Positions 1-64,000 of a DNA stretch of 64,000 nt are shown piece after piece. The position numbers and the translations under genes are program-made. The stretch comes from Microbacterium sp. Au-Mic1 (lineage in GTDB: Bacteria; Actinomycetota; Actinomycetes; Actinomycetales; Microbacteriaceae). Numbering within the stretch: position 1 is the first letter of the stretch; each line of letters starts with the position of its first letter. The notes below the pieces were generated by a model. That model worked only from the letters and a program-made list of their open reading frames with translations. It was not told where the DNA came from and ran no database searches. The DNA lies in the NCBI RefSeq assembly GCF_021341785.1, contig NZ_JAJTTF010000003.1, positions 186,001-250,000 of the forward strand, given 5' to 3'.

Positions 1-726
1 GTGTCGGTGCTCACCCTCGTGATGGCCTGGGGTGCCGGCCTGCTGTGGCGGGTCGTGCTGCACGGCCGCCGCACCCGTGACGCGCAGGTGCGGGCCGAGG
101 CGGTCGCGGTCGCGGAGCAGGAGCGGGTGCGGATCGCCCGCGACATGCACGACGTGGTCGCGCACTCGCTCGCGGTGGTGATCGCGCAGTCGGACGGCGC
201 GCGCTACGCCGCGGCCGCGGATCCGGCGCAGGCGACCGCGGCGCTGACCACGATCGGGCAGACCGCGCGGGCGGCCCTCTCCGATGTGCGGCTGCTGCTC
301 GCGCAGCTGCGGCACAGCGAGGGGCAGGGGCCGCAGCCCACGCTCGCCGACCTCGAGACGCTGTACGCCCAGGTGCGGGCCGCCGGGATCGAGCCGCGCG
401 TCACCGTCGACCCGATGCCGCCGGGGGAGCCGCCCGCCGGCATCCAGCTGGCGGTGTACCGCATCCTGCAGGAGGCGCTCACCAACGCGATCCGGCACGG
501 CGACGGCGACGTCGACGTCTGGCTCGGGTGGCACGCCGACAGCGTGCAGATCACGGTCCGCAACGCGGTGCCGACGACACCGCGACAGGCGCATGCCGAG
601 CGCGGACACGGCCTCATCGGCATGCGCGAGCGCGCGCAGTTGGTCGGAGGGACGCTCTCGGCGGAGCTGGAGGCGGAGGGCTTCATCGTCCGCGCCGTGC
701 TGCCGATCGGTCCGAGCGTGGTCTGA
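1..726 (+). CDS. Two-component sensor histidine kinase, 5'-partial
   Basis: C-terminal part of a NarL/DesK-type sensor kinase (HisKA_3 family). The reading frame is open from the first base, so the N-terminal sensor and most membrane segments probably lie outside the window; one hydrophobic stretch is seen at about residues 2-20. The phospho-acceptor motif ARDMHDVVAHSL puts the His near residue 50. The ATPase N-box EALTNAIRHG is near residue 159, and a G-rich box GHGLIGMRERAQ is near residue 203. It should autophosphorylate and pass phosphate to the response regulator that starts 79 bases downstream. The signal cannot be told from what is present. The GTG at base 1 should not be taken as the true start. 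Confidence 0.9.
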   Translation: MSVLTLVMAWGAGLLWRVVLHGRRTRDAQVRAEAVAVAEQERVRIARDMHDVVAHSLAVVIAQSDGARYAAAADPAQATAALTTIGQTARAALSDVRLLLAQLRHSEGQGPQPTLADLETLYAQVRAAGIEPRVTVDPMPPGEPPAGIQLAVYRILQEALTNAIRHGDGDVDVWLGWHADSVQITVRNAVPTTPRQAHAERGHGLIGMRERAQLVGGTLSAELEAEGFIVRAVLPIGPSVV

Positions 727-805
727 TCCTCGTCCCGGGCGCGATCCGGAGGATGACAGACTCTTCACGAGGCGCGGATCCGATCGCGCGGAACGAGGAG
801 GCAGG

Positions 806-1444
806 ATGATCCGGGTCGTGCTGGTCGACGATCAGGCGCTGTTCCGCGCAGGGATACGCATGCTGGTCGCGTCCCAGCCCGATCTCGAGGTCGTCGGCGA
901 GGCGGGCGACGGGCAGGAGGCCATCGAGGTCGTGCGCGCGACGCGGCCCGACGTCGTGATGATGGACATCCGGATGCCCGTCATGGACGGGCTGACCGCC
1001 ACCGCGCGCATCCTGGAGGAGGCGGATCCACCCCGCATCGTGATGCTCACGACCTTCGACCTCGACGAGGCGGCGGCGCGGGCGATCCGTCAGGGGGCGA
1101 GCGGGTTCCTGCTGAAGGACGCGGATCCGGAGTTCCTGCTCGCGGCGATCCGCACGGTGCATTCCGGATCCAGCGTGATCGCGGCCTCGGCCACCCGCGA
1201 CCTCTTCGCGCACTTCGCGGCGCCTGTGCAGACCCCGGTGCCGCCGAGCTACGACGACCTCACCGAGCGCGAGAAGGAGATCTTCGCGCTGGCGGCGCGG
1301 GGCCTGTCCAACGCCGAGATCGCCGCCCGCGAGTTCCTCTCCGAGGCCACCGTGAAGACGCACATCAGCCGCATCCTCGCCAAGCTCGCCCTGCGCGATC
1401 GCGTGCAGCTGGTCGTGTTCGCGTTCGAGCACGGCCTGAACTGA
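806..1444 (+). CDS. NarL/FixJ-family response regulator
   Basis: 212-residue DNA-binding response regulator and partner of the upstream kinase. The receiver domain (about 1-120) has the acidic pair D8/D9, the phospho-acceptor D54 in VVMMDIRMP and the conserved Lys in GFLLKDAD near residue 104. A LuxR-type HTH (about 148-205) carries LTEREKEIFALAARGLSNAEIA and a recognition helix near SEATVKTHISRIL. The ATG at 806 is preceded by a good ribosome site (gaggaggcagg), which rules out the longer upstream frame. The target genes are not evident; the next gene is on the other strand. Confidence 0.93.
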   Translation: MIRVVLVDDQALFRAGIRMLVASQPDLEVVGEAGDGQEAIEVVRATRPDVVMMDIRMPVMDGLTATARILEEADPPRIVMLTTFDLDEAAARAIRQGASGFLLKDADPEFLLAAIRTVHSGSSVIAASATRDLFAHFAAPVQTPVPPSYDDLTEREKEIFALAARGLSNAEIAAREFLSEATVKTHISRILAKLALRDRVQLVVFAFEHGLN

Positions 1445-1481
1445 CCCGCCCACGGAGCCTCCGCGCCGGGGCCTCCTCGCC

Positions 1482-2351
1482 TCAGTCCTGCTCGCGCAGC
1501 AGCTCCAGGAGCGCGCGTGCGGCGCGGGTCGGCGTCGCCCGCCACACCACTCCCAGTCGCGAGCGCACGTGCGGTGCATCGATCGGGATCGCCCTGATGC
1601 CCTCCCAGCGCCGGCAGGTCGCGGCGCTGACGACACCGACCCCGAGCCCACGCACGGCGAGCTTCTCGATGGCGGAGGGTGTGGACACCTCCCAGTGCGG
1701 GGCGCCCGCACCGGGGCGTCCGGCGAGCAGGGCGTCCAGCGCCGCCCTGTCGCCCGTGCCCTCCGGCAGTGCGATGAGGTCCATGCCGATCAGCTCGTCC
1801 GGGCGGATGCTGCGACGCGCTGCCCACGGGTGCGACGGTGCCACCACGGCGACCATCGGATCGTCGAACACGACCTCCGACCCGAGGTCGTCCGGCGCGC
1901 GCTCGGCCCAGGCGACGAGCGCGAGGTCGACCTCGCCACGACGGACCGCGCCGACCAGTCGTGCGGAGGTGTCCTCGCGCAGCCGCAGCTCGAGCCCGGG
2001 ATGCGCGGCGCTGAGCTCGGCGAGCGCGTCGTAGAACCGCGGCCACGTGAGGCCGAACACGGTGCCGACGCGGAGGGATCCGAGCAGCAGCCCGCGCAGG
2101 TCGGCCGCCGTGGCGCCGATCTCGCCGATCGCCTCGAGTGCCGTGCGGATCGCGGGCAGCAGACGCTCGCCCTCCTGGGTGAGGGCGACGCGGCGCGATG
2201 TGCGGTCGAACAGGGCGACGCCGAGCTCGCGTTCGAGCTTCTGCACCTGCGTGCTCACTCCGGATTGACTGACGCGCACCCGTGCCGCGGCCGCAGTGAA
2301 GGACCCCGTCTCGACGACGGCGAGGACGTAGCGCAGCTGGTGAAGTTCCAT
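1482..2351 (-). CDS. LysR-family transcriptional regulator
   Basis: 289-residue LysR-type regulator. The winged HTH covers about residues 1-60 (FTAAAARVRVSQSGVSTQVQKLE), followed by a substrate-binding-like effector domain at about 90-285. It is transcribed divergently from the AhpD-like gene starting 86 bases away. This is the usual arrangement for a LysR protein that controls its neighbour and itself, so the shared intergenic region is the likely operator. The effector is unknown, though the neighbour points to an oxidative or electrophilic signal (inference). Confidence 0.9.
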   Translation of the reverse strand: MELHQLRYVLAVVETGSFTAAAARVRVSQSGVSTQVQKLERELGVALFDRTSRRVALTQEGERLLPAIRTALEAIGEIGATAADLRGLLLGSLRVGTVFGLTWPRFYDALAELSAAHPGLELRLREDTSARLVGAVRRGEVDLALVAWAERAPDDLGSEVVFDDPMVAVVAPSHPWAARRSIRPDELIGMDLIALPEGTGDRAALDALLAGRPGAGAPHWEVSTPSAIEKLAVRGLGVGVVSAATCRRWEGIRAIPIDAPHVRSRLGVVWRATPTRAARALLELLREQD

Positions 2352-2436
2352 CTCTGAGACAGATGATAGCGATAGGGATCAGCTGTTGGACGGATGGATC
2401 CGGATCGCCCAGGCTGAAGGGGACGAAAGGAAGACC

Positions 2437-2937
2437 ATGACCCTCACCGAGACCTCGACCCAGACCGAGCAGACCGTCCCGATCCCCGTCCGCCTCGACA
2501 TCGACACGGTCGCGCCGCGCTTCTCCCGCGCGCTCGCCGGGCTCGATGCCGCGATGGTGCGCGAGCTCGATGCCGCGGGCATCGACGCCCGACTGCGCGA
2601 GCTGGTGCGCCTGCGAGCCTCGCAGATCAACGGCTGCAGCTACTGCGTCGACCTGCACGCGGGCGACGCCGCCAAGGCCGGCGACACGGCGGCCCGGATC
2701 GCCGCCGTCGCGGTGTGGCAGGAGTCCCCGTTCTTCACTGCGCGCGAGCGCGCCGCGTTCGCGCTGACCGAGAGCATCACCCGCCTGTCCGAGACCCATG
2801 TGCCGGACGCGGACTGGGCGGCCGCGGCCACGCGCTTCTCGCCGGAGGAGCTCGGTGCGCTGGTCTCGCTCATCGTCGTGATCAACGCGTGGAACGCGGT
2901 CGGCGTCTCCACGCACGCCTGGACCGGATCGATGTAA
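2437..2937 (+). CDS. AhpD-like / carboxymuconolactone decarboxylase family protein
   Basis: 166-residue protein of the AhpD-like alkylhydroperoxidase fold. The CxxC motif INGCSYCVDLH (C67, C70, H74) is the peroxidatic/resolving pair with the downstream His typical of the family, so a thiol-dependent peroxidase or disulphide role in the cytoplasm is likely. The ATG at 2437 follows GGGGACGAAAGG and is preferred over the in-frame ATG at 2386, which has no ribosome site. It is probably controlled by the divergent LysR gene. The physiological substrate is not known from sequence. Confidence 0.85.
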   Translation: MTLTETSTQTEQTVPIPVRLDIDTVAPRFSRALAGLDAAMVRELDAAGIDARLRELVRLRASQINGCSYCVDLHAGDAAKAGDTAARIAAVAVWQESPFFTARERAAFALTESITRLSETHVPDADWAAAATRFSPEELGALVSLIVVINAWNAVGVSTHAWTGSM

Positions 2938-2944
2938 GCGGTCA

Positions 2945-2979
2945 GCCGGGGCGATGCCGCGAACGAGCGCCGCCCCGGC
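2945..2979 (+). terminator. Hairpin after the AhpD-like gene
   Basis: Inverted repeat gccggggcg (2945-2953) and cgccccggc (2971-2979), starting seven bases after the stop codon. There is no clear T-run after it, so termination is only likely. Confidence 0.4.
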
Positions 2980-3025
2980 ACCGACCAGGGACATCCAGCC
3001 TCGGCGAACTCACAGCAACAAAGGC

Positions 3026-3054
3026 TGTCTATGCATCGATTGTCTGGGTAAAGT
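3026..3054 (+). promoter_or_regulatory. Predicted leaderless promoter of padR-like gene
   Basis: A -10-like TAAAGT at 3049-3054 lies only six bases before the ATG at 3061, with a weak -35 around 3026. There is no ribosome site. This fits a leaderless transcript beginning at or next to the ATG. Confidence 0.45.
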
Positions 3055-3060
3055 CGCCTC

Positions 3061-3405
3061 ATGGCAGACGACCGACTCCGAGGCAACCTCGAGATGCTGA
3101 TCCTGGCGACACTCGCGCGCGGGGCCGCCCACGGCTACGCGCTCGCCGAGGCGCTGCGCACCGCGAGCGGCGGTGAGTTCGATGTGCCGGAGGGCTCGCT
3201 GTACCCGGCACTGCACCGGCTGGAGCGATCCGGTGCGATCACGAGCGAGTGGGTGCATGACGGGCGCCGGCGCCGGGTCTACGCGATCACGGCCGCGGGC
3301 GCGGCGCAGCTGTCCCGGGAGACCGGCGCCTGGCAGCGCTTCGCCGACGGCGTGGCGTCGACCCTCGCCGCACCCTCGATCCGTCCGGCCGTGCAGGGGG
3401 TGTGA
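3061..3405 (+). CDS. PadR-family transcriptional regulator
   Basis: 114-residue winged-helix protein. The family signature runs from LRGNLEMLILATLARGAAHG through the basic wing RRRRVYAITAAG. PadR proteins are usually repressors that respond to ligands or membrane stress. The gene is followed one base after its stop by a membrane protein gene that starts like a HAAS/DUF1700 partner. PadR-HAAS pairs are common and usually co-regulated, so this protein probably controls its own two-gene operon and perhaps the ABC exporter further downstream (inference). Confidence 0.9.
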   Translation: MADDRLRGNLEMLILATLARGAAHGYALAEALRTASGGEFDVPEGSLYPALHRLERSGAITSEWVHDGRRRRVYAITAAGAAQLSRETGAWQRFADGVASTLAAPSIRPAVQGV

Positions 3406-3406
3406 G

Positions 3407-4186
3407 ATGACCGACGCGATCGATCGCTACGTGGCGCAGCTGGCCGACCGCCTCGGCGCGGGTGAGGACACCTGGCGCCTGCTCGCCGAGACGGACGGGC
3501 ACCTGCGCGATGCGGAGGCGGCCCTGCTGGCCCAGGGGATGGATCCCGCCGAGGCCGCGGAGGTCGCGGTGCAGCGGTTCGGAGACCCGGCCGCCGTGGC
3601 CCGGACGCGCTCTCCACGGCGTCGCGTTCTGGGTCTGCTCAGCGGCGGGTGGGTCGTCGTCGCGCTGGGGCTCGTCGTGATCGGGCTCAGCGGGCTGGTG
3701 TCCTGGGCGCTCGAGGCGATCTGGGGGCCGGCCTTCCTGGCGGGCGACGTGAACGGCGTGACCTACACCACGGCGCGGTGCGCCGACTTCCTGGGGTTCT
3801 TCCCGCAGGCGGGCAGCTGCGCGGCGGCGGCGGCGATGCACCACTCCGACGAGATCGTCTCCGAGAGGCTGGCGGCCGGCGTGCTCGGCGTGCTTCTGCT
3901 CGCGGTCTGGCTGCTGGTGCGCCGCCTCCGCGGCGCCGTGCCGATCGCTCGCGAGGACCGGCGCATGCTGCTCCTCGCGAGCGCCGTGGCCTTCCTCGGC
4001 GTGGGCCTGGTCGGGTTCGGCTGGGGCGCGCTCTCGATCATCCTCGACCTCGTGCGAGGCCTCGCCGTGGCCGGCGTCGGCGTGCGCCTCAGCGACGGGG
4101 CGATCGCCCTGGTCGCGGGCGTCGTGGCCCTCGTGCTCCTGGCGCGCTTCACCCGGCGCGGGGTCGCGGTCGCCGCCGTCGGCTGA
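3407..4186 (+). CDS. Membrane protein with N-terminal HAAS-like domain
   Basis: 259-residue protein of unknown function. Residues 1-65 form a soluble, helical, acidic segment (IDRYVAQLADRLGAGEDTWR, then DPAEAAEVAVQRFGDP), like the HAAS/permease-prefix domain often paired with PadR regulators. About four hydrophobic segments follow, near residues 75-100, 162-182, 194-220 and 230-250. It starts one base after the padR-like stop, so the two are almost certainly co-transcribed. It may sense or buffer the regulator at the membrane, which is an inference from known PadR-HAAS pairs. Confidence 0.75.
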   Translation: MTDAIDRYVAQLADRLGAGEDTWRLLAETDGHLRDAEAALLAQGMDPAEAAEVAVQRFGDPAAVARTRSPRRRVLGLLSGGWVVVALGLVVIGLSGLVSWALEAIWGPAFLAGDVNGVTYTTARCADFLGFFPQAGSCAAAAAMHHSDEIVSERLAAGVLGVLLLAVWLLVRRLRGAVPIAREDRRMLLLASAVAFLGVGLVGFGWGALSIILDLVRGLAVAGVGVRLSDGAIALVAGVVALVLLARFTRRGVAVAAVG

Positions 4187-4277
4187 GGAAAGCGCGTCGC
4201 GGATCATCCTTGCGATGTACGCGGATGGATCCACAGAGCGACGCGAAGGACAGGGGCGGATCCTTAGCGTCGGAGAC

Positions 4278-5075
4278 ATGGAGATCACGACGACCGACCT
4301 GGGTCTTGCGGCCCGCGTCCAGCACCTCACCAAGACCTACGGATCCGGCGAGGGCGCGGTGCGTGCCCTCGACGACGTCAGCGTCGGCATCCGCCGCGGC
4401 CAGTTCACGGCCATCATGGGCGCCTCCGGTTCAGGCAAGTCCACGCTCATGCACATCATGGCGGGGCTGGACACGCCTACGCAGGGGCGAGCGTGGATCG
4501 GTGACACCGAGATCACCGGGCTCGGCGATCTCGACCTCACGATCCTGCGCCGTCGCCGCGTGGGCTTCATCTTCCAGGCGTTCAACCTGGTGCCGACCCT
4601 CGACGCGCTCGGCAACATCCTGCTGCCGTTCGAGCTCGACGGACGCCGTCCCTCCGCGATCGAGCGGGCGCGCATCGACTCCCTCGTCGACATCCTCGGG
4701 ATCGGCCCGCGCCTGCGGCATCGCCCGCACCAGCTCTCCGGCGGCCAGCAGCAGCGCGTGGCGATCGCCCGCGCGCTGGCCACCGCGCCGGATCTCGTCT
4801 TCGCCGACGAGCCCACCGGCAACCTCGATTCCGCCTCCGGCCGCGAGGTCCTGCAGCTGCTGTCCACCGCGAGCCGCGAGCAGGGCCAGTCGATCGCCAT
4901 GGTCACGCACGACGCCGTCGCGGCCAGCTACGCCGATCGCGTGCTGTTCCTCGGCGACGGCCGGATCGTCGCTGACCACCCCCGCCGCAGCGCGGACGAG
5001 ATCGCCGGGCTCATGCTCTCCGGGGGCACCCCTGCCGCGACGGTGGCGGCAGACGCGGCCGGGGTGCCGGCATGA
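4278..5075 (+). CDS. ABC transporter ATP-binding protein, MacB/LolD type
   Basis: 265-residue ATPase. Walker [10 protein letters not shown] spans residues 48-56, the signature LSGGQQQR is near residue 154, Walker B is [10 protein letters not shown] and the H-loop lies in MVTHD. The short ATPase with the [13 protein letters not shown]-loop region belongs to the MacB/LolD class, which works with FtsX-fold permeases rather than classical importers. The ATG at 4278 has a GGAG shortly upstream and gives the usual N-terminus; an in-frame start 21 codons earlier is less likely. It overlaps the permease start by four bases (ATGA), so the pair is translationally coupled. Confidence 0.93.
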
Positions 5076-6532
5076 CCGCCATCGCCCCGACGCTGCTCGA
5101 GACGCCGCTCACCCCGTCGCGACTCGCCTTCCTCCGGGAGCGCGGCATGGGCTCGAGCGTCTTCGTCGCCGCTCTCACCGCCGCGTTCGGCGTGATCCTC
5201 GTCGACACCACCCTCTATCTGGGCGCTCTGCTGCAGAACGACCCGTTCCTCGGCGACAGCAAGACCCTCGCGTACGTCGTGCAGATCCTCTCGGTGCTGC
5301 TGACCGCCGTCGCGATGTACGTCGCCGCGATCGTCACCGCCAACACGTTCTCGACCATCGTGGCCGGCCGCACCCGTCGCATCGCGCTGATGCGGCTGAT
5401 CGGCGCCTCCGCCAGGGCGCAGCGGTCGGAGGTCGCGGGGCAGGGCCTCGCCGTCGGCATCATCGGCGCCGTGCTGGGGCTCGCCGGAGGCGTCCTGCTG
5501 AGCTGGGGCGGCATGGCGATCGGATCCCTCGCGTTCGCGCACCCGCCGCAGGGTCTCTCGCCGCTGCAGCCCGGGGTGCTGATCCCCGCCGTCGGCGTGG
5601 CGCTGACCACGTGGCTCGCCGCCTGGGCGGGGTCGCGACGGGTGCTCACGGTCACTCCGCTGCAGGCGCTGGCGGGGTCCGCCGAGCGCACGGTCGCCGA
5701 GGCCGGAGCCCGTGGTTCGCGCCATCTCGGGGCGATCACGATGTTCGTGCTCGGTGGCGCGCTGCTGGCCGGCGGTGTCGTGGTCGGGCTGTCCTCGCCG
5801 CTCGGCGTGGTGGTGGCCTTCTTCGGCGGAGTGTTCTCGTTCAGCGGGCTCGCGATCGGATCGGTGCTGGTGATGCCGCCCGTGCTGCGTCTCGTCGGTC
5901 GCCTGTTCGGCCGCGGCGCGACCGCCCGGCTCGCCGCCGAGAACGCGCTGCGCCACCCCGAGCGGTCCAGCCGCATGGCCATCGGCGTGGTGATGGGGGT
6001 CACGCTCGTGACGATGTTCGCCGTCGCGCTGGAGTCGGCCAAGGCGCTCATGGTGCGTACGAGCGCCGAGCAGCTGCCGCCCGGGTTCTTCGCCCCGTTC
6101 GATGCCTTCGGCACCGTGATGATGGTGCTGGTCGCGGTGTCGGCCGTGATCGCCGCGGTCGGGCTGGTCAACCTGCTCACCATCGGCGTCGTGCAGCGGC
6201 GGCGCGAGCTGGGCCTGCTGCGCGCGATCGGGCTGAGCAGCCGTCAGGTGCGTCGGATGGTGCTGCTCGAAGCCGCGCACGTCACGATCGCGGCCACCGC
6301 GACAGGGCTCGTGCTGGGCGTCGCCTACGGCTGGATCGCCGCGCAGTCGCTGCTCGGATCCGTCCCGTCGATGCCCGACTTCCAGCCGGCGGGGCTCATC
6401 CCGCCGGTGGTGCCGTGGGTTCCGGTGGTCGCGATCGTCGCGTGCACAGCCGTGCTCACGCTCGTGGCATCCGCCACTCCGACCCGGCTCGCGACCCGTG
6501 TCGCACCGGTCGAGGCGCTCGCCGCGGACTGA
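5072..6532 (+). CDS. ABC transporter permease, FtsX/MacB fold
   Basis: 486-residue permease partner of the ATPase just upstream. It has paired FtsX-like halves. The first hydrophobic cluster is around residues 24-165, with the sequence RRIALMRLIGAS before a helix. The second is around 220-470 and contains the duplicate RRRELGLLRAIGLSSRQVRRM. That internal duplication is typical of the actinobacterial two-in-one permeases. It probably exports a peptide, lipid or antimicrobial, but the substrate is not identifiable. It converges tail-to-tail, with one spacer base, on the SRPBCC gene. Confidence 0.92.
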   Translation: MTAIAPTLLETPLTPSRLAFLRERGMGSSVFVAALTAAFGVILVDTTLYLGALLQNDPFLGDSKTLAYVVQILSVLLTAVAMYVAAIVTANTFSTIVAGRTRRIALMRLIGASARAQRSEVAGQGLAVGIIGAVLGLAGGVLLSWGGMAIGSLAFAHPPQGLSPLQPGVLIPAVGVALTTWLAAWAGSRRVLTVTPLQALAGSAERTVAEAGARGSRHLGAITMFVLGGALLAGGVVVGLSSPLGVVVAFFGGVFSFSGLAIGSVLVMPPVLRLVGRLFGRGATARLAAENALRHPERSSRMAIGVVMGVTLVTMFAVALESAKALMVRTSAEQLPPGFFAPFDAFGTVMMVLVAVSAVIAAVGLVNLLTIGVVQRRRELGLLRAIGLSSRQVRRMVLLEAAHVTIAATATGLVLGVAYGWIAAQSLLGSVPSMPDFQPAGLIPPVVPWVPVVAIVACTAVLTLVASATPTRLATRVAPVEALAAD

Positions 6533-6533
6533 G

Positions 6534-7050
6534 TCAGGCGGGGCCGCGGGCGTGCTCCGCGGCCCCGCCCCATCCGCGCGCGAGACGGCGGATCCGCCAT
6601 CCGCGCCATTGCCACGCCGCCCAGAGCACGGGCAGCAGGGCGAGCGATCCGGGACCGCCGAAGACGAGCCGGTCGCGCCAGAGCGCCCGGCCGTCCGGCA
6701 GGGCGGAGACGGCCATGCGGTGGTCCCAGACGTCGAGCGACGAGAGCGGTCCGGTGAGCGGGATCCCGCTGTCGCGCAGGATCCGCACGGTCTCGCCCTT
6801 GTGCTCGCGAACCTCGTCGTACGCGCCGATGAGCTGGGTGCCGACCGTGATCAGGCCGAACAGGCGCAGCCGCACCGCGCTGTGCAGCAGAGAGCCCTCG
6901 TCGGCGTGCGTGAGCGGCTCGACGACGATCACCGGGGCGTAGAGCGCGGTGAGCACGGCGGGCGAGTGCAGGGCCGCCCAGGCGTCGTCCGCGCTCGCGG
7001 AGATCCGGAATCAGCTGCACATGCCGCAGCGTCAGCGTGGTCGTCGTCAT
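6534..7050 (-). pseudogene. SRPBCC-family protein gene with an apparent +1 frameshift
   Basis: The ATG at 7050 overlaps the stop of the SprT-like gene (ATGA) and starts MTTTTLTLRHVQL in one frame. The rest of a START/SRPBCC-like protein (FRISASADDAWAALHSP, then VLTALYAPVIVVEPLTHADEG to the stop at 6534) is in the next frame, which is open only after a stop near 7011. Skipping one base near 7011 joins them into a normal first beta strand and helix of the fold (HVQL-FRISASADDAWAAL). The gene may be broken, the base may be a sequence error, or translation may start at the GTG at 6956 and give a short 140-residue form. The C-terminus (about 115-140) is hydrophobic then basic. Confidence 0.6.
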
Positions 7051-7535
7051 CGCGGCAGCACCGCCGCCCGGCGGTCGGCGGCCGTGATCTCGCGGCGGGT
7101 CCAGATCAGCAGGAAGCGCTCGTCGTAGCGCCGGGAGCAGCGTGCGCATGAGGACGCCCTGGTGGGGCGCCGGTGCCGGTACGTCACGTGGCCGGTCGGG
7201 CAGCGACCCACCCACGGCGCCAGGTCGGTCGCCGTCTCGCCGTGGTGCGTGGTGCCGCCCACGTAGCCCAGCGCGCGGGCCGTCCGCTTCCATGCGGCGC
7301 CGTGCGCGGCGTCGTGGCCGGCGACGGCGTGCGCCACCTCGTGCAGGAGCACCTGATGGATCTCGTCGTCGTCGAACCGGGCCGCGAGATAGCGGGAGAC
7401 GGTGATCCGCTTGTCGCGGTAGTTGCAGGCGCCGGCGCGGCGTTTGGCGTTGTCGAAGCCGAACGACCACGTCGGATCCAGATGCAGCCGGATCAGGGCC
7501 TCGCCCCAGATCCGCACTCGCTCCAACTCGGCCAT
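7047..7535 (-). CDS. SprT-like zinc metalloprotease domain protein
   Basis: 162-residue SprT-like protein. The zinc/catalytic motif HEVAHAVAGHD gives H65, E66 and H69, with another His-rich turn (DAAHGAAWKR) just after. The C-terminal part has spaced Cys and His (CPTGHVTYRH and CARC) that look like a degenerate zinc ribbon. Related proteins (SprT, SPRTN) cleave DNA-bound or damaged proteins, but the bacterial role is little known. The ATG has no ribosome site, and a -10-like TAACGT sits six bases upstream (7542-7547), so a leaderless message is predicted. The stop overlaps the next gene's ATG. Confidence 0.85.
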   Translation of the reverse strand: MAELERVRIWGEALIRLHLDPTWSFGFDNAKRRAGACNYRDKRITVSRYLAARFDDDEIHQVLLHEVAHAVAGHDAAHGAAWKRTARALGYVGGTTHHGETATDLAPWVGRCPTGHVTYRHRRPTRASSCARCSRRYDERFLLIWTRREITAADRRAAVLPR

Positions 7536-7635
7536 GCACTCACGTTAGGCGATGCCGGGGACACTCCGGCGCGGAGCACGCGAAGACGCGCTATGGCCGG
7601 ACGGGTGCGTCTCTGCGGCAGCCCCGGGGTCGGCG

Positions 7636-8163
7636 TCAGCCGTTGACGGCGACCGGGTCGCGCCGGCGCTCGACCGTGTCGACCGCGAGCAGGGCCGCCT
7701 CCAGCGTCGCGTCGTCGGCGCCGGCTTCGCGACGCAGGAACACGGTGCGCTTGAAGCTGTCCCTGGCCTGGTCGAACTCGCCGGCTTCGAAGGCGTTGCG
7801 GCCGCGGTGCTGATGCGCGAACGCGGCGATCGGCACCCAGCCCTGGCCCTCGGCCTCCGCCACGCAGGCCGCCAGCTCGTGGTCGGCGGCGGCGTGCGCG
7901 CCGCGATACTGCTGCACGGTGGCGCGCAGCACGCGGGCGCGCAGCAGATCCTTGCGCGTTCCGGCCATGCGGGCCTGGCGCACGGCCTCGTCGGCCAGCA
8001 CGAGCGCGTCGTCCAGGCGGCCGAGCACCTTCAGCAGCCACACCCGCTCGAGCATCGACGGCAGGCTGCGCAGGTCGGAGATCTCGACCAGTCGCGCGTC
8101 GCATTCGGCCGGATCGACCAGCTCGCGCAGAGAGTCCGGGTCGTACCCCTTGATGTAGCTCAC
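7636..8163 (-). CDS. Helical repeat (TPR-like) protein of unknown function
   Basis: 175-residue soluble protein. The GTG at 8163 (SYIKGYDPDSLRELVDPAEC) is chosen because AGGAGG lies nine bases upstream; a longer in-frame ATG at 8223 adds an implausible Arg-rich leader. The body is made of short amphipathic helices with TPR-like spacing (MLERVWLLKVLGRLDDALVL, GRNAFEAGEFDQARDSFKR). This suggests a protein-binding scaffold, and no catalytic motif is seen. Nothing in its neighbours gives a role, so it is left as hypothetical. Confidence 0.75.
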   Translation of the reverse strand: MSYIKGYDPDSLRELVDPAECDARLVEISDLRSLPSMLERVWLLKVLGRLDDALVLADEAVRQARMAGTRKDLLRARVLRATVQQYRGAHAAADHELAACVAEAEGQGWVPIAAFAHQHRGRNAFEAGEFDQARDSFKRTVFLRREAGADDATLEAALLAVDTVERRRDPVAVNG

Positions 8164-8296
8164 GCGCCCGTCCTCCTGCACTGCCTCGCCGTGTCCTCCA
8201 GTCTGCCTGCGTCTGCGGCGCATCCGGGAAGGCCCCAGGGCGTGCCGTGAGAAACCGGCGTCTCGGGCCGGGTGGTGCGACAGCGGGTCCCACCGC

Positions 8297-8358
8297 GCGA
8301 GCCACCCCTGTGTGTGCGAGCCACCCGCTTGCGCGCCGCATGAACAGGGGTGGCTCGC
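8297..8358. repeat. Intergenic inverted repeat (gagccaccc type)
   Basis: 15-bp perfect arms gcgagccacccctgt (8297-8311) and acaggggtggctcgc (8344-8358). A second nested copy of gcgagccaccc (8316-8326) is answered by gggtggctcgg (8367-8377). It lies between two genes transcribed in the same direction and may be a REP-like repeat or a transcriptional element. Confidence 0.6.
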
Positions 8359-8395
8359 GTGTGAGGGGGTGGCTCGGCGCAGGAGGTCGGCGCTG

Positions 8396-8437
8396 GGCGC
8401 CGGGACTCAGCGCAGGGGCGCCGGGACTCAGCGCAGG
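8396..8437. repeat. Perfect 21-bp tandem duplication
   Basis: Two exact adjacent copies of a 21-bp unit, 8396-8416 and 8417-8437. The second copy carries the stop codon and last codons of the spermidine-synthase-like gene; the first copy is its duplicate just beyond the stop. Confidence 0.85.
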
Positions 8438-9294
8438 AACAGCCCGGCGTCCGGTCGGGGCGAGGCCACCGCGGTCGCGTCGGTGACGATCGCCGCCTCC
8501 TTCGCGAACGCGATCACCTCGGTGCCGTGTGCGAGCTTGGCGGGATGCGGGCCGGCGGCGAGGATGCGGGGCAGGGCATCGGCCGGAAGCGGAGCATTCG
8601 ACGCCGCGAGCACGAGGTTGCCGAACCGGCGACCCTTCAGGATCTGGGCGTCGGCGAGGATCGCGACCTCCGGCAGCACCGCGCGGATCGTCGCGACCTG
8701 CCGGCGGGCGAACGCGAGCCCCGGGCCGTCCGCGACGTTCACGAGCAGCACGCCGGCGGGCCCGAGCAGCTGTGCGAGCTCGGTGTAGAACTCGACGCTG
8801 GTGAGGTGCGCGGGGGTCTGCGCGCCCGAGTACACGTCGGCGACGACGAGGTCGACGGCTCCGGTCAGGGCCGGCGGAAGACGGCGCACGCCTTCGCGGG
8901 CGTCGCCGATGCGGATCCGGATCGCGGCGCCGCGGGGCAGCGGCAGGTGCTCGCGCACCAGCTCGACCAGCGGCGCCTCCAATTCGATCACCTGCTGCCG
9001 GGATCCGGGACGGGTGGCCGCGATGTAGCGCGGGACGGTCAGAGCGCCTGCCCCCAGGTGCACCGCGGTGATCGCCGCGCCGGGGGAGGCGAGCTGGTCG
9101 ATGAGGGCGCCCATGCGCACGATGTACTCGAAGTGCAGGTGCGTCGGGTCCGCGAGGTCCACATGCGACTGCGGGGTCTCGTCGATGAGCAGCTCGAAGC
9201 CGCCGCCGAACTCCGCGGGGACCACGCGGGCGATCCCGCCGGATCCCAGTCGCGCCGCCGGATGCTCGGTGTCCTTCGCGCGTGCTCTGCCCAT
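8428..9294 (-). CDS. Spermidine synthase-like methyltransferase-fold protein
   Basis: 288-residue protein resembling the stand-alone spermidine-synthase-like (Rossmann) proteins of actinobacteria. It has a nucleotide-binding glycine loop AVHLGAGALTVPRYIAATRPG, an acidic end of strand 2 (VIELEAPLV), IGDAREGVRRLPP, and the acidic VVADVYSGAQTP where polyamine synthases carry their catalytic Asp. Real polyamine activity is unproven; many such proteins have unknown substrates. A -10-like TAGGCT at 9301-9306 lies six bases before the ATG, which predicts a leaderless transcript. The 3' end is involved in a 21-bp tandem duplication. Confidence 0.8.
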   Translation of the reverse strand: MGRARAKDTEHPAARLGSGGIARVVPAEFGGGFELLIDETPQSHVDLADPTHLHFEYIVRMGALIDQLASPGAAITAVHLGAGALTVPRYIAATRPGSRQQVIELEAPLVELVREHLPLPRGAAIRIRIGDAREGVRRLPPALTGAVDLVVADVYSGAQTPAHLTSVEFYTELAQLLGPAGVLLVNVADGPGLAFARRQVATIRAVLPEVAILADAQILKGRRFGNLVLAASNAPLPADALPRILAAGPHPAKLAHGTEVIAFAKEAAIVTDATAVASPRPDAGLFLR

Positions 9295-9401
9295 GGGACG
9301 AGCCTAGGGCGGCACCGTCGGGCGTGCCGCCACGGACGGTTGCGGTGAGAGGAGGCGCCCTCTGGCCCGGATCACGGCTCGATCACGGCTTTGGAAGAAA
9401 C

Positions 9402-9430
9402 TTGCAGGAGTTTTGTTCATCGTGGATACT
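9402..9430 (+). promoter_or_regulatory. Sigma-A-like promoter of the sugar ABC operon
   Basis: TTGCAG (9402-9407), a 17-bp spacer and GATACT (9425-9430). Just upstream, about 9370-9390, the 10-mer gatcacggct occurs twice in tandem and could be a regulator site. The downstream leader ends in AAAGAGGAG before the ATG at 9481. Confidence 0.6.
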
Positions 9431-9480
9431 TTTTCCTACTTGGCGAGTTCGCCCTGGATTTTCAAAGAGGAGATTCCCCG

Positions 9481-10782
9481 ATGCACAAGCGCATTCTCTC
9501 CGTCGCGGCACTCGGTGTCGTGGCGACGCTGGGCCTGGCAGCCTGCTCCGGCGGCAGCACCCCCGCGGCCACCAGTGGTCCCGTCGACGGCAAGGGCAAG
9601 ACGCTCAACGTCTGGATCATGAAGGGCACCAACCCCGACTCCTCCGCGTTCTACGACGCGGTCTCCGCGGAGTTCAAGAAGGAGACCGGTGCGGAGGTGA
9701 AGTTCGAAGAGGTGCAGTGGGCCGACGCGCATGACCGCTTCGTGACCTCGATCGCCGGCGGCACCACCCCCGACGTCGCCGAGACCGGCACGACGTGGAC
9801 CGCGGAGTTCGCGGACGCCGGCGCGCTGCTGCCGATCGACAAGTACGTCGACGCCGAGAAGGGCCTCTCCAAGGACCTCGTCGAGGGCCTCAAGGTCGCG
9901 GGCACCTACGACAAGGAGCTCTACGGCATGCCCTGGTACGCCGGCGTGCGCTCGATCGTCTACCGCACCGACGTCTTCGACGAGCTCGGCCTGAAGGCCC
10001 CGACCTCCTGGGACGACATCGTCGCCGCCGGTGAGAAGATCAAGGCCGCGCACCCCGAGATGATGGCGTTCCCGGTTCCCGGCGATGCCGAGTTCCTCGT
10101 GTACCCGTGGGTCTGGGGCGCGGGCGGCGAGGTCGCCACCGAGAAGAGCGGGAAGTGGGCGAGCCAGCTCGACAGCAAGAAGTCGCAGGAGGGCATCCAG
10201 TTCTACACCGACCTGGCGCTCAAGCACGGCTTCTCCTCCGCGGGTGCGACCACCTGGAAGGAGACCGACCTGCGCGACGCGTTCAGCCAGGGCAACGTCG
10301 CGATGATGCTCTCCGGATCCTGGACGCCGAAGTCGCTCATCGAGAAGAACCCGGAGCTGAAGGGCAAGATCGGCGCGGCGGTCATCCCGGGCAAGGACGG
10401 CGGCATCGCCCCGTCGGTGCTCGGCGGCTCGCACCTGTCCATCTTCAACAACACGAAGAACCCCGACCTGGCCTGGGCGTTCACCAAGTTGATGACGACC
10501 GGCAAGTTCGCCACGCAGTGGGCCGATGAGACCGGGTACTTCCCGGGTGTGCAGTCGGCCATGACCGAAGCCCTGAAGTCGACGGATCCGCTGGTCGCGC
10601 CGTTCGCGAAGCAGATGGTGGAAGGCGGCGCCTCGGTGCCGGTGACCCCGAACTTCGGCGCCGTGCAGGCGAAGAAGACGACCAACTCGATGATCCAGGC
10701 CATTCTCAGCGGTCAGAAGGACGTCTCGACGGCGTCGAAGGACGCCGCGTCCGAGATGACCGATCTGCTGAACAAGAAGTAA
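9481..10782 (+). CDS. Sugar ABC transporter substrate-binding lipoprotein
   Basis: 433-residue family-1 extracellular solute-binding protein. The signal peptide ends in the lipobox LGLAAC, so it is anchored on the outer face of the membrane. The mature protein begins with a Ser/Thr/Ala linker and then TLNVWIMKG, the first strand of the fold, resembling chitobiose/GlcNAc binders such as DasA. The ATG at 9481 is preferred over an earlier frame because of the AAAGAGGAG ribosome site and the proper signal peptide. It heads an operon with two permeases and a NagZ-type GH3 enzyme, which supports an amino-sugar or chito-oligosaccharide ligand (inference). Confidence 0.9.
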   Translation: MHKRILSVAALGVVATLGLAACSGGSTPAATSGPVDGKGKTLNVWIMKGTNPDSSAFYDAVSAEFKKETGAEVKFEEVQWADAHDRFVTSIAGGTTPDVAETGTTWTAEFADAGALLPIDKYVDAEKGLSKDLVEGLKVAGTYDKELYGMPWYAGVRSIVYRTDVFDELGLKAPTSWDDIVAAGEKIKAAHPEMMAFPVPGDAEFLVYPWVWGAGGEVATEKSGKWASQLDSKKSQEGIQFYTDLALKHGFSSAGATTWKETDLRDAFSQGNVAMMLSGSWTPKSLIEKNPELKGKIGAAVIPGKDGGIAPSVLGGSHLSIFNNTKNPDLAWAFTKLMTTGKFATQWADETGYFPGVQSAMTEALKSTDPLVAPFAKQMVEGGASVPVTPNFGAVQAKKTTNSMIQAILSGQKDVSTASKDAASEMTDLLNKK

Positions 10783-10793
10783 CCGGATCCACC

Positions 10794-11774
10794 ATGTCCA
10801 CGGTGCACGCACCACGGTCGGCCGCGTCCTCGGAGTCTCGCTCCGGGGCCGCGGCCGGCGGCCCGCCGGCGCGGAAGAAGAAGCTCGGCTGGGTGACCGC
10901 ACGGCCCTGGCTGCTGCTCGCACCCGGCCTCTTCATCCTGGCCACGCTCATGCTGTGGCCGCTCGTCCAGGTCGTGATCTACTCGCTGCAGGACTACGGC
11001 CTGCGTGAGATCAACACGGGCCGGACCAACTTCATCGGCTTCGACAACTACGTCGAGGCCCTCACCGACAAGACCCTGTGGACCGTGGTGCTGCCGAACA
11101 CGGTCGGCTTCGCCGTCGTGTCCGTGTTCGCCACCGTCGCCGTCGGCACCCTGGTCGCCCTGCTGCTGGCCCGGCTCGGGAACGTGTGGCGCACGATCGT
11201 CGCCAGCTGCATCATGGTCGCCTGGGCGATGCCCGCCGTCACCGGCACCTATGTGTGGGTGTGGATCTTCGACGCCGACAAGGGTGTCTTCAACACCGTG
11301 CTGAAGGACCTCGGGCTCATCGACGGCCAGGTGAACTGGTTCACGAACCAGTGGTCGTTCTATGCAATCGTGCTGCTGAACGTGGTGCACCACGGCTTCC
11401 CGTTCGTCGCCGTGACCGTGCTCGCGGGTCTGCTCGGCGTCTCCCGGGAGATGCTGGAGGCCGCAGCACTGGACGGCGCCGGCGCCTGGCGGCGGTTCTG
11501 GAAGATCATCTTCCCGACCCTCAAGCCGGTGTTCTCCGTCGTGATCATCCTGTCGACGATCTGGGACTTCAAGGTCTTCGCGCAGGTCTATCTCATGCCG
11601 GGCGGCAACGGCGGCAACCGCACCGTGCTGAACCTCGGCGTGTGGTCCTACGTCGAGTCGTTCGGGCAGAACCGCTACGGCTTCGGCGCCGCGCTCGCGG
11701 TGCTGCTCACGCTGGTCCTGCTCGGGATCACGATCGTGTACATCCGCTCCCTCATGAAGGAGGACGAGCTGTGA
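10794..11774 (+). CDS. Sugar ABC transporter permease, MalF/UgpA type
   Basis: 326-residue inner-membrane permease. The N-terminus is a disordered cytoplasmic Ala/Ser-rich stretch of about 35 residues, followed by six predicted helices. The EAA loop reads EAAALDGAGAWRRFWKIIFPTLKP near residue 220, the site that docks on the shared ATPase. It starts 11 bases after the binding-protein stop and overlaps the next permease by four bases. No ATPase gene is present in this operon. Confidence 0.92.
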   Translation: MSTVHAPRSAASSESRSGAAAGGPPARKKKLGWVTARPWLLLAPGLFILATLMLWPLVQVVIYSLQDYGLREINTGRTNFIGFDNYVEALTDKTLWTVVLPNTVGFAVVSVFATVAVGTLVALLLARLGNVWRTIVASCIMVAWAMPAVTGTYVWVWIFDADKGVFNTVLKDLGLIDGQVNWFTNQWSFYAIVLLNVVHHGFPFVAVTVLAGLLGVSREMLEAAALDGAGAWRRFWKIIFPTLKPVFSVVIILSTIWDFKVFAQVYLMPGGNGGNRTVLNLGVWSYVESFGQNRYGFGAALAVLLTLVLLGITIVYIRSLMKEDEL

Positions 11775-12604
11775 AATCGCGTCACCCCGTTCTCGGCCGC
11801 ATCGGCATTGCCATCGCCGTCACCGCCGTGCTGCTGTTCACGCTGTTCCCGGTGTACTGGATGGTTTCCAGCGCCTTCGACAAGAAGGCGTCCAGCGGCG
11901 GCCAGTCGCTGCTGCCGAAGGAGTTCACCCTCGACAACTTCGCCTTCGTCCTCACGGACGGCGGCTTCGCCACCTTCCTGCGCAACTCCGTGATCGTGGC
12001 GCTGGTCACGGTGCTCGTGAGCGGCTTCGTATGCCTGCTCGCCGCGGTCGCCGTCGCGCGCTTCCGGTTCAAGTTCCGCACCGCGATCCTGCTGATGATC
12101 CTCATCGTGCAGATGGTGCCGCTCGAGGCGCTGGTGATCCCGCTGTTCCTGCAGGTGAAGAGTCTGGGACTGCTGAACAGCATCCTCGGCCTCATGGTCG
12201 TGTACGTGGCGCTCTCGCTCGCGTTCGGGATCTGGATGCTGCGCGGCTTCGTGCAGGCCGTTCCCGTCGAACTCGAGGAGGCCGCCTACATCGACGGCGC
12301 CAGCTGGTGGCGGATGTTCCGGTCGGTGCTGCTGCCCCTGGTGATGCCGGGTCTGGTGGCCACGAGCGTGTTCAGCTTCATCACGGCGTGGAACGAGTTC
12401 ATCTTCGCGATGACGATGCTGGGCGGCGCGACCGACCAGTACACGGTCTCGATCGGGCTGAAGTCGTTCTTCGGGCAGTACTCCAACGACTGGGGAAGCA
12501 TCATGGCCGCTTCCACCCTCATCACTCTGCCTGTCATGATCTTCTTCGTGATCGTGCAGCGGCGCCTGTCCTCGGGACTCGTCGCCGGAGCGGTGAAGGG
12601 ATGA
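11771..12604 (+). CDS. Sugar ABC transporter permease, MalG/UgpE type
   Basis: 277-residue permease starting at the GTG that overlaps the previous stop (GTGA). It has six predicted helices, and an EAA loop EEAAYIDGASWWRMFRSVLL lies near residue 170. It forms a heterodimer with the preceding permease. As the operon lacks an ATP-binding gene, a shared MsiK-like ATPase elsewhere in the genome is needed, as is usual for carbohydrate importers in actinobacteria. It overlaps the GH3 gene start (ATGA). Confidence 0.93.
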   Translation: MKSRHPVLGRIGIAIAVTAVLLFTLFPVYWMVSSAFDKKASSGGQSLLPKEFTLDNFAFVLTDGGFATFLRNSVIVALVTVLVSGFVCLLAAVAVARFRFKFRTAILLMILIVQMVPLEALVIPLFLQVKSLGLLNSILGLMVVYVALSLAFGIWMLRGFVQAVPVELEEAAYIDGASWWRMFRSVLLPLVMPGLVATSVFSFITAWNEFIFAMTMLGGATDQYTVSIGLKSFFGQYSNDWGSIMAASTLITLPVMIFFVIVQRRLSSGLVAGAVKG

Positions 12605-14109
12605 GCGTGACGGATCTGATCGACGACGACGTCGAGTTCGAGAGGCTGGCGAACAGCGTGCTGTGGCCGGGCTTCCTCGGCCGCACCGTGCCGGCGTGGC
12701 TGGACGCGGCGCTGCGCCGCGGGCTCGCCGGCGTGGTCTACTTCGCGCAGAACATCGGCCCCGACCTGGACGCGCTGAGCGCGGCCATCCGCGCGGCGGG
12801 CCCGCAGGCGCTCATCGGCATCGACGAGGAGGGCGGCAGCGTCACCCGCCTCGAGGCCGCGACCGGATCCACGCTGCCCGGGGCCGCGCAGCTCGGCGCA
12901 CTCGACGACGTGTTCGCGACCGCGGCGACCGGCGCGGAGCTCGCCCGTCGCGTGCGCGCCGTGGGCGCGGACGTGGTGCTGGGGCCGGTGGCCGACGTGA
13001 ACACGGATCCGCGCAACCCGGTCATCGGCGTGCGCTCCTTCGGCGCCGACGCGGACCTGGTGTCGCGTCACGTGGTCGCCGCGGTCGAGGGCATCCAGGC
13101 CGGGGGCGTGGCCGCGTGCGTCAAGCACTACCCCGGGCACGGCGACACGCACGTCGACTCGCACCACGATCTGCCGCGCATCGGCGTGGACCCGGCCGAG
13201 ATCGAGCGCGTGCACCTCGCACCGTTCCGCGCCGCGGTCGCCGCGGGCGTGGACGCCGTGATGACGGCGCACATCGTGGTGCCGGCGTGGGGCGAGGAGC
13301 CCGCCACGCTCAATCCGCGGGTGCTGGGCATGCTGCGGGATGCGGGCTTCGACGGCGTCATCATCACGGACGCCCTGGACATGGCCGCGATCCGCGAGTC
13401 GGTCGGAATCGGCGGGGGAGCGGTCCGCGCGCTCGCCGCGGGGGCGGACCTGCTCTGCATCGGCAACCCCACGAACCCCGGTGCGGCAGCGCTGCCGGAT
13501 CAGGACGAGCACGACTACCGCACCGCACGGGACGCGATCGTCGCGGCGTTGCGGGACGGATCCCTGTCCCGGGACCGCGTCGTCGAGGCCGGCGCGCGAG
13601 TGGCCCGGCTCGCGGCGAAGCTCGCCGCCCCGGCGCCGGGTGACACGGCGGACGCGGCGTCCTACGACGGCACCGGCATCGTGCGCCGCGCCCTGCACGT
13701 GCAGGGGGAGCTCACGACCGCGGGCGCGCCGTTCGTGGTCGACGCCCGCCGCAGTTCGACGCTCGCCGTCGACAGCGCGGCCGGCTACGTGTCCGAGGCG
13801 CTCGCCGGCGGCGAGGCGACGGTGCGCATCGACACGGCGCGCCTCGACGAGGTGCAGCGCGGCGCGGCGGTCGACGCCGCGGTCGCGCAGGCCCGGGGCC
13901 GGCGGATCGCACTGCTCGTGGATCGGATCGACACGGACCCGGTGCAGCGCGCTGTCGTCGCCGAGGTCGCCGCGCGCGCGGCCGACGTCGTCGCCGTGAA
14001 CGTCGGCCTCCCCGCCGAGGGCGTCGGCGTGCCGGTGATCGAGGTGGGCTCCGCCAGCAGGATCGGCGCCGAGCTCGCCCGGGAGAGGCTCGTCGGCGCC
14101 GGGCGATGA
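12601..14109 (+). CDS. GH3 beta-N-acetylhexosaminidase (NagZ-like)
   Basis: 502-residue glycoside hydrolase family 3 enzyme. It carries the NagZ signature KHYPGHGDTHVDSHHDLP at residues 175-192, including the catalytic His/Asp loop, and the nucleophile segment ITDALDM with D257. There is no signal peptide, so it acts in the cytoplasm, probably releasing GlcNAc from imported chitobiose, muropeptides or similar. Residues past about 380 form a C-terminal domain absent from the short E. coli NagZ. The ATG overlaps the permease stop, placing the enzyme in the import operon. Confidence 0.92.
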   Translation: MSVTDLIDDDVEFERLANSVLWPGFLGRTVPAWLDAALRRGLAGVVYFAQNIGPDLDALSAAIRAAGPQALIGIDEEGGSVTRLEAATGSTLPGAAQLGALDDVFATAATGAELARRVRAVGADVVLGPVADVNTDPRNPVIGVRSFGADADLVSRHVVAAVEGIQAGGVAACVKHYPGHGDTHVDSHHDLPRIGVDPAEIERVHLAPFRAAVAAGVDAVMTAHIVVPAWGEEPATLNPRVLGMLRDAGFDGVIITDALDMAAIRESVGIGGGAVRALAAGADLLCIGNPTNPGAAALPDQDEHDYRTARDAIVAALRDGSLSRDRVVEAGARVARLAAKLAAPAPGDTADAASYDGTGIVRRALHVQGELTTAGAPFVVDARRSSTLAVDSAAGYVSEALAGGEATVRIDTARLDEVQRGAAVDAAVAQARGRRIALLVDRIDTDPVQRAVVAEVAARAADVVAVNVGLPAEGVGVPVIEVGSASRIGAELARERLVGAGR

Positions 14110-14140
14110 TCCGCTCTCTTCGGGAGGCAGAGGGGGTGTG

Positions 14141-14998
14141 ATGGACGCGGATGTCTTCGGCGTCGTGCGCTCCGCTCTGCCGCGGCTGAGCGCCGCCGAG
14201 GCGCGGGTCGCCGAACGGGTGCTCGCGGATCCGACCCTCGTCGTCGACCTCGCGATCACCGATCTCGCCCGGCTCTGTCACACCTCGCTCTCGACCGTCG
14301 CCCGCTTCGCCCAGACGCTGGGCTTCAGCGGCTACCGGGAGCTGCGCGTCGCCTTCGCCGGCGCCGTCGCGCGCGCACAGGCCGAGCAGGAGCGGTTCGG
14401 CTTCGACGATGCGACCATCGACCCGGGCGACCCGGTCGAGACGGTCGCGGCCAAACTCGCGGCGAGCGAGATCGGCGCGATCGAGCACACGGTCGCAGGT
14501 CTCGACTTCGCTGCGCTCGACCGCGTCGCCGTCGCGATCGCGGGGGCGAGGCAGGTGCACCTGTTCGGGCAGGGCGCTTCGTCGCTCACCGCGCAGGACA
14601 TGCAGCTCAAACTCGCCCGGATCGGCTGCGTCGCCGTGCACTCTCCGGATCCGCACGTCGCGATCACCGGGGCGTCGCTGCTCGGGCCGGCGGATGTGGT
14701 GCTCGCGGTGTCGCACGAGGGCGCGACGGCTGAGACGATCCGTGCGGCCGAGGTCGCCCGGACGGCCGGGGCCTTCACCGTGGCACTCACCAACGCGCCG
14801 GGTTCCCCGCTCACCGCCGTCGCGGATCTGGTGCTCGGCACCCGTGCCAAGGAATCGCCGTTGAGGATGGCCGCGATGTCCAGCCGGATCGCGCAGCTGG
14901 CGGTGCTCGACCTGCTCTTCGTGCGGGTGGTGCAGCACCGGGGCGAGACGGTGACCGAGCCGTTGCGCACGACCCGCCGTGCGGTCCGCGGGGCCTGA
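14141..14998 (+). CDS. RpiR/MurR-family transcriptional regulator with SIS domain
   Basis: 285-residue regulator. The N-terminal HTH (about 1-75) includes ITDLARLCHTSLSTVARFAQ, and the C-terminal SIS sugar-phosphate isomerase-like domain (about 120-250) binds a phosphosugar (HLFGQGASSLTAQD, VSHEGATAETI). It follows the GH3 gene by 31 bases and is probably part of the same operon, regulating amino-sugar uptake in response to a sugar phosphate such as GlcNAc-6-P or MurNAc-6-P. The ATG at 14141 and the GTG at 14138 are both possible after GGGAGGCAGAGGGGG. Confidence 0.9.
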   Translation: MDADVFGVVRSALPRLSAAEARVAERVLADPTLVVDLAITDLARLCHTSLSTVARFAQTLGFSGYRELRVAFAGAVARAQAEQERFGFDDATIDPGDPVETVAAKLAASEIGAIEHTVAGLDFAALDRVAVAIAGARQVHLFGQGASSLTAQDMQLKLARIGCVAVHSPDPHVAITGASLLGPADVVLAVSHEGATAETIRAAEVARTAGAFTVALTNAPGSPLTAVADLVLGTRAKESPLRMAAMSSRIAQLAVLDLLFVRVVQHRGETVTEPLRTTRRAVRGA

Positions 14999-15035
14999 CC
15001 GCTCAGGCCGCCGGTCGCTTGTTCCCGGGCGGCGC

Positions 15036-15950
15036 TCAGTCCACGTGGTCTCGCGTGCTGCCCAGGGCGCGGGTGGCGATGCGATTGGCACGGGCGACGC
15101 AGCCACTCAGTGACAGGCCGCTGAGCACGCCCGCGAGGAAGCCCGCGGCGAAGGCGTCCCCGGCGCCGATCGTCTCGACCACGGTCGAGGGCACGGCGGG
15201 GGCGTCGGCGCGCTCGGCGCCGTCGAACGCGGTGGCGCCGTCGTCCCGCGTGATGACGAGGTGGCGGGGTCCGGGGAACATCGCGCGCAGCCGGTCCGGA
15301 TCCCCGGTGCCGAAGACGGCCTCTGCGTCGTGCGCGCTGCACTGCGCCACGTCGGCCGCCGCGAGGTATCCGCCGAGCAGCTCGCGCGCCTCGTCCTGGC
15401 GGCCCTGCCACAGCGCGGGGCGCCAGTTCACGTCGAAGCCGATCAGCCGGCCGCCGCGGTCCGCGAACAGCTCGTCCTGCGCGGCGCGGGCGCCGTCGGA
15501 CAGTGCGGGAGTGATCCCCGTGGTGTGCACGAGCGACGCCTCGGCGAGCACGCGCTCGGCGGCGGGCGTGTGCAGGGTCGCGGGGGAGATCCTGCTGCCC
15601 GCGGATCCGGCCCGGTAGTAGTGCATGACACCCTGCACCGGACCATGGCCCTCGGCGGAGAGCTCCTTCACGTACAGCCCGGTGGGGGCCGCGGGATCGA
15701 CCTCGACGGCGGACGCGTCGACGCCGTGCTGGGCCAGCTCACCGAGGAGGAAGCGTCCGAAGCCGTCATCGCCCACACGGGAGACGACGGCGGCGCGGGA
15801 GCCGGCCGAGGCCACGGCGAGTGCGACGTTCCACTCCGCGCCAGCCAGGGAGCGCTGGAACGTGCGGCTGCTCTCCAACGGACCGGCCGTCGTGGGCACG
15901 AGCGCCACCAGGCCTTCGCCGAAACAGGCGATCAACGGTGAATCGGGCAC
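15036..15950 (-). CDS. PfkB-family carbohydrate kinase
   Basis: 304-residue ribokinase-like kinase. The N-terminus begins near IACFGEGLVALVP. The substrate region is GAEWNVALAVASAGSRAAVV, and the C-terminal catalytic motif VETIGAGDAFAAGFLAG holds the base Asp and anion hole. The layout resembles 2-keto-3-deoxygluconate or sugar kinases. The frame is open further upstream, but the GTG at 15950 gives the family start; no clear ribosome site marks it, so the start is uncertain. It converges on the RpiR gene and may phosphorylate the released sugar (inference). Confidence 0.85.
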   Translation of the reverse strand: MPDSPLIACFGEGLVALVPTTAGPLESSRTFQRSLAGAEWNVALAVASAGSRAAVVSRVGDDGFGRFLLGELAQHGVDASAVEVDPAAPTGLYVKELSAEGHGPVQGVMHYYRAGSAGSRISPATLHTPAAERVLAEASLVHTTGITPALSDGARAAQDELFADRGGRLIGFDVNWRPALWQGRQDEARELLGGYLAAADVAQCSAHDAEAVFGTGDPDRLRAMFPGPRHLVITRDDGATAFDGAERADAPAVPSTVVETIGAGDAFAAGFLAGVLSGLSLSGCVARANRIATRALGSTRDHVD

Positions 15951-16106
15951 GCTCGCGACGATACCGGATCCCGGTGCCGCGCATGCAGCCACGGCGATGA
16001 TGGCGGCGCCCGCGGCCGCGAGGGCCGAGAAGGGCGGGGCCGAGGTGCAGGAGCGTCCCGCGCCCGGGGTTATACCCCCCTCGGGGCAGAAGGTCAAGAA
16101 TCGCGC

Positions 16107-16135
16107 TTGCCATGTCGCGATTTCGGAACTATAGT
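16107..16135 (+). promoter_or_regulatory. Sigma-A promoter of rpoB-rpoC
   Basis: TTGCCA (16107-16112), a 17-bp spacer and TATAGT (16130-16135), a near-consensus housekeeping promoter. It implies a start near 16142 and an untranslated leader of about 160 bases (16142-16300), in which no other gene is seen. Confidence 0.8.
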
Positions 16136-16300
16136 TGATCTTTGCGCCTCGCTCCTTCCTGCCCTCATATGGTGGTCGGCAGATTTCCGTACGTCCTCGC
16201 TCCTCGACAGAGCGCCTTCGGCGTGCGGCCGTGTGACGCGGCGCACTCACCTGACGACGAGGAATCGAGACGCCCTTCGGGGCTCACGGAGGTTATTCCC

Positions 16301-19300
16301 TTGGCTGCTGCTCGCAACGCATCCACCCCCACCACCAACAAGAACGGACGCGGCCACTCCCGCCTCTCGTTCGCCAAGATCTCCGACACGCTGACGGTCC
16401 CCGACCTGCTCGCCCTGCAGACCGAGTCCTTCGACTGGCTCGTGGGCAACGAGGCCTGGAAGAAGCGCGTCGCCGACGGCAAGAAGGCCGGCCGCAAGGA
16501 TCTCGCCGAGGCCAGCGGCCTGGAGGAGATCTTCGAGGAGATCTCCCCGATCGAGGACCTGAGCGAGACCATGCAGCTCTCGTTCACGAACCCGTACCTC
16601 GAGCCCGAGAAGTACTCCATCGAGGAGTGCAAGGAGCGCGGCAAGACCTACGCGGCCCCGCTCTACGTCGAGGCCGAGTTCATGAACCACCAGACCGGTG
16701 AGATCAAGACCCAGACGGTCTTCATGGGCGACTTCCCGCTGCAGACCGCCAAGGGCACGTTCATCATCAACGGCACCGAGCGCGTCGTCGTCTCGCAGCT
16801 GGTCCGCTCCCCGGGCGTCTACTTCGACAAGACCGCCGACAAGACCAGCGACAAGGACATCGTGTCCGCCCGCGTCATCCCGTCGCGCGGCGCCTGGCTC
16901 GAGTTCGAGATCGACAAGCGCGACCAGGTCGGCGTGCGCATCGACCGCAAGCGCAAGCAGTCCGTCACCGTCTTCCTCAAGGCGCTGGGCCTGACCAGCG
17001 AGGAGATCCTCGCCGAGTTCGCCGGCTTCGCCTCGATCGAGGAGACCCTCGCGAAGGACACGATCCTCACCAAGGAGGACGCGCTCCGCGACATCTACCG
17101 CAAGCTCCGTCCGGGCGAGCAGGTCGCCGCCGAGGCCGCCCGCGCGCTGCTGGACAACTTCTACTTCAACGCGAAGCGCTACGACCTCGCCAAGGTCGGC
17201 CGGTACAAGATCAACCAGAAGCTGGGTCTCGACCTGCCGCTGGACGAGTCGGTGCTCACGGTCAAGGACATCGTCGAGACCATCAAGTACCTGGTGCGCA
17301 TCCACGCCGGCGTCGAGACCTTCGAGGGCATCCGCGGCGGCAAGAAGGCGGAGATCCGTCTGGCGACCGACGACATCGACAACTTCGGCAACCGTCGCAT
17401 CCGCGCCGTCGGCGAGCTCATCCAGAACCAGGTCCGCACCGGTCTGTCCCGCATGGAGCGCGTCGTCCGCGAGCGCATGACCACGCAGGACATCGAAGCG
17501 ATCACCCCGCAGACCCTGATCAACGTGCGCCCCGTCGTGGCCGCGATCAAGGAGTTCTTCGGCACCTCGCAGCTGTCGCAGTTCATGGACCAGAACAACC
17601 CGCTCGCGGGTCTGACCCACAAGCGCCGCCTCTCGGCCCTCGGCCCCGGTGGCCTCAGCCGCGACCGCGCCGGCGTCGAGGTGCGCGACGTGCACCCCTC
17701 GCACTACGGCCGCATGTGCCCGATCGAGACCCCGGAAGGCCCGAACATCGGCCTGATCGGCTCGCTCGCCACGTTCGCGCGGATCAACTCGTTCGGTTTC
17801 ATCGAGACCCCGTACCGCAAGGTCGAGGACGGCAAGGTCACCGAGCACATCGACTACCTGACCGCCGCCGAGGAGGTCGACTTCAACATCGCGCAGGCGA
17901 ACGCCCCGCTCGATGCCGAGGGTCGCTTCACCGAGGCGCACGTGCTGGCGCGTCCGAAGGGCGGATCCGGCGAGGTCGACATGTTCCTCCCGTCCGAGAT
18001 CGGCTACATCGACGTCTCGCCGCGCCAGATGGTGTCGGTCGCGACCTCGCTCGTGCCGTTCCTCGAGCACGACGACGCGCAGCGCGCGCTCATGGGCGCC
18101 AACATGCAGCGCCAGGCCGTGCCGCTGCTCCGTTCCGAGTCGCCGTTCGTCGGCACCGGTATGGAGGGCTACGCCGCCATCGACGCGGGTGACGTGATCA
18201 CCGCCGAGAAGGCCGGTGTGGTCTCCGAGGTCTCCGCCGACCGCGTCGTGGTCATGCTCGACGAGGGCGGCACCCAGGAGTACTACCTGCGCAAGTTCGA
18301 CCGCTCGAACCACGGCACCTCCTACAACCAGAAGGTCGTCGTCTCGGCCGGTGAGCGGGTCGAGGTCGGCGAGGTCATCGCCGACGGTCCCGCCACGGAG
18401 AACGGCGAGCTCGCGCTCGGCAAGAACCTCCTCGTCGCGTTCATGACGTGGGAGGGTCACAACTTCGAGGACGCGATCATCCTCAGCCAGGACCTGGTGA
18501 AGGACGACACCCTCTCCTCGATCCACATCGAGGAGTACGAGGTCGACTCGCGCGACACGAAGCTCGGCAAGGAGGAGATCACCCGTGACCTCCCCAACGT
18601 CAGCCCGGAGCTCCTGAAGGACCTGGACGAGCGCGGCATCATCCGCATCGGCGCCGAGGTCCGCCCCGGCGACATCCTCGTCGGCAAGGTCACCCCGAAG
18701 GGCGAGACCGAGCTGTCGGCCGAGGAGCGCCTGCTCCGCGCGATCTTCAACGAGAAGAGCCGCGAGGTCCGCGACACCTCCCTGAAGGTGCCGCACGGCG
18801 AGCAGGGCACCGTCATCGCGGTCAAGGAGTTCAACGCCGAGGACGGCGACGACGAGCTCGGCAGCGGCGTCAACCGCCGCGTCGTGGTCTTCATCGCCCA
18901 GAAGCGCAAGATCACCGAGGGCGACAAGCTCGCCGGCCGCCACGGCAACAAGGGTGTCATCGCGAAGATCCTGCCCGTCGAGGACATGCCGTTCCTCTCG
19001 GACGGCACGCCGGTCGACGTCATCCTGAACCCGCTCGGCATCCCGGGCCGCATGAACTTCGGCCAGGTGCTGGAGACCCACCTCGGGTGGATCGCCAAGC
19101 AGGGCTGGAAGATCGAGGGCAACCCGGAGTGGGCCGCGCAGCTGCCCGAGGAGGCGTTCGACGTCGCCCCCGGCACCAAGGTCGCGACCCCGGTGTTCGA
19201 CGGCGCTCACCAGGAGGAGATCGAGGGTCTCCTCGACTCGACGCTGCCGACCCGTGACGGCGTGCGCCTGATCGACTCGACCGGTAAGACCACCCTGTTC

Positions 19301-19801
19301 GACGGCCGCTCCGGCGAGCCGTTCCCGGGGCAGATCTCCGTGGGCTACATGTACATCCTGAAGCTCCACCACCTCGTCGACGACAAGATCCACGCGCGCT
19401 CGACGGGCCCCTACTCGATGATCACCCAGCAGCCGCTCGGCGGTAAGGCCCAGTTCGGCGGCCAGCGCTTCGGTGAGATGGAGGTGTGGGCGCTCGAGGC
19501 CTACGGCGCCGCGTACGCGCTGCAGGAGCTCCTCACGATCAAGTCCGACGACATCCTCGGCCGCGTCAAGGTGTACGAGGCGATCGTCAAGGGCGAGAAC
19601 ATCCAGGAGCCGGGCATCCCGGAGTCGTTCAAGGTGCTCATGAAGGAGATGCAGTCGCTCTGCCTGAACGTCGAGGTCCTCTCGGCCGACGGTACGGCGG
19701 TCAACCTCCGCGACACCGACGACGAGGCCTTCCGCGCCGCCGAGGAGCTGGGGATCAACATCTCCAGCCGCTTCGAGTCCGCATCCATCGACGAGATCTG
19801 A
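16301..19801 (+). CDS. rpoB: DNA-directed RNA polymerase subunit beta
   Basis: 1166-residue beta subunit of RNA polymerase. The TTG at 16301 is chosen because GGAGG lies nine bases upstream and gives the usual MAAARNAS start; the frame is open another 53 codons but lacks a ribosome site. The rifampicin-resistance region (about 419-470; [30 protein letters not shown]) matches the wild type at the classic Asp, His and Ser positions, so the polymerase itself looks sensitive. It is followed by rpoC after 79 bases containing a strong hairpin. Codon use is strongly optimised compared with neighbours. Confidence 0.99.
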
Positions 19802-19804
19802 GCC

Positions 19805-19839
19805 TTCGAGGGATCCGGATCCGCTCCGGATCCCTCGAA
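19805..19839 (+). terminator. Terminator-like hairpin between rpoB and rpoC
   Basis: Perfect 15-bp stem ttcgagggatccgga (19805-19819) and tccggatccctcgaa (19825-19839) with a five-base loop, followed by a T-rich tract (acttttctt, 19846-19854). It starts three bases after the rpoB stop. It may terminate partially, or act as a processing site that tunes the rpoB:rpoC ratio. Confidence 0.65.
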
Positions 19840-19880
19840 CTCCCCACTTTTCTTAAGAGAATTTCGACACAGGAGAACTA

Positions 19881-23747
<3,867 letters not shown>

Positions 23748-23750
23748 TTG

Positions 23751-23844
23751 AGGCGAGAGCCGACGAGCTTGCTCGATCGGCCGAGCCGAGTGAAGTTGTC
23801 GAGCGACGAAGTCGCGACACCACTGAGTGACGGACTGATCGCCT
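23751..23844. repeat. Multi-hairpin intergenic element after rpoC
   Basis: Outer arms aggcga (23751-23756) and tcgcct (23839-23844) enclose two hairpins: 23759-23781 (gccgacgagc against gctcgatcggc, one bulge) and 23796-23818 (TGTC-GA-GCGAC, loop gaa, GTCGC-GACA). A small palindrome cactgagtg sits at 23821-23829. It looks like a folded dispersed repeat rather than a simple terminator. Confidence 0.5.
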
Positions 23845-23847
23845 GAC

Positions 23848-23883
23848 GAAGACCCCCGGATCCACACGGATCCGGGGGTCTTC
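23848..23883 (+). terminator. Transcription terminator of rpoB-rpoC
   Basis: Perfect 16-bp stem gaagacccccggatcc (23848-23863), loop acac, ggatccgggggtcttc (23868-23883). It ends the rpoBC operon; only a short T content follows. Confidence 0.85.
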
Positions 23884-23918
23884 GCGTATCCGGATCCGCG
23901 AACCCGCACCTTCTGAGG

Positions 23919-23993
23919 AGGAGAACTCGCGTTCGGGAGGAGGATCCGCGCGCGTTCCTCCGCCGATCCGCGAGTTCTCCTCCCGAACGCGAG
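23919..23993. repeat. Intergenic inverted repeat (gagttctcctcccgaacgcgag type)
   Basis: Arm ctcgcgttcgggagga (23926-23941) pairs with tcctcccgaacgcgag (23978-23993). The overlapping arm aggagaactcgcg (23919-23931) pairs with cgcgagttctcct (23969-23981), so two alternative pairings compete. It lies at the 3' side of the lipoprotein gene at 24006-24629 and could terminate its transcription. Confidence 0.6.
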
Positions 23994-24005
23994 ATGCGCC
24001 GGAGG

Positions 24006-24629
24006 TCAGGATCCGAAGATGCTCGCCACGATGCTCGATGTGTAGCCGTTCGGGGAGAGGTTGGAGTACTTCGTATCGATGAGCACGTCGTCGCGCCAGA
24101 ACAGGGTGCGTCCGTCCGTGACCGGATACGTGGCGTCGGGCCATTCCTTCTCGCAGCGGGTGCCCTTGTCGGGCGTGTAGCAACTGAAGCCCTCGGTCTT
24201 GACGAGACCGTTCAGCATGTCGAGCGCCTCGCCGCGGTACCTGCGCGAGATCGTGGTCGTGATGCTCGTGGTGTCGGCCTTCGGATCCGCCCAGATGCAG
24301 ATCAGGCTGCCGTCGGATTGCACGCCGCTCGGTCCGAACACGGGGGAGTTCAGCGGGGTGTCGCCGAGCTGCGACAGCACGTTCGCCGACAGGATCGCCT
24401 TGCAGTCGGTCGGCAGCGCGACCGGGGTCGATGTGGGGCTGGGCGTCGGCGATGCGCTGGTGCCCGGGGACGGGCTCTTCGTGGGGTGCGCGGGATCGGA
24501 TCCGGCCGCGGAGCCGCCGGCGGATGCGGAGGGGCCGGAGGCCACGCCGGGGCCGGTCGGGGTGCATGCGGCCAGTGCGCCGGCCAGGGCGATGGTGGCG
24601 AGGGCGACCGCGACGCTGCGTGTCTTCAT
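24006..24629 (-). CDS. Putative secreted lipoprotein
   Basis: 207-residue protein with a clear lipoprotein signal (lipobox LAGALAAC, Cys near residue 22). An about 45-residue Ser/Pro/Thr/Ala linker follows, then a compact domain from residue 70 with Cys at several places (TDCKAILSANVL, SLICIWADP, FSCYTPDKGTRCEKEW) that could form disulphides. It resembles the DUF3558-like lipoproteins of actinobacteria in layout, but no family is certain. A -10-like TATCCT at 24636-24641 lies six bases before the ATG, so the message is probably leaderless. Confidence 0.75.
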   Translation of the reverse strand: MKTRSVAVALATIALAGALAACTPTGPGVASGPSASAGGSAAGSDPAHPTKSPSPGTSASPTPSPTSTPVALPTDCKAILSANVLSQLGDTPLNSPVFGPSGVQSDGSLICIWADPKADTTSITTTISRRYRGEALDMLNGLVKTEGFSCYTPDKGTRCEKEWPDATYPVTDGRTLFWRDDVLIDTKYSNLSPNGYTSSIVASIFGS

Positions 24630-24691
24630 GGCGCCAGGATAGGGCCCGGGGTTCGCGGGTCGGTGCGGCGCTCCGGAGTAGCCTGGGGAGA

Positions 24692-24712
24692 CCTCCGGAG
24701 CGACTCCGGAGG
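24692..24712 (+). promoter_or_regulatory. Leader hairpin before the PfkB-like fragment gene
   Basis: cctccggag (24692-24700), loop cga, ctccggagg (24704-24712). It ends just before the GGGAAGGGGG ribosome site of the gene at 24725 and could influence its translation. Confidence 0.4.
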
Positions 24713-24724
24713 GAAGGGGGCGGC

Positions 24725-25516
24725 ATGGCCGAGCATCGCGTGGTGATCCTGGGTGAGGCGCGGGTCGACGAGATCCGCGACCCGGGCGGGGTGCGCGAGA
24801 GCGCGACCGGCGACGCCGTGGAGCTCGCGACCGCCCTGCGCGGTCACGAGCTCGACGTGACGGTGGTCGCGCCGCTGGCCGAGGACGCCGACGGAGAGCG
24901 GATCCGCACCACCCTGCAGGATCGCGGGATCCGCCTCGTCGCTGTGCCCGCGCCAGAGGGCACCCTGCGCCGCTCGATCGTGCGGGATCGCGGAGGCGCG
25001 GAGGTCGAGCTGCATCGAAGCCGGAGCGCCTTCGCCGACACCCGTAGGTCGCTGGCAGCGCAGGCCGAGGCCGACGTGATCGTGGACCTCCGCGATCGCG
25101 AGATCACCACGATCGCCGAGGCGCGCGACGAGGTGCTCGCAGCCCTCGGGCTGAGCGCGTCGGCGACGCCCCCGCCGGACACGGTGCTGCGGGAGGGCGA
25201 CGCGATCGAGGAGCCGCCGGCCGTCGGGCAGCCGCGGCCGTCCGAGGCGCAGGACGCCGAAGCGGCCCTCGGCGAAGCGGCCCCCGGCGGAGAGGTCTCT
25301 GTCGATGCCCGCTCCGGCGAGGCTCGCACGGACGCGCCGGCGGAGACCCCGGCGAACATCGAGGCGCCGGGTCGCCCGTTGCTCCTGCCCGCCCCGATCG
25401 TCGCGGGGACGTACCGGCACACTCCCGTGCGGCTTCTGCCCGCACCGCCCACGGCGCACGCACCGGCGCCCGACTGGCACGGCCTCGAAGCACGGATCGC
25501 GCGCATCGCGACCTGA
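24725..25516 (+). CDS. PfkB N-terminal-like protein with disordered tail, no kinase motif
   Basis: 263-residue protein. Residues 5-120 follow the N-terminal half of ribokinase-family sugar kinases (VVILGEARVDEI, then GDAVELATALRGHELDVTVV and GERIRTTLQDRGIRLVAV). The GxGD catalytic motif and the ATP half are absent, so it is not expected to phosphorylate. After about residue 140 it becomes a Pro/Ala/Glu-rich, low-complexity tail. It may be a decayed kinase or a binding protein derived from one. The ATG has a good ribosome site. The function is unknown. Confidence 0.7.
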   Translation: MAEHRVVILGEARVDEIRDPGGVRESATGDAVELATALRGHELDVTVVAPLAEDADGERIRTTLQDRGIRLVAVPAPEGTLRRSIVRDRGGAEVELHRSRSAFADTRRSLAAQAEADVIVDLRDREITTIAEARDEVLAALGLSASATPPPDTVLREGDAIEEPPAVGQPRPSEAQDAEAALGEAAPGGEVSVDARSGEARTDAPAETPANIEAPGRPLLLPAPIVAGTYRHTPVRLLPAPPTAHAPAPDWHGLEARIARIAT

Positions 25517-25576
25517 TCCCGAGGTGCGGTGACGGCCGGAGCGTGACCTCGTGCGCGCCGCGGAGCCCGCCGCCGG

Positions 25577-27004
25577 TCAGCCGCGCGGCGCCCAGCGCGT
25601 CGGCGGGTGCGTGCGGCGCACGAGTCTCCGCAGCTCTTCGAGGGTCGCATCGTCGCCGAACACCCCCGCGGCTCGCGCCTGCACGAGCAGGTTCCCGAGT
25701 GCGGTGGCCTCGACGGGGCCGGCCAGCACCGGAAGGCCTGTGCGGTCGGCCGTCGCCTGGCAGAGCAGCCGGTTGAGGGATCCGCCGCCGATGAGGTCGA
25801 TCGTCTCGACCGCGATGCCGGTCAGTGCGGACGCCGTCGACACGGCATCCGCGAACGCCTGCGCGATCGACTCCACGATCATCCGCACGAACGCCGCCCG
25901 TGCGGACGGCGGCTCGGCCCCGGTCGCCCGGAGGGCCGCCGCGATGCGCGCGGGCATGTCGCCGGGGCTGCTCAGCGACGGGTCGTCGGCGTCGAACAGC
26001 GGCACGTCCGGGGGGACGGTGGCGGCGGCGTCGAGCAGTTCCGAGAGGTCGATCGGCGTGCCGTCCTCGCCCTCCCAGGCGCGCACGGTCTCGCTGAGCA
26101 GCCACAGCCCCGTCACGTTGTGCAGGAAGCGGATCCGCCCGTCGACGCCGAGCTCGTGCGTGAAACCGGCCGTGCGGGCAGCCTCCATGAGCACCGGCTC
26201 GGCGAGTTCGAGTCCGACCAGACCCCAGGTGCCGCAGGAGATGTACGCCGTGGACGGGGAGGTCAGCGGGGCGGCGACGACCGCCGAGGCCGTGTCGTGC
26301 GAGCCGACCGCGACGACCGGCAGGTCGGCGCCGATTCGCGCGGCGACGGCGGGGAGCAGTCGTCCGATCCGCGCGCCGGGGTCGACCAGCGGCGGCAGGA
26401 GGGTGGGACGGATGCCGATCTGCTCCGCGAGCGCGAGATCCCACTCCCGATCGTGCACGCCGAGCAGTCCGGTCGTGGAGGCATTGGTGCGCTCGGCGAC
26501 GCGGGCACCGGTGAGGCGATGGGCGACGAGGTCGGGGATGAGCAGCATGGTGTCGGCCTTCGCTGCATTGTCGTCGGTCGCGAGCTGGTACAGCGACGTG
26601 AACGGCAGGAACTGCAGGCCGTTGCGTGCGTACAGCTCGGCGAACGGCACTCGCGCATGCACGAGGTCGGCTCCGCGGGCGCCACGGGCGTTGCGATAGT
26701 GGAACGGCTCCGCCCGCAGCACGTCGTCGCGCAGCAGTCCGTAGTCGACCGCCCAGGTGTCGATGCCGATGCTCTCGATCGCGGGCTCGCGGCGCACCGC
26801 CTCGGCGAGACCGGCGACGACGTGCTCCACGAGCGCCTCGAAGTCCCAGTGCAGACCGTCCGCGCGCTGTACGGGTCCGTTCGGGAACCGGGCGACCTGC
26901 TCGAGTTCGAGCACGTCCGTGCCGACGCGGCCGATCATCACGCGCCCGCTGGTGGCGCCGAGATCGACCGCGGCGAAGGCGCGGACCTGCGACGGCGCGG
27001 TCAT
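25577..27004 (-). CDS. rhaB: Rhamnulokinase
   Basis: 475-residue FGGY-family kinase that phosphorylates L-rhamnulose to L-rhamnulose-1-phosphate in the cytoplasm. The N-terminal ATPase motif is AAVDLGATSGRVMIG, a central motif IDTWAVDYGLL is near residue 81, and a second phosphate loop is VGSHDTASA. The identity rests on the family style plus the isomerase and aldolase genes in the same operon. It is the last gene of the divergent rhamnose arm, 37 bases after the aldolase-dehydrogenase gene. Confidence 0.9.
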   Translation of the reverse strand: MTAPSQVRAFAAVDLGATSGRVMIGRVGTDVLELEQVARFPNGPVQRADGLHWDFEALVEHVVAGLAEAVRREPAIESIGIDTWAVDYGLLRDDVLRAEPFHYRNARGARGADLVHARVPFAELYARNGLQFLPFTSLYQLATDDNAAKADTMLLIPDLVAHRLTGARVAERTNASTTGLLGVHDREWDLALAEQIGIRPTLLPPLVDPGARIGRLLPAVAARIGADLPVVAVGSHDTASAVVAAPLTSPSTAYISCGTWGLVGLELAEPVLMEAARTAGFTHELGVDGRIRFLHNVTGLWLLSETVRAWEGEDGTPIDLSELLDAAATVPPDVPLFDADDPSLSSPGDMPARIAAALRATGAEPPSARAAFVRMIVESIAQAFADAVSTASALTGIAVETIDLIGGGSLNRLLCQATADRTGLPVLAGPVEATALGNLLVQARAAGVFGDDATLEELRRLVRRTHPPTRWAPRG

Positions 27005-27041
27005 CGGCGCGTCTGCCTCGGCCGTGTCCGGTGGGGTGCGG

Positions 27042-29078
27042 TCATCGCAGGAAGGCGGCGGCGACGCCGGAGTCGACGGGGATGTGCAGGCCGGTGGTGC
27101 GGCTGAGGTCGGGGCCGGTGAGCACGTAGACGGCGTCGGCGACGTTCTCCGGCACGACCTCGCGCTTGAGGATGGTGCGGTTCGCGTAGAACTGGCCGAG
27201 GTCCTCCTCGGCGACGCCGTAGGTGGCGGCCCGGTTGGCGCCCCATCCGGACGCGAAGATCCCGGATCCGCGCACGACGCCGTCGGGGTTGATGCCGTTG
27301 ACGCGCACGCCGTGCTCGCCGAGCTCGACGGCCAGCAGGCGCACCTGGTGGGCCTGGTCGGCCTTCGTGGCGGAGTAGGCGATGTTGTTCGGGCCGGCGA
27401 AGACGCTGTTCTTCGAGGAGATGTAGACGATGTCGCCGCCGAGCTTCTGGTCGATGAGGATCCGCGCCGCGGCCTTCGAGACGAGGAAGGATCCCTTCGC
27501 CATCACGTCGTGCTGCAGATCCCAGTCCTTCTCGGTGGTCTCCAGCAGCGGCTTGGACAGCGACAATCCCGCATTGTTGACGACGAGGTCGACGCCGCCG
27601 AATGCCAGCACGGCGTCGTCGAGGGCGGCCTGCACGGCATCGGCATCGGCGACGTTCGCGGCCACGCCGATCGCGACGTCGGTGCCGCCGAGTTCGGCTG
27701 CTGCGGCGCGGGCCTTGTCCAGGTCGAGGTCGGCGACGACCACGCAGGCGCCCTCGGCCGCGAGGCGGGTGGCGATGGCCTTGCCGATCCCGGATGCGGC
27801 TCCCGTGACGAACGCGATCCGTCCCTGGTGGGAGCGCGGGTTCGGCATCCGCTGCAGTTTGGCCTCCTCGAGGGCCCAGTACTCGATGCGGAACTTCTCC
27901 GCGTCGGAGATGGGCGTGTACGTGGAGAGGGCCTCGGCGCCGCGCATCACGTTGATCGCGTTGACGTAGAACTCGCCGGCCACGCGCGCGGTCTGCTTGT
28001 TGGCGCCGTAGGAGAACATGCCCACCCCGGGGACCAGCACGATCAGCGGATCCGCTCCCCGGATCGCGGGGGAGGCGGCGTCGGCGTGGGCGTCGTAGTA
28101 CGCCTGGTAGTCGGCGCGGTAATCGGCGTGCAGCTCGTGCAGGCGCGCGATCTGCTCCTGGACGGTCGCGGTCGCGGGCAGGTCGAGGATGAGCGGCTTG
28201 ACCTTGGTGCGCAGGAAGTGGTCGGGGCAGCTCGTGCCGAGCGCGGCGAGGGCCGGCGCTTTCTCGGAGGCGAGGAAGTCGAGCACCGCGTCGGCGTCGG
28301 TGAAGTGGCCGACCATGGGCTTGTCAGTCGATGCGATGCCGCGGATCGTCCCGGCGAGGGCCGCGGCACGCTCACGGCGCTCGACCGGGGGCAGCGCTTC
28401 GAAGCCGGCGCGCACGCCTCCGAACGGGGTGGCACTGCCGTGCGCGGCGATGTGGGCGGCAGCGGTCTCGATGATCCACCGGGAGTTCGCTTCGGCCTCG
28501 TCCGACGTGTCGCCCCAGGCTGTGATCCCGTGCCCGCCGAGGATGCACCCGACCGCGTCGGGGTTCTCGGCCTTGATCCGGGCGATGTCCAGGCCCAGCT
28601 GGAAGCCGGGGCGCCGCCACGGCACCCACGCGACCCTGCCGCCGAAGATCTCGGCCGTCAGTGCCTCCCCATCCGCCGCCGTCGCGATCGCGATGCCACT
28701 GTCCGGGTGCAGGTGATCCACGTGCGCCGCGTCGACGAGCCCGTGCATCGCCGTGTCGATCGACGGCGCCGCCCCGCCCTTGCCGTGCAGGCAGTAGTCG
28801 AACGCGGCGACCATCTCGTCCTCGCGCTCCACGCCGGGGTACACGTTGCGGAGCGCGCGCAGACGGTCGAGGCGCAGCACCGCCAGCCCCTGCTCGGTGA
28901 GGGTGCCCAGGTCGCCGCCCGAGCCCTTCACCCAGAGCAGCTCGACGGGCTGTCCCGTGACGGGATCCGTGTCGGTGCCCTTCGCGGAGGTGTTCCCGCC
29001 CGCGTAGTTCGTGTTCTCCGGGTCGGCGCCCAGACGGTTGCTGCGCGCGATGAGGGCGGCGGCGGTGGGGGTGGTCAT
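27042..29078 (-). CDS. rhaD: Bifunctional rhamnulose-1-phosphate aldolase / lactaldehyde dehydrogenase
   Basis: 678-residue fusion. Residues 1-400 are a class II (zinc) aldolase domain with GGNTSAKG and the metal-ligand His run HVDHLHPDS. Residues about 420-678 are a short-chain dehydrogenase with the nucleotide motif FVTGAASGIGKAIA and catalytic YSATK. Together they split L-rhamnulose-1-phosphate to DHAP and L-lactaldehyde and oxidise the aldehyde to lactate. Such fusions (RhaE/YuxG type) are typical of Bacillus and actinobacteria. The operon order is isomerase, this gene, kinase. Confidence 0.92.
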   Translation of the reverse strand: MTTPTAAALIARSNRLGADPENTNYAGGNTSAKGTDTDPVTGQPVELLWVKGSGGDLGTLTEQGLAVLRLDRLRALRNVYPGVEREDEMVAAFDYCLHGKGGAAPSIDTAMHGLVDAAHVDHLHPDSGIAIATAADGEALTAEIFGGRVAWVPWRRPGFQLGLDIARIKAENPDAVGCILGGHGITAWGDTSDEAEANSRWIIETAAAHIAAHGSATPFGGVRAGFEALPPVERRERAAALAGTIRGIASTDKPMVGHFTDADAVLDFLASEKAPALAALGTSCPDHFLRTKVKPLILDLPATATVQEQIARLHELHADYRADYQAYYDAHADAASPAIRGADPLIVLVPGVGMFSYGANKQTARVAGEFYVNAINVMRGAEALSTYTPISDAEKFRIEYWALEEAKLQRMPNPRSHQGRIAFVTGAASGIGKAIATRLAAEGACVVVADLDLDKARAAAAELGGTDVAIGVAANVADADAVQAALDDAVLAFGGVDLVVNNAGLSLSKPLLETTEKDWDLQHDVMAKGSFLVSKAAARILIDQKLGGDIVYISSKNSVFAGPNNIAYSATKADQAHQVRLLAVELGEHGVRVNGINPDGVVRGSGIFASGWGANRAATYGVAEEDLGQFYANRTILKREVVPENVADAVYVLTGPDLSRTTGLHIPVDSGVAAAFLR

Positions 29079-29140
29079 GTCGGTTCCTAGGATGCGGTGA
29101 TCGTGCGGGGGTTCGGAAAAGCGGCGGGGGAGGGGTGTGG

Positions 29141-30307
29141 TCAGGCGCCCCAGCCGGCCGGGGCGCCGTCGACGCGCTCAGCGGAGATCTTGTCGAGGTA
29201 GCCGGACGCGAGGAAGGCCGCCATCGGATCGGCGGGCAGGCCGCGCTCGGAGCGCCAGGCGGCCAGCGCCGGACGGACGTCGGTGTAGAACGCGTCCATG
29301 AGCACCGCGTTCGCGGCGAGCACGTCGTTCGCGCGCTGCGCGGCGGCCAGGGCCTCCCGATCGATCAGCAGTGCTCGCGCGGTCATCTCCTGCACGTTGA
29401 GCACCGAGCGGATCTGTCCGGGGATCTTCGCCTCGATGTTGTGGCACTGGTCGAGCATGAACGCGACATCGGGGTTGTTCAGGCCGCCTCCGCGGATCAC
29501 CTCGGCGAGGATGCGGAACAGCTGGAACGGATCCGCCGCCCCCACGATGAGGTCGTCGTCGGCGTAGAAGCGCGAGTTGAAGTCGAACGAGCCGAGCTTG
29601 CCGAGGCGCAGCAGCTGCATCACGATAAACTCGATGTTCGTGCCGGGGGCGTGGTGGCCGGTGTCCAGGCACACCATGGCCCGCTCGCCGAGCGCCGACA
29701 CCTGCGCATAGCTCGTCCCCCAGTCCGGGACATCGGTGTGGTAGAACGCGGGCTCGAAGAACTTGTACTCCAGCACCAGGCGCTGCGCGTCGCCGAGGCG
29801 TGCGTAGATCTGCTGCAGCGAGTCCTGCAGGCGATCCTGCCGGGAGCGCATGTCGTTCTGACCGGGGTAGTTGGATCCCTCCGCGAGCCAGATCTTCAGA
29901 TCGCGGGATCCGGTCGCGTGCATCACGTCGATGCAGGCGAGGTGGTGGTCGATCGCCCTCTGCCTGATGCGGTCGTCCTCGTGCGCGAGAGCGCCGAACT
30001 TGTAGTCCTCGTCCTGGAACGTGTTGGAGTTGACCGTGCCCAGGGTGACGCCGAGGTCCTCCGCGTGCCGTCGCAGGTCCTCGAAGGAGTCGACGAGATC
30101 CCAGGGGATGTGCAGTGCGACAGTCGGGGCGAGCGCCGTGTGCGCGTGCACCTGGGCGGCGTCGGCGATCTTCTCGAACGGGTCGCGGGGCGTGCCCGGG
30201 GTGCCGAACACGCGGAAGCGCGTGCCCGAGTTGCCGAACGCCCAGCTGGGCAGCTCGATGGACTGCTGCTCGAGTTCGGTGAGGATCTCGGGGGAGAGCG
30301 TGGTCAT
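29141..30307 (-). CDS. rhaI: L-rhamnose isomerase (RhaI type)
   Basis: 388-residue sugar isomerase of the xylose-isomerase-like fold that converts L-rhamnose to L-rhamnulose. Metal and substrate ligands are visible in VLEYKFFEPAFYHTDVPDWG, in CLDTGHHAPGTNIE and in FDFNSRFYADDDL. The ATG at 30307 overlaps the stop of the alpha-rhamnosidase gene (ATGA), so it is translated in the same message; a much longer open frame upstream is a shadow. It is the first catabolic enzyme of the pathway. Confidence 0.95.
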   Translation of the reverse strand: MTTLSPEILTELEQQSIELPSWAFGNSGTRFRVFGTPGTPRDPFEKIADAAQVHAHTALAPTVALHIPWDLVDSFEDLRRHAEDLGVTLGTVNSNTFQDEDYKFGALAHEDDRIRQRAIDHHLACIDVMHATGSRDLKIWLAEGSNYPGQNDMRSRQDRLQDSLQQIYARLGDAQRLVLEYKFFEPAFYHTDVPDWGTSYAQVSALGERAMVCLDTGHHAPGTNIEFIVMQLLRLGKLGSFDFNSRFYADDDLIVGAADPFQLFRILAEVIRGGGLNNPDVAFMLDQCHNIEAKIPGQIRSVLNVQEMTARALLIDREALAAAQRANDVLAANAVLMDAFYTDVRPALAAWRSERGLPADPMAAFLASGYLDKISAERVDGAPAGWGA

Positions 30308-33084
30308 GATGCGGTGCCTTCTTCGATGCGGGCGGCGCGCAGAGTGTGCGTGCCGGGGACGAGCTCGGCGGATCCGTCCAGGATCCAGCCGGGGGCCAGG
30401 ACGACGTCCGCCGAGACGCCGAGCGGGACCTCTACGGTGAGATCCGCGCCGCGGTCGTCGCGGCGCCAGTCCACGGCGATCCGTCCGGCCGGAACATCCA
30501 CGTGCGCCCGGCAGTGATCGAGCACGCCGTCGAGGTCGGGGGCGATGCGCGTGCGGCGATACCCGGGCTCGATGAGCTCGATCCCCGCGAGGCGTCGCAT
30601 CATCCAGTCGACGACGCAGCCGAAGGCGTAGTGGTTCATCGACATCCGCTCGACCGTGCCGTCCTCGTGCACCGCCTTCCACGCCTCCCAGATCGTGGTG
30701 GCGCCGTGATCGACCTCGTAGAGCCAGGACGGCGCCGTGTCCTGCACGAGGAGCGCGCGGGCGAGATCGGCGTGACCCTCGTCCCACAGCACGTCGAGGA
30801 GGAAGGGGACGGAGACGAAGCCGGTGTCCAGGTGCACCCCCGCCTCGTGCACGAGTTCGACGAGGCGGGCGACGACCTGCGGGCGGACCTCGTCGGGCAC
30901 GGCATCGAAGGCGAGGGCGAGCACGGCGATCCCCTGCATGTCGGGGCCGATCCGTCCGTCGGCGCCCACGTATTCCGTGGCGAAGGCGGCGCGCACCGCG
31001 CTCGCCTGGGCGCGAGCCTGCGCGGCCGTTGCGGCATCTCCGAGTGCTTCGGCCGACGCGGCGTAAAGGTCGAGGGAGCGGATCTGGAACAGGGGTCCCG
31101 TCAGCTCGGCGGTCAGCTGCGGGGCGAGCATGATCGCCGCGAACTCGTCGAGGCCCTCGGCCTCGGGTCGAGACCCGTCCAACGTCGACGGCGCGAGCCA
31201 GTCGCCGAAGTTCATGCGCCCGTTCCAGAGCAGGCGCTGCCTGGCCATGCGCTCCGGGGAGAGCGTCGTCGGATCCAGCCGAGCCGGCAGCGTGGCGGCG
31301 GCATCGGCCGTCTGATGCTCGACCCAGGTGCGCATCGCATCGAGGTTGTCGCGCAGGAACCGCGGATCGCCGTAGTGGCGGTACAGCTCCCACGGGGCGA
31401 TCGTGATGGCGTCGCTCCAGCCGGCCGCGTCGCGGATGTCGCCGAGGCCCGCGTTCGGCAGATCGGGATCGTCCATGGCCGGCGGCATCGGCACGATGAT
31501 CGGCACGATGCCGTCGTGGGCGGCCTGATCGACGCGGACGTTGCGCAGCCAGCGGTCGAGGAACGCTGCCACGCCCATCAGGGTCGCGGCGGTCGGCGCG
31601 AAGATCTGCAGGTCGCCGGTCCATCCGGCGCGCTCGCGCTGCGGGCAATCGGTCGGCACCGCGAGGAAATTGGAGCGCTGCGACCACACGGTGTTCTCCA
31701 CGAGGCGATCCAGGCGCTGGTGCGACGACGAGAACGAGGCGGTCTGTTCGAGATCGTTCGCGATGACGACGGCCGTGAAGTCCTCGGGCAGAGGCGCGCC
31801 GGGGTATCCGATCAGCTTGACGTAGCGGAACCCGTGGAAGGTGAACAGCGGCTCCCACTCCTCGCCTTCGGGACGGCCGGCGAGCACGTACTCGTCGGCC
31901 TGGTCCTTGTTCACGCCGAGGATGTTGTCGAGGAAGTTGCCCTCCGCATCGACGACCTCCGCGTGTTCGAGGCGGACGACCGTGCCGCGCTCGCCGCGGA
32001 CGCGCATCCGCACCCGACCGGCCATGACCTGGCCGAAGTCGATCACGGTCTCGCCAGCGGGAGTGGTCAGCACGCGCTGCGCCGGGAGCTCGCGGACCCG
32101 CCGGATCGGCTCTCCCACGAACGGCACGAGAGGCACGGCGACGGGGACGAGAGCGCACGGCGTCCAGTCGGCCAGGAGCTCGGCATCCGCGGAGGGGGCG
32201 TCCCAGCCGGGTCGCTCGGCGCGGGCGTCGTGGCGCTCGCCGATGAAGATGTCGGACCAGTCGATCGGGCCGCGGGAGCTCCGCACCGACGCGTCGGGGC
32301 GGATCACGGTGCGGCTGCCGTCGGACAGGTCCACCTCCAGCCGCCAGGTCGCACGAAGGACATCGCCGTACTGGGCGCTGCGACCGAGGATGGAGATCCG
32401 GCCGGCGTACCAGCCGTCGCCGAGGATCACCCCGAGCACGTTGACGCCCTCGTGCAGCAGCGAGGTCACGTCGTGCGTCATCACGGAGATCTCGTGCTGG
32501 TAGCTCTCGTAACCGGGAGCCAGCAGGCCGTCTCCCGCGGGGATGCCGTTGAGGGACGGCTGGTGCACGCCCTGGCTGCTGATGCGCAGTCGCGCCGAGA
32601 CAGGCGCCGCGGGCAGATCGAACTCCTGCCGCAGATACCGTGGCGGGTGCAGGCGCTCGCCGGGCGGCGTGGCATCGGATGCGGGAGCGAAGGTTTCGGG
32701 CCCGATCGCGAGCGGACCCTCGGCGAGCACGCGCTCCTGCGCGGGCTCGACCCACGGCGCGTCCCAGTCGGCGAGCCCGATGCCGAAGCCGGCGGACGCC
32801 TCGGTCACGCCGCCGTCGGCATCGCGCACGTCGAGTTGCCAGCGGTAGTCCGTGCCGGGGACCCCCGTGAAGCCGTCGGGTTCGAGGGAGGTCTCGTCCG
32901 ATTCGATCCATCCGGAGTCGTGCGCGTGCCGGCCCTCAGCGGAGGTGATCCGGATCCGGTGCGCGCGGGGCGCGGTCGCCGTTCCCTCAGCGCGCACCCG
33001 CCAGGTGAGCCGCGGGGTGACGCGGCGCAGCGCGAGCGGGTTCTCGAGGTGATCTGCGCGGAGGTCGGAGAGGACGAGAGGCAT
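30304..33084 (-). CDS. Alpha-L-rhamnosidase, GH78
   Basis: 926-residue glycoside hydrolase family 78 enzyme that frees L-rhamnose from plant or microbial rhamnosides. It begins with the typical N-terminal beta domain (LRADHLENPLALRRVTPRLT) and holds the catalytic-barrel motif PTDCPQRERAGWTGD. There is no signal peptide, so substrate must be imported. The ATG at 33084 has AAGGAG upstream. It heads the minus-strand arm of the locus and lies just downstream of an operator palindrome. A shorter GH78 paralogue lies on the other arm. Confidence 0.93.
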   Translation of the reverse strand: MPLVLSDLRADHLENPLALRRVTPRLTWRVRAEGTATAPRAHRIRITSAEGRHAHDSGWIESDETSLEPDGFTGVPGTDYRWQLDVRDADGGVTEASAGFGIGLADWDAPWVEPAQERVLAEGPLAIGPETFAPASDATPPGERLHPPRYLRQEFDLPAAPVSARLRISSQGVHQPSLNGIPAGDGLLAPGYESYQHEISVMTHDVTSLLHEGVNVLGVILGDGWYAGRISILGRSAQYGDVLRATWRLEVDLSDGSRTVIRPDASVRSSRGPIDWSDIFIGERHDARAERPGWDAPSADAELLADWTPCALVPVAVPLVPFVGEPIRRVRELPAQRVLTTPAGETVIDFGQVMAGRVRMRVRGERGTVVRLEHAEVVDAEGNFLDNILGVNKDQADEYVLAGRPEGEEWEPLFTFHGFRYVKLIGYPGAPLPEDFTAVVIANDLEQTASFSSSHQRLDRLVENTVWSQRSNFLAVPTDCPQRERAGWTGDLQIFAPTAATLMGVAAFLDRWLRNVRVDQAAHDGIVPIIVPMPPAMDDPDLPNAGLGDIRDAAGWSDAITIAPWELYRHYGDPRFLRDNLDAMRTWVEHQTADAAATLPARLDPTTLSPERMARQRLLWNGRMNFGDWLAPSTLDGSRPEAEGLDEFAAIMLAPQLTAELTGPLFQIRSLDLYAASAEALGDAATAAQARAQASAVRAAFATEYVGADGRIGPDMQGIAVLALAFDAVPDEVRPQVVARLVELVHEAGVHLDTGFVSVPFLLDVLWDEGHADLARALLVQDTAPSWLYEVDHGATTIWEAWKAVHEDGTVERMSMNHYAFGCVVDWMMRRLAGIELIEPGYRRTRIAPDLDGVLDHCRAHVDVPAGRIAVDWRRDDRGADLTVEVPLGVSADVVLAPGWILDGSAELVPGTHTLRAARIEEGTAS

Positions 33085-33103
33085 CGATGGGGCTCCTTCG
33101 CTC

Positions 33104-33115
33104 TGAATCGATTCA
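33104..33115. promoter_or_regulatory. LacI-type operator, rhamnose minus-strand arm
   Basis: Perfect palindrome TGAATCGATTCA with a central CG, typical of LacI-family sites. It lies 20 bases before the GH78 start and just downstream of the predicted -10. An identical copy lies 112 bp away on the other arm. Confidence 0.8.
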
Positions 33116-33128
33116 ATATCTGTGATTG

Positions 33129-33158
33129 ACGATACGGCTTTGCGGGGGCGGTCGTCAA
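33129..33158 (-). promoter_or_regulatory. Promoter of the rhamnosidase-rhaIDB arm
   Basis: On the minus strand, TTGACG (33158-33153), an 18-bp spacer and TATCGT (33134-33129). Transcription would start close to the operator at 33104-33115, so the operator blocks initiation or escape. Confidence 0.65.
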
Positions 33159-33212
33159 CCCTGCTTTAAGCCACGTAGCCGACCTCGAGCGACTATTTTC
33201 GCGGAACAACGC

Positions 33213-33241
33213 TTGTGAATCGATTCAAAGCTTGCTAGCGT
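33213..33241 (+). promoter_or_regulatory. Promoter of the MFS transporter arm, overlapping the operator
   Basis: TTGTGA (33213-33218), a 17-bp spacer and TAGCGT (33236-33241). The operator copy at 33216-33227 covers the -35 box and part of the spacer. Confidence 0.6.
33216..33227. promoter_or_regulatory. LacI-type operator, rhamnose plus-strand arm
   Basis: Second exact copy of TGAATCGATTCA, overlapping the predicted -35 of the transporter promoter. The two copies are spaced so that a LacI tetramer or two dimers could control both arms together. Confidence 0.8.
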
Positions 33242-33310
33242 GCAAGCACCCCCGGATCCGCAGCGCCCCCGGCCGCCGCCCTCCGCATCGCTCACGTTCA
33301 AAGGAGAACC

Positions 33311-34615
33311 ATGACCGTCGAAGCTCCCTCCGTCCGCCACCCCAACCCGTGGTGGGTCGGCGTCGTGTGCGGCATGGCGTCGTACATCGACGCCGCCACG
33401 ATCGTCGCGACCGGCATCGCCCTCGTGATCTATCAGCACACGATCGGCATCACGCCCGACCAGATCGGCATCCTGTCCGGGATGCTCACGCTCTCGATCG
33501 CGGTCGGCGCGATCTTCGGAGGCCGATTGGGCGACGCGCTGGGTCGCCGCACCGTGTTCCTCGTCACCATGCTCATCGTGATCGGCGGCATCGCCCTGCT
33601 CGTGTTCGGGGCGTCGTTCCCCGCGCTGCTCGCCGGCGTCGTCCTGGCGGGACTGGGCACCGGCGCAGACCTTCCCGTCTCGCTCTCGACGATCTCGGAG
33701 GCGGCGTCGGAGAAGAATCGTGGTGCGATCATCGGGCTCTCCAACATCCTGTGGGTGGTCGGGATCCTCGGGACGATCGTCATCGCGACGTTCGCCGGCG
33801 GTCTGGGGCGCCTCGGCGGTCAGCTGCTGTTCGGCCAGGTCGGGATCGTCGCCGCACTCGTCTTCGTCGCACGGCTCACGATCCCGGAGTCGCCGTTCTG
33901 GCTGGCGGCCCGGGACGAGCGCCGCCGCGGCGTGGTGACCGTGCGGGCCGACCGCGCCTCGGTGCGCGACCTGCTGCGCAAGCCTTACCTGGCCCCGTTC
34001 GCCGCGCTGCTGATCTTCTACGCGCTGACCAACGTCGGCGCGAACACCGGCGGCCAGTTCGGCACCTACCTCGCGGTCAACGTCGCGGGCATCCCGGTCC
34101 AGTTGAACTCCGCGATCGGTCTGGCATCGTTCCCGATCGGACTCCTGGCCGGCCTGTGGTTCATGCGCATCGTCGACGGCAAGCGACGGATGACCTACTT
34201 CGTGTTCGGCGGGATCGTGCTGCTCCTCGGTTACCTGACTCCCGCGGTCCTCGGGTTCAGCCTGCCCACGATCATCGCCATGAACCTGTTCATGGGCGTC
34301 GGCGGTGCTTTCGCCTTCGAGGGGATCATGAAGGTGTGGACGCAGGAGTCCTTCCCGACGCTGCTGCGCACGACCGCGCAGGGCGCCGTCATCGCCATCG
34401 CCCGTGTCGTCGCGGCATTGCTCGCCTTCGTCACGCCCGCTCTCATCGCCGTCAGCCCGCAGGGACTGTACGGCGTGCTCAGTGCGGTCGTCGCCGTCGG
34501 CCTCGTGGTCGCCTGGTTCGCCTTCCGCAATGCGGGCGAGAGCCAGTTCGTCACGGAGTCGTTGCGCACCGTCGTCGTCGAGGCGGATGCCGAGGCGGCG
34601 CCGATCGAATCCTGA
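33311..34615 (+). CDS. MFS sugar transporter
   Basis: 434-residue major facilitator with about 12 membrane helices. It has loop motif A-like GGRLGDALGRRTVF between helices 2 and 3, and a central basic loop near residue 205. As it lies between rhamnose operators and a second rhamnosidase, L-rhamnose or a rhamnoside is the likely substrate (inference). The ATG at 33311 has AAAGGAG seven bases upstream. No ABC rhamnose importer is present in the window, so this may be the main uptake system. Confidence 0.88.
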   Translation: MTVEAPSVRHPNPWWVGVVCGMASYIDAATIVATGIALVIYQHTIGITPDQIGILSGMLTLSIAVGAIFGGRLGDALGRRTVFLVTMLIVIGGIALLVFGASFPALLAGVVLAGLGTGADLPVSLSTISEAASEKNRGAIIGLSNILWVVGILGTIVIATFAGGLGRLGGQLLFGQVGIVAALVFVARLTIPESPFWLAARDERRRGVVTVRADRASVRDLLRKPYLAPFAALLIFYALTNVGANTGGQFGTYLAVNVAGIPVQLNSAIGLASFPIGLLAGLWFMRIVDGKRRMTYFVFGGIVLLLGYLTPAVLGFSLPTIIAMNLFMGVGGAFAFEGIMKVWTQESFPTLLRTTAQGAVIAIARVVAALLAFVTPALIAVSPQGLYGVLSAVVAVGLVVAWFAFRNAGESQFVTESLRTVVVEADAEAAPIES

Positions 34616-34656
34616 CCCCCGACCAGACGCAGACCCCACGATCCGGAAGGACCGAG

Positions 34657-36900
34657 ATGACCTCCCCCCTCCACCACGCAGACTTCCTCACCGCAGCGGC
34701 TCCGCGCGAGGCCGCGATCCGCTTCCGACGGACGGTCGCGCCCGCCCAGCCGCGCAGCGCGGTCGCCTCCGCGCGGCTCAGCGCCACGGCGCTGGGCGTG
34801 TACGAAGCGCGTCTCGACGGCTCGGCGGTCTCGGAGTCCGTGCTCGACCCGGGCTGGAACGCATACGAATGGCGACTTCCGTTCCAGAGTTGGGACGTCA
34901 CGGACGCGGTGCGCGCGGGAGACGGAGACCTCGACCTCGACATCCTGCTCGGCAACGGCTGGTATCGCGGCGACCTCGGATTCGAGGGCGCGAACGCCAA
35001 TTACGGCGAGCAGATCGCCGCAGCTCTGGTCCTGGAGGTCGTGTTCGCCGACGGCGTCGTGCAGACCATCGCGACCGACGAGCAGTGGACGGCGGAGACC
35101 TCCGAAGTGCTGCGCAATTCGCTCTACAACGGCGAGACCATCGACGCGCGCCTGCGCGGCATGCCGGGGGAGGCTCTGACCGTCCAGGCGGTCGAGGTGG
35201 ACCGATCCCGGCTCGTCGCGCAGGCGGGTCCGCCGGTGAAGAGGCAGGAGACGCTGCGACCGCAGCGGATCTGGGTCTCGCCGGCGGGTCGCACGCTCGT
35301 CGACTTCGGTCAGAACCTGGTGGGCTGGGTGCGGGTGAGCGTGCAGGGTGTGAAGGGGGCCGAGGTCGTGCTGCGGCATGCCGAGGTGCTCGAGGACGGC
35401 GAGCTGGGCACGCGTCCGCTGCGCGCCGCACAGGCCACCGACGTGTTCGTGCTGTCCGGCGGACGGGACGTGTTCGAGCCGACGCTGACGTTCCACGGCT
35501 TCCGCTACGTCGAGGTCGCGGGATGGCCGGGGGAGCTGCGTGCCGAGGACCTCGAGGCCGTGGTCGTTCACTCCGACATGCGGCGCACCGGATCCTTCGA
35601 GTGCTCGGAGCCCCTCGTGAACCGGCTCGTGCAGAACTCCGTGTGGGGGCAGAAGGGCAACTTCCTCAGCGTCCCGACGGACTGCCCGCAGCGGGACGAG
35701 CGTCTCGGCTGGACCGGTGACATCGCCGCCTACGCGGCGTCGGCATCGTTCCAGTTCGACACCTCCGACTTCCTGCACGACTGGCTCGAGGACCTGCACG
35801 CAGAGACGCGCAACTCCGCCGCCGGGATCGTCCCGATCGTGGTGCCCGACGTGCTGAAGTACGCGCACTTCGACGAGGACTTCGCGTTCCCGGAGCTCGG
35901 TGCCACAGCGATCTGGGGGGATGCGGCGGTGTGGGTGCCGGAGGCGCTGTGGCGCGCCTACGGCGACCGCGAGCGGCTCGCGGCGCACTATCCGGCGATG
36001 GTGCTGCATCTCGAGTCGGTCGAGCGGGTGCTCTCGCCGACCGGCCTGTGGGACCAGGGCTTCCAGTTCGGCGACTGGCTGGACCCGGACGCCCCGCCGG
36101 AGAATCCGGCCGCGGCGAAGGCGGATCCGCATGTCGTCGCCACCGCGTGCCTGTACCGCTCCGCCGCGTTCGCCGCGGAGGCGGCGGGAATACTGGGGCG
36201 CACCGAGGATGCCGGGCGCTGGCAGGCGCTCGCAGCTCGCACGCGCACCGCGTTTCAGGAGCACTACGTCGCGGATGGCAGGGTGCACTCCGACTGCGTC
36301 ACGGTCTACGCGCTGGCCATCTGCTTCGGCCTGCTGGAGGACGCCGACCGCGCGAAGGCGGCCGACCGGCTGGCCGAGCTCGTGCGCGCCGGCGGCTATC
36401 GCGTCACCACAGGGTTCGCCGGCACCCCGTTCGTCACCTGGGCGCTGTCCGAGACCGGGCATGTCGATGACGCCTACCGGCTGCTGCTCGAGAAGGAGAA
36501 CCCCTCCTGGCTGTACCCGGTGACGATGGGTGCGACGACGGTGTGGGAGCGATGGGACTCGATGCTGCCGGACGGATCCATCAATCCGGGTGAGATGACC
36601 AGCTTCAATCACTACGCGCTCGGTGCGGTCGTCGACTGGATCCATCAGGTGGTGGGCGGCATCCGTCCGGCCCAGCCCGGCTACGCGAGGCTGCGCATCG
36701 AGCCGGTTCCCGGCCCCGGCATCACCTGGGCACGCACCCGCTACGCCGCCGCCGCCGGCGAGATCGCCGTCGACTGGCGCACCGGCGACGACGGCTTCGT
36801 GCTCGAGGCCCGGATCCCCGAAGGCGTCCCCGCGGAGATCGTCCTGCCCGACGGGACGACGCACGAGGTCGTCGGAGGCGAGCACCGCTTCGTCGCGTGA
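34657..36900 (+). CDS. Second, shorter alpha-L-rhamnosidase, GH78
   Basis: 747-residue GH78 enzyme. It carries the catalytic-barrel motif PTDCPQRDERLGWTGD near residue 345, one residue longer than in the paralogue on the opposite arm. It lacks the N-terminal beta domain of the larger protein and starts directly in the substrate-binding beta region. No signal peptide is present. The ATG at 34657 has GGAAGG upstream, 41 bases after the transporter stop, so the two form an operon. The different size and motif suggest that the two rhamnosidases cut different linkages or aglycones. Confidence 0.92.
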   Translation: MTSPLHHADFLTAAAPREAAIRFRRTVAPAQPRSAVASARLSATALGVYEARLDGSAVSESVLDPGWNAYEWRLPFQSWDVTDAVRAGDGDLDLDILLGNGWYRGDLGFEGANANYGEQIAAALVLEVVFADGVVQTIATDEQWTAETSEVLRNSLYNGETIDARLRGMPGEALTVQAVEVDRSRLVAQAGPPVKRQETLRPQRIWVSPAGRTLVDFGQNLVGWVRVSVQGVKGAEVVLRHAEVLEDGELGTRPLRAAQATDVFVLSGGRDVFEPTLTFHGFRYVEVAGWPGELRAEDLEAVVVHSDMRRTGSFECSEPLVNRLVQNSVWGQKGNFLSVPTDCPQRDERLGWTGDIAAYAASASFQFDTSDFLHDWLEDLHAETRNSAAGIVPIVVPDVLKYAHFDEDFAFPELGATAIWGDAAVWVPEALWRAYGDRERLAAHYPAMVLHLESVERVLSPTGLWDQGFQFGDWLDPDAPPENPAAAKADPHVVATACLYRSAAFAAEAAGILGRTEDAGRWQALAARTRTAFQEHYVADGRVHSDCVTVYALAICFGLLEDADRAKAADRLAELVRAGGYRVTTGFAGTPFVTWALSETGHVDDAYRLLLEKENPSWLYPVTMGATTVWERWDSMLPDGSINPGEMTSFNHYALGAVVDWIHQVVGGIRPAQPGYARLRIEPVPGPGITWARTRYAAAAGEIAVDWRTGDDGFVLEARIPEGVPAEIVLPDGTTHEVVGGEHRFVA

Positions 36901-36974
36901 GGCGGCCGCACCCGGAGCTCCCGGGCGCGGCCCGGCCCATGCCCTAGGCTCGCTGTGCGGGAGAGGGGGCGGCG

Positions 36975-37979
36975 ATGGTCGTGAGCGTCCGGGAAGTGGC
37001 CGAGGACGCCGGCGTGTCTGTGGGCACGGTGTCGAACGTCCTGAACCGCCCCGAGCGCGTCTCCGCCGAGACGGTGACCCGGGTGCAGGCCTCGATCGCC
37101 CGCCTCGGGTACGTGCGCAACGATGCGGCCCGACAGCTGCGCGCCGGCCGCAGTCGCACCATCGGGCTCGTCGTGCTCGACATCCGCAACCCTTTCTTCG
37201 CCGAGGTCGTGCGCGGCGCCGAGCAGCGCGCAGACGAGCACGGGATGTCGGTGCTGGTCGCCAACAGCGATGAGAGCGCACACCGTGAGGGCATGCTCTT
37301 GGACCTGTTCGAGGAGCAGCGCGTGGCGGGCGTGCTCATCACGCCGGTCGCCGACGCGCTGCCGCGGCTGCAGCAGATGCGCGATCGCGGCACGCTCAGT
37401 GTCCTCGTCGATCGCGAATCGCGCGATCCCGGGTTCTCCTCCGTCGCCGTGGACGACGTCGAGGGCGGGCGGATCGCCGCCGCACACCTGCTGGAGAGCG
37501 GACGGCGCCGACTCGCCTTCGTCGGTGGACCGGTCTCGCTGCGACAGGTCTCGGACCGCCTGAGCGGAGCGCAGGCCGTGGCCGCCGCGGCCGGGGTGGG
37601 GTTGGAATTCATGGCGACGGGTGCACTCAGCGTGGAGGAGGGGCGTCGTGCGGGCCGACTCCTCATGGAGCGTCCGGCCGCGGAGCGCCCGGACGCGGTG
37701 TTCGCGGCGAACGATCTGCTGGCGCTGGGAATGCTGCAGAGCCTGGTGATGGCCGGCGATGCGCGCGTGCCGCAGGACATCGCACTCATCGGATACGACG
37801 ACATCGACTTCGCCGAAGCCGCGGTGATCCCGCTGAGCTCGATCCGCCAGCCTGCCGGGCTCATCGGATCCACGGCGGTGGACCTGCTGCTGGGGGTGTC
37901 CGATGGCGGCACGGCGACCGCCGAACGGGTCCTGTACCGGCCGGAACTCGTCGCGCGCGCGTCGACGCTCGGCGTCTGA
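36975..37979 (+). CDS. LacI-family regulator of the rhamnose locus
   Basis: 334-residue repressor. Residues 1-50 form the LacI HTH and hinge (REVAEDAGVSVGTVSNVLNR), and residues 60-330 form a periplasmic-binding-protein-like effector domain. It is the obvious candidate to bind both TGAATCGATTCA sites and release them on a rhamnose-derived inducer (inference). A TAGGCT -10-like box at 36944 and the GGGAGAGGGGG ribosome site suggest its own promoter, 74 bases after the GH78 stop. Confidence 0.92.
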   Translation: MVVSVREVAEDAGVSVGTVSNVLNRPERVSAETVTRVQASIARLGYVRNDAARQLRAGRSRTIGLVVLDIRNPFFAEVVRGAEQRADEHGMSVLVANSDESAHREGMLLDLFEEQRVAGVLITPVADALPRLQQMRDRGTLSVLVDRESRDPGFSSVAVDDVEGGRIAAAHLLESGRRRLAFVGGPVSLRQVSDRLSGAQAVAAAAGVGLEFMATGALSVEEGRRAGRLLMERPAAERPDAVFAANDLLALGMLQSLVMAGDARVPQDIALIGYDDIDFAEAAVIPLSSIRQPAGLIGSTAVDLLLGVSDGGTATAERVLYRPELVARASTLGV

Positions 37980-38089
37980 ACGACGCGCGGACGGGACCTC
38001 GCCGGCCTCGATTTCTCGTGACCGGATCCGCCGGGTATGCTTGATCTCCGCGCCCCCGGTCGGCTGGAAAAGCGGGACGGGCGTGCATT

Positions 38090-38171
38090 GGCAAGTTGCC
38101 CGAGCGGCCAAAGGGAGCTGACTGTAAATCAGCCGCGTCATGCTTCGGGGGTTCGAATCCCTCACTTGCCA
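38090..38171 (+). tRNA. tRNA-Tyr (GTA)
   Basis: 82-base type II tRNA with a long variable arm. Acceptor arms GGCAAGT and ACTTGCC pair fully. The anticodon stem-loop reads CTGACTGTAAATCAG with anticodon GTA, and the T-loop is GGTTCGAATCC. CCA is not encoded. A strong terminator follows at 38180. No repeat of its 3' end is seen downstream. Confidence 0.97.
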
Positions 38172-38179
38172 CCCAGTAC

Positions 38180-38218
38180 AAGGCCCGGGATCTGAGGAAA
38201 ACTCAGGTCCCGGGCCTT
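38180..38218 (+). terminator. Terminator of tRNA-Tyr
   Basis: Stem aaggcccgggatctgag against ctcaggtcccgggcctt with one G-T pair and loop gaaaa. It lies nine bases after the tRNA, and also faces the end of the Doc-domain gene. Confidence 0.8.
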
Positions 38219-38268
38219 ATGCGTTGCCTCGGCTCCTACCGCCTCGTAGCGACCCACGAACGCGCGGA

Positions 38269-39474
38269 CTATACCTTCGCCAGCGCACGCAGGAGCGAGC
38301 GATACTGGACGATAAATTCGTCGGGCGTGCGCTCGTCGCCGTAAAAGATCACAGAATCCACCCCGTGGGTCTCGTCGAGATGGAGCTCACGTCGCATCTG
38401 CTTGATCGTCCCGAGGCCCACTTCGCGCCCGTCACCGGCCGGAACGAACTGGAATCGGCGCACCGTTTGCTTCCGTCTGCCGAGGAACCCTCGCTCAACG
38501 ATTGCTCGCTCCACCAAAACCCCAGTAGTTCGCGAACTGATCGAGCACTCGAAGTCCTGCTTAAGGATCCCGCGCAACTTCCGCCACGTGATGGGACGTT
38601 CGGAGCGCGAGACCGGTCGCGAGTTCTTTCGAATCCATTCGGCGATCACAAGTACCTCTCGATCAGCCACTCGGTCGTAGTCGAAGCCCTTGGGAAGGAT
38701 CTGATGGTTTGTGACCTCCAGCATCCATTTGAAGATCGCGTCTTTATCGACGGAGTCACGAAGCCACTGGTTATGTCTGTCAAGGAACACAAGCAGGCTC
38801 ACCACCGCAGTGCGTTTGTTGCCGTTGTGGAACGGATGATTGTGGACGAGCGAGTGGACGAGCGCCGCAGCCGCCATCTCGATGGTTGGGTACTTGGGTT
38901 CGACACCGTGGCCCGAAAGCGGTCTCATGAGCGCGCTGGCGAGCGAATCTTCGTTCTTCACTCCGGGCGGCCAGATCGGATCATTTGCTTGGGTGGCGTC
39001 ATTCTCAAGCGCTTCGTGAATCGACCGCACTTCGTCAACAGTCAAGAACATCGTTGGTTCCTTCTGCCCGATCACCTTCCAGGAGATCGGCGGTGCTGTC
39101 GGCTTCTTCACTGCTTCCGTGGGCGTGGGCGGCACCGGCGAGGGCTGTTCCTTGACCATCCGTGCCAGCCGTGACGACGCTCCTTTCGGGATGTTGCGGG
39201 CTCGTTCCGGTGATACATAACCGAGAGAGACCAGGCGGGTGTCGAGATCGGCGACCGTGATGCCTAGCTGGGCCGCCCAGTAGGACTTGCGCCTTCTATC
39301 CACGCGCGATGGCAGCTGGCACGCGCGTAGGGCGGTATTCAGGTCGTCGCTTCGAATCAGAGACGATGGCTCCGTCACATAATCGATGTCTGCGTACCAG
39401 AGGGTGACGAGGACCTCTTCGACATCCTTCTCGGCTGCGGTTGCGAGCTCGCGCACGCTCATCGTTGTTGGCAC
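38269..39474 (-). CDS. Doc/Fic-domain protein with extra N- and C-terminal domains
   Basis: 401-residue protein of atypical, more AT-rich codon use. The GTG at 39474 has AGGAG six bases upstream and is preferred over the ATG at 39498. Residues 1-45 look like an IF2_N-type small helical domain (VRELATAAEKDVEEVL), with a possible second copy at 60-90. A Pro-rich linker (108-130) precedes a Doc domain whose core motif HPFHNGNKR spans 213-221. The Lys where AMPylating Fic enzymes have Gly suggests Doc-like phosphorylation of a translation target. Residues 295-380 (WRKLRGIL, then EVGLGTIKQMRREL) resemble a HicA fold. No separate antitoxin gene is adjacent. Confidence 0.75.
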   Translation of the reverse strand: MPTTMSVRELATAAEKDVEEVLVTLWYADIDYVTEPSSLIRSDDLNTALRACQLPSRVDRRRKSYWAAQLGITVADLDTRLVSLGYVSPERARNIPKGASSRLARMVKEQPSPVPPTPTEAVKKPTAPPISWKVIGQKEPTMFLTVDEVRSIHEALENDATQANDPIWPPGVKNEDSLASALMRPLSGHGVEPKYPTIEMAAAALVHSLVHNHPFHNGNKRTAVVSLLVFLDRHNQWLRDSVDKDAIFKWMLEVTNHQILPKGFDYDRVADREVLVIAEWIRKNSRPVSRSERPITWRKLRGILKQDFECSISSRTTGVLVERAIVERGFLGRRKQTVRRFQFVPAGDGREVGLGTIKQMRRELHLDETHGVDSVIFYGDERTPDEFIVQYRSLLRALAKV

Positions 39475-39610
39475 TTTGGCTCCTATCAAGCCCATCATGA
39501 CGGATCACGCCGACATTGAAAGTGCGGAACGCACGGGGGCTTTCGTCGTTCTCCGGGCTCCGGCGGGACGGCCGCCGCGTGGACTCCGGGCCCGGCTCCG
39601 CCGCGCTTTC

Positions 39611-39616
39611 TAGACT
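39611..39616 (+). promoter_or_regulatory. Predicted leaderless -10 box of the FBP-domain gene
   Basis: TAGACT at 39611-39616 lies seven bases before the ATG at 39624, and no ribosome site exists between them. Confidence 0.45.
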
Positions 39617-39623
39617 GGTCCTC

Positions 39624-40115
39624 ATGCGTGCCCTCACCGAAGACCAGATCCGGGCGTCGTTCCGCAACGCAGAGCCCGACAAGGCCGCCGAGATCGCGAT
39701 GCCGCACGACCTGCTGCTCGCCGAGTGGGACTACCTCGACTTCTTCGCATGGCGGGATCCGATCGCCTCACGCAGCGGCTACATCGTCATCGAGCAGGAC
39801 GGCGAGCCCGTCGGGATCGTGCTGCGTGCGGCGGATCCGTCCCGGGTGCGCTCCGGCATGTGCAACCTCTGCCACACGATGCAGCCCGGCAACCAGGTCG
39901 CGCTGTTCGCCGCCCGCCGCGCGGGCGCGGAGGGGCGCAAGGGCTCCGTCGTGGGCACTTACATCTGCGCCGACCTCTCCTGCCATGAGAGCGTGCGGAT
40001 CGTGCCCCCGCTCGCGCCCAACGAGATCCGTGCGGACCAGCACGCCGACCGGCGCCTGGACGGCACCCATCGTCGCGTCTACTCCTTCGTCGCGTCCGTG
40101 CTCGGCGACGCCTGA
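39624..40115 (+). CDS. FBP-domain (FusB-like zinc-binding) protein
   Basis: 163-residue protein with an FBP-type treble-clef zinc domain. The ligand set is CNLCH near residue 74 and CADLSCHESVR near residue 113. FusB-type proteins bind elongation factor G and rescue it from fusidic acid; actinobacterial homologues are common and largely uncharacterised. The ATG at 39624 gives the family start. The gene is in normal host codon use, so the foreign Doc gene ends before it. Confidence 0.85.
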   Translation: MRALTEDQIRASFRNAEPDKAAEIAMPHDLLLAEWDYLDFFAWRDPIASRSGYIVIEQDGEPVGIVLRAADPSRVRSGMCNLCHTMQPGNQVALFAARRAGAEGRKGSVVGTYICADLSCHESVRIVPPLAPNEIRADQHADRRLDGTHRRVYSFVASVLGDA

Positions 40116-40197
40116 CAGCTCGTCCGCGTTCCTGCGCGGCGTGCCGTCGGACCGCTATCTTCGTCTCCAGGACGGCGGACGAGAGAGAGGACGGCCG

Positions 40198-42948
40198 GTG
40201 CTGAGGGTCGACCTGTTCGGCAGCCTGCGCGTCACGGACCACCGGCGCGAGCTCGTCGTGCCCGGCACGCTCCCGCGCGCCCTGCTCGCCCGTCTCGCGC
40301 TGACGCCAGGAGAAGCCGTCGGGGCAGAGCGGCTCGTGGAGGACGTGTGGGCGTCGCCGCCTGATTCCGCGATCGGCGCGATCCGCGTCTACATCACCAG
40401 ACTCCGCCAGCGTGGACTCGAGGGCGTGCTCCGGGGCGGTCGTGGCGGCTACGCCCTCGACGTCGCGCCCGACGCTGTCGACGTGCTGCGGTTCCGCGCG
40501 CTGCTGGCGGAGGCGGAGCCGGCCGAGGATGACCGGCGATTCGCGCTGCTGCGGGAGGCCGACGCACTCTGGACCGGAGAGCCTTTCGCGGGGCTCGACG
40601 GGGTGCCTGCGCTGGACCGCGAACGCGCCGGACTCGTCGCCGCCCGTCAGCTGCTGGTGGAGTCCCTTGCTGAACTGCGCCTGCGCCGGGACGAGCCGTC
40701 CGCCGCCGCCGCAGCACTCGCGCCCCACGTCGCCGGACGTCCGCACGACGAGCGCCTCGCGTCGCTGCTCGCGACGGCGCTGGCGCGCTCAGGGCGGGAC
40801 GCCGAAGCCCTCGCCGTGATCGACGATCTGCGGATCCGGCGCCGCGACGACCTCGGGCTCGATCTCTCCGACGACGTCGGCGATCTGATGCAGCGGATCG
40901 TGCGGCAGGAGGCGGCGACCACCGTGACCGGCCTCCGGCCTGCGCGTGTCGGCCGCACGGTGCGGCGGAGGGGGATCCCCATCCCGCTCACGGTCTTCGT
41001 CGGCCGCAGGCAGGAGCTCGACGCGCTCGCCCAGGCGCGCAGCATGGCCAGGCTCGTGACCGTCACGGGGCCCGGCGGAGCGGGCAAGACGCGGCTCGTC
41101 GTGGAGCATCTGCGGCAGGCGACCGCCGAGCTCTCGGATGAGCAGGTCTTCATCGATCTGCAGGTGGTCTTCGACGCCGAGCGCGCTCTGGTGCTCAAAG
41201 CGATCGCCGACGGCGTCGATGCCGAACAGCCCACCCTCGAAGCGATCTCACGTCGTCTCGCTGCCGCCCCGGTCACGCTGGTGCTGGACAACGCGGAGCA
41301 CCTGCACGATGTCGTCCGCGACATCGTGCGCGACCTGCTCGTGACGACCGTCGGGCTCTCCCTCATCGTGACCAGCCGTGAGACGCTGCGCGTGCCGGGC
41401 GAGCGGGTCATACCGGTCGGCCCGATGGACACGGGTTCCGATGCCGTGCGCCTCTTCGCCGACCGTGCGGCCGATGCGGATCCGGGGTTCGTGCTCGACG
41501 AACGGACCCGCGGCTCCGTCGAGACGCTCTGCGCTCGGCTCGACGGGCTGCCGCTGGCCCTCGAGATCGCCGCGGCGCGCCTCGACACCGTGGGCCTCGG
41601 CGACGTGCTCGACGTCGTGTCGGCCGATGCGAGCGACCTCGGCGAGGAATCCGGCAGGCACGGCAGCCTGCGCGCGGCGATCGAGTGGAGCATCGACCTG
41701 CTGGATCCGGCTGAGCGGGAGGCGCTGATCGAGGTCGCCGGCTTCGGCGGGTCGTTCACGCTGGCTGCCGTGCGGGGGATCGCGGCGAGCGGCGCCGAGA
41801 CCGCGGCGACCGTGGCCCGCCTGGCGCGGAAGTCGCTCATCTACGCCTCGGAGGGCCCCGACGGCGAACGCCGCTTCCGCCTTCTGGAGCCGATCATGGA
41901 CTACGCGTATCCGCTGGCCGATGCCCGGGAGCGCTCCCCGTTCTACACGCGCCACGCTCGCTGGTACGCCGGCTGGGTGACGGAGCTGCGCGGACGGCTG
42001 CTCTCCGCGGATCCGCGGGTCGCGCACGCGCTGCTCGAGCTGAGCGCCGTGGACCTCCGTCTCGGCCTGAGCGCCGCCCTGCGTCGCGGCGATCGCGACA
42101 GCGCCCTGCGGATCGTGGAGGGGCAGTCCTGGCACTGGTTCCAACGCGGACGCGCGATCCAGGGGGCCGGGCTCATCGCCGACGCCCTGGCCGTGCCGGG
42201 CGAGACCGATGCCGTCACCGAGTCGCGCACCCGGATCGCGCAGGCGCGCCTCGTCTTCCAGTACGGCGATGTCGAGCTGGCCCGCACGCGCCTGTCCGAG
42301 GCGAGGGCCGTCGCGTCGGACGCGGGTGCGCACTCCGAGCTGGCGCTCGCCGCGGCGCTGGCCGCAGTCGTGGCGGTCTCGACGGGCGATGGGGAAGCCG
42401 CCCACGAGCCCATGGCGGCGGCGCTCGAGTCCGTCGTGCAGGCCGACGTGTGGGAGCGGATCCAGGTGGCGATGTGCCACGGGCAGGTGCTGCGCGCCAC
42501 CGGGCAGCCGGCGCAGGCGATGCAGGTGCTGAACGACGCCATCGCTGCGGCCCGGTCGGCGGACCTGCCCATCGACGCGCTCTCCCAGGTGCTCGCCGGG
42601 GTGCTCATCGATGCCCGCCGCGGGCGGGAAGCGCTGCGGGTCTCGGTCGCCGCAGCCGAGACGGCCTTGCGGATGGACGAGCCCACGTCCGCGCTGGCCC
42701 TGCTGCACACGGCGGCGGGCGCGGCCGCCCTGCTGGACCGTAACGCCGAGGCGGCGCGGCTGCTGGGAGCGGTGCGCGGGCTGGGGGAGCGGCACGGATA
42801 CGACCCGGTCACGGCGGAGCCGTTCGACGCGGAGGTCATCCGCACCCGGATCCGCCAGGCGATGCAGCCTGAGGAGTGGAGCGCCGCGCTCGCCGCGGGC
42901 CGCGCGTTGGGTCTCGAGCAGGCCGTCGCCCTCGCTCGCGGCCTATGA
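40198..42948 (+). CDS. AfsR/SARP-like regulator with BTAD and ATPase domains
   Basis: 916-residue regulator starting at the GTG after GAGAGAGG. It has an OmpR-like winged helix (about 1-95: LRVDLFGSLRVTD, VYITRLRQRG), a bacterial transcriptional activator domain (about 100-240), an NTPase module with Walker A TGPGGAGKTRLV near residue 293, and C-terminal TPR-like helices (about 600-910). This is the AfsR/DnrI layout used to control secondary metabolism or stress genes. The target is unknown: no biosynthetic cluster is in the window. The adjacent HtrA-like protease gene could be one target (inference). Confidence 0.9.
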   Translation: MLRVDLFGSLRVTDHRRELVVPGTLPRALLARLALTPGEAVGAERLVEDVWASPPDSAIGAIRVYITRLRQRGLEGVLRGGRGGYALDVAPDAVDVLRFRALLAEAEPAEDDRRFALLREADALWTGEPFAGLDGVPALDRERAGLVAARQLLVESLAELRLRRDEPSAAAAALAPHVAGRPHDERLASLLATALARSGRDAEALAVIDDLRIRRRDDLGLDLSDDVGDLMQRIVRQEAATTVTGLRPARVGRTVRRRGIPIPLTVFVGRRQELDALAQARSMARLVTVTGPGGAGKTRLVVEHLRQATAELSDEQVFIDLQVVFDAERALVLKAIADGVDAEQPTLEAISRRLAAAPVTLVLDNAEHLHDVVRDIVRDLLVTTVGLSLIVTSRETLRVPGERVIPVGPMDTGSDAVRLFADRAADADPGFVLDERTRGSVETLCARLDGLPLALEIAAARLDTVGLGDVLDVVSADASDLGEESGRHGSLRAAIEWSIDLLDPAEREALIEVAGFGGSFTLAAVRGIAASGAETAATVARLARKSLIYASEGPDGERRFRLLEPIMDYAYPLADARERSPFYTRHARWYAGWVTELRGRLLSADPRVAHALLELSAVDLRLGLSAALRRGDRDSALRIVEGQSWHWFQRGRAIQGAGLIADALAVPGETDAVTESRTRIAQARLVFQYGDVELARTRLSEARAVASDAGAHSELALAAALAAVVAVSTGDGEAAHEPMAAALESVVQADVWERIQVAMCHGQVLRATGQPAQAMQVLNDAIAAARSADLPIDALSQVLAGVLIDARRGREALRVSVAAAETALRMDEPTSALALLHTAAGAAALLDRNAEAARLLGAVRGLGERHGYDPVTAEPFDAEVIRTRIRQAMQPEEWSAALAAGRALGLEQAVALARGL

Positions 42949-43080
42949 GGCTGCGTTAACGGTCGTGCGCGAACGTTGCATCGCCCGCGCACGACGGCCG
43001 AGGGGCGCATCATGACGCGGCCTGCGTTGCAGCGGCGTTAACCGGACGGGGATCGGATCCGCTGCTGCTCCGCGGATCCG

Positions 43081-43086
43081 TAGGTT
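43081..43086 (+). promoter_or_regulatory. Predicted leaderless -10 box of the HtrA-like gene
   Basis: TAGGTT at 43081-43086 lies eight bases before the ATG at 43095. No ribosome site is present. Confidence 0.4.
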
Positions 43087-43094
43087 CGTCTCCC

Positions 43095-44651
43095 ATGACA
43101 CACCAGAACCTCCCCTCGCGGCGCCGGCTCGTGCTCGGCGCCGCACTGCTCGGCTCGGCCGCGCTGGCATTGACCGGCTGCGGCCTGCCGCTCCCCTTCG
43201 GGGGCTCCTCCTCGGGCGGTGCCGTCGGGTTCGGCGACGTTCAGAAGGCCACCATCCAGATCGAGGCCGTCGGCACGTTCGTGGATCCGGAACAGGGCGG
43301 CTACGAGGCCGCGGGCCGCGGCAGCGGCTTCCTCATCGACGACAGCGGCCTCGCCGTCACCAACAACCACGTCGTGGTCGGCGCCGGCACCCTCAAGGTG
43401 TGGCGCGGCGGGGACACCACGAAGACGCTGAACGCCAAGGTGCTCGCCTCGAGCGAGTGCTACGACCTCGCCGTCATCAAGCTCGAGGGCAGCGGCTATC
43501 CGCACCTGCGCTGGCGCGACAAGCCCGTGGAGACCGCCCTGGATGTCTATGCGGCGGGCTTCCCGCTCGGCGACCCGACGTTCACCGAGACGAAGGGCAT
43601 CGTCTCGAAGGCGGACACCGCGGGAAAGACGCCCTGGGCTGCGCTCGACCACATCATCGAGCACGACGCGCGCATCCGCCCGGGGAACTCGGGCGGCCCT
43701 CTCGTCGACAAGGACGGCGCGGTCGTGGGCGTCAACTATGCCGGCAACGACCAGTACGACACCAACCTCGCGATCCACCGCGACGAGGCCAAGCAGGCCA
43801 TCGCCCAGCTCGCGAAGGGCAAGCCCGTGCTCAGCCTCGGCATCAACGGCACGGCGCTGACGGACGAGGACGGCAACGGTCTCGGGATCTGGGTCAGCTC
43901 GGTCGCCTCCGGATCCCCGGCGGACAAGGCCGGCATCGAGGGCGGCGACCTGCTCACCAAGATGGAGGGCGTTTCGCTCGGTGCCGACGGCACCATGTCG
44001 GACTACTGCAGTGTGCTGCGCACCCACGGACAGGATGCCACGCTCTCGGTCGAGCTGTTCCGGCCTGCGGACAACACCTACTACCGCGGGCAGTTCAACG
44101 GCAAGCCGATCGCGGCGCAGAAGACCATCGAGACGGCCACGGGCGCCGACAGTGGGTCCAGCCAGGTCGCGAGCGGCGACTTCATCACGGTGAAGGACGA
44201 CTCCGGCACGGTGTCCGTGCAAGTGCCCGCCGCCTGGAAGCAGACCCAGGGTTCGCCGTTCACCGACGACGGCGGCAACGAGTACAAGCTCCTGTCCGCC
44301 GCTCCCGACATCAACGCCTTCCTGAACGACTGGGGTGCCCCGGGCGTGAGCGTCTACGCCTCGAAGGATGCGGTCGGCAAGGTCACGCCGCAGCAGATCA
44401 TGGACGGGATGGGGTCCGGCCTCGCCGCGGAGGGCTGCCAGTCCGAAGGCGCCAGCGACTACGACGACGGCGTGCACCAGGGGCAGCTCGCGATGTGGTC
44501 GGGCTGCGGCCCCGCCAAATCGTACGCCCTGGTCGTGTCTGCGCAGGCGAAGTCCGGCGACTACGTCGTACTGGTCACTCTGCAGGCGCCGAAGGTCGAC
44601 GACCTCGCTGCGGCGGACCGGATCCTCGGTAGCTTCTCCGCGCGCTTCTGA
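43095..44651 (+). CDS. HtrA-like trypsin-fold protease with PDZ domain, Tat lipoprotein
   Basis: 518-residue secreted serine protease. The N-terminus SRRRLVLG followed by a hydrophobic run and LTGC (Cys29) looks like a Tat lipoprotein signal. The catalytic triad is H92 (NNHVV), D124 (CYDLAVI) and S199 (RPGNSGGPLV). A PDZ domain spans about 255-345, and an unassigned domain of about 170 residues follows. HtrA-like proteins handle misfolded proteins on the cell surface. It is followed by a small DUF4190 gene, possibly in the same operon. Confidence 0.9.
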   Translation: MTHQNLPSRRRLVLGAALLGSAALALTGCGLPLPFGGSSSGGAVGFGDVQKATIQIEAVGTFVDPEQGGYEAAGRGSGFLIDDSGLAVTNNHVVVGAGTLKVWRGGDTTKTLNAKVLASSECYDLAVIKLEGSGYPHLRWRDKPVETALDVYAAGFPLGDPTFTETKGIVSKADTAGKTPWAALDHIIEHDARIRPGNSGGPLVDKDGAVVGVNYAGNDQYDTNLAIHRDEAKQAIAQLAKGKPVLSLGINGTALTDEDGNGLGIWVSSVASGSPADKAGIEGGDLLTKMEGVSLGADGTMSDYCSVLRTHGQDATLSVELFRPADNTYYRGQFNGKPIAAQKTIETATGADSGSSQVASGDFITVKDDSGTVSVQVPAAWKQTQGSPFTDDGGNEYKLLSAAPDINAFLNDWGAPGVSVYASKDAVGKVTPQQIMDGMGSGLAAEGCQSEGASDYDDGVHQGQLAMWSGCGPAKSYALVVSAQAKSGDYVVLVTLQAPKVDDLAAADRILGSFSARF

Positions 44652-44719
44652 ATCCGCCCCTCATCGTCTCCACCCCGCGCTCCGGCATCCGCCGCGACGC
44701 ACCTCTGAAAGGAACCACC

Positions 44720-45070
44720 ATGTCGTACGACGCTCCCTCGGTCGGCTCGGGCTTCGCTCCCGCCCCCGGCACCGCTTCCGCCGCTCCCGCACCGCAGGCC
44801 ACGGCCGCGCCGGGCGGCCTCCCGGCTGCGGCGGTCGCACCCGCGGCGAACCCGTCCAGCCCGCTGCCCGTGATCGCGCTGGTCTGCGCGTTCCTCCTGC
44901 CGCTCGCCGGAATCGTCTGCGGGCACATCGCGCTCGCGCAGATCAAGCGGGACGGCCGCCCGGGCAGGGGCGTCGCGCTCGCCGCCGTCATCCTCGGCTA
45001 TGCGTTCACGGCCGTCTGGGTGATCGTGATGGCGTTGTCGCTCATGATCTCGTTCACCGTCGGGTCCTGA
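44720..45070 (+). CDS. DUF4190-domain small membrane protein
   Basis: 116-residue protein. The N-terminus is Pro/Ala-rich and soluble (1-50). Two hydrophobic segments follow, IALVCAFLLPLAGIVCGHIA and the C-terminal IVMALSLMISFTV, separated by QIKRDGRPGRG, the usual DUF4190 layout. AAAGGAACC lies before the ATG. The function is unknown; such proteins often accompany secretion or stress genes. A strong terminator follows. Confidence 0.8.
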   Translation: MSYDAPSVGSGFAPAPGTASAAPAPQATAAPGGLPAAAVAPAANPSSPLPVIALVCAFLLPLAGIVCGHIALAQIKRDGRPGRGVALAAVILGYAFTAVWVIVMALSLMISFTVGS

Positions 45071-45083
45071 GCACAGCCCGAGA

Positions 45084-45123
45084 GCCGAGCCCCCGGTCGG
45101 ATTCCTCCGACCGGGGGCTCGGC
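45084..45123 (+). terminator. Terminator after the DUF4190 gene
   Basis: Perfect 18-bp stem gccgagcccccggtcgga (45084-45101), loop ttcc, tccgaccgggggctcggc (45106-45123). Confidence 0.85.
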
Positions 45124-45243
45124 GTGGGTGGTGAGCCTCAGGATCAGGAATGCTGGCACTCGGTGCCATCGGTGCGCCTCGCGCGGGTAGGCTGAACGGG
45201 CGGCTCACGGCCGCATGATCGCCGCTGATCCCGAAGGAGCACC

Positions 45244-46035
45244 ATGTCCGAGCCCCTGCTCTACCGTGTCGAAGACGGCCTCGCCCGGATCACTCTGAAC
45301 CGACCGCAGCGGCTGAACGCCTTCAACGCCGAGCTCGCGCACGCGTGGGCGGAGGCGACGGCGGCCGCCGTCGGCGACAGCGCGGTGGGTGCGATCCTGA
45401 TCGAGGGCGAGGGGCGTGCGTTCTGCGCGGGCGGCGACGTCATCGATATGGCCACGGGCATGGGCGGGCGCGAGGAGATCGAACGGCTGGCGCAGGTCAT
45501 CCACGCAGGCATCGCCTCCCTGACGACGTCATCCGTGCCCGTCGTCGCAGCGGCGCACGGCACCACCGCCGGCGGAGGGCTGGGGATCCTGCTCGCGAGC
45601 GACTACGCGGTCGTCGGATCCGATTCGCGCTTCGGCAGCCTGTACGCCAATGTCGGGCTCACTCCCGACCTCTCCGTCAGCGCACAGCTGGCCGCCGCGG
45701 TCGGTCAGCGCCGCGCGCTGCATCTCCTGCTCACCGATCGCATGCTCTCGGCCACGGAGGCGATCGAATGGGGCATCGCCGCTGAGGCCGTCGGCGAGGG
45801 CGACGCCGAGGCGGTCGCGACCGCCGTGCGCAGCCGGGCCGAGGAGGTCGCGCGGTTCTGGCTCGCGGGCGCCTTCGGCGCGTACGGCCAGGCGAAGCGC
45901 CTGATCCGCTCCCGCGCGGAGCGCACCTTCCCGGAGCAGCTGGACGAGGAGGCGCGCACGATCGCCGCCGCGTTCGGCGGATCCGAAGCGCAGGGCCTGA
46001 TCGCGGCGTTCGCGCAGCGGTCGTCCGGACGCTGA
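45244..46035 (+). CDS. Enoyl-CoA hydratase/isomerase family protein
   Basis: 263-residue crotonase-fold enzyme. It starts ATG after GAAGGAGC. The CoA/oxyanion motif is FCAGGDVIDMATGMGG near residue 61, and the second oxyanion region is GTTAGGGLGILLASDYAVVG near residue 104. It likely hydrates or isomerises an acyl-CoA; the substrate is not defined. It stands alone with its own promoter-like TAGGCT near 45189. Confidence 0.9.
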   Translation: MSEPLLYRVEDGLARITLNRPQRLNAFNAELAHAWAEATAAAVGDSAVGAILIEGEGRAFCAGGDVIDMATGMGGREEIERLAQVIHAGIASLTTSSVPVVAAAHGTTAGGGLGILLASDYAVVGSDSRFGSLYANVGLTPDLSVSAQLAAAVGQRRALHLLLTDRMLSATEAIEWGIAAEAVGEGDAEAVATAVRSRAEEVARFWLAGAFGAYGQAKRLIRSRAERTFPEQLDEEARTIAAAFGGSEAQGLIAAFAQRSSGR

Positions 46036-46187
46036 CGGGCGCGCCCGTTCCCCGCGCGATGCGGTCGGCCCGCGTCGCATCCGCCCGCACAGGGCTTGGC
46101 CGCGACGAGTTCTCCCCTGATCGTGCATCGCCCGCAGAAGGCGCGACATCGCATGCGAGGATGAGAGCACGACAGACGGGGGATCCC

Positions 46188-47297
46188 ATGGCGAACACGA
46201 CGACGCCGGCCAAGTCCGGGCCGAACACCTCACTGCTCATCCGCGGCGCGATCTGGATCGCGATCGGAGCCCTCATCGCCGCCGCCCTGGTGTGCGTGGT
46301 GTGGGTGCTCATCGGTGACCAGCAGGGGCTGATCGGTCGGGCGTTCCTCACGATCGTGCTGCTCGCCGCCTTCGCGGCGATCGCGATCCTCGAGGCGAGC
46401 CTCGCACCCAACCGCGAGGACTGGCTGGCGCTGCTGAGCATGATCTCCTGGATCCTCGCGCTGCTGGTCGGCGCCGTGAAGATCTGGCTGCCCGACGACA
46501 GCTACTTCGGCGGCGTGGAGCGCTTCTTCCAGCTCGTTCTCGTCGTCGGGATCCTGCAGCTCGCCCTGTTGCACGTGCGGCTGTTCCAGAAGGCCGCAGC
46601 GCGCCACGTCACCGGGTTCACGCAGGGCATCGTGTGGGCGACGTACGCGTTCCTCGCGGGCCTGGTCGCGATGCTGGTGTTCTACCTGACCTTCCCGCAC
46701 ACGTTCGACTACCAGGAGCTGTACTGGCGGATCGTGGTCGCGTTGACGATCCTCACCGCCGTCGGCACCATGCTGATCCCGCTGCTGAACGCGTTGTTCG
46801 CCCCGAAACGGCCCGCGCCCGGCGCGCCGGCACTCGTGGCCTACGCCGCCCCGGCCGCGGTCGCGTATCCGTCAGCCGAACCGCAGCCGTGGCCGACCTA
46901 CGCCGACGGCCGCACGCCGCTGCCGATCTTCGCGGACGGCAGCCCCGACTGGAACGCGTACTACACGGGCGTGCCCTCGCCGGGGGCGACGACCCCGGGC
47001 CGGCCGGCCGCGACCACTCCGGTCCAGCCTGCGCTGCCTGCGCAGTCCGCGGCCGAGGCCGCCGCAGCTCCGTTCGGTGCCGGGACCTCGGCGCCGCAGA
47101 TGGCTCCGGCGGCGCCCCCTGCCGAACCGGCCGCCACCGCGCCGACCAGCACTGCGGGCGGCCATGGGCTGACGGGAGCGCTGCACTCGGAGGTGCCCGC
47201 GGGCGAGGCCGATCCGGCGGCGCCGTCGACAGCTCCCGAGTTCCCGCCCGCCCCGCCCGCTCCGTCTGCGGGGGCGACGCCGCCGGCCGCGTCGTGA
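46188..47297 (+). CDS. Six-helix membrane protein with Pro/Ala-rich tail
   Basis: 369-residue protein of unknown function. Six hydrophobic helices occupy residues 15-210, e.g. GAIWIAIGALIAAALVCVVW. A long low-complexity cytoplasmic or exposed tail rich in Ala, Pro and Thr follows. The ATG at 46188 follows GACGGGGGATCCC. It overlaps the inositol-phosphatase-like gene by four bases (GTGA). No transport or enzyme motif is recognised. Confidence 0.7.
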   Translation: MANTTTPAKSGPNTSLLIRGAIWIAIGALIAAALVCVVWVLIGDQQGLIGRAFLTIVLLAAFAAIAILEASLAPNREDWLALLSMISWILALLVGAVKIWLPDDSYFGGVERFFQLVLVVGILQLALLHVRLFQKAAARHVTGFTQGIVWATYAFLAGLVAMLVFYLTFPHTFDYQELYWRIVVALTILTAVGTMLIPLLNALFAPKRPAPGAPALVAYAAPAAVAYPSAEPQPWPTYADGRTPLPIFADGSPDWNAYYTGVPSPGATTPGRPAATTPVQPALPAQSAAEAAAAPFGAGTSAPQMAPAAPPAEPAATAPTSTAGGHGLTGALHSEVPAGEADPAAPSTAPEFPPAPPAPSAGATPPAAS

Positions 47298-48088
47298 CCG
47301 CCCTCGAGCTCCGCGATCTCGCGATCGACATCGCTCGTGAGGCCGGGGAGCTGGCCCGGCGTCGACGGGCGGACGGCGTGTCGATCGCCGCGAGCAAGTC
47401 GTCGCTGGCCGACATCGTCACCGAGGCGGACCGCGAGGTGGAGGCGCTGATCCGCGCACGCCTGGACGCGGAGCGCCCGGGCGACGGATTCCTCGGCGAG
47501 GAGACCGGCGGCGGTGACGGGGCCACGGGCATCACCTGGGTCGTCGACCCGATCGACGGAACGGTCAACTACGCCTCGGGGATCCCCTTGTACGCGGTGA
47601 GCATCGCCGTCGTCGAGGGCGGCAGCGACCCCGACCGCTGGACGGCGCTCGCCGGCGTCGTGCAGTCGCCGGTGATGGGGGAGACGTTCTCCGCGGCCCG
47701 CGGCGAGGGCGCGCTCCTTAACGGCGAGCGCCTGCGCATTGCCGAGCCCGGGCCCGCCGGTGCGCTGCTCGCCACCGGCTTCGGCTACGACCCCGGCACC
47801 CACGCCGGCGACCTCGCCACCGTGGGGAGGGTCATGCCGATCGCGCGTGATCTTCGTCGCGGAGGCAGCGCTGCGACGGACCTGGCGTACGTGGCGGCGG
47901 GGCGCCTCGACGGCTACTTCGAGCGCGGCCTGAGCCCGTGGGACTTCGCCGCGGGGGCCCTGCTCGTGCAGGAGGCGGGTGGCGTGTTCGTCCGTCCCGA
48001 GCGGCGAGATGTCGCGCGACGGCTGAACCTCGCCGGCAGCGCGGAACTCGTCGCCGAGCTGCAGCGACGGATCCTCGAACCCCGCTGA
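47294..48088 (+). CDS. Inositol monophosphatase family protein
   Basis: 264-residue phosphatase of the IMPase family. Metal sites are GEETGGG near residue 69, DPIDGTVNYASG near residue 86 and the C-terminal SPWDFAAGALLVQEAGG. It could dephosphorylate inositol phosphate, histidinol phosphate or a sugar phosphate; the family member cannot be narrowed from the sequence alone. The GTG start overlaps the preceding stop. Confidence 0.92.
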   Translation: MTALELRDLAIDIAREAGELARRRRADGVSIAASKSSLADIVTEADREVEALIRARLDAERPGDGFLGEETGGGDGATGITWVVDPIDGTVNYASGIPLYAVSIAVVEGGSDPDRWTALAGVVQSPVMGETFSAARGEGALLNGERLRIAEPGPAGALLATGFGYDPGTHAGDLATVGRVMPIARDLRRGGSAATDLAYVAAGRLDGYFERGLSPWDFAAGALLVQEAGGVFVRPERRDVARRLNLAGSAELVAELQRRILEPR

Positions 48089-48197
48089 GATCGGCGTCGG
48101 CGGACGCGGACACGCCCGTGTTACGACGGGGCCGCCTCGATTCGGCCAGGCGCCGATTCTTTGGTATTCTCGTCTGGTTGCCCTCTGAGGGCAGCAC

Positions 48198-48269
48198 GCC
48201 CCGATAGCTCAGTGGCAGAGCACTTCCATGGTAAGGAAGGGGTCGTCAGTTCAATCCTGACTCGGGGCT
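48198..48269 (+). tRNA. tRNA-Thr (GGT)
   Basis: 72-base tRNA. Acceptor GCCCCGA pairs with TCGGGGC, the anticodon stem-loop is CTTCCATGGTAAGGAAG with anticodon GGT, and the T-loop is AGTTCAATCCT. It lies 24 bases before tRNA-Met and is probably co-transcribed with it; TATTCT near 48166 may be the -10 box. Confidence 0.96.
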
Positions 48270-48293
48270 CGCAGTATCCATCGGATGCCGTGC

Positions 48294-48367
48294 GGCAGGG
48301 TAGCTCAGTTGGTGAGAGCGCACGACTCATAATCGTGAGGTCGCGGGTTCAAGCCCCGCTCCTGCTA
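48294..48367 (+). tRNA. tRNA-Met (CAT), integration target
   Basis: 74-base elongator-type tRNA. The anticodon loop is CTCATAA with stem CACGA/TCGTG, and the T-arm is GCGGGTTCAAGCCCCGC. The acceptor pairs GGCAGGG with TCCTGCT through two wobble pairs. Its 3' part from 48326 is duplicated at 52819 as the other end of an integrated element, so the 3' half here was probably supplied by the element. Confidence 0.96.
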
Positions 48368-48404
48368 CAGAATGAGGCCCCCGGATTTCCGGGGGTTTTC
48401 TCGT
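48326..48404 (+). repeat. Attachment site copy next to intact tRNA-Met (attL)
   Basis: Direct repeat with 52819-52897. The first 51 bases are identical, then one mismatch (48377), then 27 more identical bases covering the tRNA terminator. It begins in the anticodon loop. Confidence 0.95.
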
Positions 48405-49381
48405 GTCTGGCCCGTGTTTGCCGCGTGCTCACCCCCTCGAAAAGTGACCTCACTGGTTTCGGCGTCGAGGATGCGCTTCGCTGCCAGCGCCGCGTCGCGC
48501 GACCGCGTATGCGTATACCGCTCGGTTGTCGTGATTGACGCGTGGCCCATGACCTGCTGCAGGTATGCCGGGGCGAGGCCTAGATCACTGAGCCGAGACG
48601 CGAACGTGTGGCGCAGATCGTGGAACCGCAGCGGCCTGCCGTCCGCATAGGTAACGATGAGGGGCCGGATCCTCCACCAGTGGAGGGCGCGACTCAAGTT
48701 CGTGCTGTCGAACGGCCCGCCCTGCGACCCGGTGAACAAGTAAGGGAAGTCCGTTGCGATCGCGGCCCGAAGCCAGGGTTCGAACTCTTCGATGATCGGT
48801 ACATCGCGCGCGTGACCGCTCTTCGTGGGTCGCTCGACGACGCGGCCATGACCATCTGGTGAGCGCGTGGCGCGGATTCGCAGCAAGCCGTTGTCGAGAT
48901 CGACATGCTCAGCGCGCAGGGCCGACACCTCGCCCAAGCGTGCACCGGTGAGGGCGAGCGCTGCCAGCATTCGCTGCCCATGCGGGTGAAAGGCGGTGAG
49001 ATCGAGCATGGCCGCCACCTGTGCCCGGGACAGCGCGCGCTCCGTCAGATCGGACAGCCTGGACTTGCCGCGTTGGCGGGGGAGCGCCTTAACCGGGTTC
49101 GTCGCCAAACGCTGATCGAGCACGGCAAGGTCAAGAAGCTGAGACAGCATCGACTTTGCTGCGTTCCGGGTACTCGGCTTGCCCTGCCATTCGTTCATCG
49201 CCCTGAGGACGGTGAGCGCTCGCAAATCCGAGAGCGGGAGGTGCCCGAGTGTCGGCGCGATTCGAAGGCGCCAGGCGCGCTCGTACCCCTGAATCGTGTT
49301 CGAGGTGAGGTCAGCGAACAGCAGCGACACGTTGTCGCTGTAGAAGTCGCGTAGGAGTACGCGTTCTGGCTGTAGTCTCAC
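48365..49381 (-). CDS. Tyrosine recombinase (site-specific integrase)
   Basis: 338-residue phage-type integrase. The SAM-like N-terminal DNA-binding region (about 25-105) precedes a catalytic domain. The Arg motif LTGARLGEVSALR is near residue 146, RFHDLRHTFASRL near 258, and the His-to-Tyr end HASITTTERYTH near 282-293 with the nucleophile Tyr. The stop codon lies inside the tRNA-Met acceptor, so the last codons are encoded by the attachment site. The GTG start at 49381 is six bases after a -10 box, so a leaderless message with an operator over the promoter is predicted. Confidence 0.95.
   Translation of the reverse strand: MRLQPERVLLRDFYSDNVSLLFADLTSNTIQGYERAWRLRIAPTLGHLPLSDLRALTVLRAMNEWQGKPSTRNAAKSMLSQLLDLAVLDQRLATNPVKALPRQRGKSRLSDLTERALSRAQVAAMLDLTAFHPHGQRMLAALALTGARLGEVSALRAEHVDLDNGLLRIRATRSPDGHGRVVERPTKSGHARDVPIIEEFEPWLRAAIATDFPYLFTGSQGGPFDSTNLSRALHWWRIRPLIVTYADGRPLRFHDLRHTFASRLSDLGLAPAYLQQVMGHASITTTERYTHTRSRDAALAAKRILDAETSEVTFRGGEHAANTGQTRENPRKSGGLIL
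48378..48399 (+). terminator. Terminator of tRNA-Thr/tRNA-Met
   Basis: cccccgg, loop attt, ccggggg, then tttt. It is duplicated at the other attachment site. Confidence 0.85.
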
Positions 49382-49395
49382 ATTTGGAGACTACA
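49371..49395. promoter_or_regulatory. Operator palindrome at the integrase start
   Basis: TGTAGTCTC (49371-49379) and GAGACTACA (49387-49395), a 9-bp perfect inverted repeat with a 7-bp centre. It covers the -10 box and start codon of the integrase gene. A third half-site GAGACTA lies at 49423-49429. Confidence 0.75.
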
Positions 49396-49416
49396 GCCGG
49401 AACGCGGCTAGTGCAA
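49388..49416 (-). promoter_or_regulatory. Integrase promoter
   Basis: On the minus strand, TTGCAC (49416-49411), a 17-bp spacer and TAGTCT (49393-49388), then six bases to the GTG at 49381. It overlaps the operator. Confidence 0.7.
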
Positions 49417-49426
49417 CACTTTGAGA

Positions 49427-49804
49427 CTAGCTGTCTTCCTTTGGGGGAGTGCGGTCCGCCATACCGACGGCGAACGCGGCTGGGTCGACGGTGATACCCG
49501 GGAACTCGTACACGTCCGGGTGCTCGCCGAAGACACGGCGGAACAAAGCGATGCGCCGATACAAGGATGAACGGCTCATGCCGAACTGCTTTTGCATCCC
49601 CTCGAACCCGCCGACGAGTCGCCACGTCACCCAGAAGCCGAAGAGATCGAACATGTTTGAGGTCGTGTAGCCGCGAAGCGCAGACTTCATGAACGGTAGG
49701 GCCGCGTAGATCGCCTTGTTCGCCTTGGCGTTCGTGTCGTAGTACGCGCCCCACGCCTGCTCAAGCGCTTGCTTCGCGCGGCCCTCACCCTCAGGGGAGG
49801 GCAT
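49427..49804 (-). CDS. HTH protein of the element, possible excisionase/regulator
   Basis: 125-residue protein if started at the ATG 49804 (PSPEGEGRAKQALEQAW); the frame is open to 49927, and a GTG at 49828 is also possible. The C-terminal third holds a helix-turn-helix-like segment (FGMSRSSLYRRIALFRRVFG near residue 89). It lies directly upstream of the integrase, and its stop overlaps a third half-site of the integrase operator. That is the position of a recombination directionality factor or repressor, so it is the best candidate to bind that operator. There is no firm family assignment. Confidence 0.6.
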   Translation of the reverse strand: MPSPEGEGRAKQALEQAWGAYYDTNAKANKAIYAALPFMKSALRGYTTSNMFDLFGFWVTWRLVGGFEGMQKQFGMSRSSLYRRIALFRRVFGEHPDVYEFPGITVDPAAFAVGMADRTPPKEDS

Positions 49805-49913
49805 TCGCTCGGATCGGAAGTCCGTCACATTGCACGCCCTAGTCTCGAATCGTGGACTATCAGGATACGTCCCCGACCCGACATAGCTGACTCGCGCATC
49901 ACATACTTGTGTC

Positions 49914-50297
49914 GTGAGCTTCGACATCTACTTCCAGCGCTTCGAGAATGGCGATGCCGCGTCGGGAGGCGGTGCTGCGGCATCCGAGGTACTGCGGGCG
50001 TTTCTGAGGCCGTCCCCGCAGAACCCCGAGCGTATCGAGCACCCAGGCGGCTCGGCAGAGATCTACGGCCTCAGTGACGAGGGGATGATGGCGACGCACG
50101 TCGACGGAGGCGATGCGATCTGGGATCTTCTCGTGTCGACGGCACGAGCCGCGAACTGGACGATCCTTCCCGTCGGCTGCGCCGTGTGTATCTTCACGAC
50201 TGAGATGGAGGCCGCGCTACCTGAGGGTCTGGGCGACGATGGTGTCAAAATCATCGAGAGTGGAGCGGATCTCCTGCGAGTCATCGCCGAAAGTTAG
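49914..50297 (+). CDS. Hypothetical protein of the element
   Basis: 127-residue protein of unknown function and the only plus-strand gene inside the element. The GTG at 49914 lies six bases after a CATACT -10-like box (49902-49907), so a leaderless message is likely. It opens SFDIYFQRFENGDA and has mixed alpha/beta character. It ends with a segment that suggests a small binding fold (GDDGVKIIESGADLLRVIAES). It is divergent from the HTH gene. No homologous family is recognised. Confidence 0.6.
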   Translation: MSFDIYFQRFENGDAASGGGAAASEVLRAFLRPSPQNPERIEHPGGSAEIYGLSDEGMMATHVDGGDAIWDLLVSTARAANWTILPVGCAVCIFTTEMEAALPEGLGDDGVKIIESGADLLRVIAES

Positions 50298-50350
50298 TGG
50301 TGACCCATTCTCGGTGTTTCCCGAAATCTTCTACACAAGATCAAGGGAGA

Positions 50351-50746
50351 TCAGAAGGGAGCCTCGAGACCGTTAAGCCCCTCAATGAGGTTAGAAAACA
50401 GTCGCGAAGCGCCGGATGCAGAACGCAATGCGCGTTCGCGAAGCTCCGGAACCAGCTCCGCCGCAGTGATGATAGTGGTGTCGTCGCCAGTTCGTGCTGG
50501 CGTTGACTCCAGCCTCGCAAGAAGTTTTCTGGCTTCCCTATCACCGACGCCTAGGTAGAACGGCGGTCGGTCATCGCGGTCAACAGAGCCGATGACGTAG
50601 TCAAACGCACCGACTGGGGCGACCACGATCCCGCCCTGTGCCTGCATATCCTCATCTTGCGGTTCCTGGATCCACTCCAGCCTGCCCGCGTCAGTGAGTG
50701 CCATCAACCGCCGGACGAGTTGCATCCATTCGTCGTCAGTGAACAT
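50351..50746 (-). CDS. Hypothetical protein, partner of the overlapping membrane protein
   Basis: 131-residue soluble, acidic protein. The ATG at 50746 (FTDDEWMQLVRRLMALTDAG) sits inside the end of the upstream gene (11-base overlap) with GCGAAGAGA before it, so the pair is translationally coupled. The frame is also open to 50815. It has helical ends around a central beta-rich part (GIVVAPVGAFDYVIGSVDRD). No catalytic motif or family is seen. Codon use is AT-richer than the host. As cargo next to a membrane protein it could be an effector or regulator (inference only). Confidence 0.6.
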   Translation of the reverse strand: MFTDDEWMQLVRRLMALTDAGRLEWIQEPQDEDMQAQGGIVVAPVGAFDYVIGSVDRDDRPPFYLGVGDREARKLLARLESTPARTGDDTTIITAAELVPELRERALRSASGASRLFSNLIEGLNGLEAPF

Positions 50747-51260
50747 TCTCTTCGCCTCCGAGTTGGTAACGATCTCCAGCCACGAGACCAGCGATCTCGA
50801 CTGAAAGGGCGGCAATCTCCTTCGTCACCGCTTTCGCGGTCCGTGCGACATCCACGTTCCGTCGACCAACTATCGTCGCCTTAACATCGAGCGCTGATGA
50901 GGCGACTTCAGAGAGTCGCGTCTTCAACGCTGAATGATCCGCGGTTCGATTGTCGAGGAGCGATATAGATTCGGTCGCCACGTAGCCAAATCTGAGAAGC
51001 GCTCGGTGAGCAACTTCGCGGTCGTTATTATCGACGGCAAAATCGAGATCCGCAACGACGGTCTGCAGCTGAGGCACGACGGCTGACAGCTGATCGCCGT
51101 TGAGTTTTCGACGCGCACGCTCCAACTCAGAAGCCGCAGCCTGGGTTGCCGTTCGCGTCTTTCGAAGTTGGGCGATCGCAATCCAGAATCCGGCCACGGT
51201 GAGAAATAGCCCGAGCCAGTCATGCCACCCAGGAGCGGCTTGACTGTCGAACCACCACAC
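50736..51260 (-). CDS. Membrane-anchored helical protein of the element
   Basis: 174-residue protein. The GTG at 51260 is preferred because GGAGG lies eight bases upstream; a GTG at 51269 is too close. A single N-terminal membrane helix (WLGLFLTVAGFWIAIAQL, about 15-32) is followed by a long, mostly helical charged region (ASELERARRKLNGDQLSAVV) that could form coiled coils. It overlaps the downstream gene by 11 bases. The layout resembles membrane sensors or anchors of small defence or toxin systems, but no known family is recognised. Confidence 0.6.
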   Translation of the reverse strand: MWWFDSQAAPGWHDWLGLFLTVAGFWIAIAQLRKTRTATQAAASELERARRKLNGDQLSAVVPQLQTVVADLDFAVDNNDREVAHRALLRFGYVATESISLLDNRTADHSALKTRLSEVASSALDVKATIVGRRNVDVARTAKAVTKEIAALSVEIAGLVAGDRYQLGGEENVH

Positions 51261-51470
51261 GATGCGCACCTCCGATTCCTAGCGAAACCTATCATCGCGG
51301 AACTGCAGCTCTCGTGATTGCCGCGAGCCTGATTGCTGCCGCCCTCCGCGCTTCGCGCTCCGGTTGCCCTCAGCATCGCGCCACGTTTCGTCGGACGATG
51401 CGCCGGAGCGGGCCGGAGCGGGCGCGCGCGTGCCGCAGGCGGCACCGCGCCGCGCCCCGCTCTGCCCCGC

Positions 51471-51710
51471 TCAGGCTCCGTCGTACGTCGACCACGGCGG
51501 CACGACGGTCGACCGCACGATGTGCACGTAGCTTCCTGAGTACTCGGGCCACATCGAGATGAAGATCGCGAGCGCTTCCTCGTGCGTCGCGGCCACACCC
51601 ATCACTCCGCCCAGAAGGCGACCAGGTCGGCCGAACGCGTCGACCTCGTACACGTCCCAGTCCGGCAGCGGTTCGTCCGTCGCTCCGGGGGACCCCAACA
51701 TGAATCGCAT
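51471..51710 (-). CDS. Small hypothetical protein after Rep
   Basis: 79-residue protein if started at the ATG 51710, which has AAGGAG six bases upstream. An ATG at 51728, overlapping the Rep stop, gives six more residues. It includes DWDVYEVDAFGRPGRLLGGV and AATHEEALAIFISMWPEYSG. No family is recognised. It is probably co-transcribed with Rep. The region 51270-51470, between it and the membrane protein, is GC-rich and shows no gene. Confidence 0.55.
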   Translation of the reverse strand: MRFMLGSPGATDEPLPDWDVYEVDAFGRPGRLLGGVMGVAATHEEALAIFISMWPEYSGSYVHIVRSTVVPPWSTYDGA

Positions 51711-51724
51711 CTTCGCTCCTTCGT

Positions 51725-52795
51725 TCATGGCGCGGACCAGCCCCGCGCTACCAGCTCGCGCCGCGATCGCGCCGCGAGGTCCTCGAGCGGCTCCGGCGCA
51801 ATGGCCGGCGCATCGGCGCCGGCGTCGGCCCCCACGCGCGTCCACCACTCACGTCGAAGGCGCCGCTGCAGAGTCCGCGTGAGACCGACGAATGACCAGC
51901 CAGAGCGGTCGCTCGTACGACGCGACGCACTCACCACTTGGGACCGCGAGCCGTACCGCTGATGTACGAGGCTCGAGCAGTTCTGGGGCTCGCAGTCCCG
52001 CCCGCATCGCATCCGCCGCGCGGCGTCGCCGAGGGCAACTTGATGCCGCCACACCTCGAGCGGCGCTTCATCGGCACTCGAAGCGACATCCTTGAGTACG
52101 TAGTTCAGTGCCTTGGACAGGTACCAAATCGTCTTGGCGCCATCACCGTCCGCGCGGAACGCATCGCATTTCGCTTGTGCGCCCCACTCCACGACCGTTC
52201 CGTCGACCCGCGACACCGCTGTCGCCGTTCGTGCGGCCTGCCGCAACGCGTCCGCAGCCGGGGCCTCGAACCGCGCGACGCGAACGAGCGCGTGCACGTG
52301 GAGCACACCACGGTCCTGCCACTCCCGCACGATGAAGTACTCGAGTGAGTCCCACCGATCCCTCAGCCGCCGTCGTGTGCGATCCCACAGCACCCCGGCA
52401 TCCCGGTTCCACGCGACCTGGCCCGCGTAGTCGTAACTCTCCGAGTCCAAGGGCACACCCCGCAGCGCGGCATCCCTCGGCGTGTGGGTCGCGCCGCAGC
52501 CGCACCGAGCCGGACCCTCGGCACCGTCACGCGGAACCCGATGCACACGGCCGAACGACGGCGCCGTCAGTGTCAGCAGATAAAAGCGGAACTGCTCAAC
52601 CGGCCCGTCGAAGACACCCGAGCGAGCGATCGCCGCCCAGTCGCCGCGATACAGCTCCGCGCACGAAGCGCACTTGCTCTTGATCCGTGACCCGCAACGG
52701 ACCCATGCGCCTGTGGCCGTCTTGATGGGGGACGAGCAACCACGTGCGAGCACATCGGCTGCGCCGGGTTCGATGCTTTCGGAGTCGGCTCGCAT
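51725..52795 (-). CDS. HUH-type replication initiator (Rep)
   Basis: 356-residue protein with features of actinobacterial RepSA-like rolling-circle initiators. It has a Cys-rich start (CGSRIKSKCASC), a first conserved region FRFYLLTLTAPSFG, the metal-binding HUH motif GVLHVHALV near residue 166, and a Tyr-bearing helix WYLSKALNYVLKD near residue 230 that would nick DNA. Further Cys/His (CGRDCEPQNC) lie beyond. It sits 24 bases from the attachment site at the end of the element opposite the integrase. The start is uncertain, as no ribosome site precedes the ATG. Confidence 0.8.
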   Translation of the reverse strand: MRADSESIEPGAADVLARGCSSPIKTATGAWVRCGSRIKSKCASCAELYRGDWAAIARSGVFDGPVEQFRFYLLTLTAPSFGRVHRVPRDGAEGPARCGCGATHTPRDAALRGVPLDSESYDYAGQVAWNRDAGVLWDRTRRRLRDRWDSLEYFIVREWQDRGVLHVHALVRVARFEAPAADALRQAARTATAVSRVDGTVVEWGAQAKCDAFRADGDGAKTIWYLSKALNYVLKDVASSADEAPLEVWRHQVALGDAARRMRCGRDCEPQNCSSLVHQRYGSRSQVVSASRRTSDRSGWSFVGLTRTLQRRLRREWWTRVGADAGADAPAIAPEPLEDLAARSRRELVARGWSAP

Positions 52796-52818
52796 GGCGA
52801 GCGGCTACGGGTACACGC

Positions 52819-52897
52819 CTCATAATCGTGAGGTCGCGGGTTCAAGCCCCGCTCCTGCTACAGAATGAGACCCCCGGATTTCCGGGGGTTTTCTCGT
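52819..52897 (+). repeat. Attachment site copy, far end (attR), with tRNA-Met 3' fragment
   Basis: Second copy of the 79-bp repeat, including the tRNA-Met 3' half from the anticodon loop and the terminator. It has no 5' tRNA half, so it is not a functional tRNA. Confidence 0.95.
52871..52892 (+). terminator. Duplicated tRNA terminator in attR
   Basis: cccccgg, attt, ccggggg, tttt, identical to the one at 48378-48399. Confidence 0.75.
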
Positions 52898-52939
52898 ATC
52901 CAGCGTCACGGCCCGGCTGCGCCTGGACGGCTGATCGCA

Positions 52940-55516
52940 CTAACGGGAGACCACGCCGGCCGCGCCGTCGACGGTCACCTCATCCCCGGTCGAGATCAGT
53001 TCGGTCGCGCGGGCGACGCCGACGACCGCGGGGATGCCGTACTCACGCGCGACGACCGCGCCGTGGCTGTTCGCACCGCCCATCTCCATGACCAGGCCGC
53101 CGGCCGTGAGGAACAGCGGTGTCCACCCGGGGTCGGTCGACGGCGCGATGAGGATCTCTCCCGGCTGCAGCTCGGCGCCGACCGGATCCAGGATGACGCG
53201 GGCGATCCCCGTGACCGTTCCTGCCGATGCGGGTGTGCCGCGCAGTGCGCCCTCCGCGACCGTTGCGGCGGTGCCGACCGCTTCGGGCTCCGTTCCATCC
53301 GACAGCAGCACGCGCGGCACGTGCCTGCGCTCCAGTTCGGTGTCGTACCTGGCGCGACGCTCGTGGATCACGGTGCGCAAATCGTGGCCTGCGGCGACGC
53401 GCTTCGTCTCCTCGAAATCGAGGAAGAACACGTCCTGAGCGTCCGCGAGCGCACCCGTCGCCGCGAGCTCGCGCCCGATCCCGAGCATCGTCTCGCGCGC
53501 AGTCCGCAGCGCCAGGATCACCAGATGCTTCGGTGCTTCCCGCATCCCCACGAGTGCCCGTGCCCGCCGTAGGCAGCCGCGGGCGACGCGGGCGCGAATC
53601 CGCCGGTGCTGGCGCGCACGACGGTACAGCGTGTCGATCATGGCTGTGGCCTCGGCCGCGCCCTCGGCGAAGTGCTGGGCCGGGGTGTCCGCGTCCGGAC
53701 CGAGGCGGAGATAGCCGGACAGCACGCCGAACAGGTGCGCGGGATCGTCAGCCCAACGCGGCATCCCCAGATCGATCTCGGCGACCGCGCGATGACCGTA
53801 ACGATCGAGGAAGGCGGTCATCGCGTGCTGCAGCACGGGCGGCAGCACGCCGTCGCGGAAGTCGTCGGCGAGTTCTCGCGCGGAACGGGTCTCCAGGGCG
53901 ACGGCCGAGTCGGCGTCGGCACGCGCGTGCACGGCGAGTTCCCACAGGTCGAGATCCATCTGCGTCGTCACGTTGTCCGGTGCACTGCGCAGCACCGCCT
54001 GAATGTCGCCGGGCAGGATCGCCGGGCCCAGCAGGCGCTGTGCGAGGCCCAGCATCGCGAAGCCCGCGGCGGCGCCGGGAAGACTGCGCGGTGCGTAGGG
54101 CATCGCCCGGAAGATGAGGTCGACGACGCCGTCGACACGGTCCGCGATCGTGCCCGATGGGGCGTCGAACGCGCGCACCTCGGCCTCGAGACGGCGCACG
54201 CGACGTTGCGCCGCGCGCGGTTCGGCGAGCGCCTGCGTGACCACGAACGGAGCGCGGATGCGGGCGGCGGCATGGAGGAACGCGCGCAGGAAGCGCCGGC
54301 GCGATCCGGGGACGACGGCGAATCGCGGGTCCTCGAACAGGCCGCGCAGCACGACCGCGGACCGCGCCTCCATGACGTCGAGGGCCCGCGGGAAGATCGC
54401 GCGTCCCGCCGCGGAGCGGACGATCGGGGTCGCGTCGACGAACAGACGATCTCCGCCCACGGCGAGACCTCCGGGGCCGTCGGCGATCCGTGCCGGGCGA
54501 CGGCCGATGAGGTCCAGGAAGCCGGCACCGATCACTCGGAACGCCGCGATCCCCATCGGCGTGATCGGCCGGTGCAACCCTTGGGCGAGGCTGATGCAGA
54601 AGAACGCGCGGATCTCATCCGGCGCCTTGGGCGCATCACGCACCGGAACCGGAAACAGGGTCGTGATCGGCCGCGACTGGGTGAGCCACAACTTGCCGTC
54701 GCCGTCCATGGCCCACTCGATGTCCTGCGGGGCGTCGAACGCGCGCTCGACGCGATCGCCGAGGGACGCGAGCGCCAAGACCTGCGCGTCTGTCACGCTC
54801 ACGACATCGCCGCTGCCGCGCCGGCGGTCGAGGATACGGCCGGTCGCGGTGTCGATCACGAAGTGATCCGGATCCACGGATCCCGAGACGACCGACTCGC
54901 CGAGCCCGCGCGCCGCATCGAGCACCGCCTGGCGCCGCCGGCCCGTCACAGGGTCCGCGGTGAACAGCACCCCGGCGGACTCGGCGTCGACCATCGTCTG
55001 CACCACGACAGCGAGGGCGACGCCCGCGCCATCGACGTCGTGCGCCCTGCGGTACGCCACGGCGCGGTCGGTCCACAGCGATGCCCAGCAGCGCTGCACG
55101 GCGCTGAGCGTGTCGTGGATGCCCGTGACCCCGAGGTAGGTGTCCTGCTGGCCGGCGAAGCTCGCGCCGGGGAGGTCTTCAGCGGTGGCGGACGAGCGCA
55201 CCGCGACAGACCCGGTGCCCAGCCGCGAGTACGCCGCGCGGACGGCGCTCTCCACTTCCGCCGGGAACGGTGCCGCCATGACGGCGGCGCGTGCGGCCGA
55301 GGCGTCGGTCATCGTCCCGTCCTCCACGACAGTGCCGTGCACCGCGCGGCGATACGCCTCGGTGGTGATGCAGAACCCCGAGGGCACGTCGAAGCCTGCG
55401 CGGACGAGTTCGCCGAGATTGGCGGCCTTGCCGCCCACCGCGGCGAGGTCGGCAGCCGAGAGCTGCGCGAGATCGAGGATGAGAGATTCGCCCGGCTGGG
55501 TTTCGTCGCGGTCCAC
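52940..55516 (-). CDS. rph: Rifampicin phosphotransferase-like PEP-utilizing enzyme
   Basis: 858-residue protein with a three-part layout. An ATP-grasp domain (about 1-310; VGGKAANLGELV, VRSSATAEDLPGASFAGQQDTYL) is followed by a middle, mostly helical domain (about 330-750) and a C-terminal swivelling His domain with GGANSHGAVVAREYGIP. This matches Rph enzymes that inactivate rifampicin by phosphorylation, though some relatives have other substrates. The GTG at 55516 has GAAGGA upstream and is preferred over the GTG at 55531. An AT-rich inverted repeat lies 15 bases upstream. Confidence 0.8.
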   Translation of the reverse strand: MDRDETQPGESLILDLAQLSAADLAAVGGKAANLGELVRAGFDVPSGFCITTEAYRRAVHGTVVEDGTMTDASAARAAVMAAPFPAEVESAVRAAYSRLGTGSVAVRSSATAEDLPGASFAGQQDTYLGVTGIHDTLSAVQRCWASLWTDRAVAYRRAHDVDGAGVALAVVVQTMVDAESAGVLFTADPVTGRRRQAVLDAARGLGESVVSGSVDPDHFVIDTATGRILDRRRGSGDVVSVTDAQVLALASLGDRVERAFDAPQDIEWAMDGDGKLWLTQSRPITTLFPVPVRDAPKAPDEIRAFFCISLAQGLHRPITPMGIAAFRVIGAGFLDLIGRRPARIADGPGGLAVGGDRLFVDATPIVRSAAGRAIFPRALDVMEARSAVVLRGLFEDPRFAVVPGSRRRFLRAFLHAAARIRAPFVVTQALAEPRAAQRRVRRLEAEVRAFDAPSGTIADRVDGVVDLIFRAMPYAPRSLPGAAAGFAMLGLAQRLLGPAILPGDIQAVLRSAPDNVTTQMDLDLWELAVHARADADSAVALETRSARELADDFRDGVLPPVLQHAMTAFLDRYGHRAVAEIDLGMPRWADDPAHLFGVLSGYLRLGPDADTPAQHFAEGAAEATAMIDTLYRRARQHRRIRARVARGCLRRARALVGMREAPKHLVILALRTARETMLGIGRELAATGALADAQDVFFLDFEETKRVAAGHDLRTVIHERRARYDTELERRHVPRVLLSDGTEPEAVGTAATVAEGALRGTPASAGTVTGIARVILDPVGAELQPGEILIAPSTDPGWTPLFLTAGGLVMEMGGANSHGAVVAREYGIPAVVGVARATELISTGDEVTVDGAAGVVSR

Positions 55517-55531
55517 CGGTGATCCTTCCAC

Positions 55532-55553
55532 TAATTCATCAAGTGAGGAATTA
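55532..55553. promoter_or_regulatory. AT-rich inverted repeat upstream of rph
   Basis: taattcatc (55532-55540) and gaggaatta (55545-55553), paired except one position. It stands out in a GC-rich genome and could be an operator. It shows no likeness to the rifampicin-associated element as I remember it. Confidence 0.5.
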
Positions 55554-55657
55554 ATTGAAGGATCGCACCTCGCGGGCTGGACCGCAAGACACCTGGAGTG
55601 CTGGTCCTACTTGCGAGCGCCCCTGGGGAATCTCGGCGGTCGATGCGTCTTCGTCGG

Positions 55658-57073
<1,416 letters not shown>

Positions 57074-57192
57074 TTGCGACTCCATCGTCGAGTGTTCTTG
57101 CACGAACGTTATCGGCAAGAGACGGTCGCGCCCGGCGACAGGTCTCTCGGCGTTGCGTCAGCTTGCTCTTAGATGGCACCGGTGCCGCACGA

Positions 57193-58023
57193 TCAGCGAT
57201 GCGCGGTGACCACGAACGCGCGGATCGGCGTGCGGATCGGGCCCGTGCCGAATCGCCGCTCGAGAAGCTCGGTCGTCATCGCCTCGATGCGGTCGCGCAC
57301 CTCGTCGCCCAGCGGCTCGAGGTCAGCCCGCATCGGCGTGCCCCGCGGGATCGCGGCGGCCGCTGCTGCCGCCGACTCCGCCGCCCCGATCAACTCGACC
57401 GCCTCCACCGCATCGACGATGAGACCGCCCGCCTCGGCATCCCGGCGGATGGTCTCAGGGACGTGGTAGCCGTGCGCGACGCGGGTGATCACATTCGGCG
57501 GCGCGTCAGGGAGCACCCGGCGGTAGGCCTCGTCGACCGCGAGGGCGACGGCGTTGGAGTCGATCGAGTCCCAGGCGGAGAACAGGTATGTGCCGCCGGG
57601 GCTCAGCACCCGTCGCACCTGAGAGTGCGCACTCGGCCGATCCGGGAAGAACATGACGCCGAACTGGCAAACGACGAGGTCGAAGGCCTCATCGTCGAAG
57701 GGCAGTGCCTGGGCGTCGGCGGGCTGCCAGGCCACGGCGGGGGCGCCCGCGGGGCGAGGCGCGCCGCGGGCCTCGGCGACGGCGAGCATGCCGGCGTTGA
57801 GATCGGTGGCGACCAGCGTGCTTTCCGCCGGCAGCGCGGTCGCGAGGCCCCGCGTCACGGCGCCGGTTCCCGCGGCGAGCTCGAGTACTGCGGCCGGAGC
57901 GCGCGCCACCGCCCGGGCGACCATGTCGTCGGCATAGGGCTGGAACATCAGGGGCACCATGAGCTGCTCGTAGGCGTCGGGGACCCCGCCCCGGAACAGC
58001 TTCGCGGCCGCATCGTCGGGCAT
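57193..58023 (-). CDS. SAM-dependent methyltransferase, class I
   Basis: 276-residue Rossmann methyltransferase. Motif I is VLELAAGTGAVTRGLA near residue 45, the acidic end of strand 2 is ATDLNAG, and DAQALPFDDEAFDLVV is motif IV. It resembles UbiE/phosphoethanolamine-type small-molecule methyltransferases; the substrate is unknown. GAAGGGGCGGAG precedes the ATG. It follows the LigD-like gene on the same strand. Confidence 0.9.
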   Translation of the reverse strand: MPDDAAAKLFRGGVPDAYEQLMVPLMFQPYADDMVARAVARAPAAVLELAAGTGAVTRGLATALPAESTLVATDLNAGMLAVAEARGAPRPAGAPAVAWQPADAQALPFDDEAFDLVVCQFGVMFFPDRPSAHSQVRRVLSPGGTYLFSAWDSIDSNAVALAVDEAYRRVLPDAPPNVITRVAHGYHVPETIRRDAEAGGLIVDAVEAVELIGAAESAAAAAAAIPRGTPMRADLEPLGDEVRDRIEAMTTELLERRFGTGPIRTPIRAFVVTAHR

Positions 58024-58138
58024 CTCCGCCCCTTCCTCTGCGCACCGTTCTACGCCGGTTCGTGCGGCGCTGTCCAGCACGCTGAAGGGGGCGGAGGGTG
58101 CGGTCAGCGCCCCGGAACGGCGAAGACGGCCGCGCCCG

Positions 58139-59362
58139 TCAGCCCGGCCAGCTCTTCCCGGCCCAGGGGTCGTAGTCGGCGAGCAGCGGTCCCTGTGCGG
58201 GGCGCTGGTCCTCGGGCACGTGCTGCAGGTTGACGCGCACGCGGTACCAGAGCGAGCTCGACCCGCGCATCCCGTCGACGAGGACGTCGGCCGGATGCAG
58301 CAGCGCCGCGACGGACGGATGCGTCCCGCGCCACTGCTCGAGCGCCGCGAGCGCCTCCGGCTTCGTCTTCGTGCGCGCGATCTCGATGAGCGGCATCGTC
58401 GAGGCCCGGCGTCCGGATCCGTCGGATCCGCGCGGTGGCTTCTCGGAGGGGCCCAGTTTCTCGGCCAGCGCGAGCAGCGCGGACAGCGACCCCGCTGCGT
58501 CGTCGATGCCCTGATGCGGGTCGCCGATCTCGGCGAAGCGGGTGCGCACGGTCGGCACCGTGAACTCCTCGGGGCGGCGCCAGCGCACCTCGTCCCAGGC
58601 GAGCGGTGTCGACACACGGGCATCAGGCAGCGGCCGGATGGAGTACGCGGAGGCGACGGTGCGGTCCTTCGCGTTCTGGTTGAAGTCGACGAACACGCTC
58701 TCGCCGCGCTCCTCCTTCCACCAGCGCGCGGTCGCGAGCCCGGGCGCCCTGGCCTCCACCTCGCGTGCCAGCGTCTCGGCGGCGAGGCGCACAGCGGCGA
58801 AATCCCATTCGGGCCGGATCCGGACCAGGATGTGCATGCCGCGGGATCCGCTGGTCTTCGGCCAGCCGACCAGGCCGCAGTCGTCGAGCACCTCGCGCAC
58901 GACGAAGGCCGTGTCGACGATCTGCGACCATTCGACGCCGGGCATCGGATCCAGATCCACCCGCAGTTCGTCGGGGTGCTCGAGATCGGCGGCGCGCACG
59001 GCGTGCGGGTTGAGGTCGAGGCACCCGAGGTTGACGATCCAGGCGAGCCCCGCGGCATCGGTGAGGACCGCCTCCTCGGCGGAGTTGCCGGACGCGTAGC
59101 GCAGCACCGCCGTGCCGATGTAGCCGGGGTGCTCGGGAACCCTCTTCTGGAAGAACGGCTCGGCGTCGATGCCCTTCACGAACCGCTTCAGCACCATGGG
59201 GCGCCCGCCGGCTCCGCGCAGCGCGCCGTCCGCCACCGCGAGGTAGTACTCGACGAGGTCGAGCTTGGTCAGTCCCGCCCGCGGGAAGACGATTTTGTCG
59301 GGGTGGGACACGCGCACCTCGGCGCCGTCGATCTCGAGGAAGGTCTCGGCTCTGCCTGCCAT
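58139..59362 (-). CDS. Stand-alone LigD-type DNA repair polymerase domain
   Basis: 407-residue archaeo-eukaryotic-primase-like polymerase domain (LigD PolDom). The catalytic acidic pair is in LRVDLDPMPG near residue 132, and GSRGMHILVRI near residue 170 holds the conserved His. It has SHPDKIVFP at the start and no ligase or nuclease domain. PolDom proteins fill and tailor ends in Ku-dependent end joining; whether Ku and a ligase exist elsewhere is not visible. A TAACGT six bases before the ATG (59369-59374) predicts a leaderless message. Confidence 0.88.
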   Translation of the reverse strand: MAGRAETFLEIDGAEVRVSHPDKIVFPRAGLTKLDLVEYYLAVADGALRGAGGRPMVLKRFVKGIDAEPFFQKRVPEHPGYIGTAVLRYASGNSAEEAVLTDAAGLAWIVNLGCLDLNPHAVRAADLEHPDELRVDLDPMPGVEWSQIVDTAFVVREVLDDCGLVGWPKTSGSRGMHILVRIRPEWDFAAVRLAAETLAREVEARAPGLATARWWKEERGESVFVDFNQNAKDRTVASAYSIRPLPDARVSTPLAWDEVRWRRPEEFTVPTVRTRFAEIGDPHQGIDDAAGSLSALLALAEKLGPSEKPPRGSDGSGRRASTMPLIEIARTKTKPEALAALEQWRGTHPSVAALLHPADVLVDGMRGSSSLWYRVRVNLQHVPEDQRPAQGPLLADYDPWAGKSWPG

Positions 59363-59459
59363 GGATCCACGTTAGATCGTGAGCGCCGCCGCGGCGAGGG
59401 GACCGGCGATACCGTGCGCGGCGACGTGCTCTTGCGGATCTCCTCACCGCACCGTAATC

Positions 59460-59477
59460 TACAACCAATCAGTTGTA
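59460..59477. promoter_or_regulatory. Palindrome upstream of the alpha/beta hydrolase
   Basis: TACAAC (59460-59465), caatca, GTTGTA (59472-59477), just before the GGAGGA ribosome site of the gene at 59498. It is likely a dimeric repressor site (ArsR, MarR or TetR type). No regulator gene adjoins it. Confidence 0.65.
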
Positions 59478-59497
59478 TTTAGTCTGGAGGAGACAGC

Positions 59498-60385
59498 ATG
59501 TCGGACAGCAGTGCAGCACGGACCGTCGTCACCCGGACGGTCGGCGAGGGCGATGACGTGATCACGTACGACATCCATGGCGATCTCGCCACGGCGACCG
59601 TCGAACGGCCGGCGCTGTTCCTGTTCGGCGCGCCGATGGACGCGACCGGATTCCAGATCCTCGCCTCTCACTTCGACGACCGCCCCGTGATCACCTACGA
59701 CCCGCGCGGCGCCGGGCGCAACCCGGTCGGCACCTCGGACATCACGGTGCAGCGGCACGCCGCCGACCTGCATCGCGTGATCGACGCGCTGCGCGTCGGC
59801 CCGGTCGACGCGTTCGGCAGCAGTGGAGGCGGCGTGAACCTGCTCGCCCTGCTCGCCCTGAACCCCGACGATGTCCGCGTCGCGGTCGTGCACGAGCCTC
59901 CCGTGGCCGACTTCCTGCCCGACCGCGACGCCGTGCTCGCGGTGACGGCCGACATGAAGCGCACCTTCGCGGCGGAGGGGAGCGGTCCGGCGCTGGCGAA
60001 GTTCATCCAGTTCGTGATGCTCGACGGCGCTGTACCCGACGGCTACCTCGACGGCCCTGCGCCCGACCCTTCGATGTTCGGACTGCCGACGGAGGACGAC
60101 GGCAGCCGGACGGATCCGCTCTTCCGCAATATGCCGGCGACGCTCGCCTACCTCCCGGAGATCGCCGCGCTGCAGGATCTCGGTGAGCGCCTCGTGATCG
60201 CCTTCGGCGTCGAATCCGGCGAGACGATGCCCGCCCGCGCGGCGCGGTCGGTCGCGGCGGCACTCGGGATCGAGGCGACCGCCTTCCCGAGCAACCATGG
60301 TGGTTTCACCGAGCAGCCGGGGTACCCCAGCGACCCGGCGGGGATCGCCGCCCGTCTGCGCGAGGTGCTGGACGCGCGAGGCTGA
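59498..60385 (+). CDS. Alpha/beta hydrolase
   Basis: 295-residue hydrolase. The nucleophile elbow is GSSGGGVN (Ser near residue 109), with LFGAPMDATGFQ near the oxyanion strand and a C-terminal SNHGGF that holds the catalytic His. The substrate is unknown. The ATG at 59498 follows CTGGAGGAGACAGC. It is probably induced by release of the palindrome at 59460-59477. Confidence 0.88.
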   Translation: MSDSSAARTVVTRTVGEGDDVITYDIHGDLATATVERPALFLFGAPMDATGFQILASHFDDRPVITYDPRGAGRNPVGTSDITVQRHAADLHRVIDALRVGPVDAFGSSGGGVNLLALLALNPDDVRVAVVHEPPVADFLPDRDAVLAVTADMKRTFAAEGSGPALAKFIQFVMLDGAVPDGYLDGPAPDPSMFGLPTEDDGSRTDPLFRNMPATLAYLPEIAALQDLGERLVIAFGVESGETMPARAARSVAAALGIEATAFPSNHGGFTEQPGYPSDPAGIAARLREVLDARG

Positions 60386-60439
60386 CGGTGTCGAACGGTG
60401 CGCGAACGCGGAGTCCCGCGGTCGCGCACCGTTTCCGTG

Positions 60440-60616
60440 TCAGGAGGCCTGCGGCAGGATCCGCAGCGCGACGAGCATCTTGGTGAGTGCGCCCTCGCGG
60501 CGGGCCGGGATGTGGAAGTCGGGGTCGACGTCGATGAGCGGGTAGATCGCCGCGCGTCGTGCGACGTCGCCCTGGCGCTCGGGGCGGTGGTTCTGCGTGT
60601 CGGGGGTCTGGGGCAT
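60440..60616 (-). CDS. Small hypothetical protein
   Basis: 58-residue ORF from the ATG at 60616 (PQTPDTQNHRPERQGDVARR) to the stop. AGAAGAGG precedes two consecutive ATGs (60616 and 60619). It opens disordered and polar, then has a short helical C-terminus (GALTKMLVALRILPQAS). An inverted repeat lies 25 bases upstream. It is listed as probable because of the start signals; no family is known. Confidence 0.5.
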   Translation of the reverse strand: MPQTPDTQNHRPERQGDVARRAAIYPLIDVDPDFHIPARREGALTKMLVALRILPQAS

Positions 60617-60640
60617 CATCGCCTCTTCTCTCACTCTGTA

Positions 60641-60657
60641 TTCCGAATAGTGGAATT
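60641..60657. promoter_or_regulatory. Palindrome upstream of the small gene
   Basis: ATTCC (60641-60645) and GGAAT (60653-60657) with a 7-bp centre, inside a locally AT-rich patch (60640-60690). It is a likely promoter/operator region for the small minus-strand gene. Confidence 0.45.
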
Positions 60658-60853
60658 GATCTATCGAATAATGAAAGAATAGGATGATCCGGCTCGAGGG
60701 TCAAGAGTTTTCCTCCTGGATCCGACCGATTGTTGCGTCGGTTCCCAGCCGATTGACAGGAACCCGGTATTCTGGCTCGGCAATCCAGGGTGCGCCGGCC
60801 GGCGTGCGGGAGATTCCGCCCTCACCCTCGACCTGACAGAAAAGGCATTCGAA

Positions 60854-61495
60854 ATGACTGGTACTGCTGGAAAGGCGCTCGCTGAGGCGATCTCGACGTT
60901 CCTCTTCGTGTTCAGCATCATCGGCGCGGTCAACAGCAAGAGCCCGCTGACGCCGCTGGCGATCGGCCTCGCGCTGACTGTTCTCGTCTACGCCGCGGGT
61001 CACATCTCCGGCGCCCACCTCAACCCCGCCGTGTCGTTCGGCGCTCTCATCCGCGGCGCCATCGGCGTCACGGACTTCGTCGCGTACATCGTCGCCCAGT
61101 TCGTCGGCGGCGCGCTCGCTGCTCTCGCGAGCTTCGCGGTCTGGCCGCACGCCGACAAGGCGACCGAGATCCAGGTCGGCCCGGCCTTCCTGGTCGAGGC
61201 GCTGTTCACCCTCGCCCTGGTCTGGGTCGTGCTGAACGTCGCCACCTCGAAGGACAACGACAACAACTCCTTCTACGGTCTGGCCATCGGTGGCACGGTC
61301 TTCGTCGGCGCCGTCTCGGTCGGCGGCATCTCGGGCGGCGGCTTCAACCCCGCCGTCGCGCTCGGCCTCTCCATCAGCGGCCAGTTCGCCTGGAGCAACC
61401 TGTGGCTGTACATCGTGGCCCCGCTGGTCGGCGCCGCGATCGCCGCGGTCCTGTTCCGCGTGCTCAGCAGCAACGACAAGAAGGCCGCTGCCTGA
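60854..61495 (+). CDS. Aquaporin / MIP-family channel
   Basis: 213-residue membrane channel with six helices. The two NPA half-helices are visible in HISGAHLNPAVS near residue 55 and GGGFNPAVA near residue 160, so the internal duplication is intact. It may pass water or small neutral solutes. Transcription runs toward the tetR-like gene; a terminator separates them. Selectivity residues were not assigned. Confidence 0.92.
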   Translation: MTGTAGKALAEAISTFLFVFSIIGAVNSKSPLTPLAIGLALTVLVYAAGHISGAHLNPAVSFGALIRGAIGVTDFVAYIVAQFVGGALAALASFAVWPHADKATEIQVGPAFLVEALFTLALVWVVLNVATSKDNDNNSFYGLAIGGTVFVGAVSVGGISGGGFNPAVALGLSISGQFAWSNLWLYIVAPLVGAAIAAVLFRVLSSNDKKAAA

Positions 61496-61511
61496 CGCGC
61501 GCCCCTTCCGG

Positions 61512-61543
61512 AACGCCCCGTGCTCGGTCGAGCGCGGGGCGTT
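61512..61543. terminator. Bidirectional terminator between aquaporin and tetR-like genes
   Basis: aacgccccgtgctcg (61512-61526) and cgagcgcggggcgtt (61529-61543), a 15-bp stem with one G-T pair, between convergent genes. Confidence 0.75.
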
Positions 61544-61574
61544 CTGCTGTCCGGGGCCGGTGTGCGGGTCGCCG

Positions 61575-62246
61575 TCAGCGCGCGCGGAGGCCGTCGAAGA
61601 TCACGCGGGTGACGTCGTCGACGAGTTCCTCGGGGGTGAGCGACGTGTGCGCGGGGCGGTACCACTCGATGATCGAGTTGATCATGCCGAACATGAGCCG
61701 GGTCGTCACCGAGGGGCGGATGTCGCGACGCAGCGCGCCCTCCTGCTGCGCCTGTCCGACGAGGTGCGCGACGCGCTGATCGAAGATGCGGCGGCGCTCG
61801 AGAGCGGCCCGCTCGATCTCGCTGTTGCCGTGCACGCGCAGCAGCAGCGTCACCTGCGGCAGCCTGCTGGTGAGCACGCGCACGGCGCCTGCGATCACCG
61901 TCACCAGCCGCGTCGCGGCCGTGCCCTCGTCGGCCAGGGCTCCGTCGAGCACCGACTCCAGCCCCCCGAGCGCGTCGTCGAGGGCGATCTCGAGGATCTG
62001 CTCCTTCGAGGTGAAGTGGTGGTACAGCGCGGCCTTGCTGAGCCCGAGCTCGGTCGCCAGTGACGACACGCTCGTGGCGTCGTACCCCTGCTCGTTGAAG
62101 AGGCGCACGGCGATCTCGAGCACCTGTGCGCGGTCGTAGCCGGGGCGTCCGCGCCGCGCGCGGGGGGCGGCGTGCTCGGCGAGGGCGCCGTCGGACGCGT
62201 CGGCGACGCCCGATTCCTCGGCGGCGTGCGCGGATCCGGTGCTCAT
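61575..62246 (-). CDS. TetR-family regulator (PaaR-like)
   Basis: 223-residue repressor. After a polar N-terminal extension of about 30 residues, the HTH is VLEIAVRLFNEQGYDATSVS with GLSKAALYHHF. Start choices are the ATGs at 62246, 62252 and 62255; 62246 has the best spacing from GGGAG. It is divergent from thiolase and enoyl-CoA hydratase genes, the arrangement of PaaR regulators of phenylacetate catabolism, with phenylacetyl-CoA as the usual inducer (inference). Confidence 0.88.
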   Translation of the reverse strand: MSTGSAHAAEESGVADASDGALAEHAAPRARRGRPGYDRAQVLEIAVRLFNEQGYDATSVSSLATELGLSKAALYHHFTSKEQILEIALDDALGGLESVLDGALADEGTAATRLVTVIAGAVRVLTSRLPQVTLLLRVHGNSEIERAALERRRIFDQRVAHLVGQAQQEGALRRDIRPSVTTRLMFGMINSIIEWYRPAHTSLTPEELVDDVTRVIFDGLRAR

Positions 62247-62314
62247 TCGCATCATTCTCCCTCATCGGCCTCGCCGGCGGACTTGCCCGCCCGGGATCCG
62301 TCTGCCATCCTTTT

Positions 62315-62331
62315 ACTGAACGATCGGTCGG
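62315..62331. promoter_or_regulatory. Palindrome between tetR-like and thiolase genes
   Basis: Imperfect palindrome centred on CGATCG (62321-62326) within actgaacgatcggtcgg, a TetR-type site in the shared region. It probably represses both genes. Confidence 0.55.
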
Positions 62332-62388
62332 GAAACAGTCTGATCCCGACCGACGCACCCTGTCGACGACGACCCCGGGAGGACGAGC

Positions 62389-63576
62389 ATGTCGGAGGCC
62401 TACCTCATCGGCGGTGCGCGCACGCCGGTCGGACGCTACGGCGGTGTTCTCGCCGGTGTTCGCCCCGACGACCTGGCCGCGCTCGTGATCCGCGAGGCCG
62501 CGCAGCGCGCCGGCGTTCCCGACGACGCCTTCGATGAGGTGATCCTCGGATCCGCGAACCAGGCGGGGGAGGACAACCGCAACGTCGCGCGCATGGCGGT
62601 GCTGCTCGCCGGCCTGCCCGACGCGCTGCCGGCCTTCACGGTGAACCGGCTCTGCGCCTCCGGGATGACGGCCGTCGCGCTGGCCGCGCAGGCGATCCGC
62701 GCGGGCGACGCCGACGTGATGATCGCCGGCGGCGTGGAGTCGATGACGCGCGCCCCCTGGGTGCAGTCCAAGCCGGAGCGAGCATGGGCGAAGCCCGGCG
62801 AGGCCTTCGACACCTCGATCGGCTGGCGGTTCACGAACCCGCGCCTGGCCGCACGCGACAAGGCCACGTTCTCCATGCCCGAGACCGCGGAGGAGGTCGC
62901 GCGCCTCGACGGCATCACCCGGGAGGATGCGGACGCCTTCGCCCTGCGCAGCCACCAGCGTGCGATCGCCGCGATCGACGCCGGCCGCCTCGCTCCCGAG
63001 ATCGTGGCGGTGCCCACGCCGCGCGGCGGGCTCGTCGACACCGACGAGGGCCCGCGCCGGGACACCACGCTCGAGGTGCTGGCGGGGCTGCGGCCCGTGG
63101 TCGCCGGCGGCAGCGTGGTCACCGCGGGCAACGCCTCCTCGCTCAACGACGGCGCCTCCGCGATCGTCGTCGCCGGATCCGCCGCGGTGGATCGGCACGG
63201 TCTCACGCCGAGGGCGCGCATCGTGGCCTCGGCGTCGGCCGCGCTCGCCCCGGAGATCATGGGGCTGGGGCCGGTCCCCGCGACCGAGAAGGCGCTGGCG
63301 AAGGCGGGGCTCACCGCGTCGGACCTCGGTGCGGTCGAGCTCAACGAGGCGTTCGCCACGCAGTCGCTCGCCTCGATGCGCCGGCTCGGGCTCGACCCCG
63401 AGATCGTGAACGCGGACGGCGGCGCCATCGCACTCGGCCACCCGCTGGGATCCAGCGGCAGCCGGATCCTGATCACGCTGCTCGGCCGGATGGAGCGCGA
63501 GGGCGCCCGGTACGGCCTGGCGACGATGTGCGTCGGCGTCGGTCAGGGCACGGCGATGATCGTGGAGCGTGTGTGA
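62389..63576 (+). CDS. Acetyl-CoA acyltransferase (thiolase)
   Basis: 395-residue thiolase. The active Cys is in VNRLCASGMTAVA near residue 87, the His in GGAIALGHPLGSSG near residue 348, and the second Cys in ATMCVGVGQG near residue 382. It is likely the last step of phenylacetate or beta-ketoadipyl-CoA breakdown (PaaJ/PcaF class) or fatty-acid beta-oxidation; the substrate is unproven. CCGGGAGGACGAGC precedes the ATG. It overlaps the next gene (TGATG). Confidence 0.93.
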   Translation: MSEAYLIGGARTPVGRYGGVLAGVRPDDLAALVIREAAQRAGVPDDAFDEVILGSANQAGEDNRNVARMAVLLAGLPDALPAFTVNRLCASGMTAVALAAQAIRAGDADVMIAGGVESMTRAPWVQSKPERAWAKPGEAFDTSIGWRFTNPRLAARDKATFSMPETAEEVARLDGITREDADAFALRSHQRAIAAIDAGRLAPEIVAVPTPRGGLVDTDEGPRRDTTLEVLAGLRPVVAGGSVVTAGNASSLNDGASAIVVAGSAAVDRHGLTPRARIVASASAALAPEIMGLGPVPATEKALAKAGLTASDLGAVELNEAFATQSLASMRRLGLDPEIVNADGGAIALGHPLGSSGSRILITLLGRMEREGARYGLATMCVGVGQGTAMIVERV

Positions 63577-64000
63577 TGACCGACGCACCGGCGGGTCGGC
63601 GCCTGCGCATCGAGTGCTCCGAGAGCCGCGTCACGGCGACCCTGGACCGGCCCGAGACCCGCAACGCGATCGATCAGGCCATGATCGACGAACTGCACGC
63701 CCTCTGCGCCGAGCTCGAGCAGGAGCCGCGGATCCTGATCCTCATCGGATCCGGTGGGATCTTCGCCTCCGGGGCCGATATCGCCCAGCTGCGCGACCGC
63801 CGGGCGCAGGACGCGCGAGCCGGCATCAACACGACGGCGTTCCAGCGCATCCGCCGGCTGCCGATGCCCGTGATCGCCGCGGTCGACGGCTATGCCCTGG
63901 GCGGCGGCGCGGAGCTCGCATACGCCGCGGACATCCGCCTCGGCACCCCGTCCACCCGCATCGGCAATCCGGAGACCGGGCTCGGCATCATCGCCGCAGC
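63576..64000 (+). CDS. Enoyl-CoA hydratase/isomerase, 3'-partial
   Basis: First 141 residues of a crotonase-fold enzyme, cut by the window end. It starts at the ATG overlapping the thiolase stop. The oxyanion motif GIFASGADIAQL is near residue 60, and the second motif VDGYALGGGAELAYAADI is near residue 104. It is likely the PaaF/PaaG-like partner of the thiolase in acyl-CoA breakdown. Confidence 0.9.
   Translation, partial: MTDAPAGRRLRIECSESRVTATLDRPETRNAIDQAMIDELHALCAELEQEPRILILIGSGGIFASGADIAQLRDRRAQDARAGINTTAFQRIRRLPMPVIAAVDGYALGGGAELAYAADIRLGTPSTRIGNPETGLGIIAA

Follow-up and report, generated by a model that had tools for sequence, protein, structure and literature searches.

A single gene beside tRNA-Tyr in Microbacterium sp. 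Au-Mic1 encodes a protein in which a Doc toxin domain is predicted to be flanked by an IF2_N-like domain on its N-terminal side and by a HicA-like domain and a conserved tail on its C-terminal side. We tentatively explain it as a solitary, horizontally acquired Doc-family enzyme that would need no second gene and would target translation to bring about growth arrest or abortive infection. The Doc variant with the IF2-like N-terminus is new, and its Doc and HicA-like core belongs to a wider family that is already known as phrog_18015. Textbooks present Doc as the toxin half of an addiction module of two genes, and a Doc branch with a HicA fold, what appears to be its own inhibitory helix and no recognized partner antitoxin would show how a two-gene toxin-antitoxin system turns into a one-gene switch. 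The family has been overlooked, its members being named "type II toxin-antitoxin system death-on-curing family toxin" in RefSeq and listed with unknown function in PHROGs.

We refer to the whole stretch of DNA analyzed, 64,000 nt of contig NZ_JAJTTF010000003.1 (positions 186,001 to 250,000), as the window. Residues are numbered on the 409-aa form of the protein; numbers in the initial annotation are lower by 8, so that its H213 and K220 are H221 and K228 here.

Table 1. The Doc-family gene, the parts of its product and the flanking features (window coordinates).
Feature	Position	Strand	Remarks
Whole Doc gene	38269..39498	-	409 aa from ATG; 401 aa from GTG at 39474
IF2_N-like domain	39310..39471	-	residues 10-63; predicted with VIA-align and hhalign
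Second small helical module	39145..39309	-	residues 64-118; conserved YW, LG and PKG motifs
Low-confidence linker	39055..39144	-	residues 119-148; pLDDT <50 at 118-148
Doc domain	38614..39054	-	residues 149-295; motif HPFHNGNKR at 221-229
HicA-like domain without catalytic His	38374..38589	-	residues 304-375
Conserved tail, GxDSxxFY ... YRxxLxRLA	38272..38373	-	residues 376-409; proposed built-in inhibitor
tRNA-Tyr (gta)	38089..38175	+	one side of variable site; 93 bp from Doc gene stop
Conserved neighbour gene	39579 (or 39625)..40115	+	other side of variable site
LacI-type regulator	36975-37979		beyond tRNA-Tyr

A low-GC gene at a variable site next to tRNA-Tyr

The Doc gene has a GC content of 0.596 and a GC3 of 0.72, the lowest among the 43 window genes of at least 150 aa that were called with a crude in-house gene caller (mean 0.908, sd 0.050), in agreement with the initial description of a single AT-richer gene between tRNA-Tyr and core genes. 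Two start codons come into question. The GTG at residue 9 is preceded by GGAG. Homologue L054, which is 85% identical and is the same protein as L009 (from a Microbacterium sp. record), has an ATG where the window gene has this GTG; no usual start codon precedes it in the frame, and the upstream ATGATG is out of frame there. Because of the GGAG and the corresponding start in L054, the 401-aa form is likely to be the true one. Comparison with L054 gave a dN/dS of 0.064 (dN 0.090, dS 1.42, that is, above 1 and near saturation), with values of 0.029 for the IF2_N-like domain, 0.045 for the Doc domain and 0.079 for the HicA-like domain; among the parts with usable dS, the linker had the highest value (0.199). 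This ratio, even with dS near saturation, indicates that the protein is maintained and that the gene is under purifying selection. Together with the Pfam and NCBIfam matches described below, it also rules out a chance open reading frame.

The interval between tRNA-Tyr and the conserved neighbour gene (38176-39578 in the window) was compared in nine hand-chosen genomes of the genus. In seven of these nine relatives the order is that of the window, and the interval measures 1.1 to 7.8 kb and holds mostly different genes (L045-L051), with one interval gene shared by L046 and L050. In the other two the order is reversed. In relatives, too, the neighbour gene is close to tRNA-Tyr; we take it to be "FBP", and it had no Pfam match above cut-off. 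At the L054 locus, too, the Doc gene is found 3' of tRNA-Tyr, 0.8 kb away, but there the tRNA separates it from the conserved gene. At four of the seven loci found in the genus, a tRNA gene is no more than 1 kb away (for Tyr, Tyr, Met and Phe). We searched the window for an attachment repeat of the tRNA-Tyr 3' end, and at up to 3 mismatches only the tRNA itself matched; since there is no second copy, integration into the tRNA was not shown. Horizontal acquisition of the gene is part of the tentative explanation given above.

The central domain is a Doc domain

Pfam matched Fic at residues 152-239 (E 7.1e-11) and NCBIfam matched DOC_P1 with 42.4 bits, above the cut-off of 38.65. The Fic/Doc part is the only one that these curated libraries recognize. 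In an AlphaFold2 model of the full protein (mean pLDDT 76.4, pTM 0.55, from an alignment of 11 sequences), VIA-align fitted P1 Doc (3dd7_A) to residues 149-294 with Z 15.2 and rmsd 2.0 over 122 of 123 residues, and Doc was the best structural match of this core. Foldseek returned nothing from the PDB at E 0.001 or better for either the full or the C-terminal model, its best hit being Phd-Doc at E 1.7e-3 with the full model; against viral models, two matches reached E 0.001 or better, both unnamed.

The Doc motif at residues 221-229 agrees with the pattern HxFxx[A/G]NKR. H221 and N225-G-N-K-R229 do not vary among the 11 rows of alignment A4 or among the 8 rows of alignment A5 (both alignments contain the window protein, and the L009 and L054 rows are the same protein). 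The position where Doc has K and Fic has G is K in every row of both alignments, and a passage of PMC7180214 attributes the inverted ATP of P1 Doc to this replacement of G by K. The annotation of the core as Doc thus holds, with the K of Doc in HPFHNGNKR, the Z-score and the DOC_P1 match in its favor. The window protein shares with P1 Doc (Phd-Doc; 3dd7, 3k33) the fold of residues 149-294 and the motif with K, but it differs in having two extra domains and a tail, no Phd gene being found, and in having N at the acidic position of P1 Doc (the D of HxFxDANKR), a replacement seen in all rows of A4 and A5. As N replaces the acidic residue, the chemistry may differ from that of P1 Doc. An N at this position is nevertheless shared by E. 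faecalis Doc (9vzc), which PMC13034048 describes as a toxin neutralized by Phd.

The N-terminus resembles the N-terminal domain of IF2

The initial annotation had likened the N-terminus to the small helical domains of initiation factor 2, and the fold check that it proposed points the same way. VIA-align fitted IF2 (4b3x) to residues 10-63 of the AlphaFold2 model with Z 6.9 (middling by the program's own grading) and rmsd 1.4 over 53 residues, in a region where the 11-sequence modelling alignment is covered by two sequences only, which are 85% identical. An N-terminal alignment of seven sequences matched IF2_N in hhalign with probability 51 and E 1.5e-4; crossed controls for the profile-profile matches reached probabilities of 3.3 and 0.6. 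Residues 10-63 would thus have the fold of the IF2 N-terminal domain (4b3x, PF04760) with weak profile similarity, but unlike in IF2 the domain is not carried by a translational GTPase, and it scores below the Pfam gathering cut-off (IF2_N, 12.5 bits against 25.3). When the N- and C-terminal parts were searched against the PDB with profiles made from sequence only, nothing convincing was returned.

In the second module, modelled with helices at residues 67-78, 82-91 and 107-116, no convincing family match was found. The N-terminal part of one homologue (L062) resembles this second module only. The IF2-like addition was seen only in actinobacterial sequences. A Rhodococcus plasmid match was considered as a further relative with the N-terminus and rejected, its alignment being limited to the Doc part.

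The C-terminal part has a HicA-like fold without the catalytic histidine

HicA (6hpb), with its dsRBD-like fold, was fitted by VIA-align to residues 304-375 of the full model with Z 8.1 and rmsd 1.4 over 57 of 57 residues. When the C-terminal part was folded alone, in a model that is weaker overall (mean pLDDT 73.9), 6hpb came first (Z 8.0) and 1whz, which we take to be a HicA-like protein, came second (Z 6.5), the third row being at 3.8. A C-terminal alignment of 18 sequences matched HicA by profile-profile comparison with probability 74 and E 2.9e-5. The HicA match rests on VIA-align and on this comparison, as HicA is absent among the 50 Foldseek matches listed for the C-terminal model. The C-terminal part of the window protein was not assigned to any family by Pfam or NCBIfam; with PF07927, the window domain had no match and two of the 18 members matched at E up to 1 (best E 0.047).

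Passages of PMC7180214 state that the histidine of HicA is required for its RNase activity. None of the 18 aligned sequences has a histidine at columns 324-327, around the HicA catalytic position in strand 2, so that a HicA-type RNase is unlikely and a working one was rejected. Of the HicA fold that had been read from the C-terminus, the predicted architecture was therefore upheld and a working RNase was not. Compared with HicA of HicAB (6hpb) and with 1whz, residues 304-375 would share the fold, but the domain lacks the catalytic histidine, is fused to Doc and carries an extra tail, and no HicB was seen.

The C-terminal tail is a candidate inhibitor in cis

The last two ten-residue blocks of the tail have pLDDT values of 90 and 91 in the full model and the tail is at about 45-70 when the C-terminus is folded alone, which suggests that the Doc domain places the tail. 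It is conserved at least as strongly as the HicA-like fold (2.58 bits for the tail, 2.25 for the fold), with L406 and A407 ranking among the positions of highest conservation. In the VIA scan, 13 of the 50 rows (NmFic, Mycoplasma Fic and EfFic, including 2g03) align the model out to residue 404-409; the Doc, VbhT and FicD rows end at 294-301. NmFic and EfFic presumably belong to the Fic class with a C-terminal inhibitory helix, and the helix that is permuted in 2g03 is, we assume, the C-terminal one. In these 13 rows the C-terminal helix is aligned at the chain end like the tail of the window protein; unlike NmFic and EfFic, the window protein has no (S/T)xxxE(G/N) inhibitory motif and has K instead of G in the Fic motif. 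According to Kinch et al. 2009 (PMC2686095), 2g03 has a permuted helix, and Doc lacks two core helices of Fic, including the one permuted in 2g03, for which Phd substitutes. From the alignments to 404-409, the Doc-dependent confidence and the conservation we propose that the tail is a built-in Phd; alignment ranges and pLDDT suggest that the C-terminal helix could serve as an inhibitor of the enzyme that carries it.

No linked antitoxin gene was detected

The initial annotation had also stated that there is no separate antitoxin, and in agreement with it none was recognized in the survey of homologous loci. At the window locus no antitoxin gene was found, the spacing being 17 to 150 bp upstream, depending on start codons, and 93 bp downstream. 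We compared open reading frames of at least 30 aa that overlap the gene or its edges with the loci of six homologues. What they matched in L054 was the Doc gene itself, the tRNA or the known neighbour, and one long ORF that runs into the gene beyond the neighbour had a further match elsewhere in L093. A 70-aa ORF (39495-39707, - strand) overlaps the ATG of the Doc gene and is partly antisense to the neighbour gene; it had no tblastn match at E 1e-3 in the six loci, and an antitoxin overlapping the gene start was rejected because no candidate was conserved there. At 17 loci, inspected by eye on crude ORF calls, no small partner recurred beyond near copies of the same element. A 60-aa ORF upstream of the filamentous-phage copy was dismissed as a dedicated antitoxin, since two E. 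coli genomes that were inspected have it but lack the Doc gene. At three loci a small separate Doc-family gene adjoins the homologue (L057:10251-10688, L078:4796-5284 and L083:3923-4402).

The core is shared with a wider family

Judging from its sequences, the Doc and HicA-like core of about 240 aa is a wider, uncharacterized family that is already binned as phrog_18015 (PHROGs v4), which has no IF2-like N-terminus. Of six relatives that were scanned, four match phrog_18015 over almost the entire length (for L011, E 5e-175 over 1-244 of 244) and two match it partly. The window protein aligns with it only over the Doc part (152-294, E 4.5e-25) and shares the Doc domain, the HicA-like domain and the GxDSxxFY tail with the core family in alignments A4 and A9. 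From A4 we left out L077, a near copy of L075, and L080, the ORF of which failed the motif filter; from A9 we left out L010, L076, L077, L081, L062 and L080. The initial annotation, which knew of no described system with this order, must be corrected here: the protein is not a one-off, its core being phrog_18015 and its homologues being named as ordinary Doc toxins in RefSeq. In the literature listings and abstracts searched, mostly of open-access papers and without preprints, we found no Doc/HicA-like or Doc/IF2_N protein.

The core occurs in four Klebsiella plasmid records, one of which was inspected, in a 7.9-kb Salmonella record with filamentous-phage genes, and in three Vibrio phage records, the inspected one being classed in Tubulavirales. 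A profile search of viral contigs gave 17 loci; 11 of them (L073-L083) match both parts, with whole ORFs read in 10, and the six weaker ones (L084-L089) were left out. A scan of viral contigs with the window protein alone found no relative. One Vibrio phage record (L012, PQ189380.1) shows the core gene split into two annotated ORFs (6616-6723 and 6746-7348), and this copy may be broken or misannotated.

Within Microbacterium, seven of 295 genomes match at E 1e-15 or better, five of them (including the window) over the full length and two without the N-terminus. A search with the whole profile in 396 genomes of the phylum gave a match at E 1e-20 in 13 of them, and in three of these (the window's own, L061 and L062) the match extends over the C-terminal part. 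The C-terminal profile alone found three among 396 genomes of the order, namely the window's own and two with an in-frame Doc motif. Of 5426 E. coli genomes, 211 contain part of the filamentous-phage query, and only 5 contain at least 80% of it.

Mobile settings and defence neighbours

Copies of the family are thus carried by phages and plasmids. The filamentous-prophage slot holds the Doc gene in one inspected E. coli genome and other genes in two genomes without Doc, which is the behaviour of an accessory gene that is exchanged between prophages. The genes seen in this slot (L137, L138 and L139) encode the Doc and HicA-like protein, an STM4504/CBY_0614 family protein or a putative zinc-binding protein. 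At L076, an integrase-like ORF is 42 bp away from the gene and an SmpB-like ORF follows beyond it, both identified by eye, which suggests an element that is located near smpB.

Near homologues we found a type I restriction-modification set (L055), GmrSD (L056), a GmrSD_N protein (L058), HmaC at 154 bp (L095) and an OLD-like ATPase (L082); this first set was picked by eye at few loci. PADLOC gave 90 families at E 1e-15 or better for 81 neighbour proteins at 10 loci, against 25 families for 91 proteins in 9 control stretches, a contrast that is only rough because families overlap and the output does not give the matching protein. As the control stretches also matched, the enrichment of defence genes near homologues is only suggestive, and no defence gene was recognized among the window's own neighbours.

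Proposed function and alternative explanations

In the explanation that we tentatively favor, the Doc domain would transfer phosphate from ATP onto a translation factor, possibly EF-Tu by analogy with P1 Doc, which phosphorylates EF-Tu according to a passage of PMC7180214. The IF2_N-like domain would dock the enzyme on the ribosome or the initiation machinery, and the HicA-like domain, without the RNase histidine, would bind RNA or another partner. The C-terminal helix would supply in cis the part of the Fic fold that Doc receives in trans from Phd, and would restrain the enzyme until a signal, for instance phage RNA or a stalled ribosome, reaches the HicA-like domain or the N-terminus. The toxicity of the freed enzyme and a role in defence are what we infer from this arrangement. 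The functional proposal of the initial annotation, a self-contained translation-stress or phage-defence system, is a reasonable hypothesis. A Fido-fold gene has been reported or tested in phage defence in the cases of SoFic and a class II Fic gene, according to PMC11514479; unlike the window protein, both are predicted AMPylases. A bolder form of the explanation, which we consider rather doubtful, is that a whole toxin-antitoxin system has collapsed into one protein, with a Doc kinase held by its own helix, gated by a dead HicA-fold RNA sensor and delivered to the initiating ribosome by the IF2-like domain. If this were true, carriage on phages, plasmids and islands would make the proteins a self-contained phage-defence family that senses RNA or ribosomes.

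The gene could instead be an ordinary Doc toxin or addiction gene with an antitoxin that is unlinked, unrecognized or overlapping, and with flanks that modify only stability or autoregulation. The RefSeq naming of the homologues, the carriage by phages and plasmids, an AbrB-type gene just upstream of a Doc-only plasmid match and the 70-aa ORF at the ATG would all fit, but no small partner recurs at the 17 loci (some of them near copies, with small ORFs judged by eye), the 70-aa ORF is not matched in the six homologue loci, and the 60-aa filamentous-phage ORF is present without the Doc gene; we regard this as unlikely. It is likewise improbable that the protein is a Doc-like enzyme with another chemistry or target, such as AMPylation or a target outside translation, that would serve superinfection exclusion or regulation and not arrest. 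Such an enzyme would fit the N that every row has where P1 Doc has its acidic residue, and also the accessory-gene position in filamentous prophages, whereas the Doc-specific K is identical in all A4 and A5 rows, Doc is the best structural match, and the Phd-neutralized 9vzc has the same N.

A very unlikely alternative is that the protein is half of a two-Doc system, with the small second Doc protein as its partner or antagonist. The small gene is 235 bp downstream on the same strand at L057, tail to tail at L078 and directly upstream at L083 (the latter two recognized by motif only), but these are three loci only, no such gene was called beside the window gene or L054, and the L057 protein differs from those of L078 and L083. 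Finally, the rarity of the gene in the genus (seven of 295 genomes) might be expected of a decaying foreign gene without function, a reading that is hardly credible given a low dN/dS overall and in all three domains, albeit with dS near saturation, and an intact catalytic motif.

Other features of the window

A tRNA-Thr/tRNA-Met pair in the window is followed by low-GC genes (one of them, 48365-49381, has a GC3 of 0.77), and this region (48198-52900) looks like a second island. The homologue L055 also lies beside a tRNA-Met, as in this pair. A gene of 475 aa at 55658-57085 has the second lowest GC3 among the window genes (0.75).
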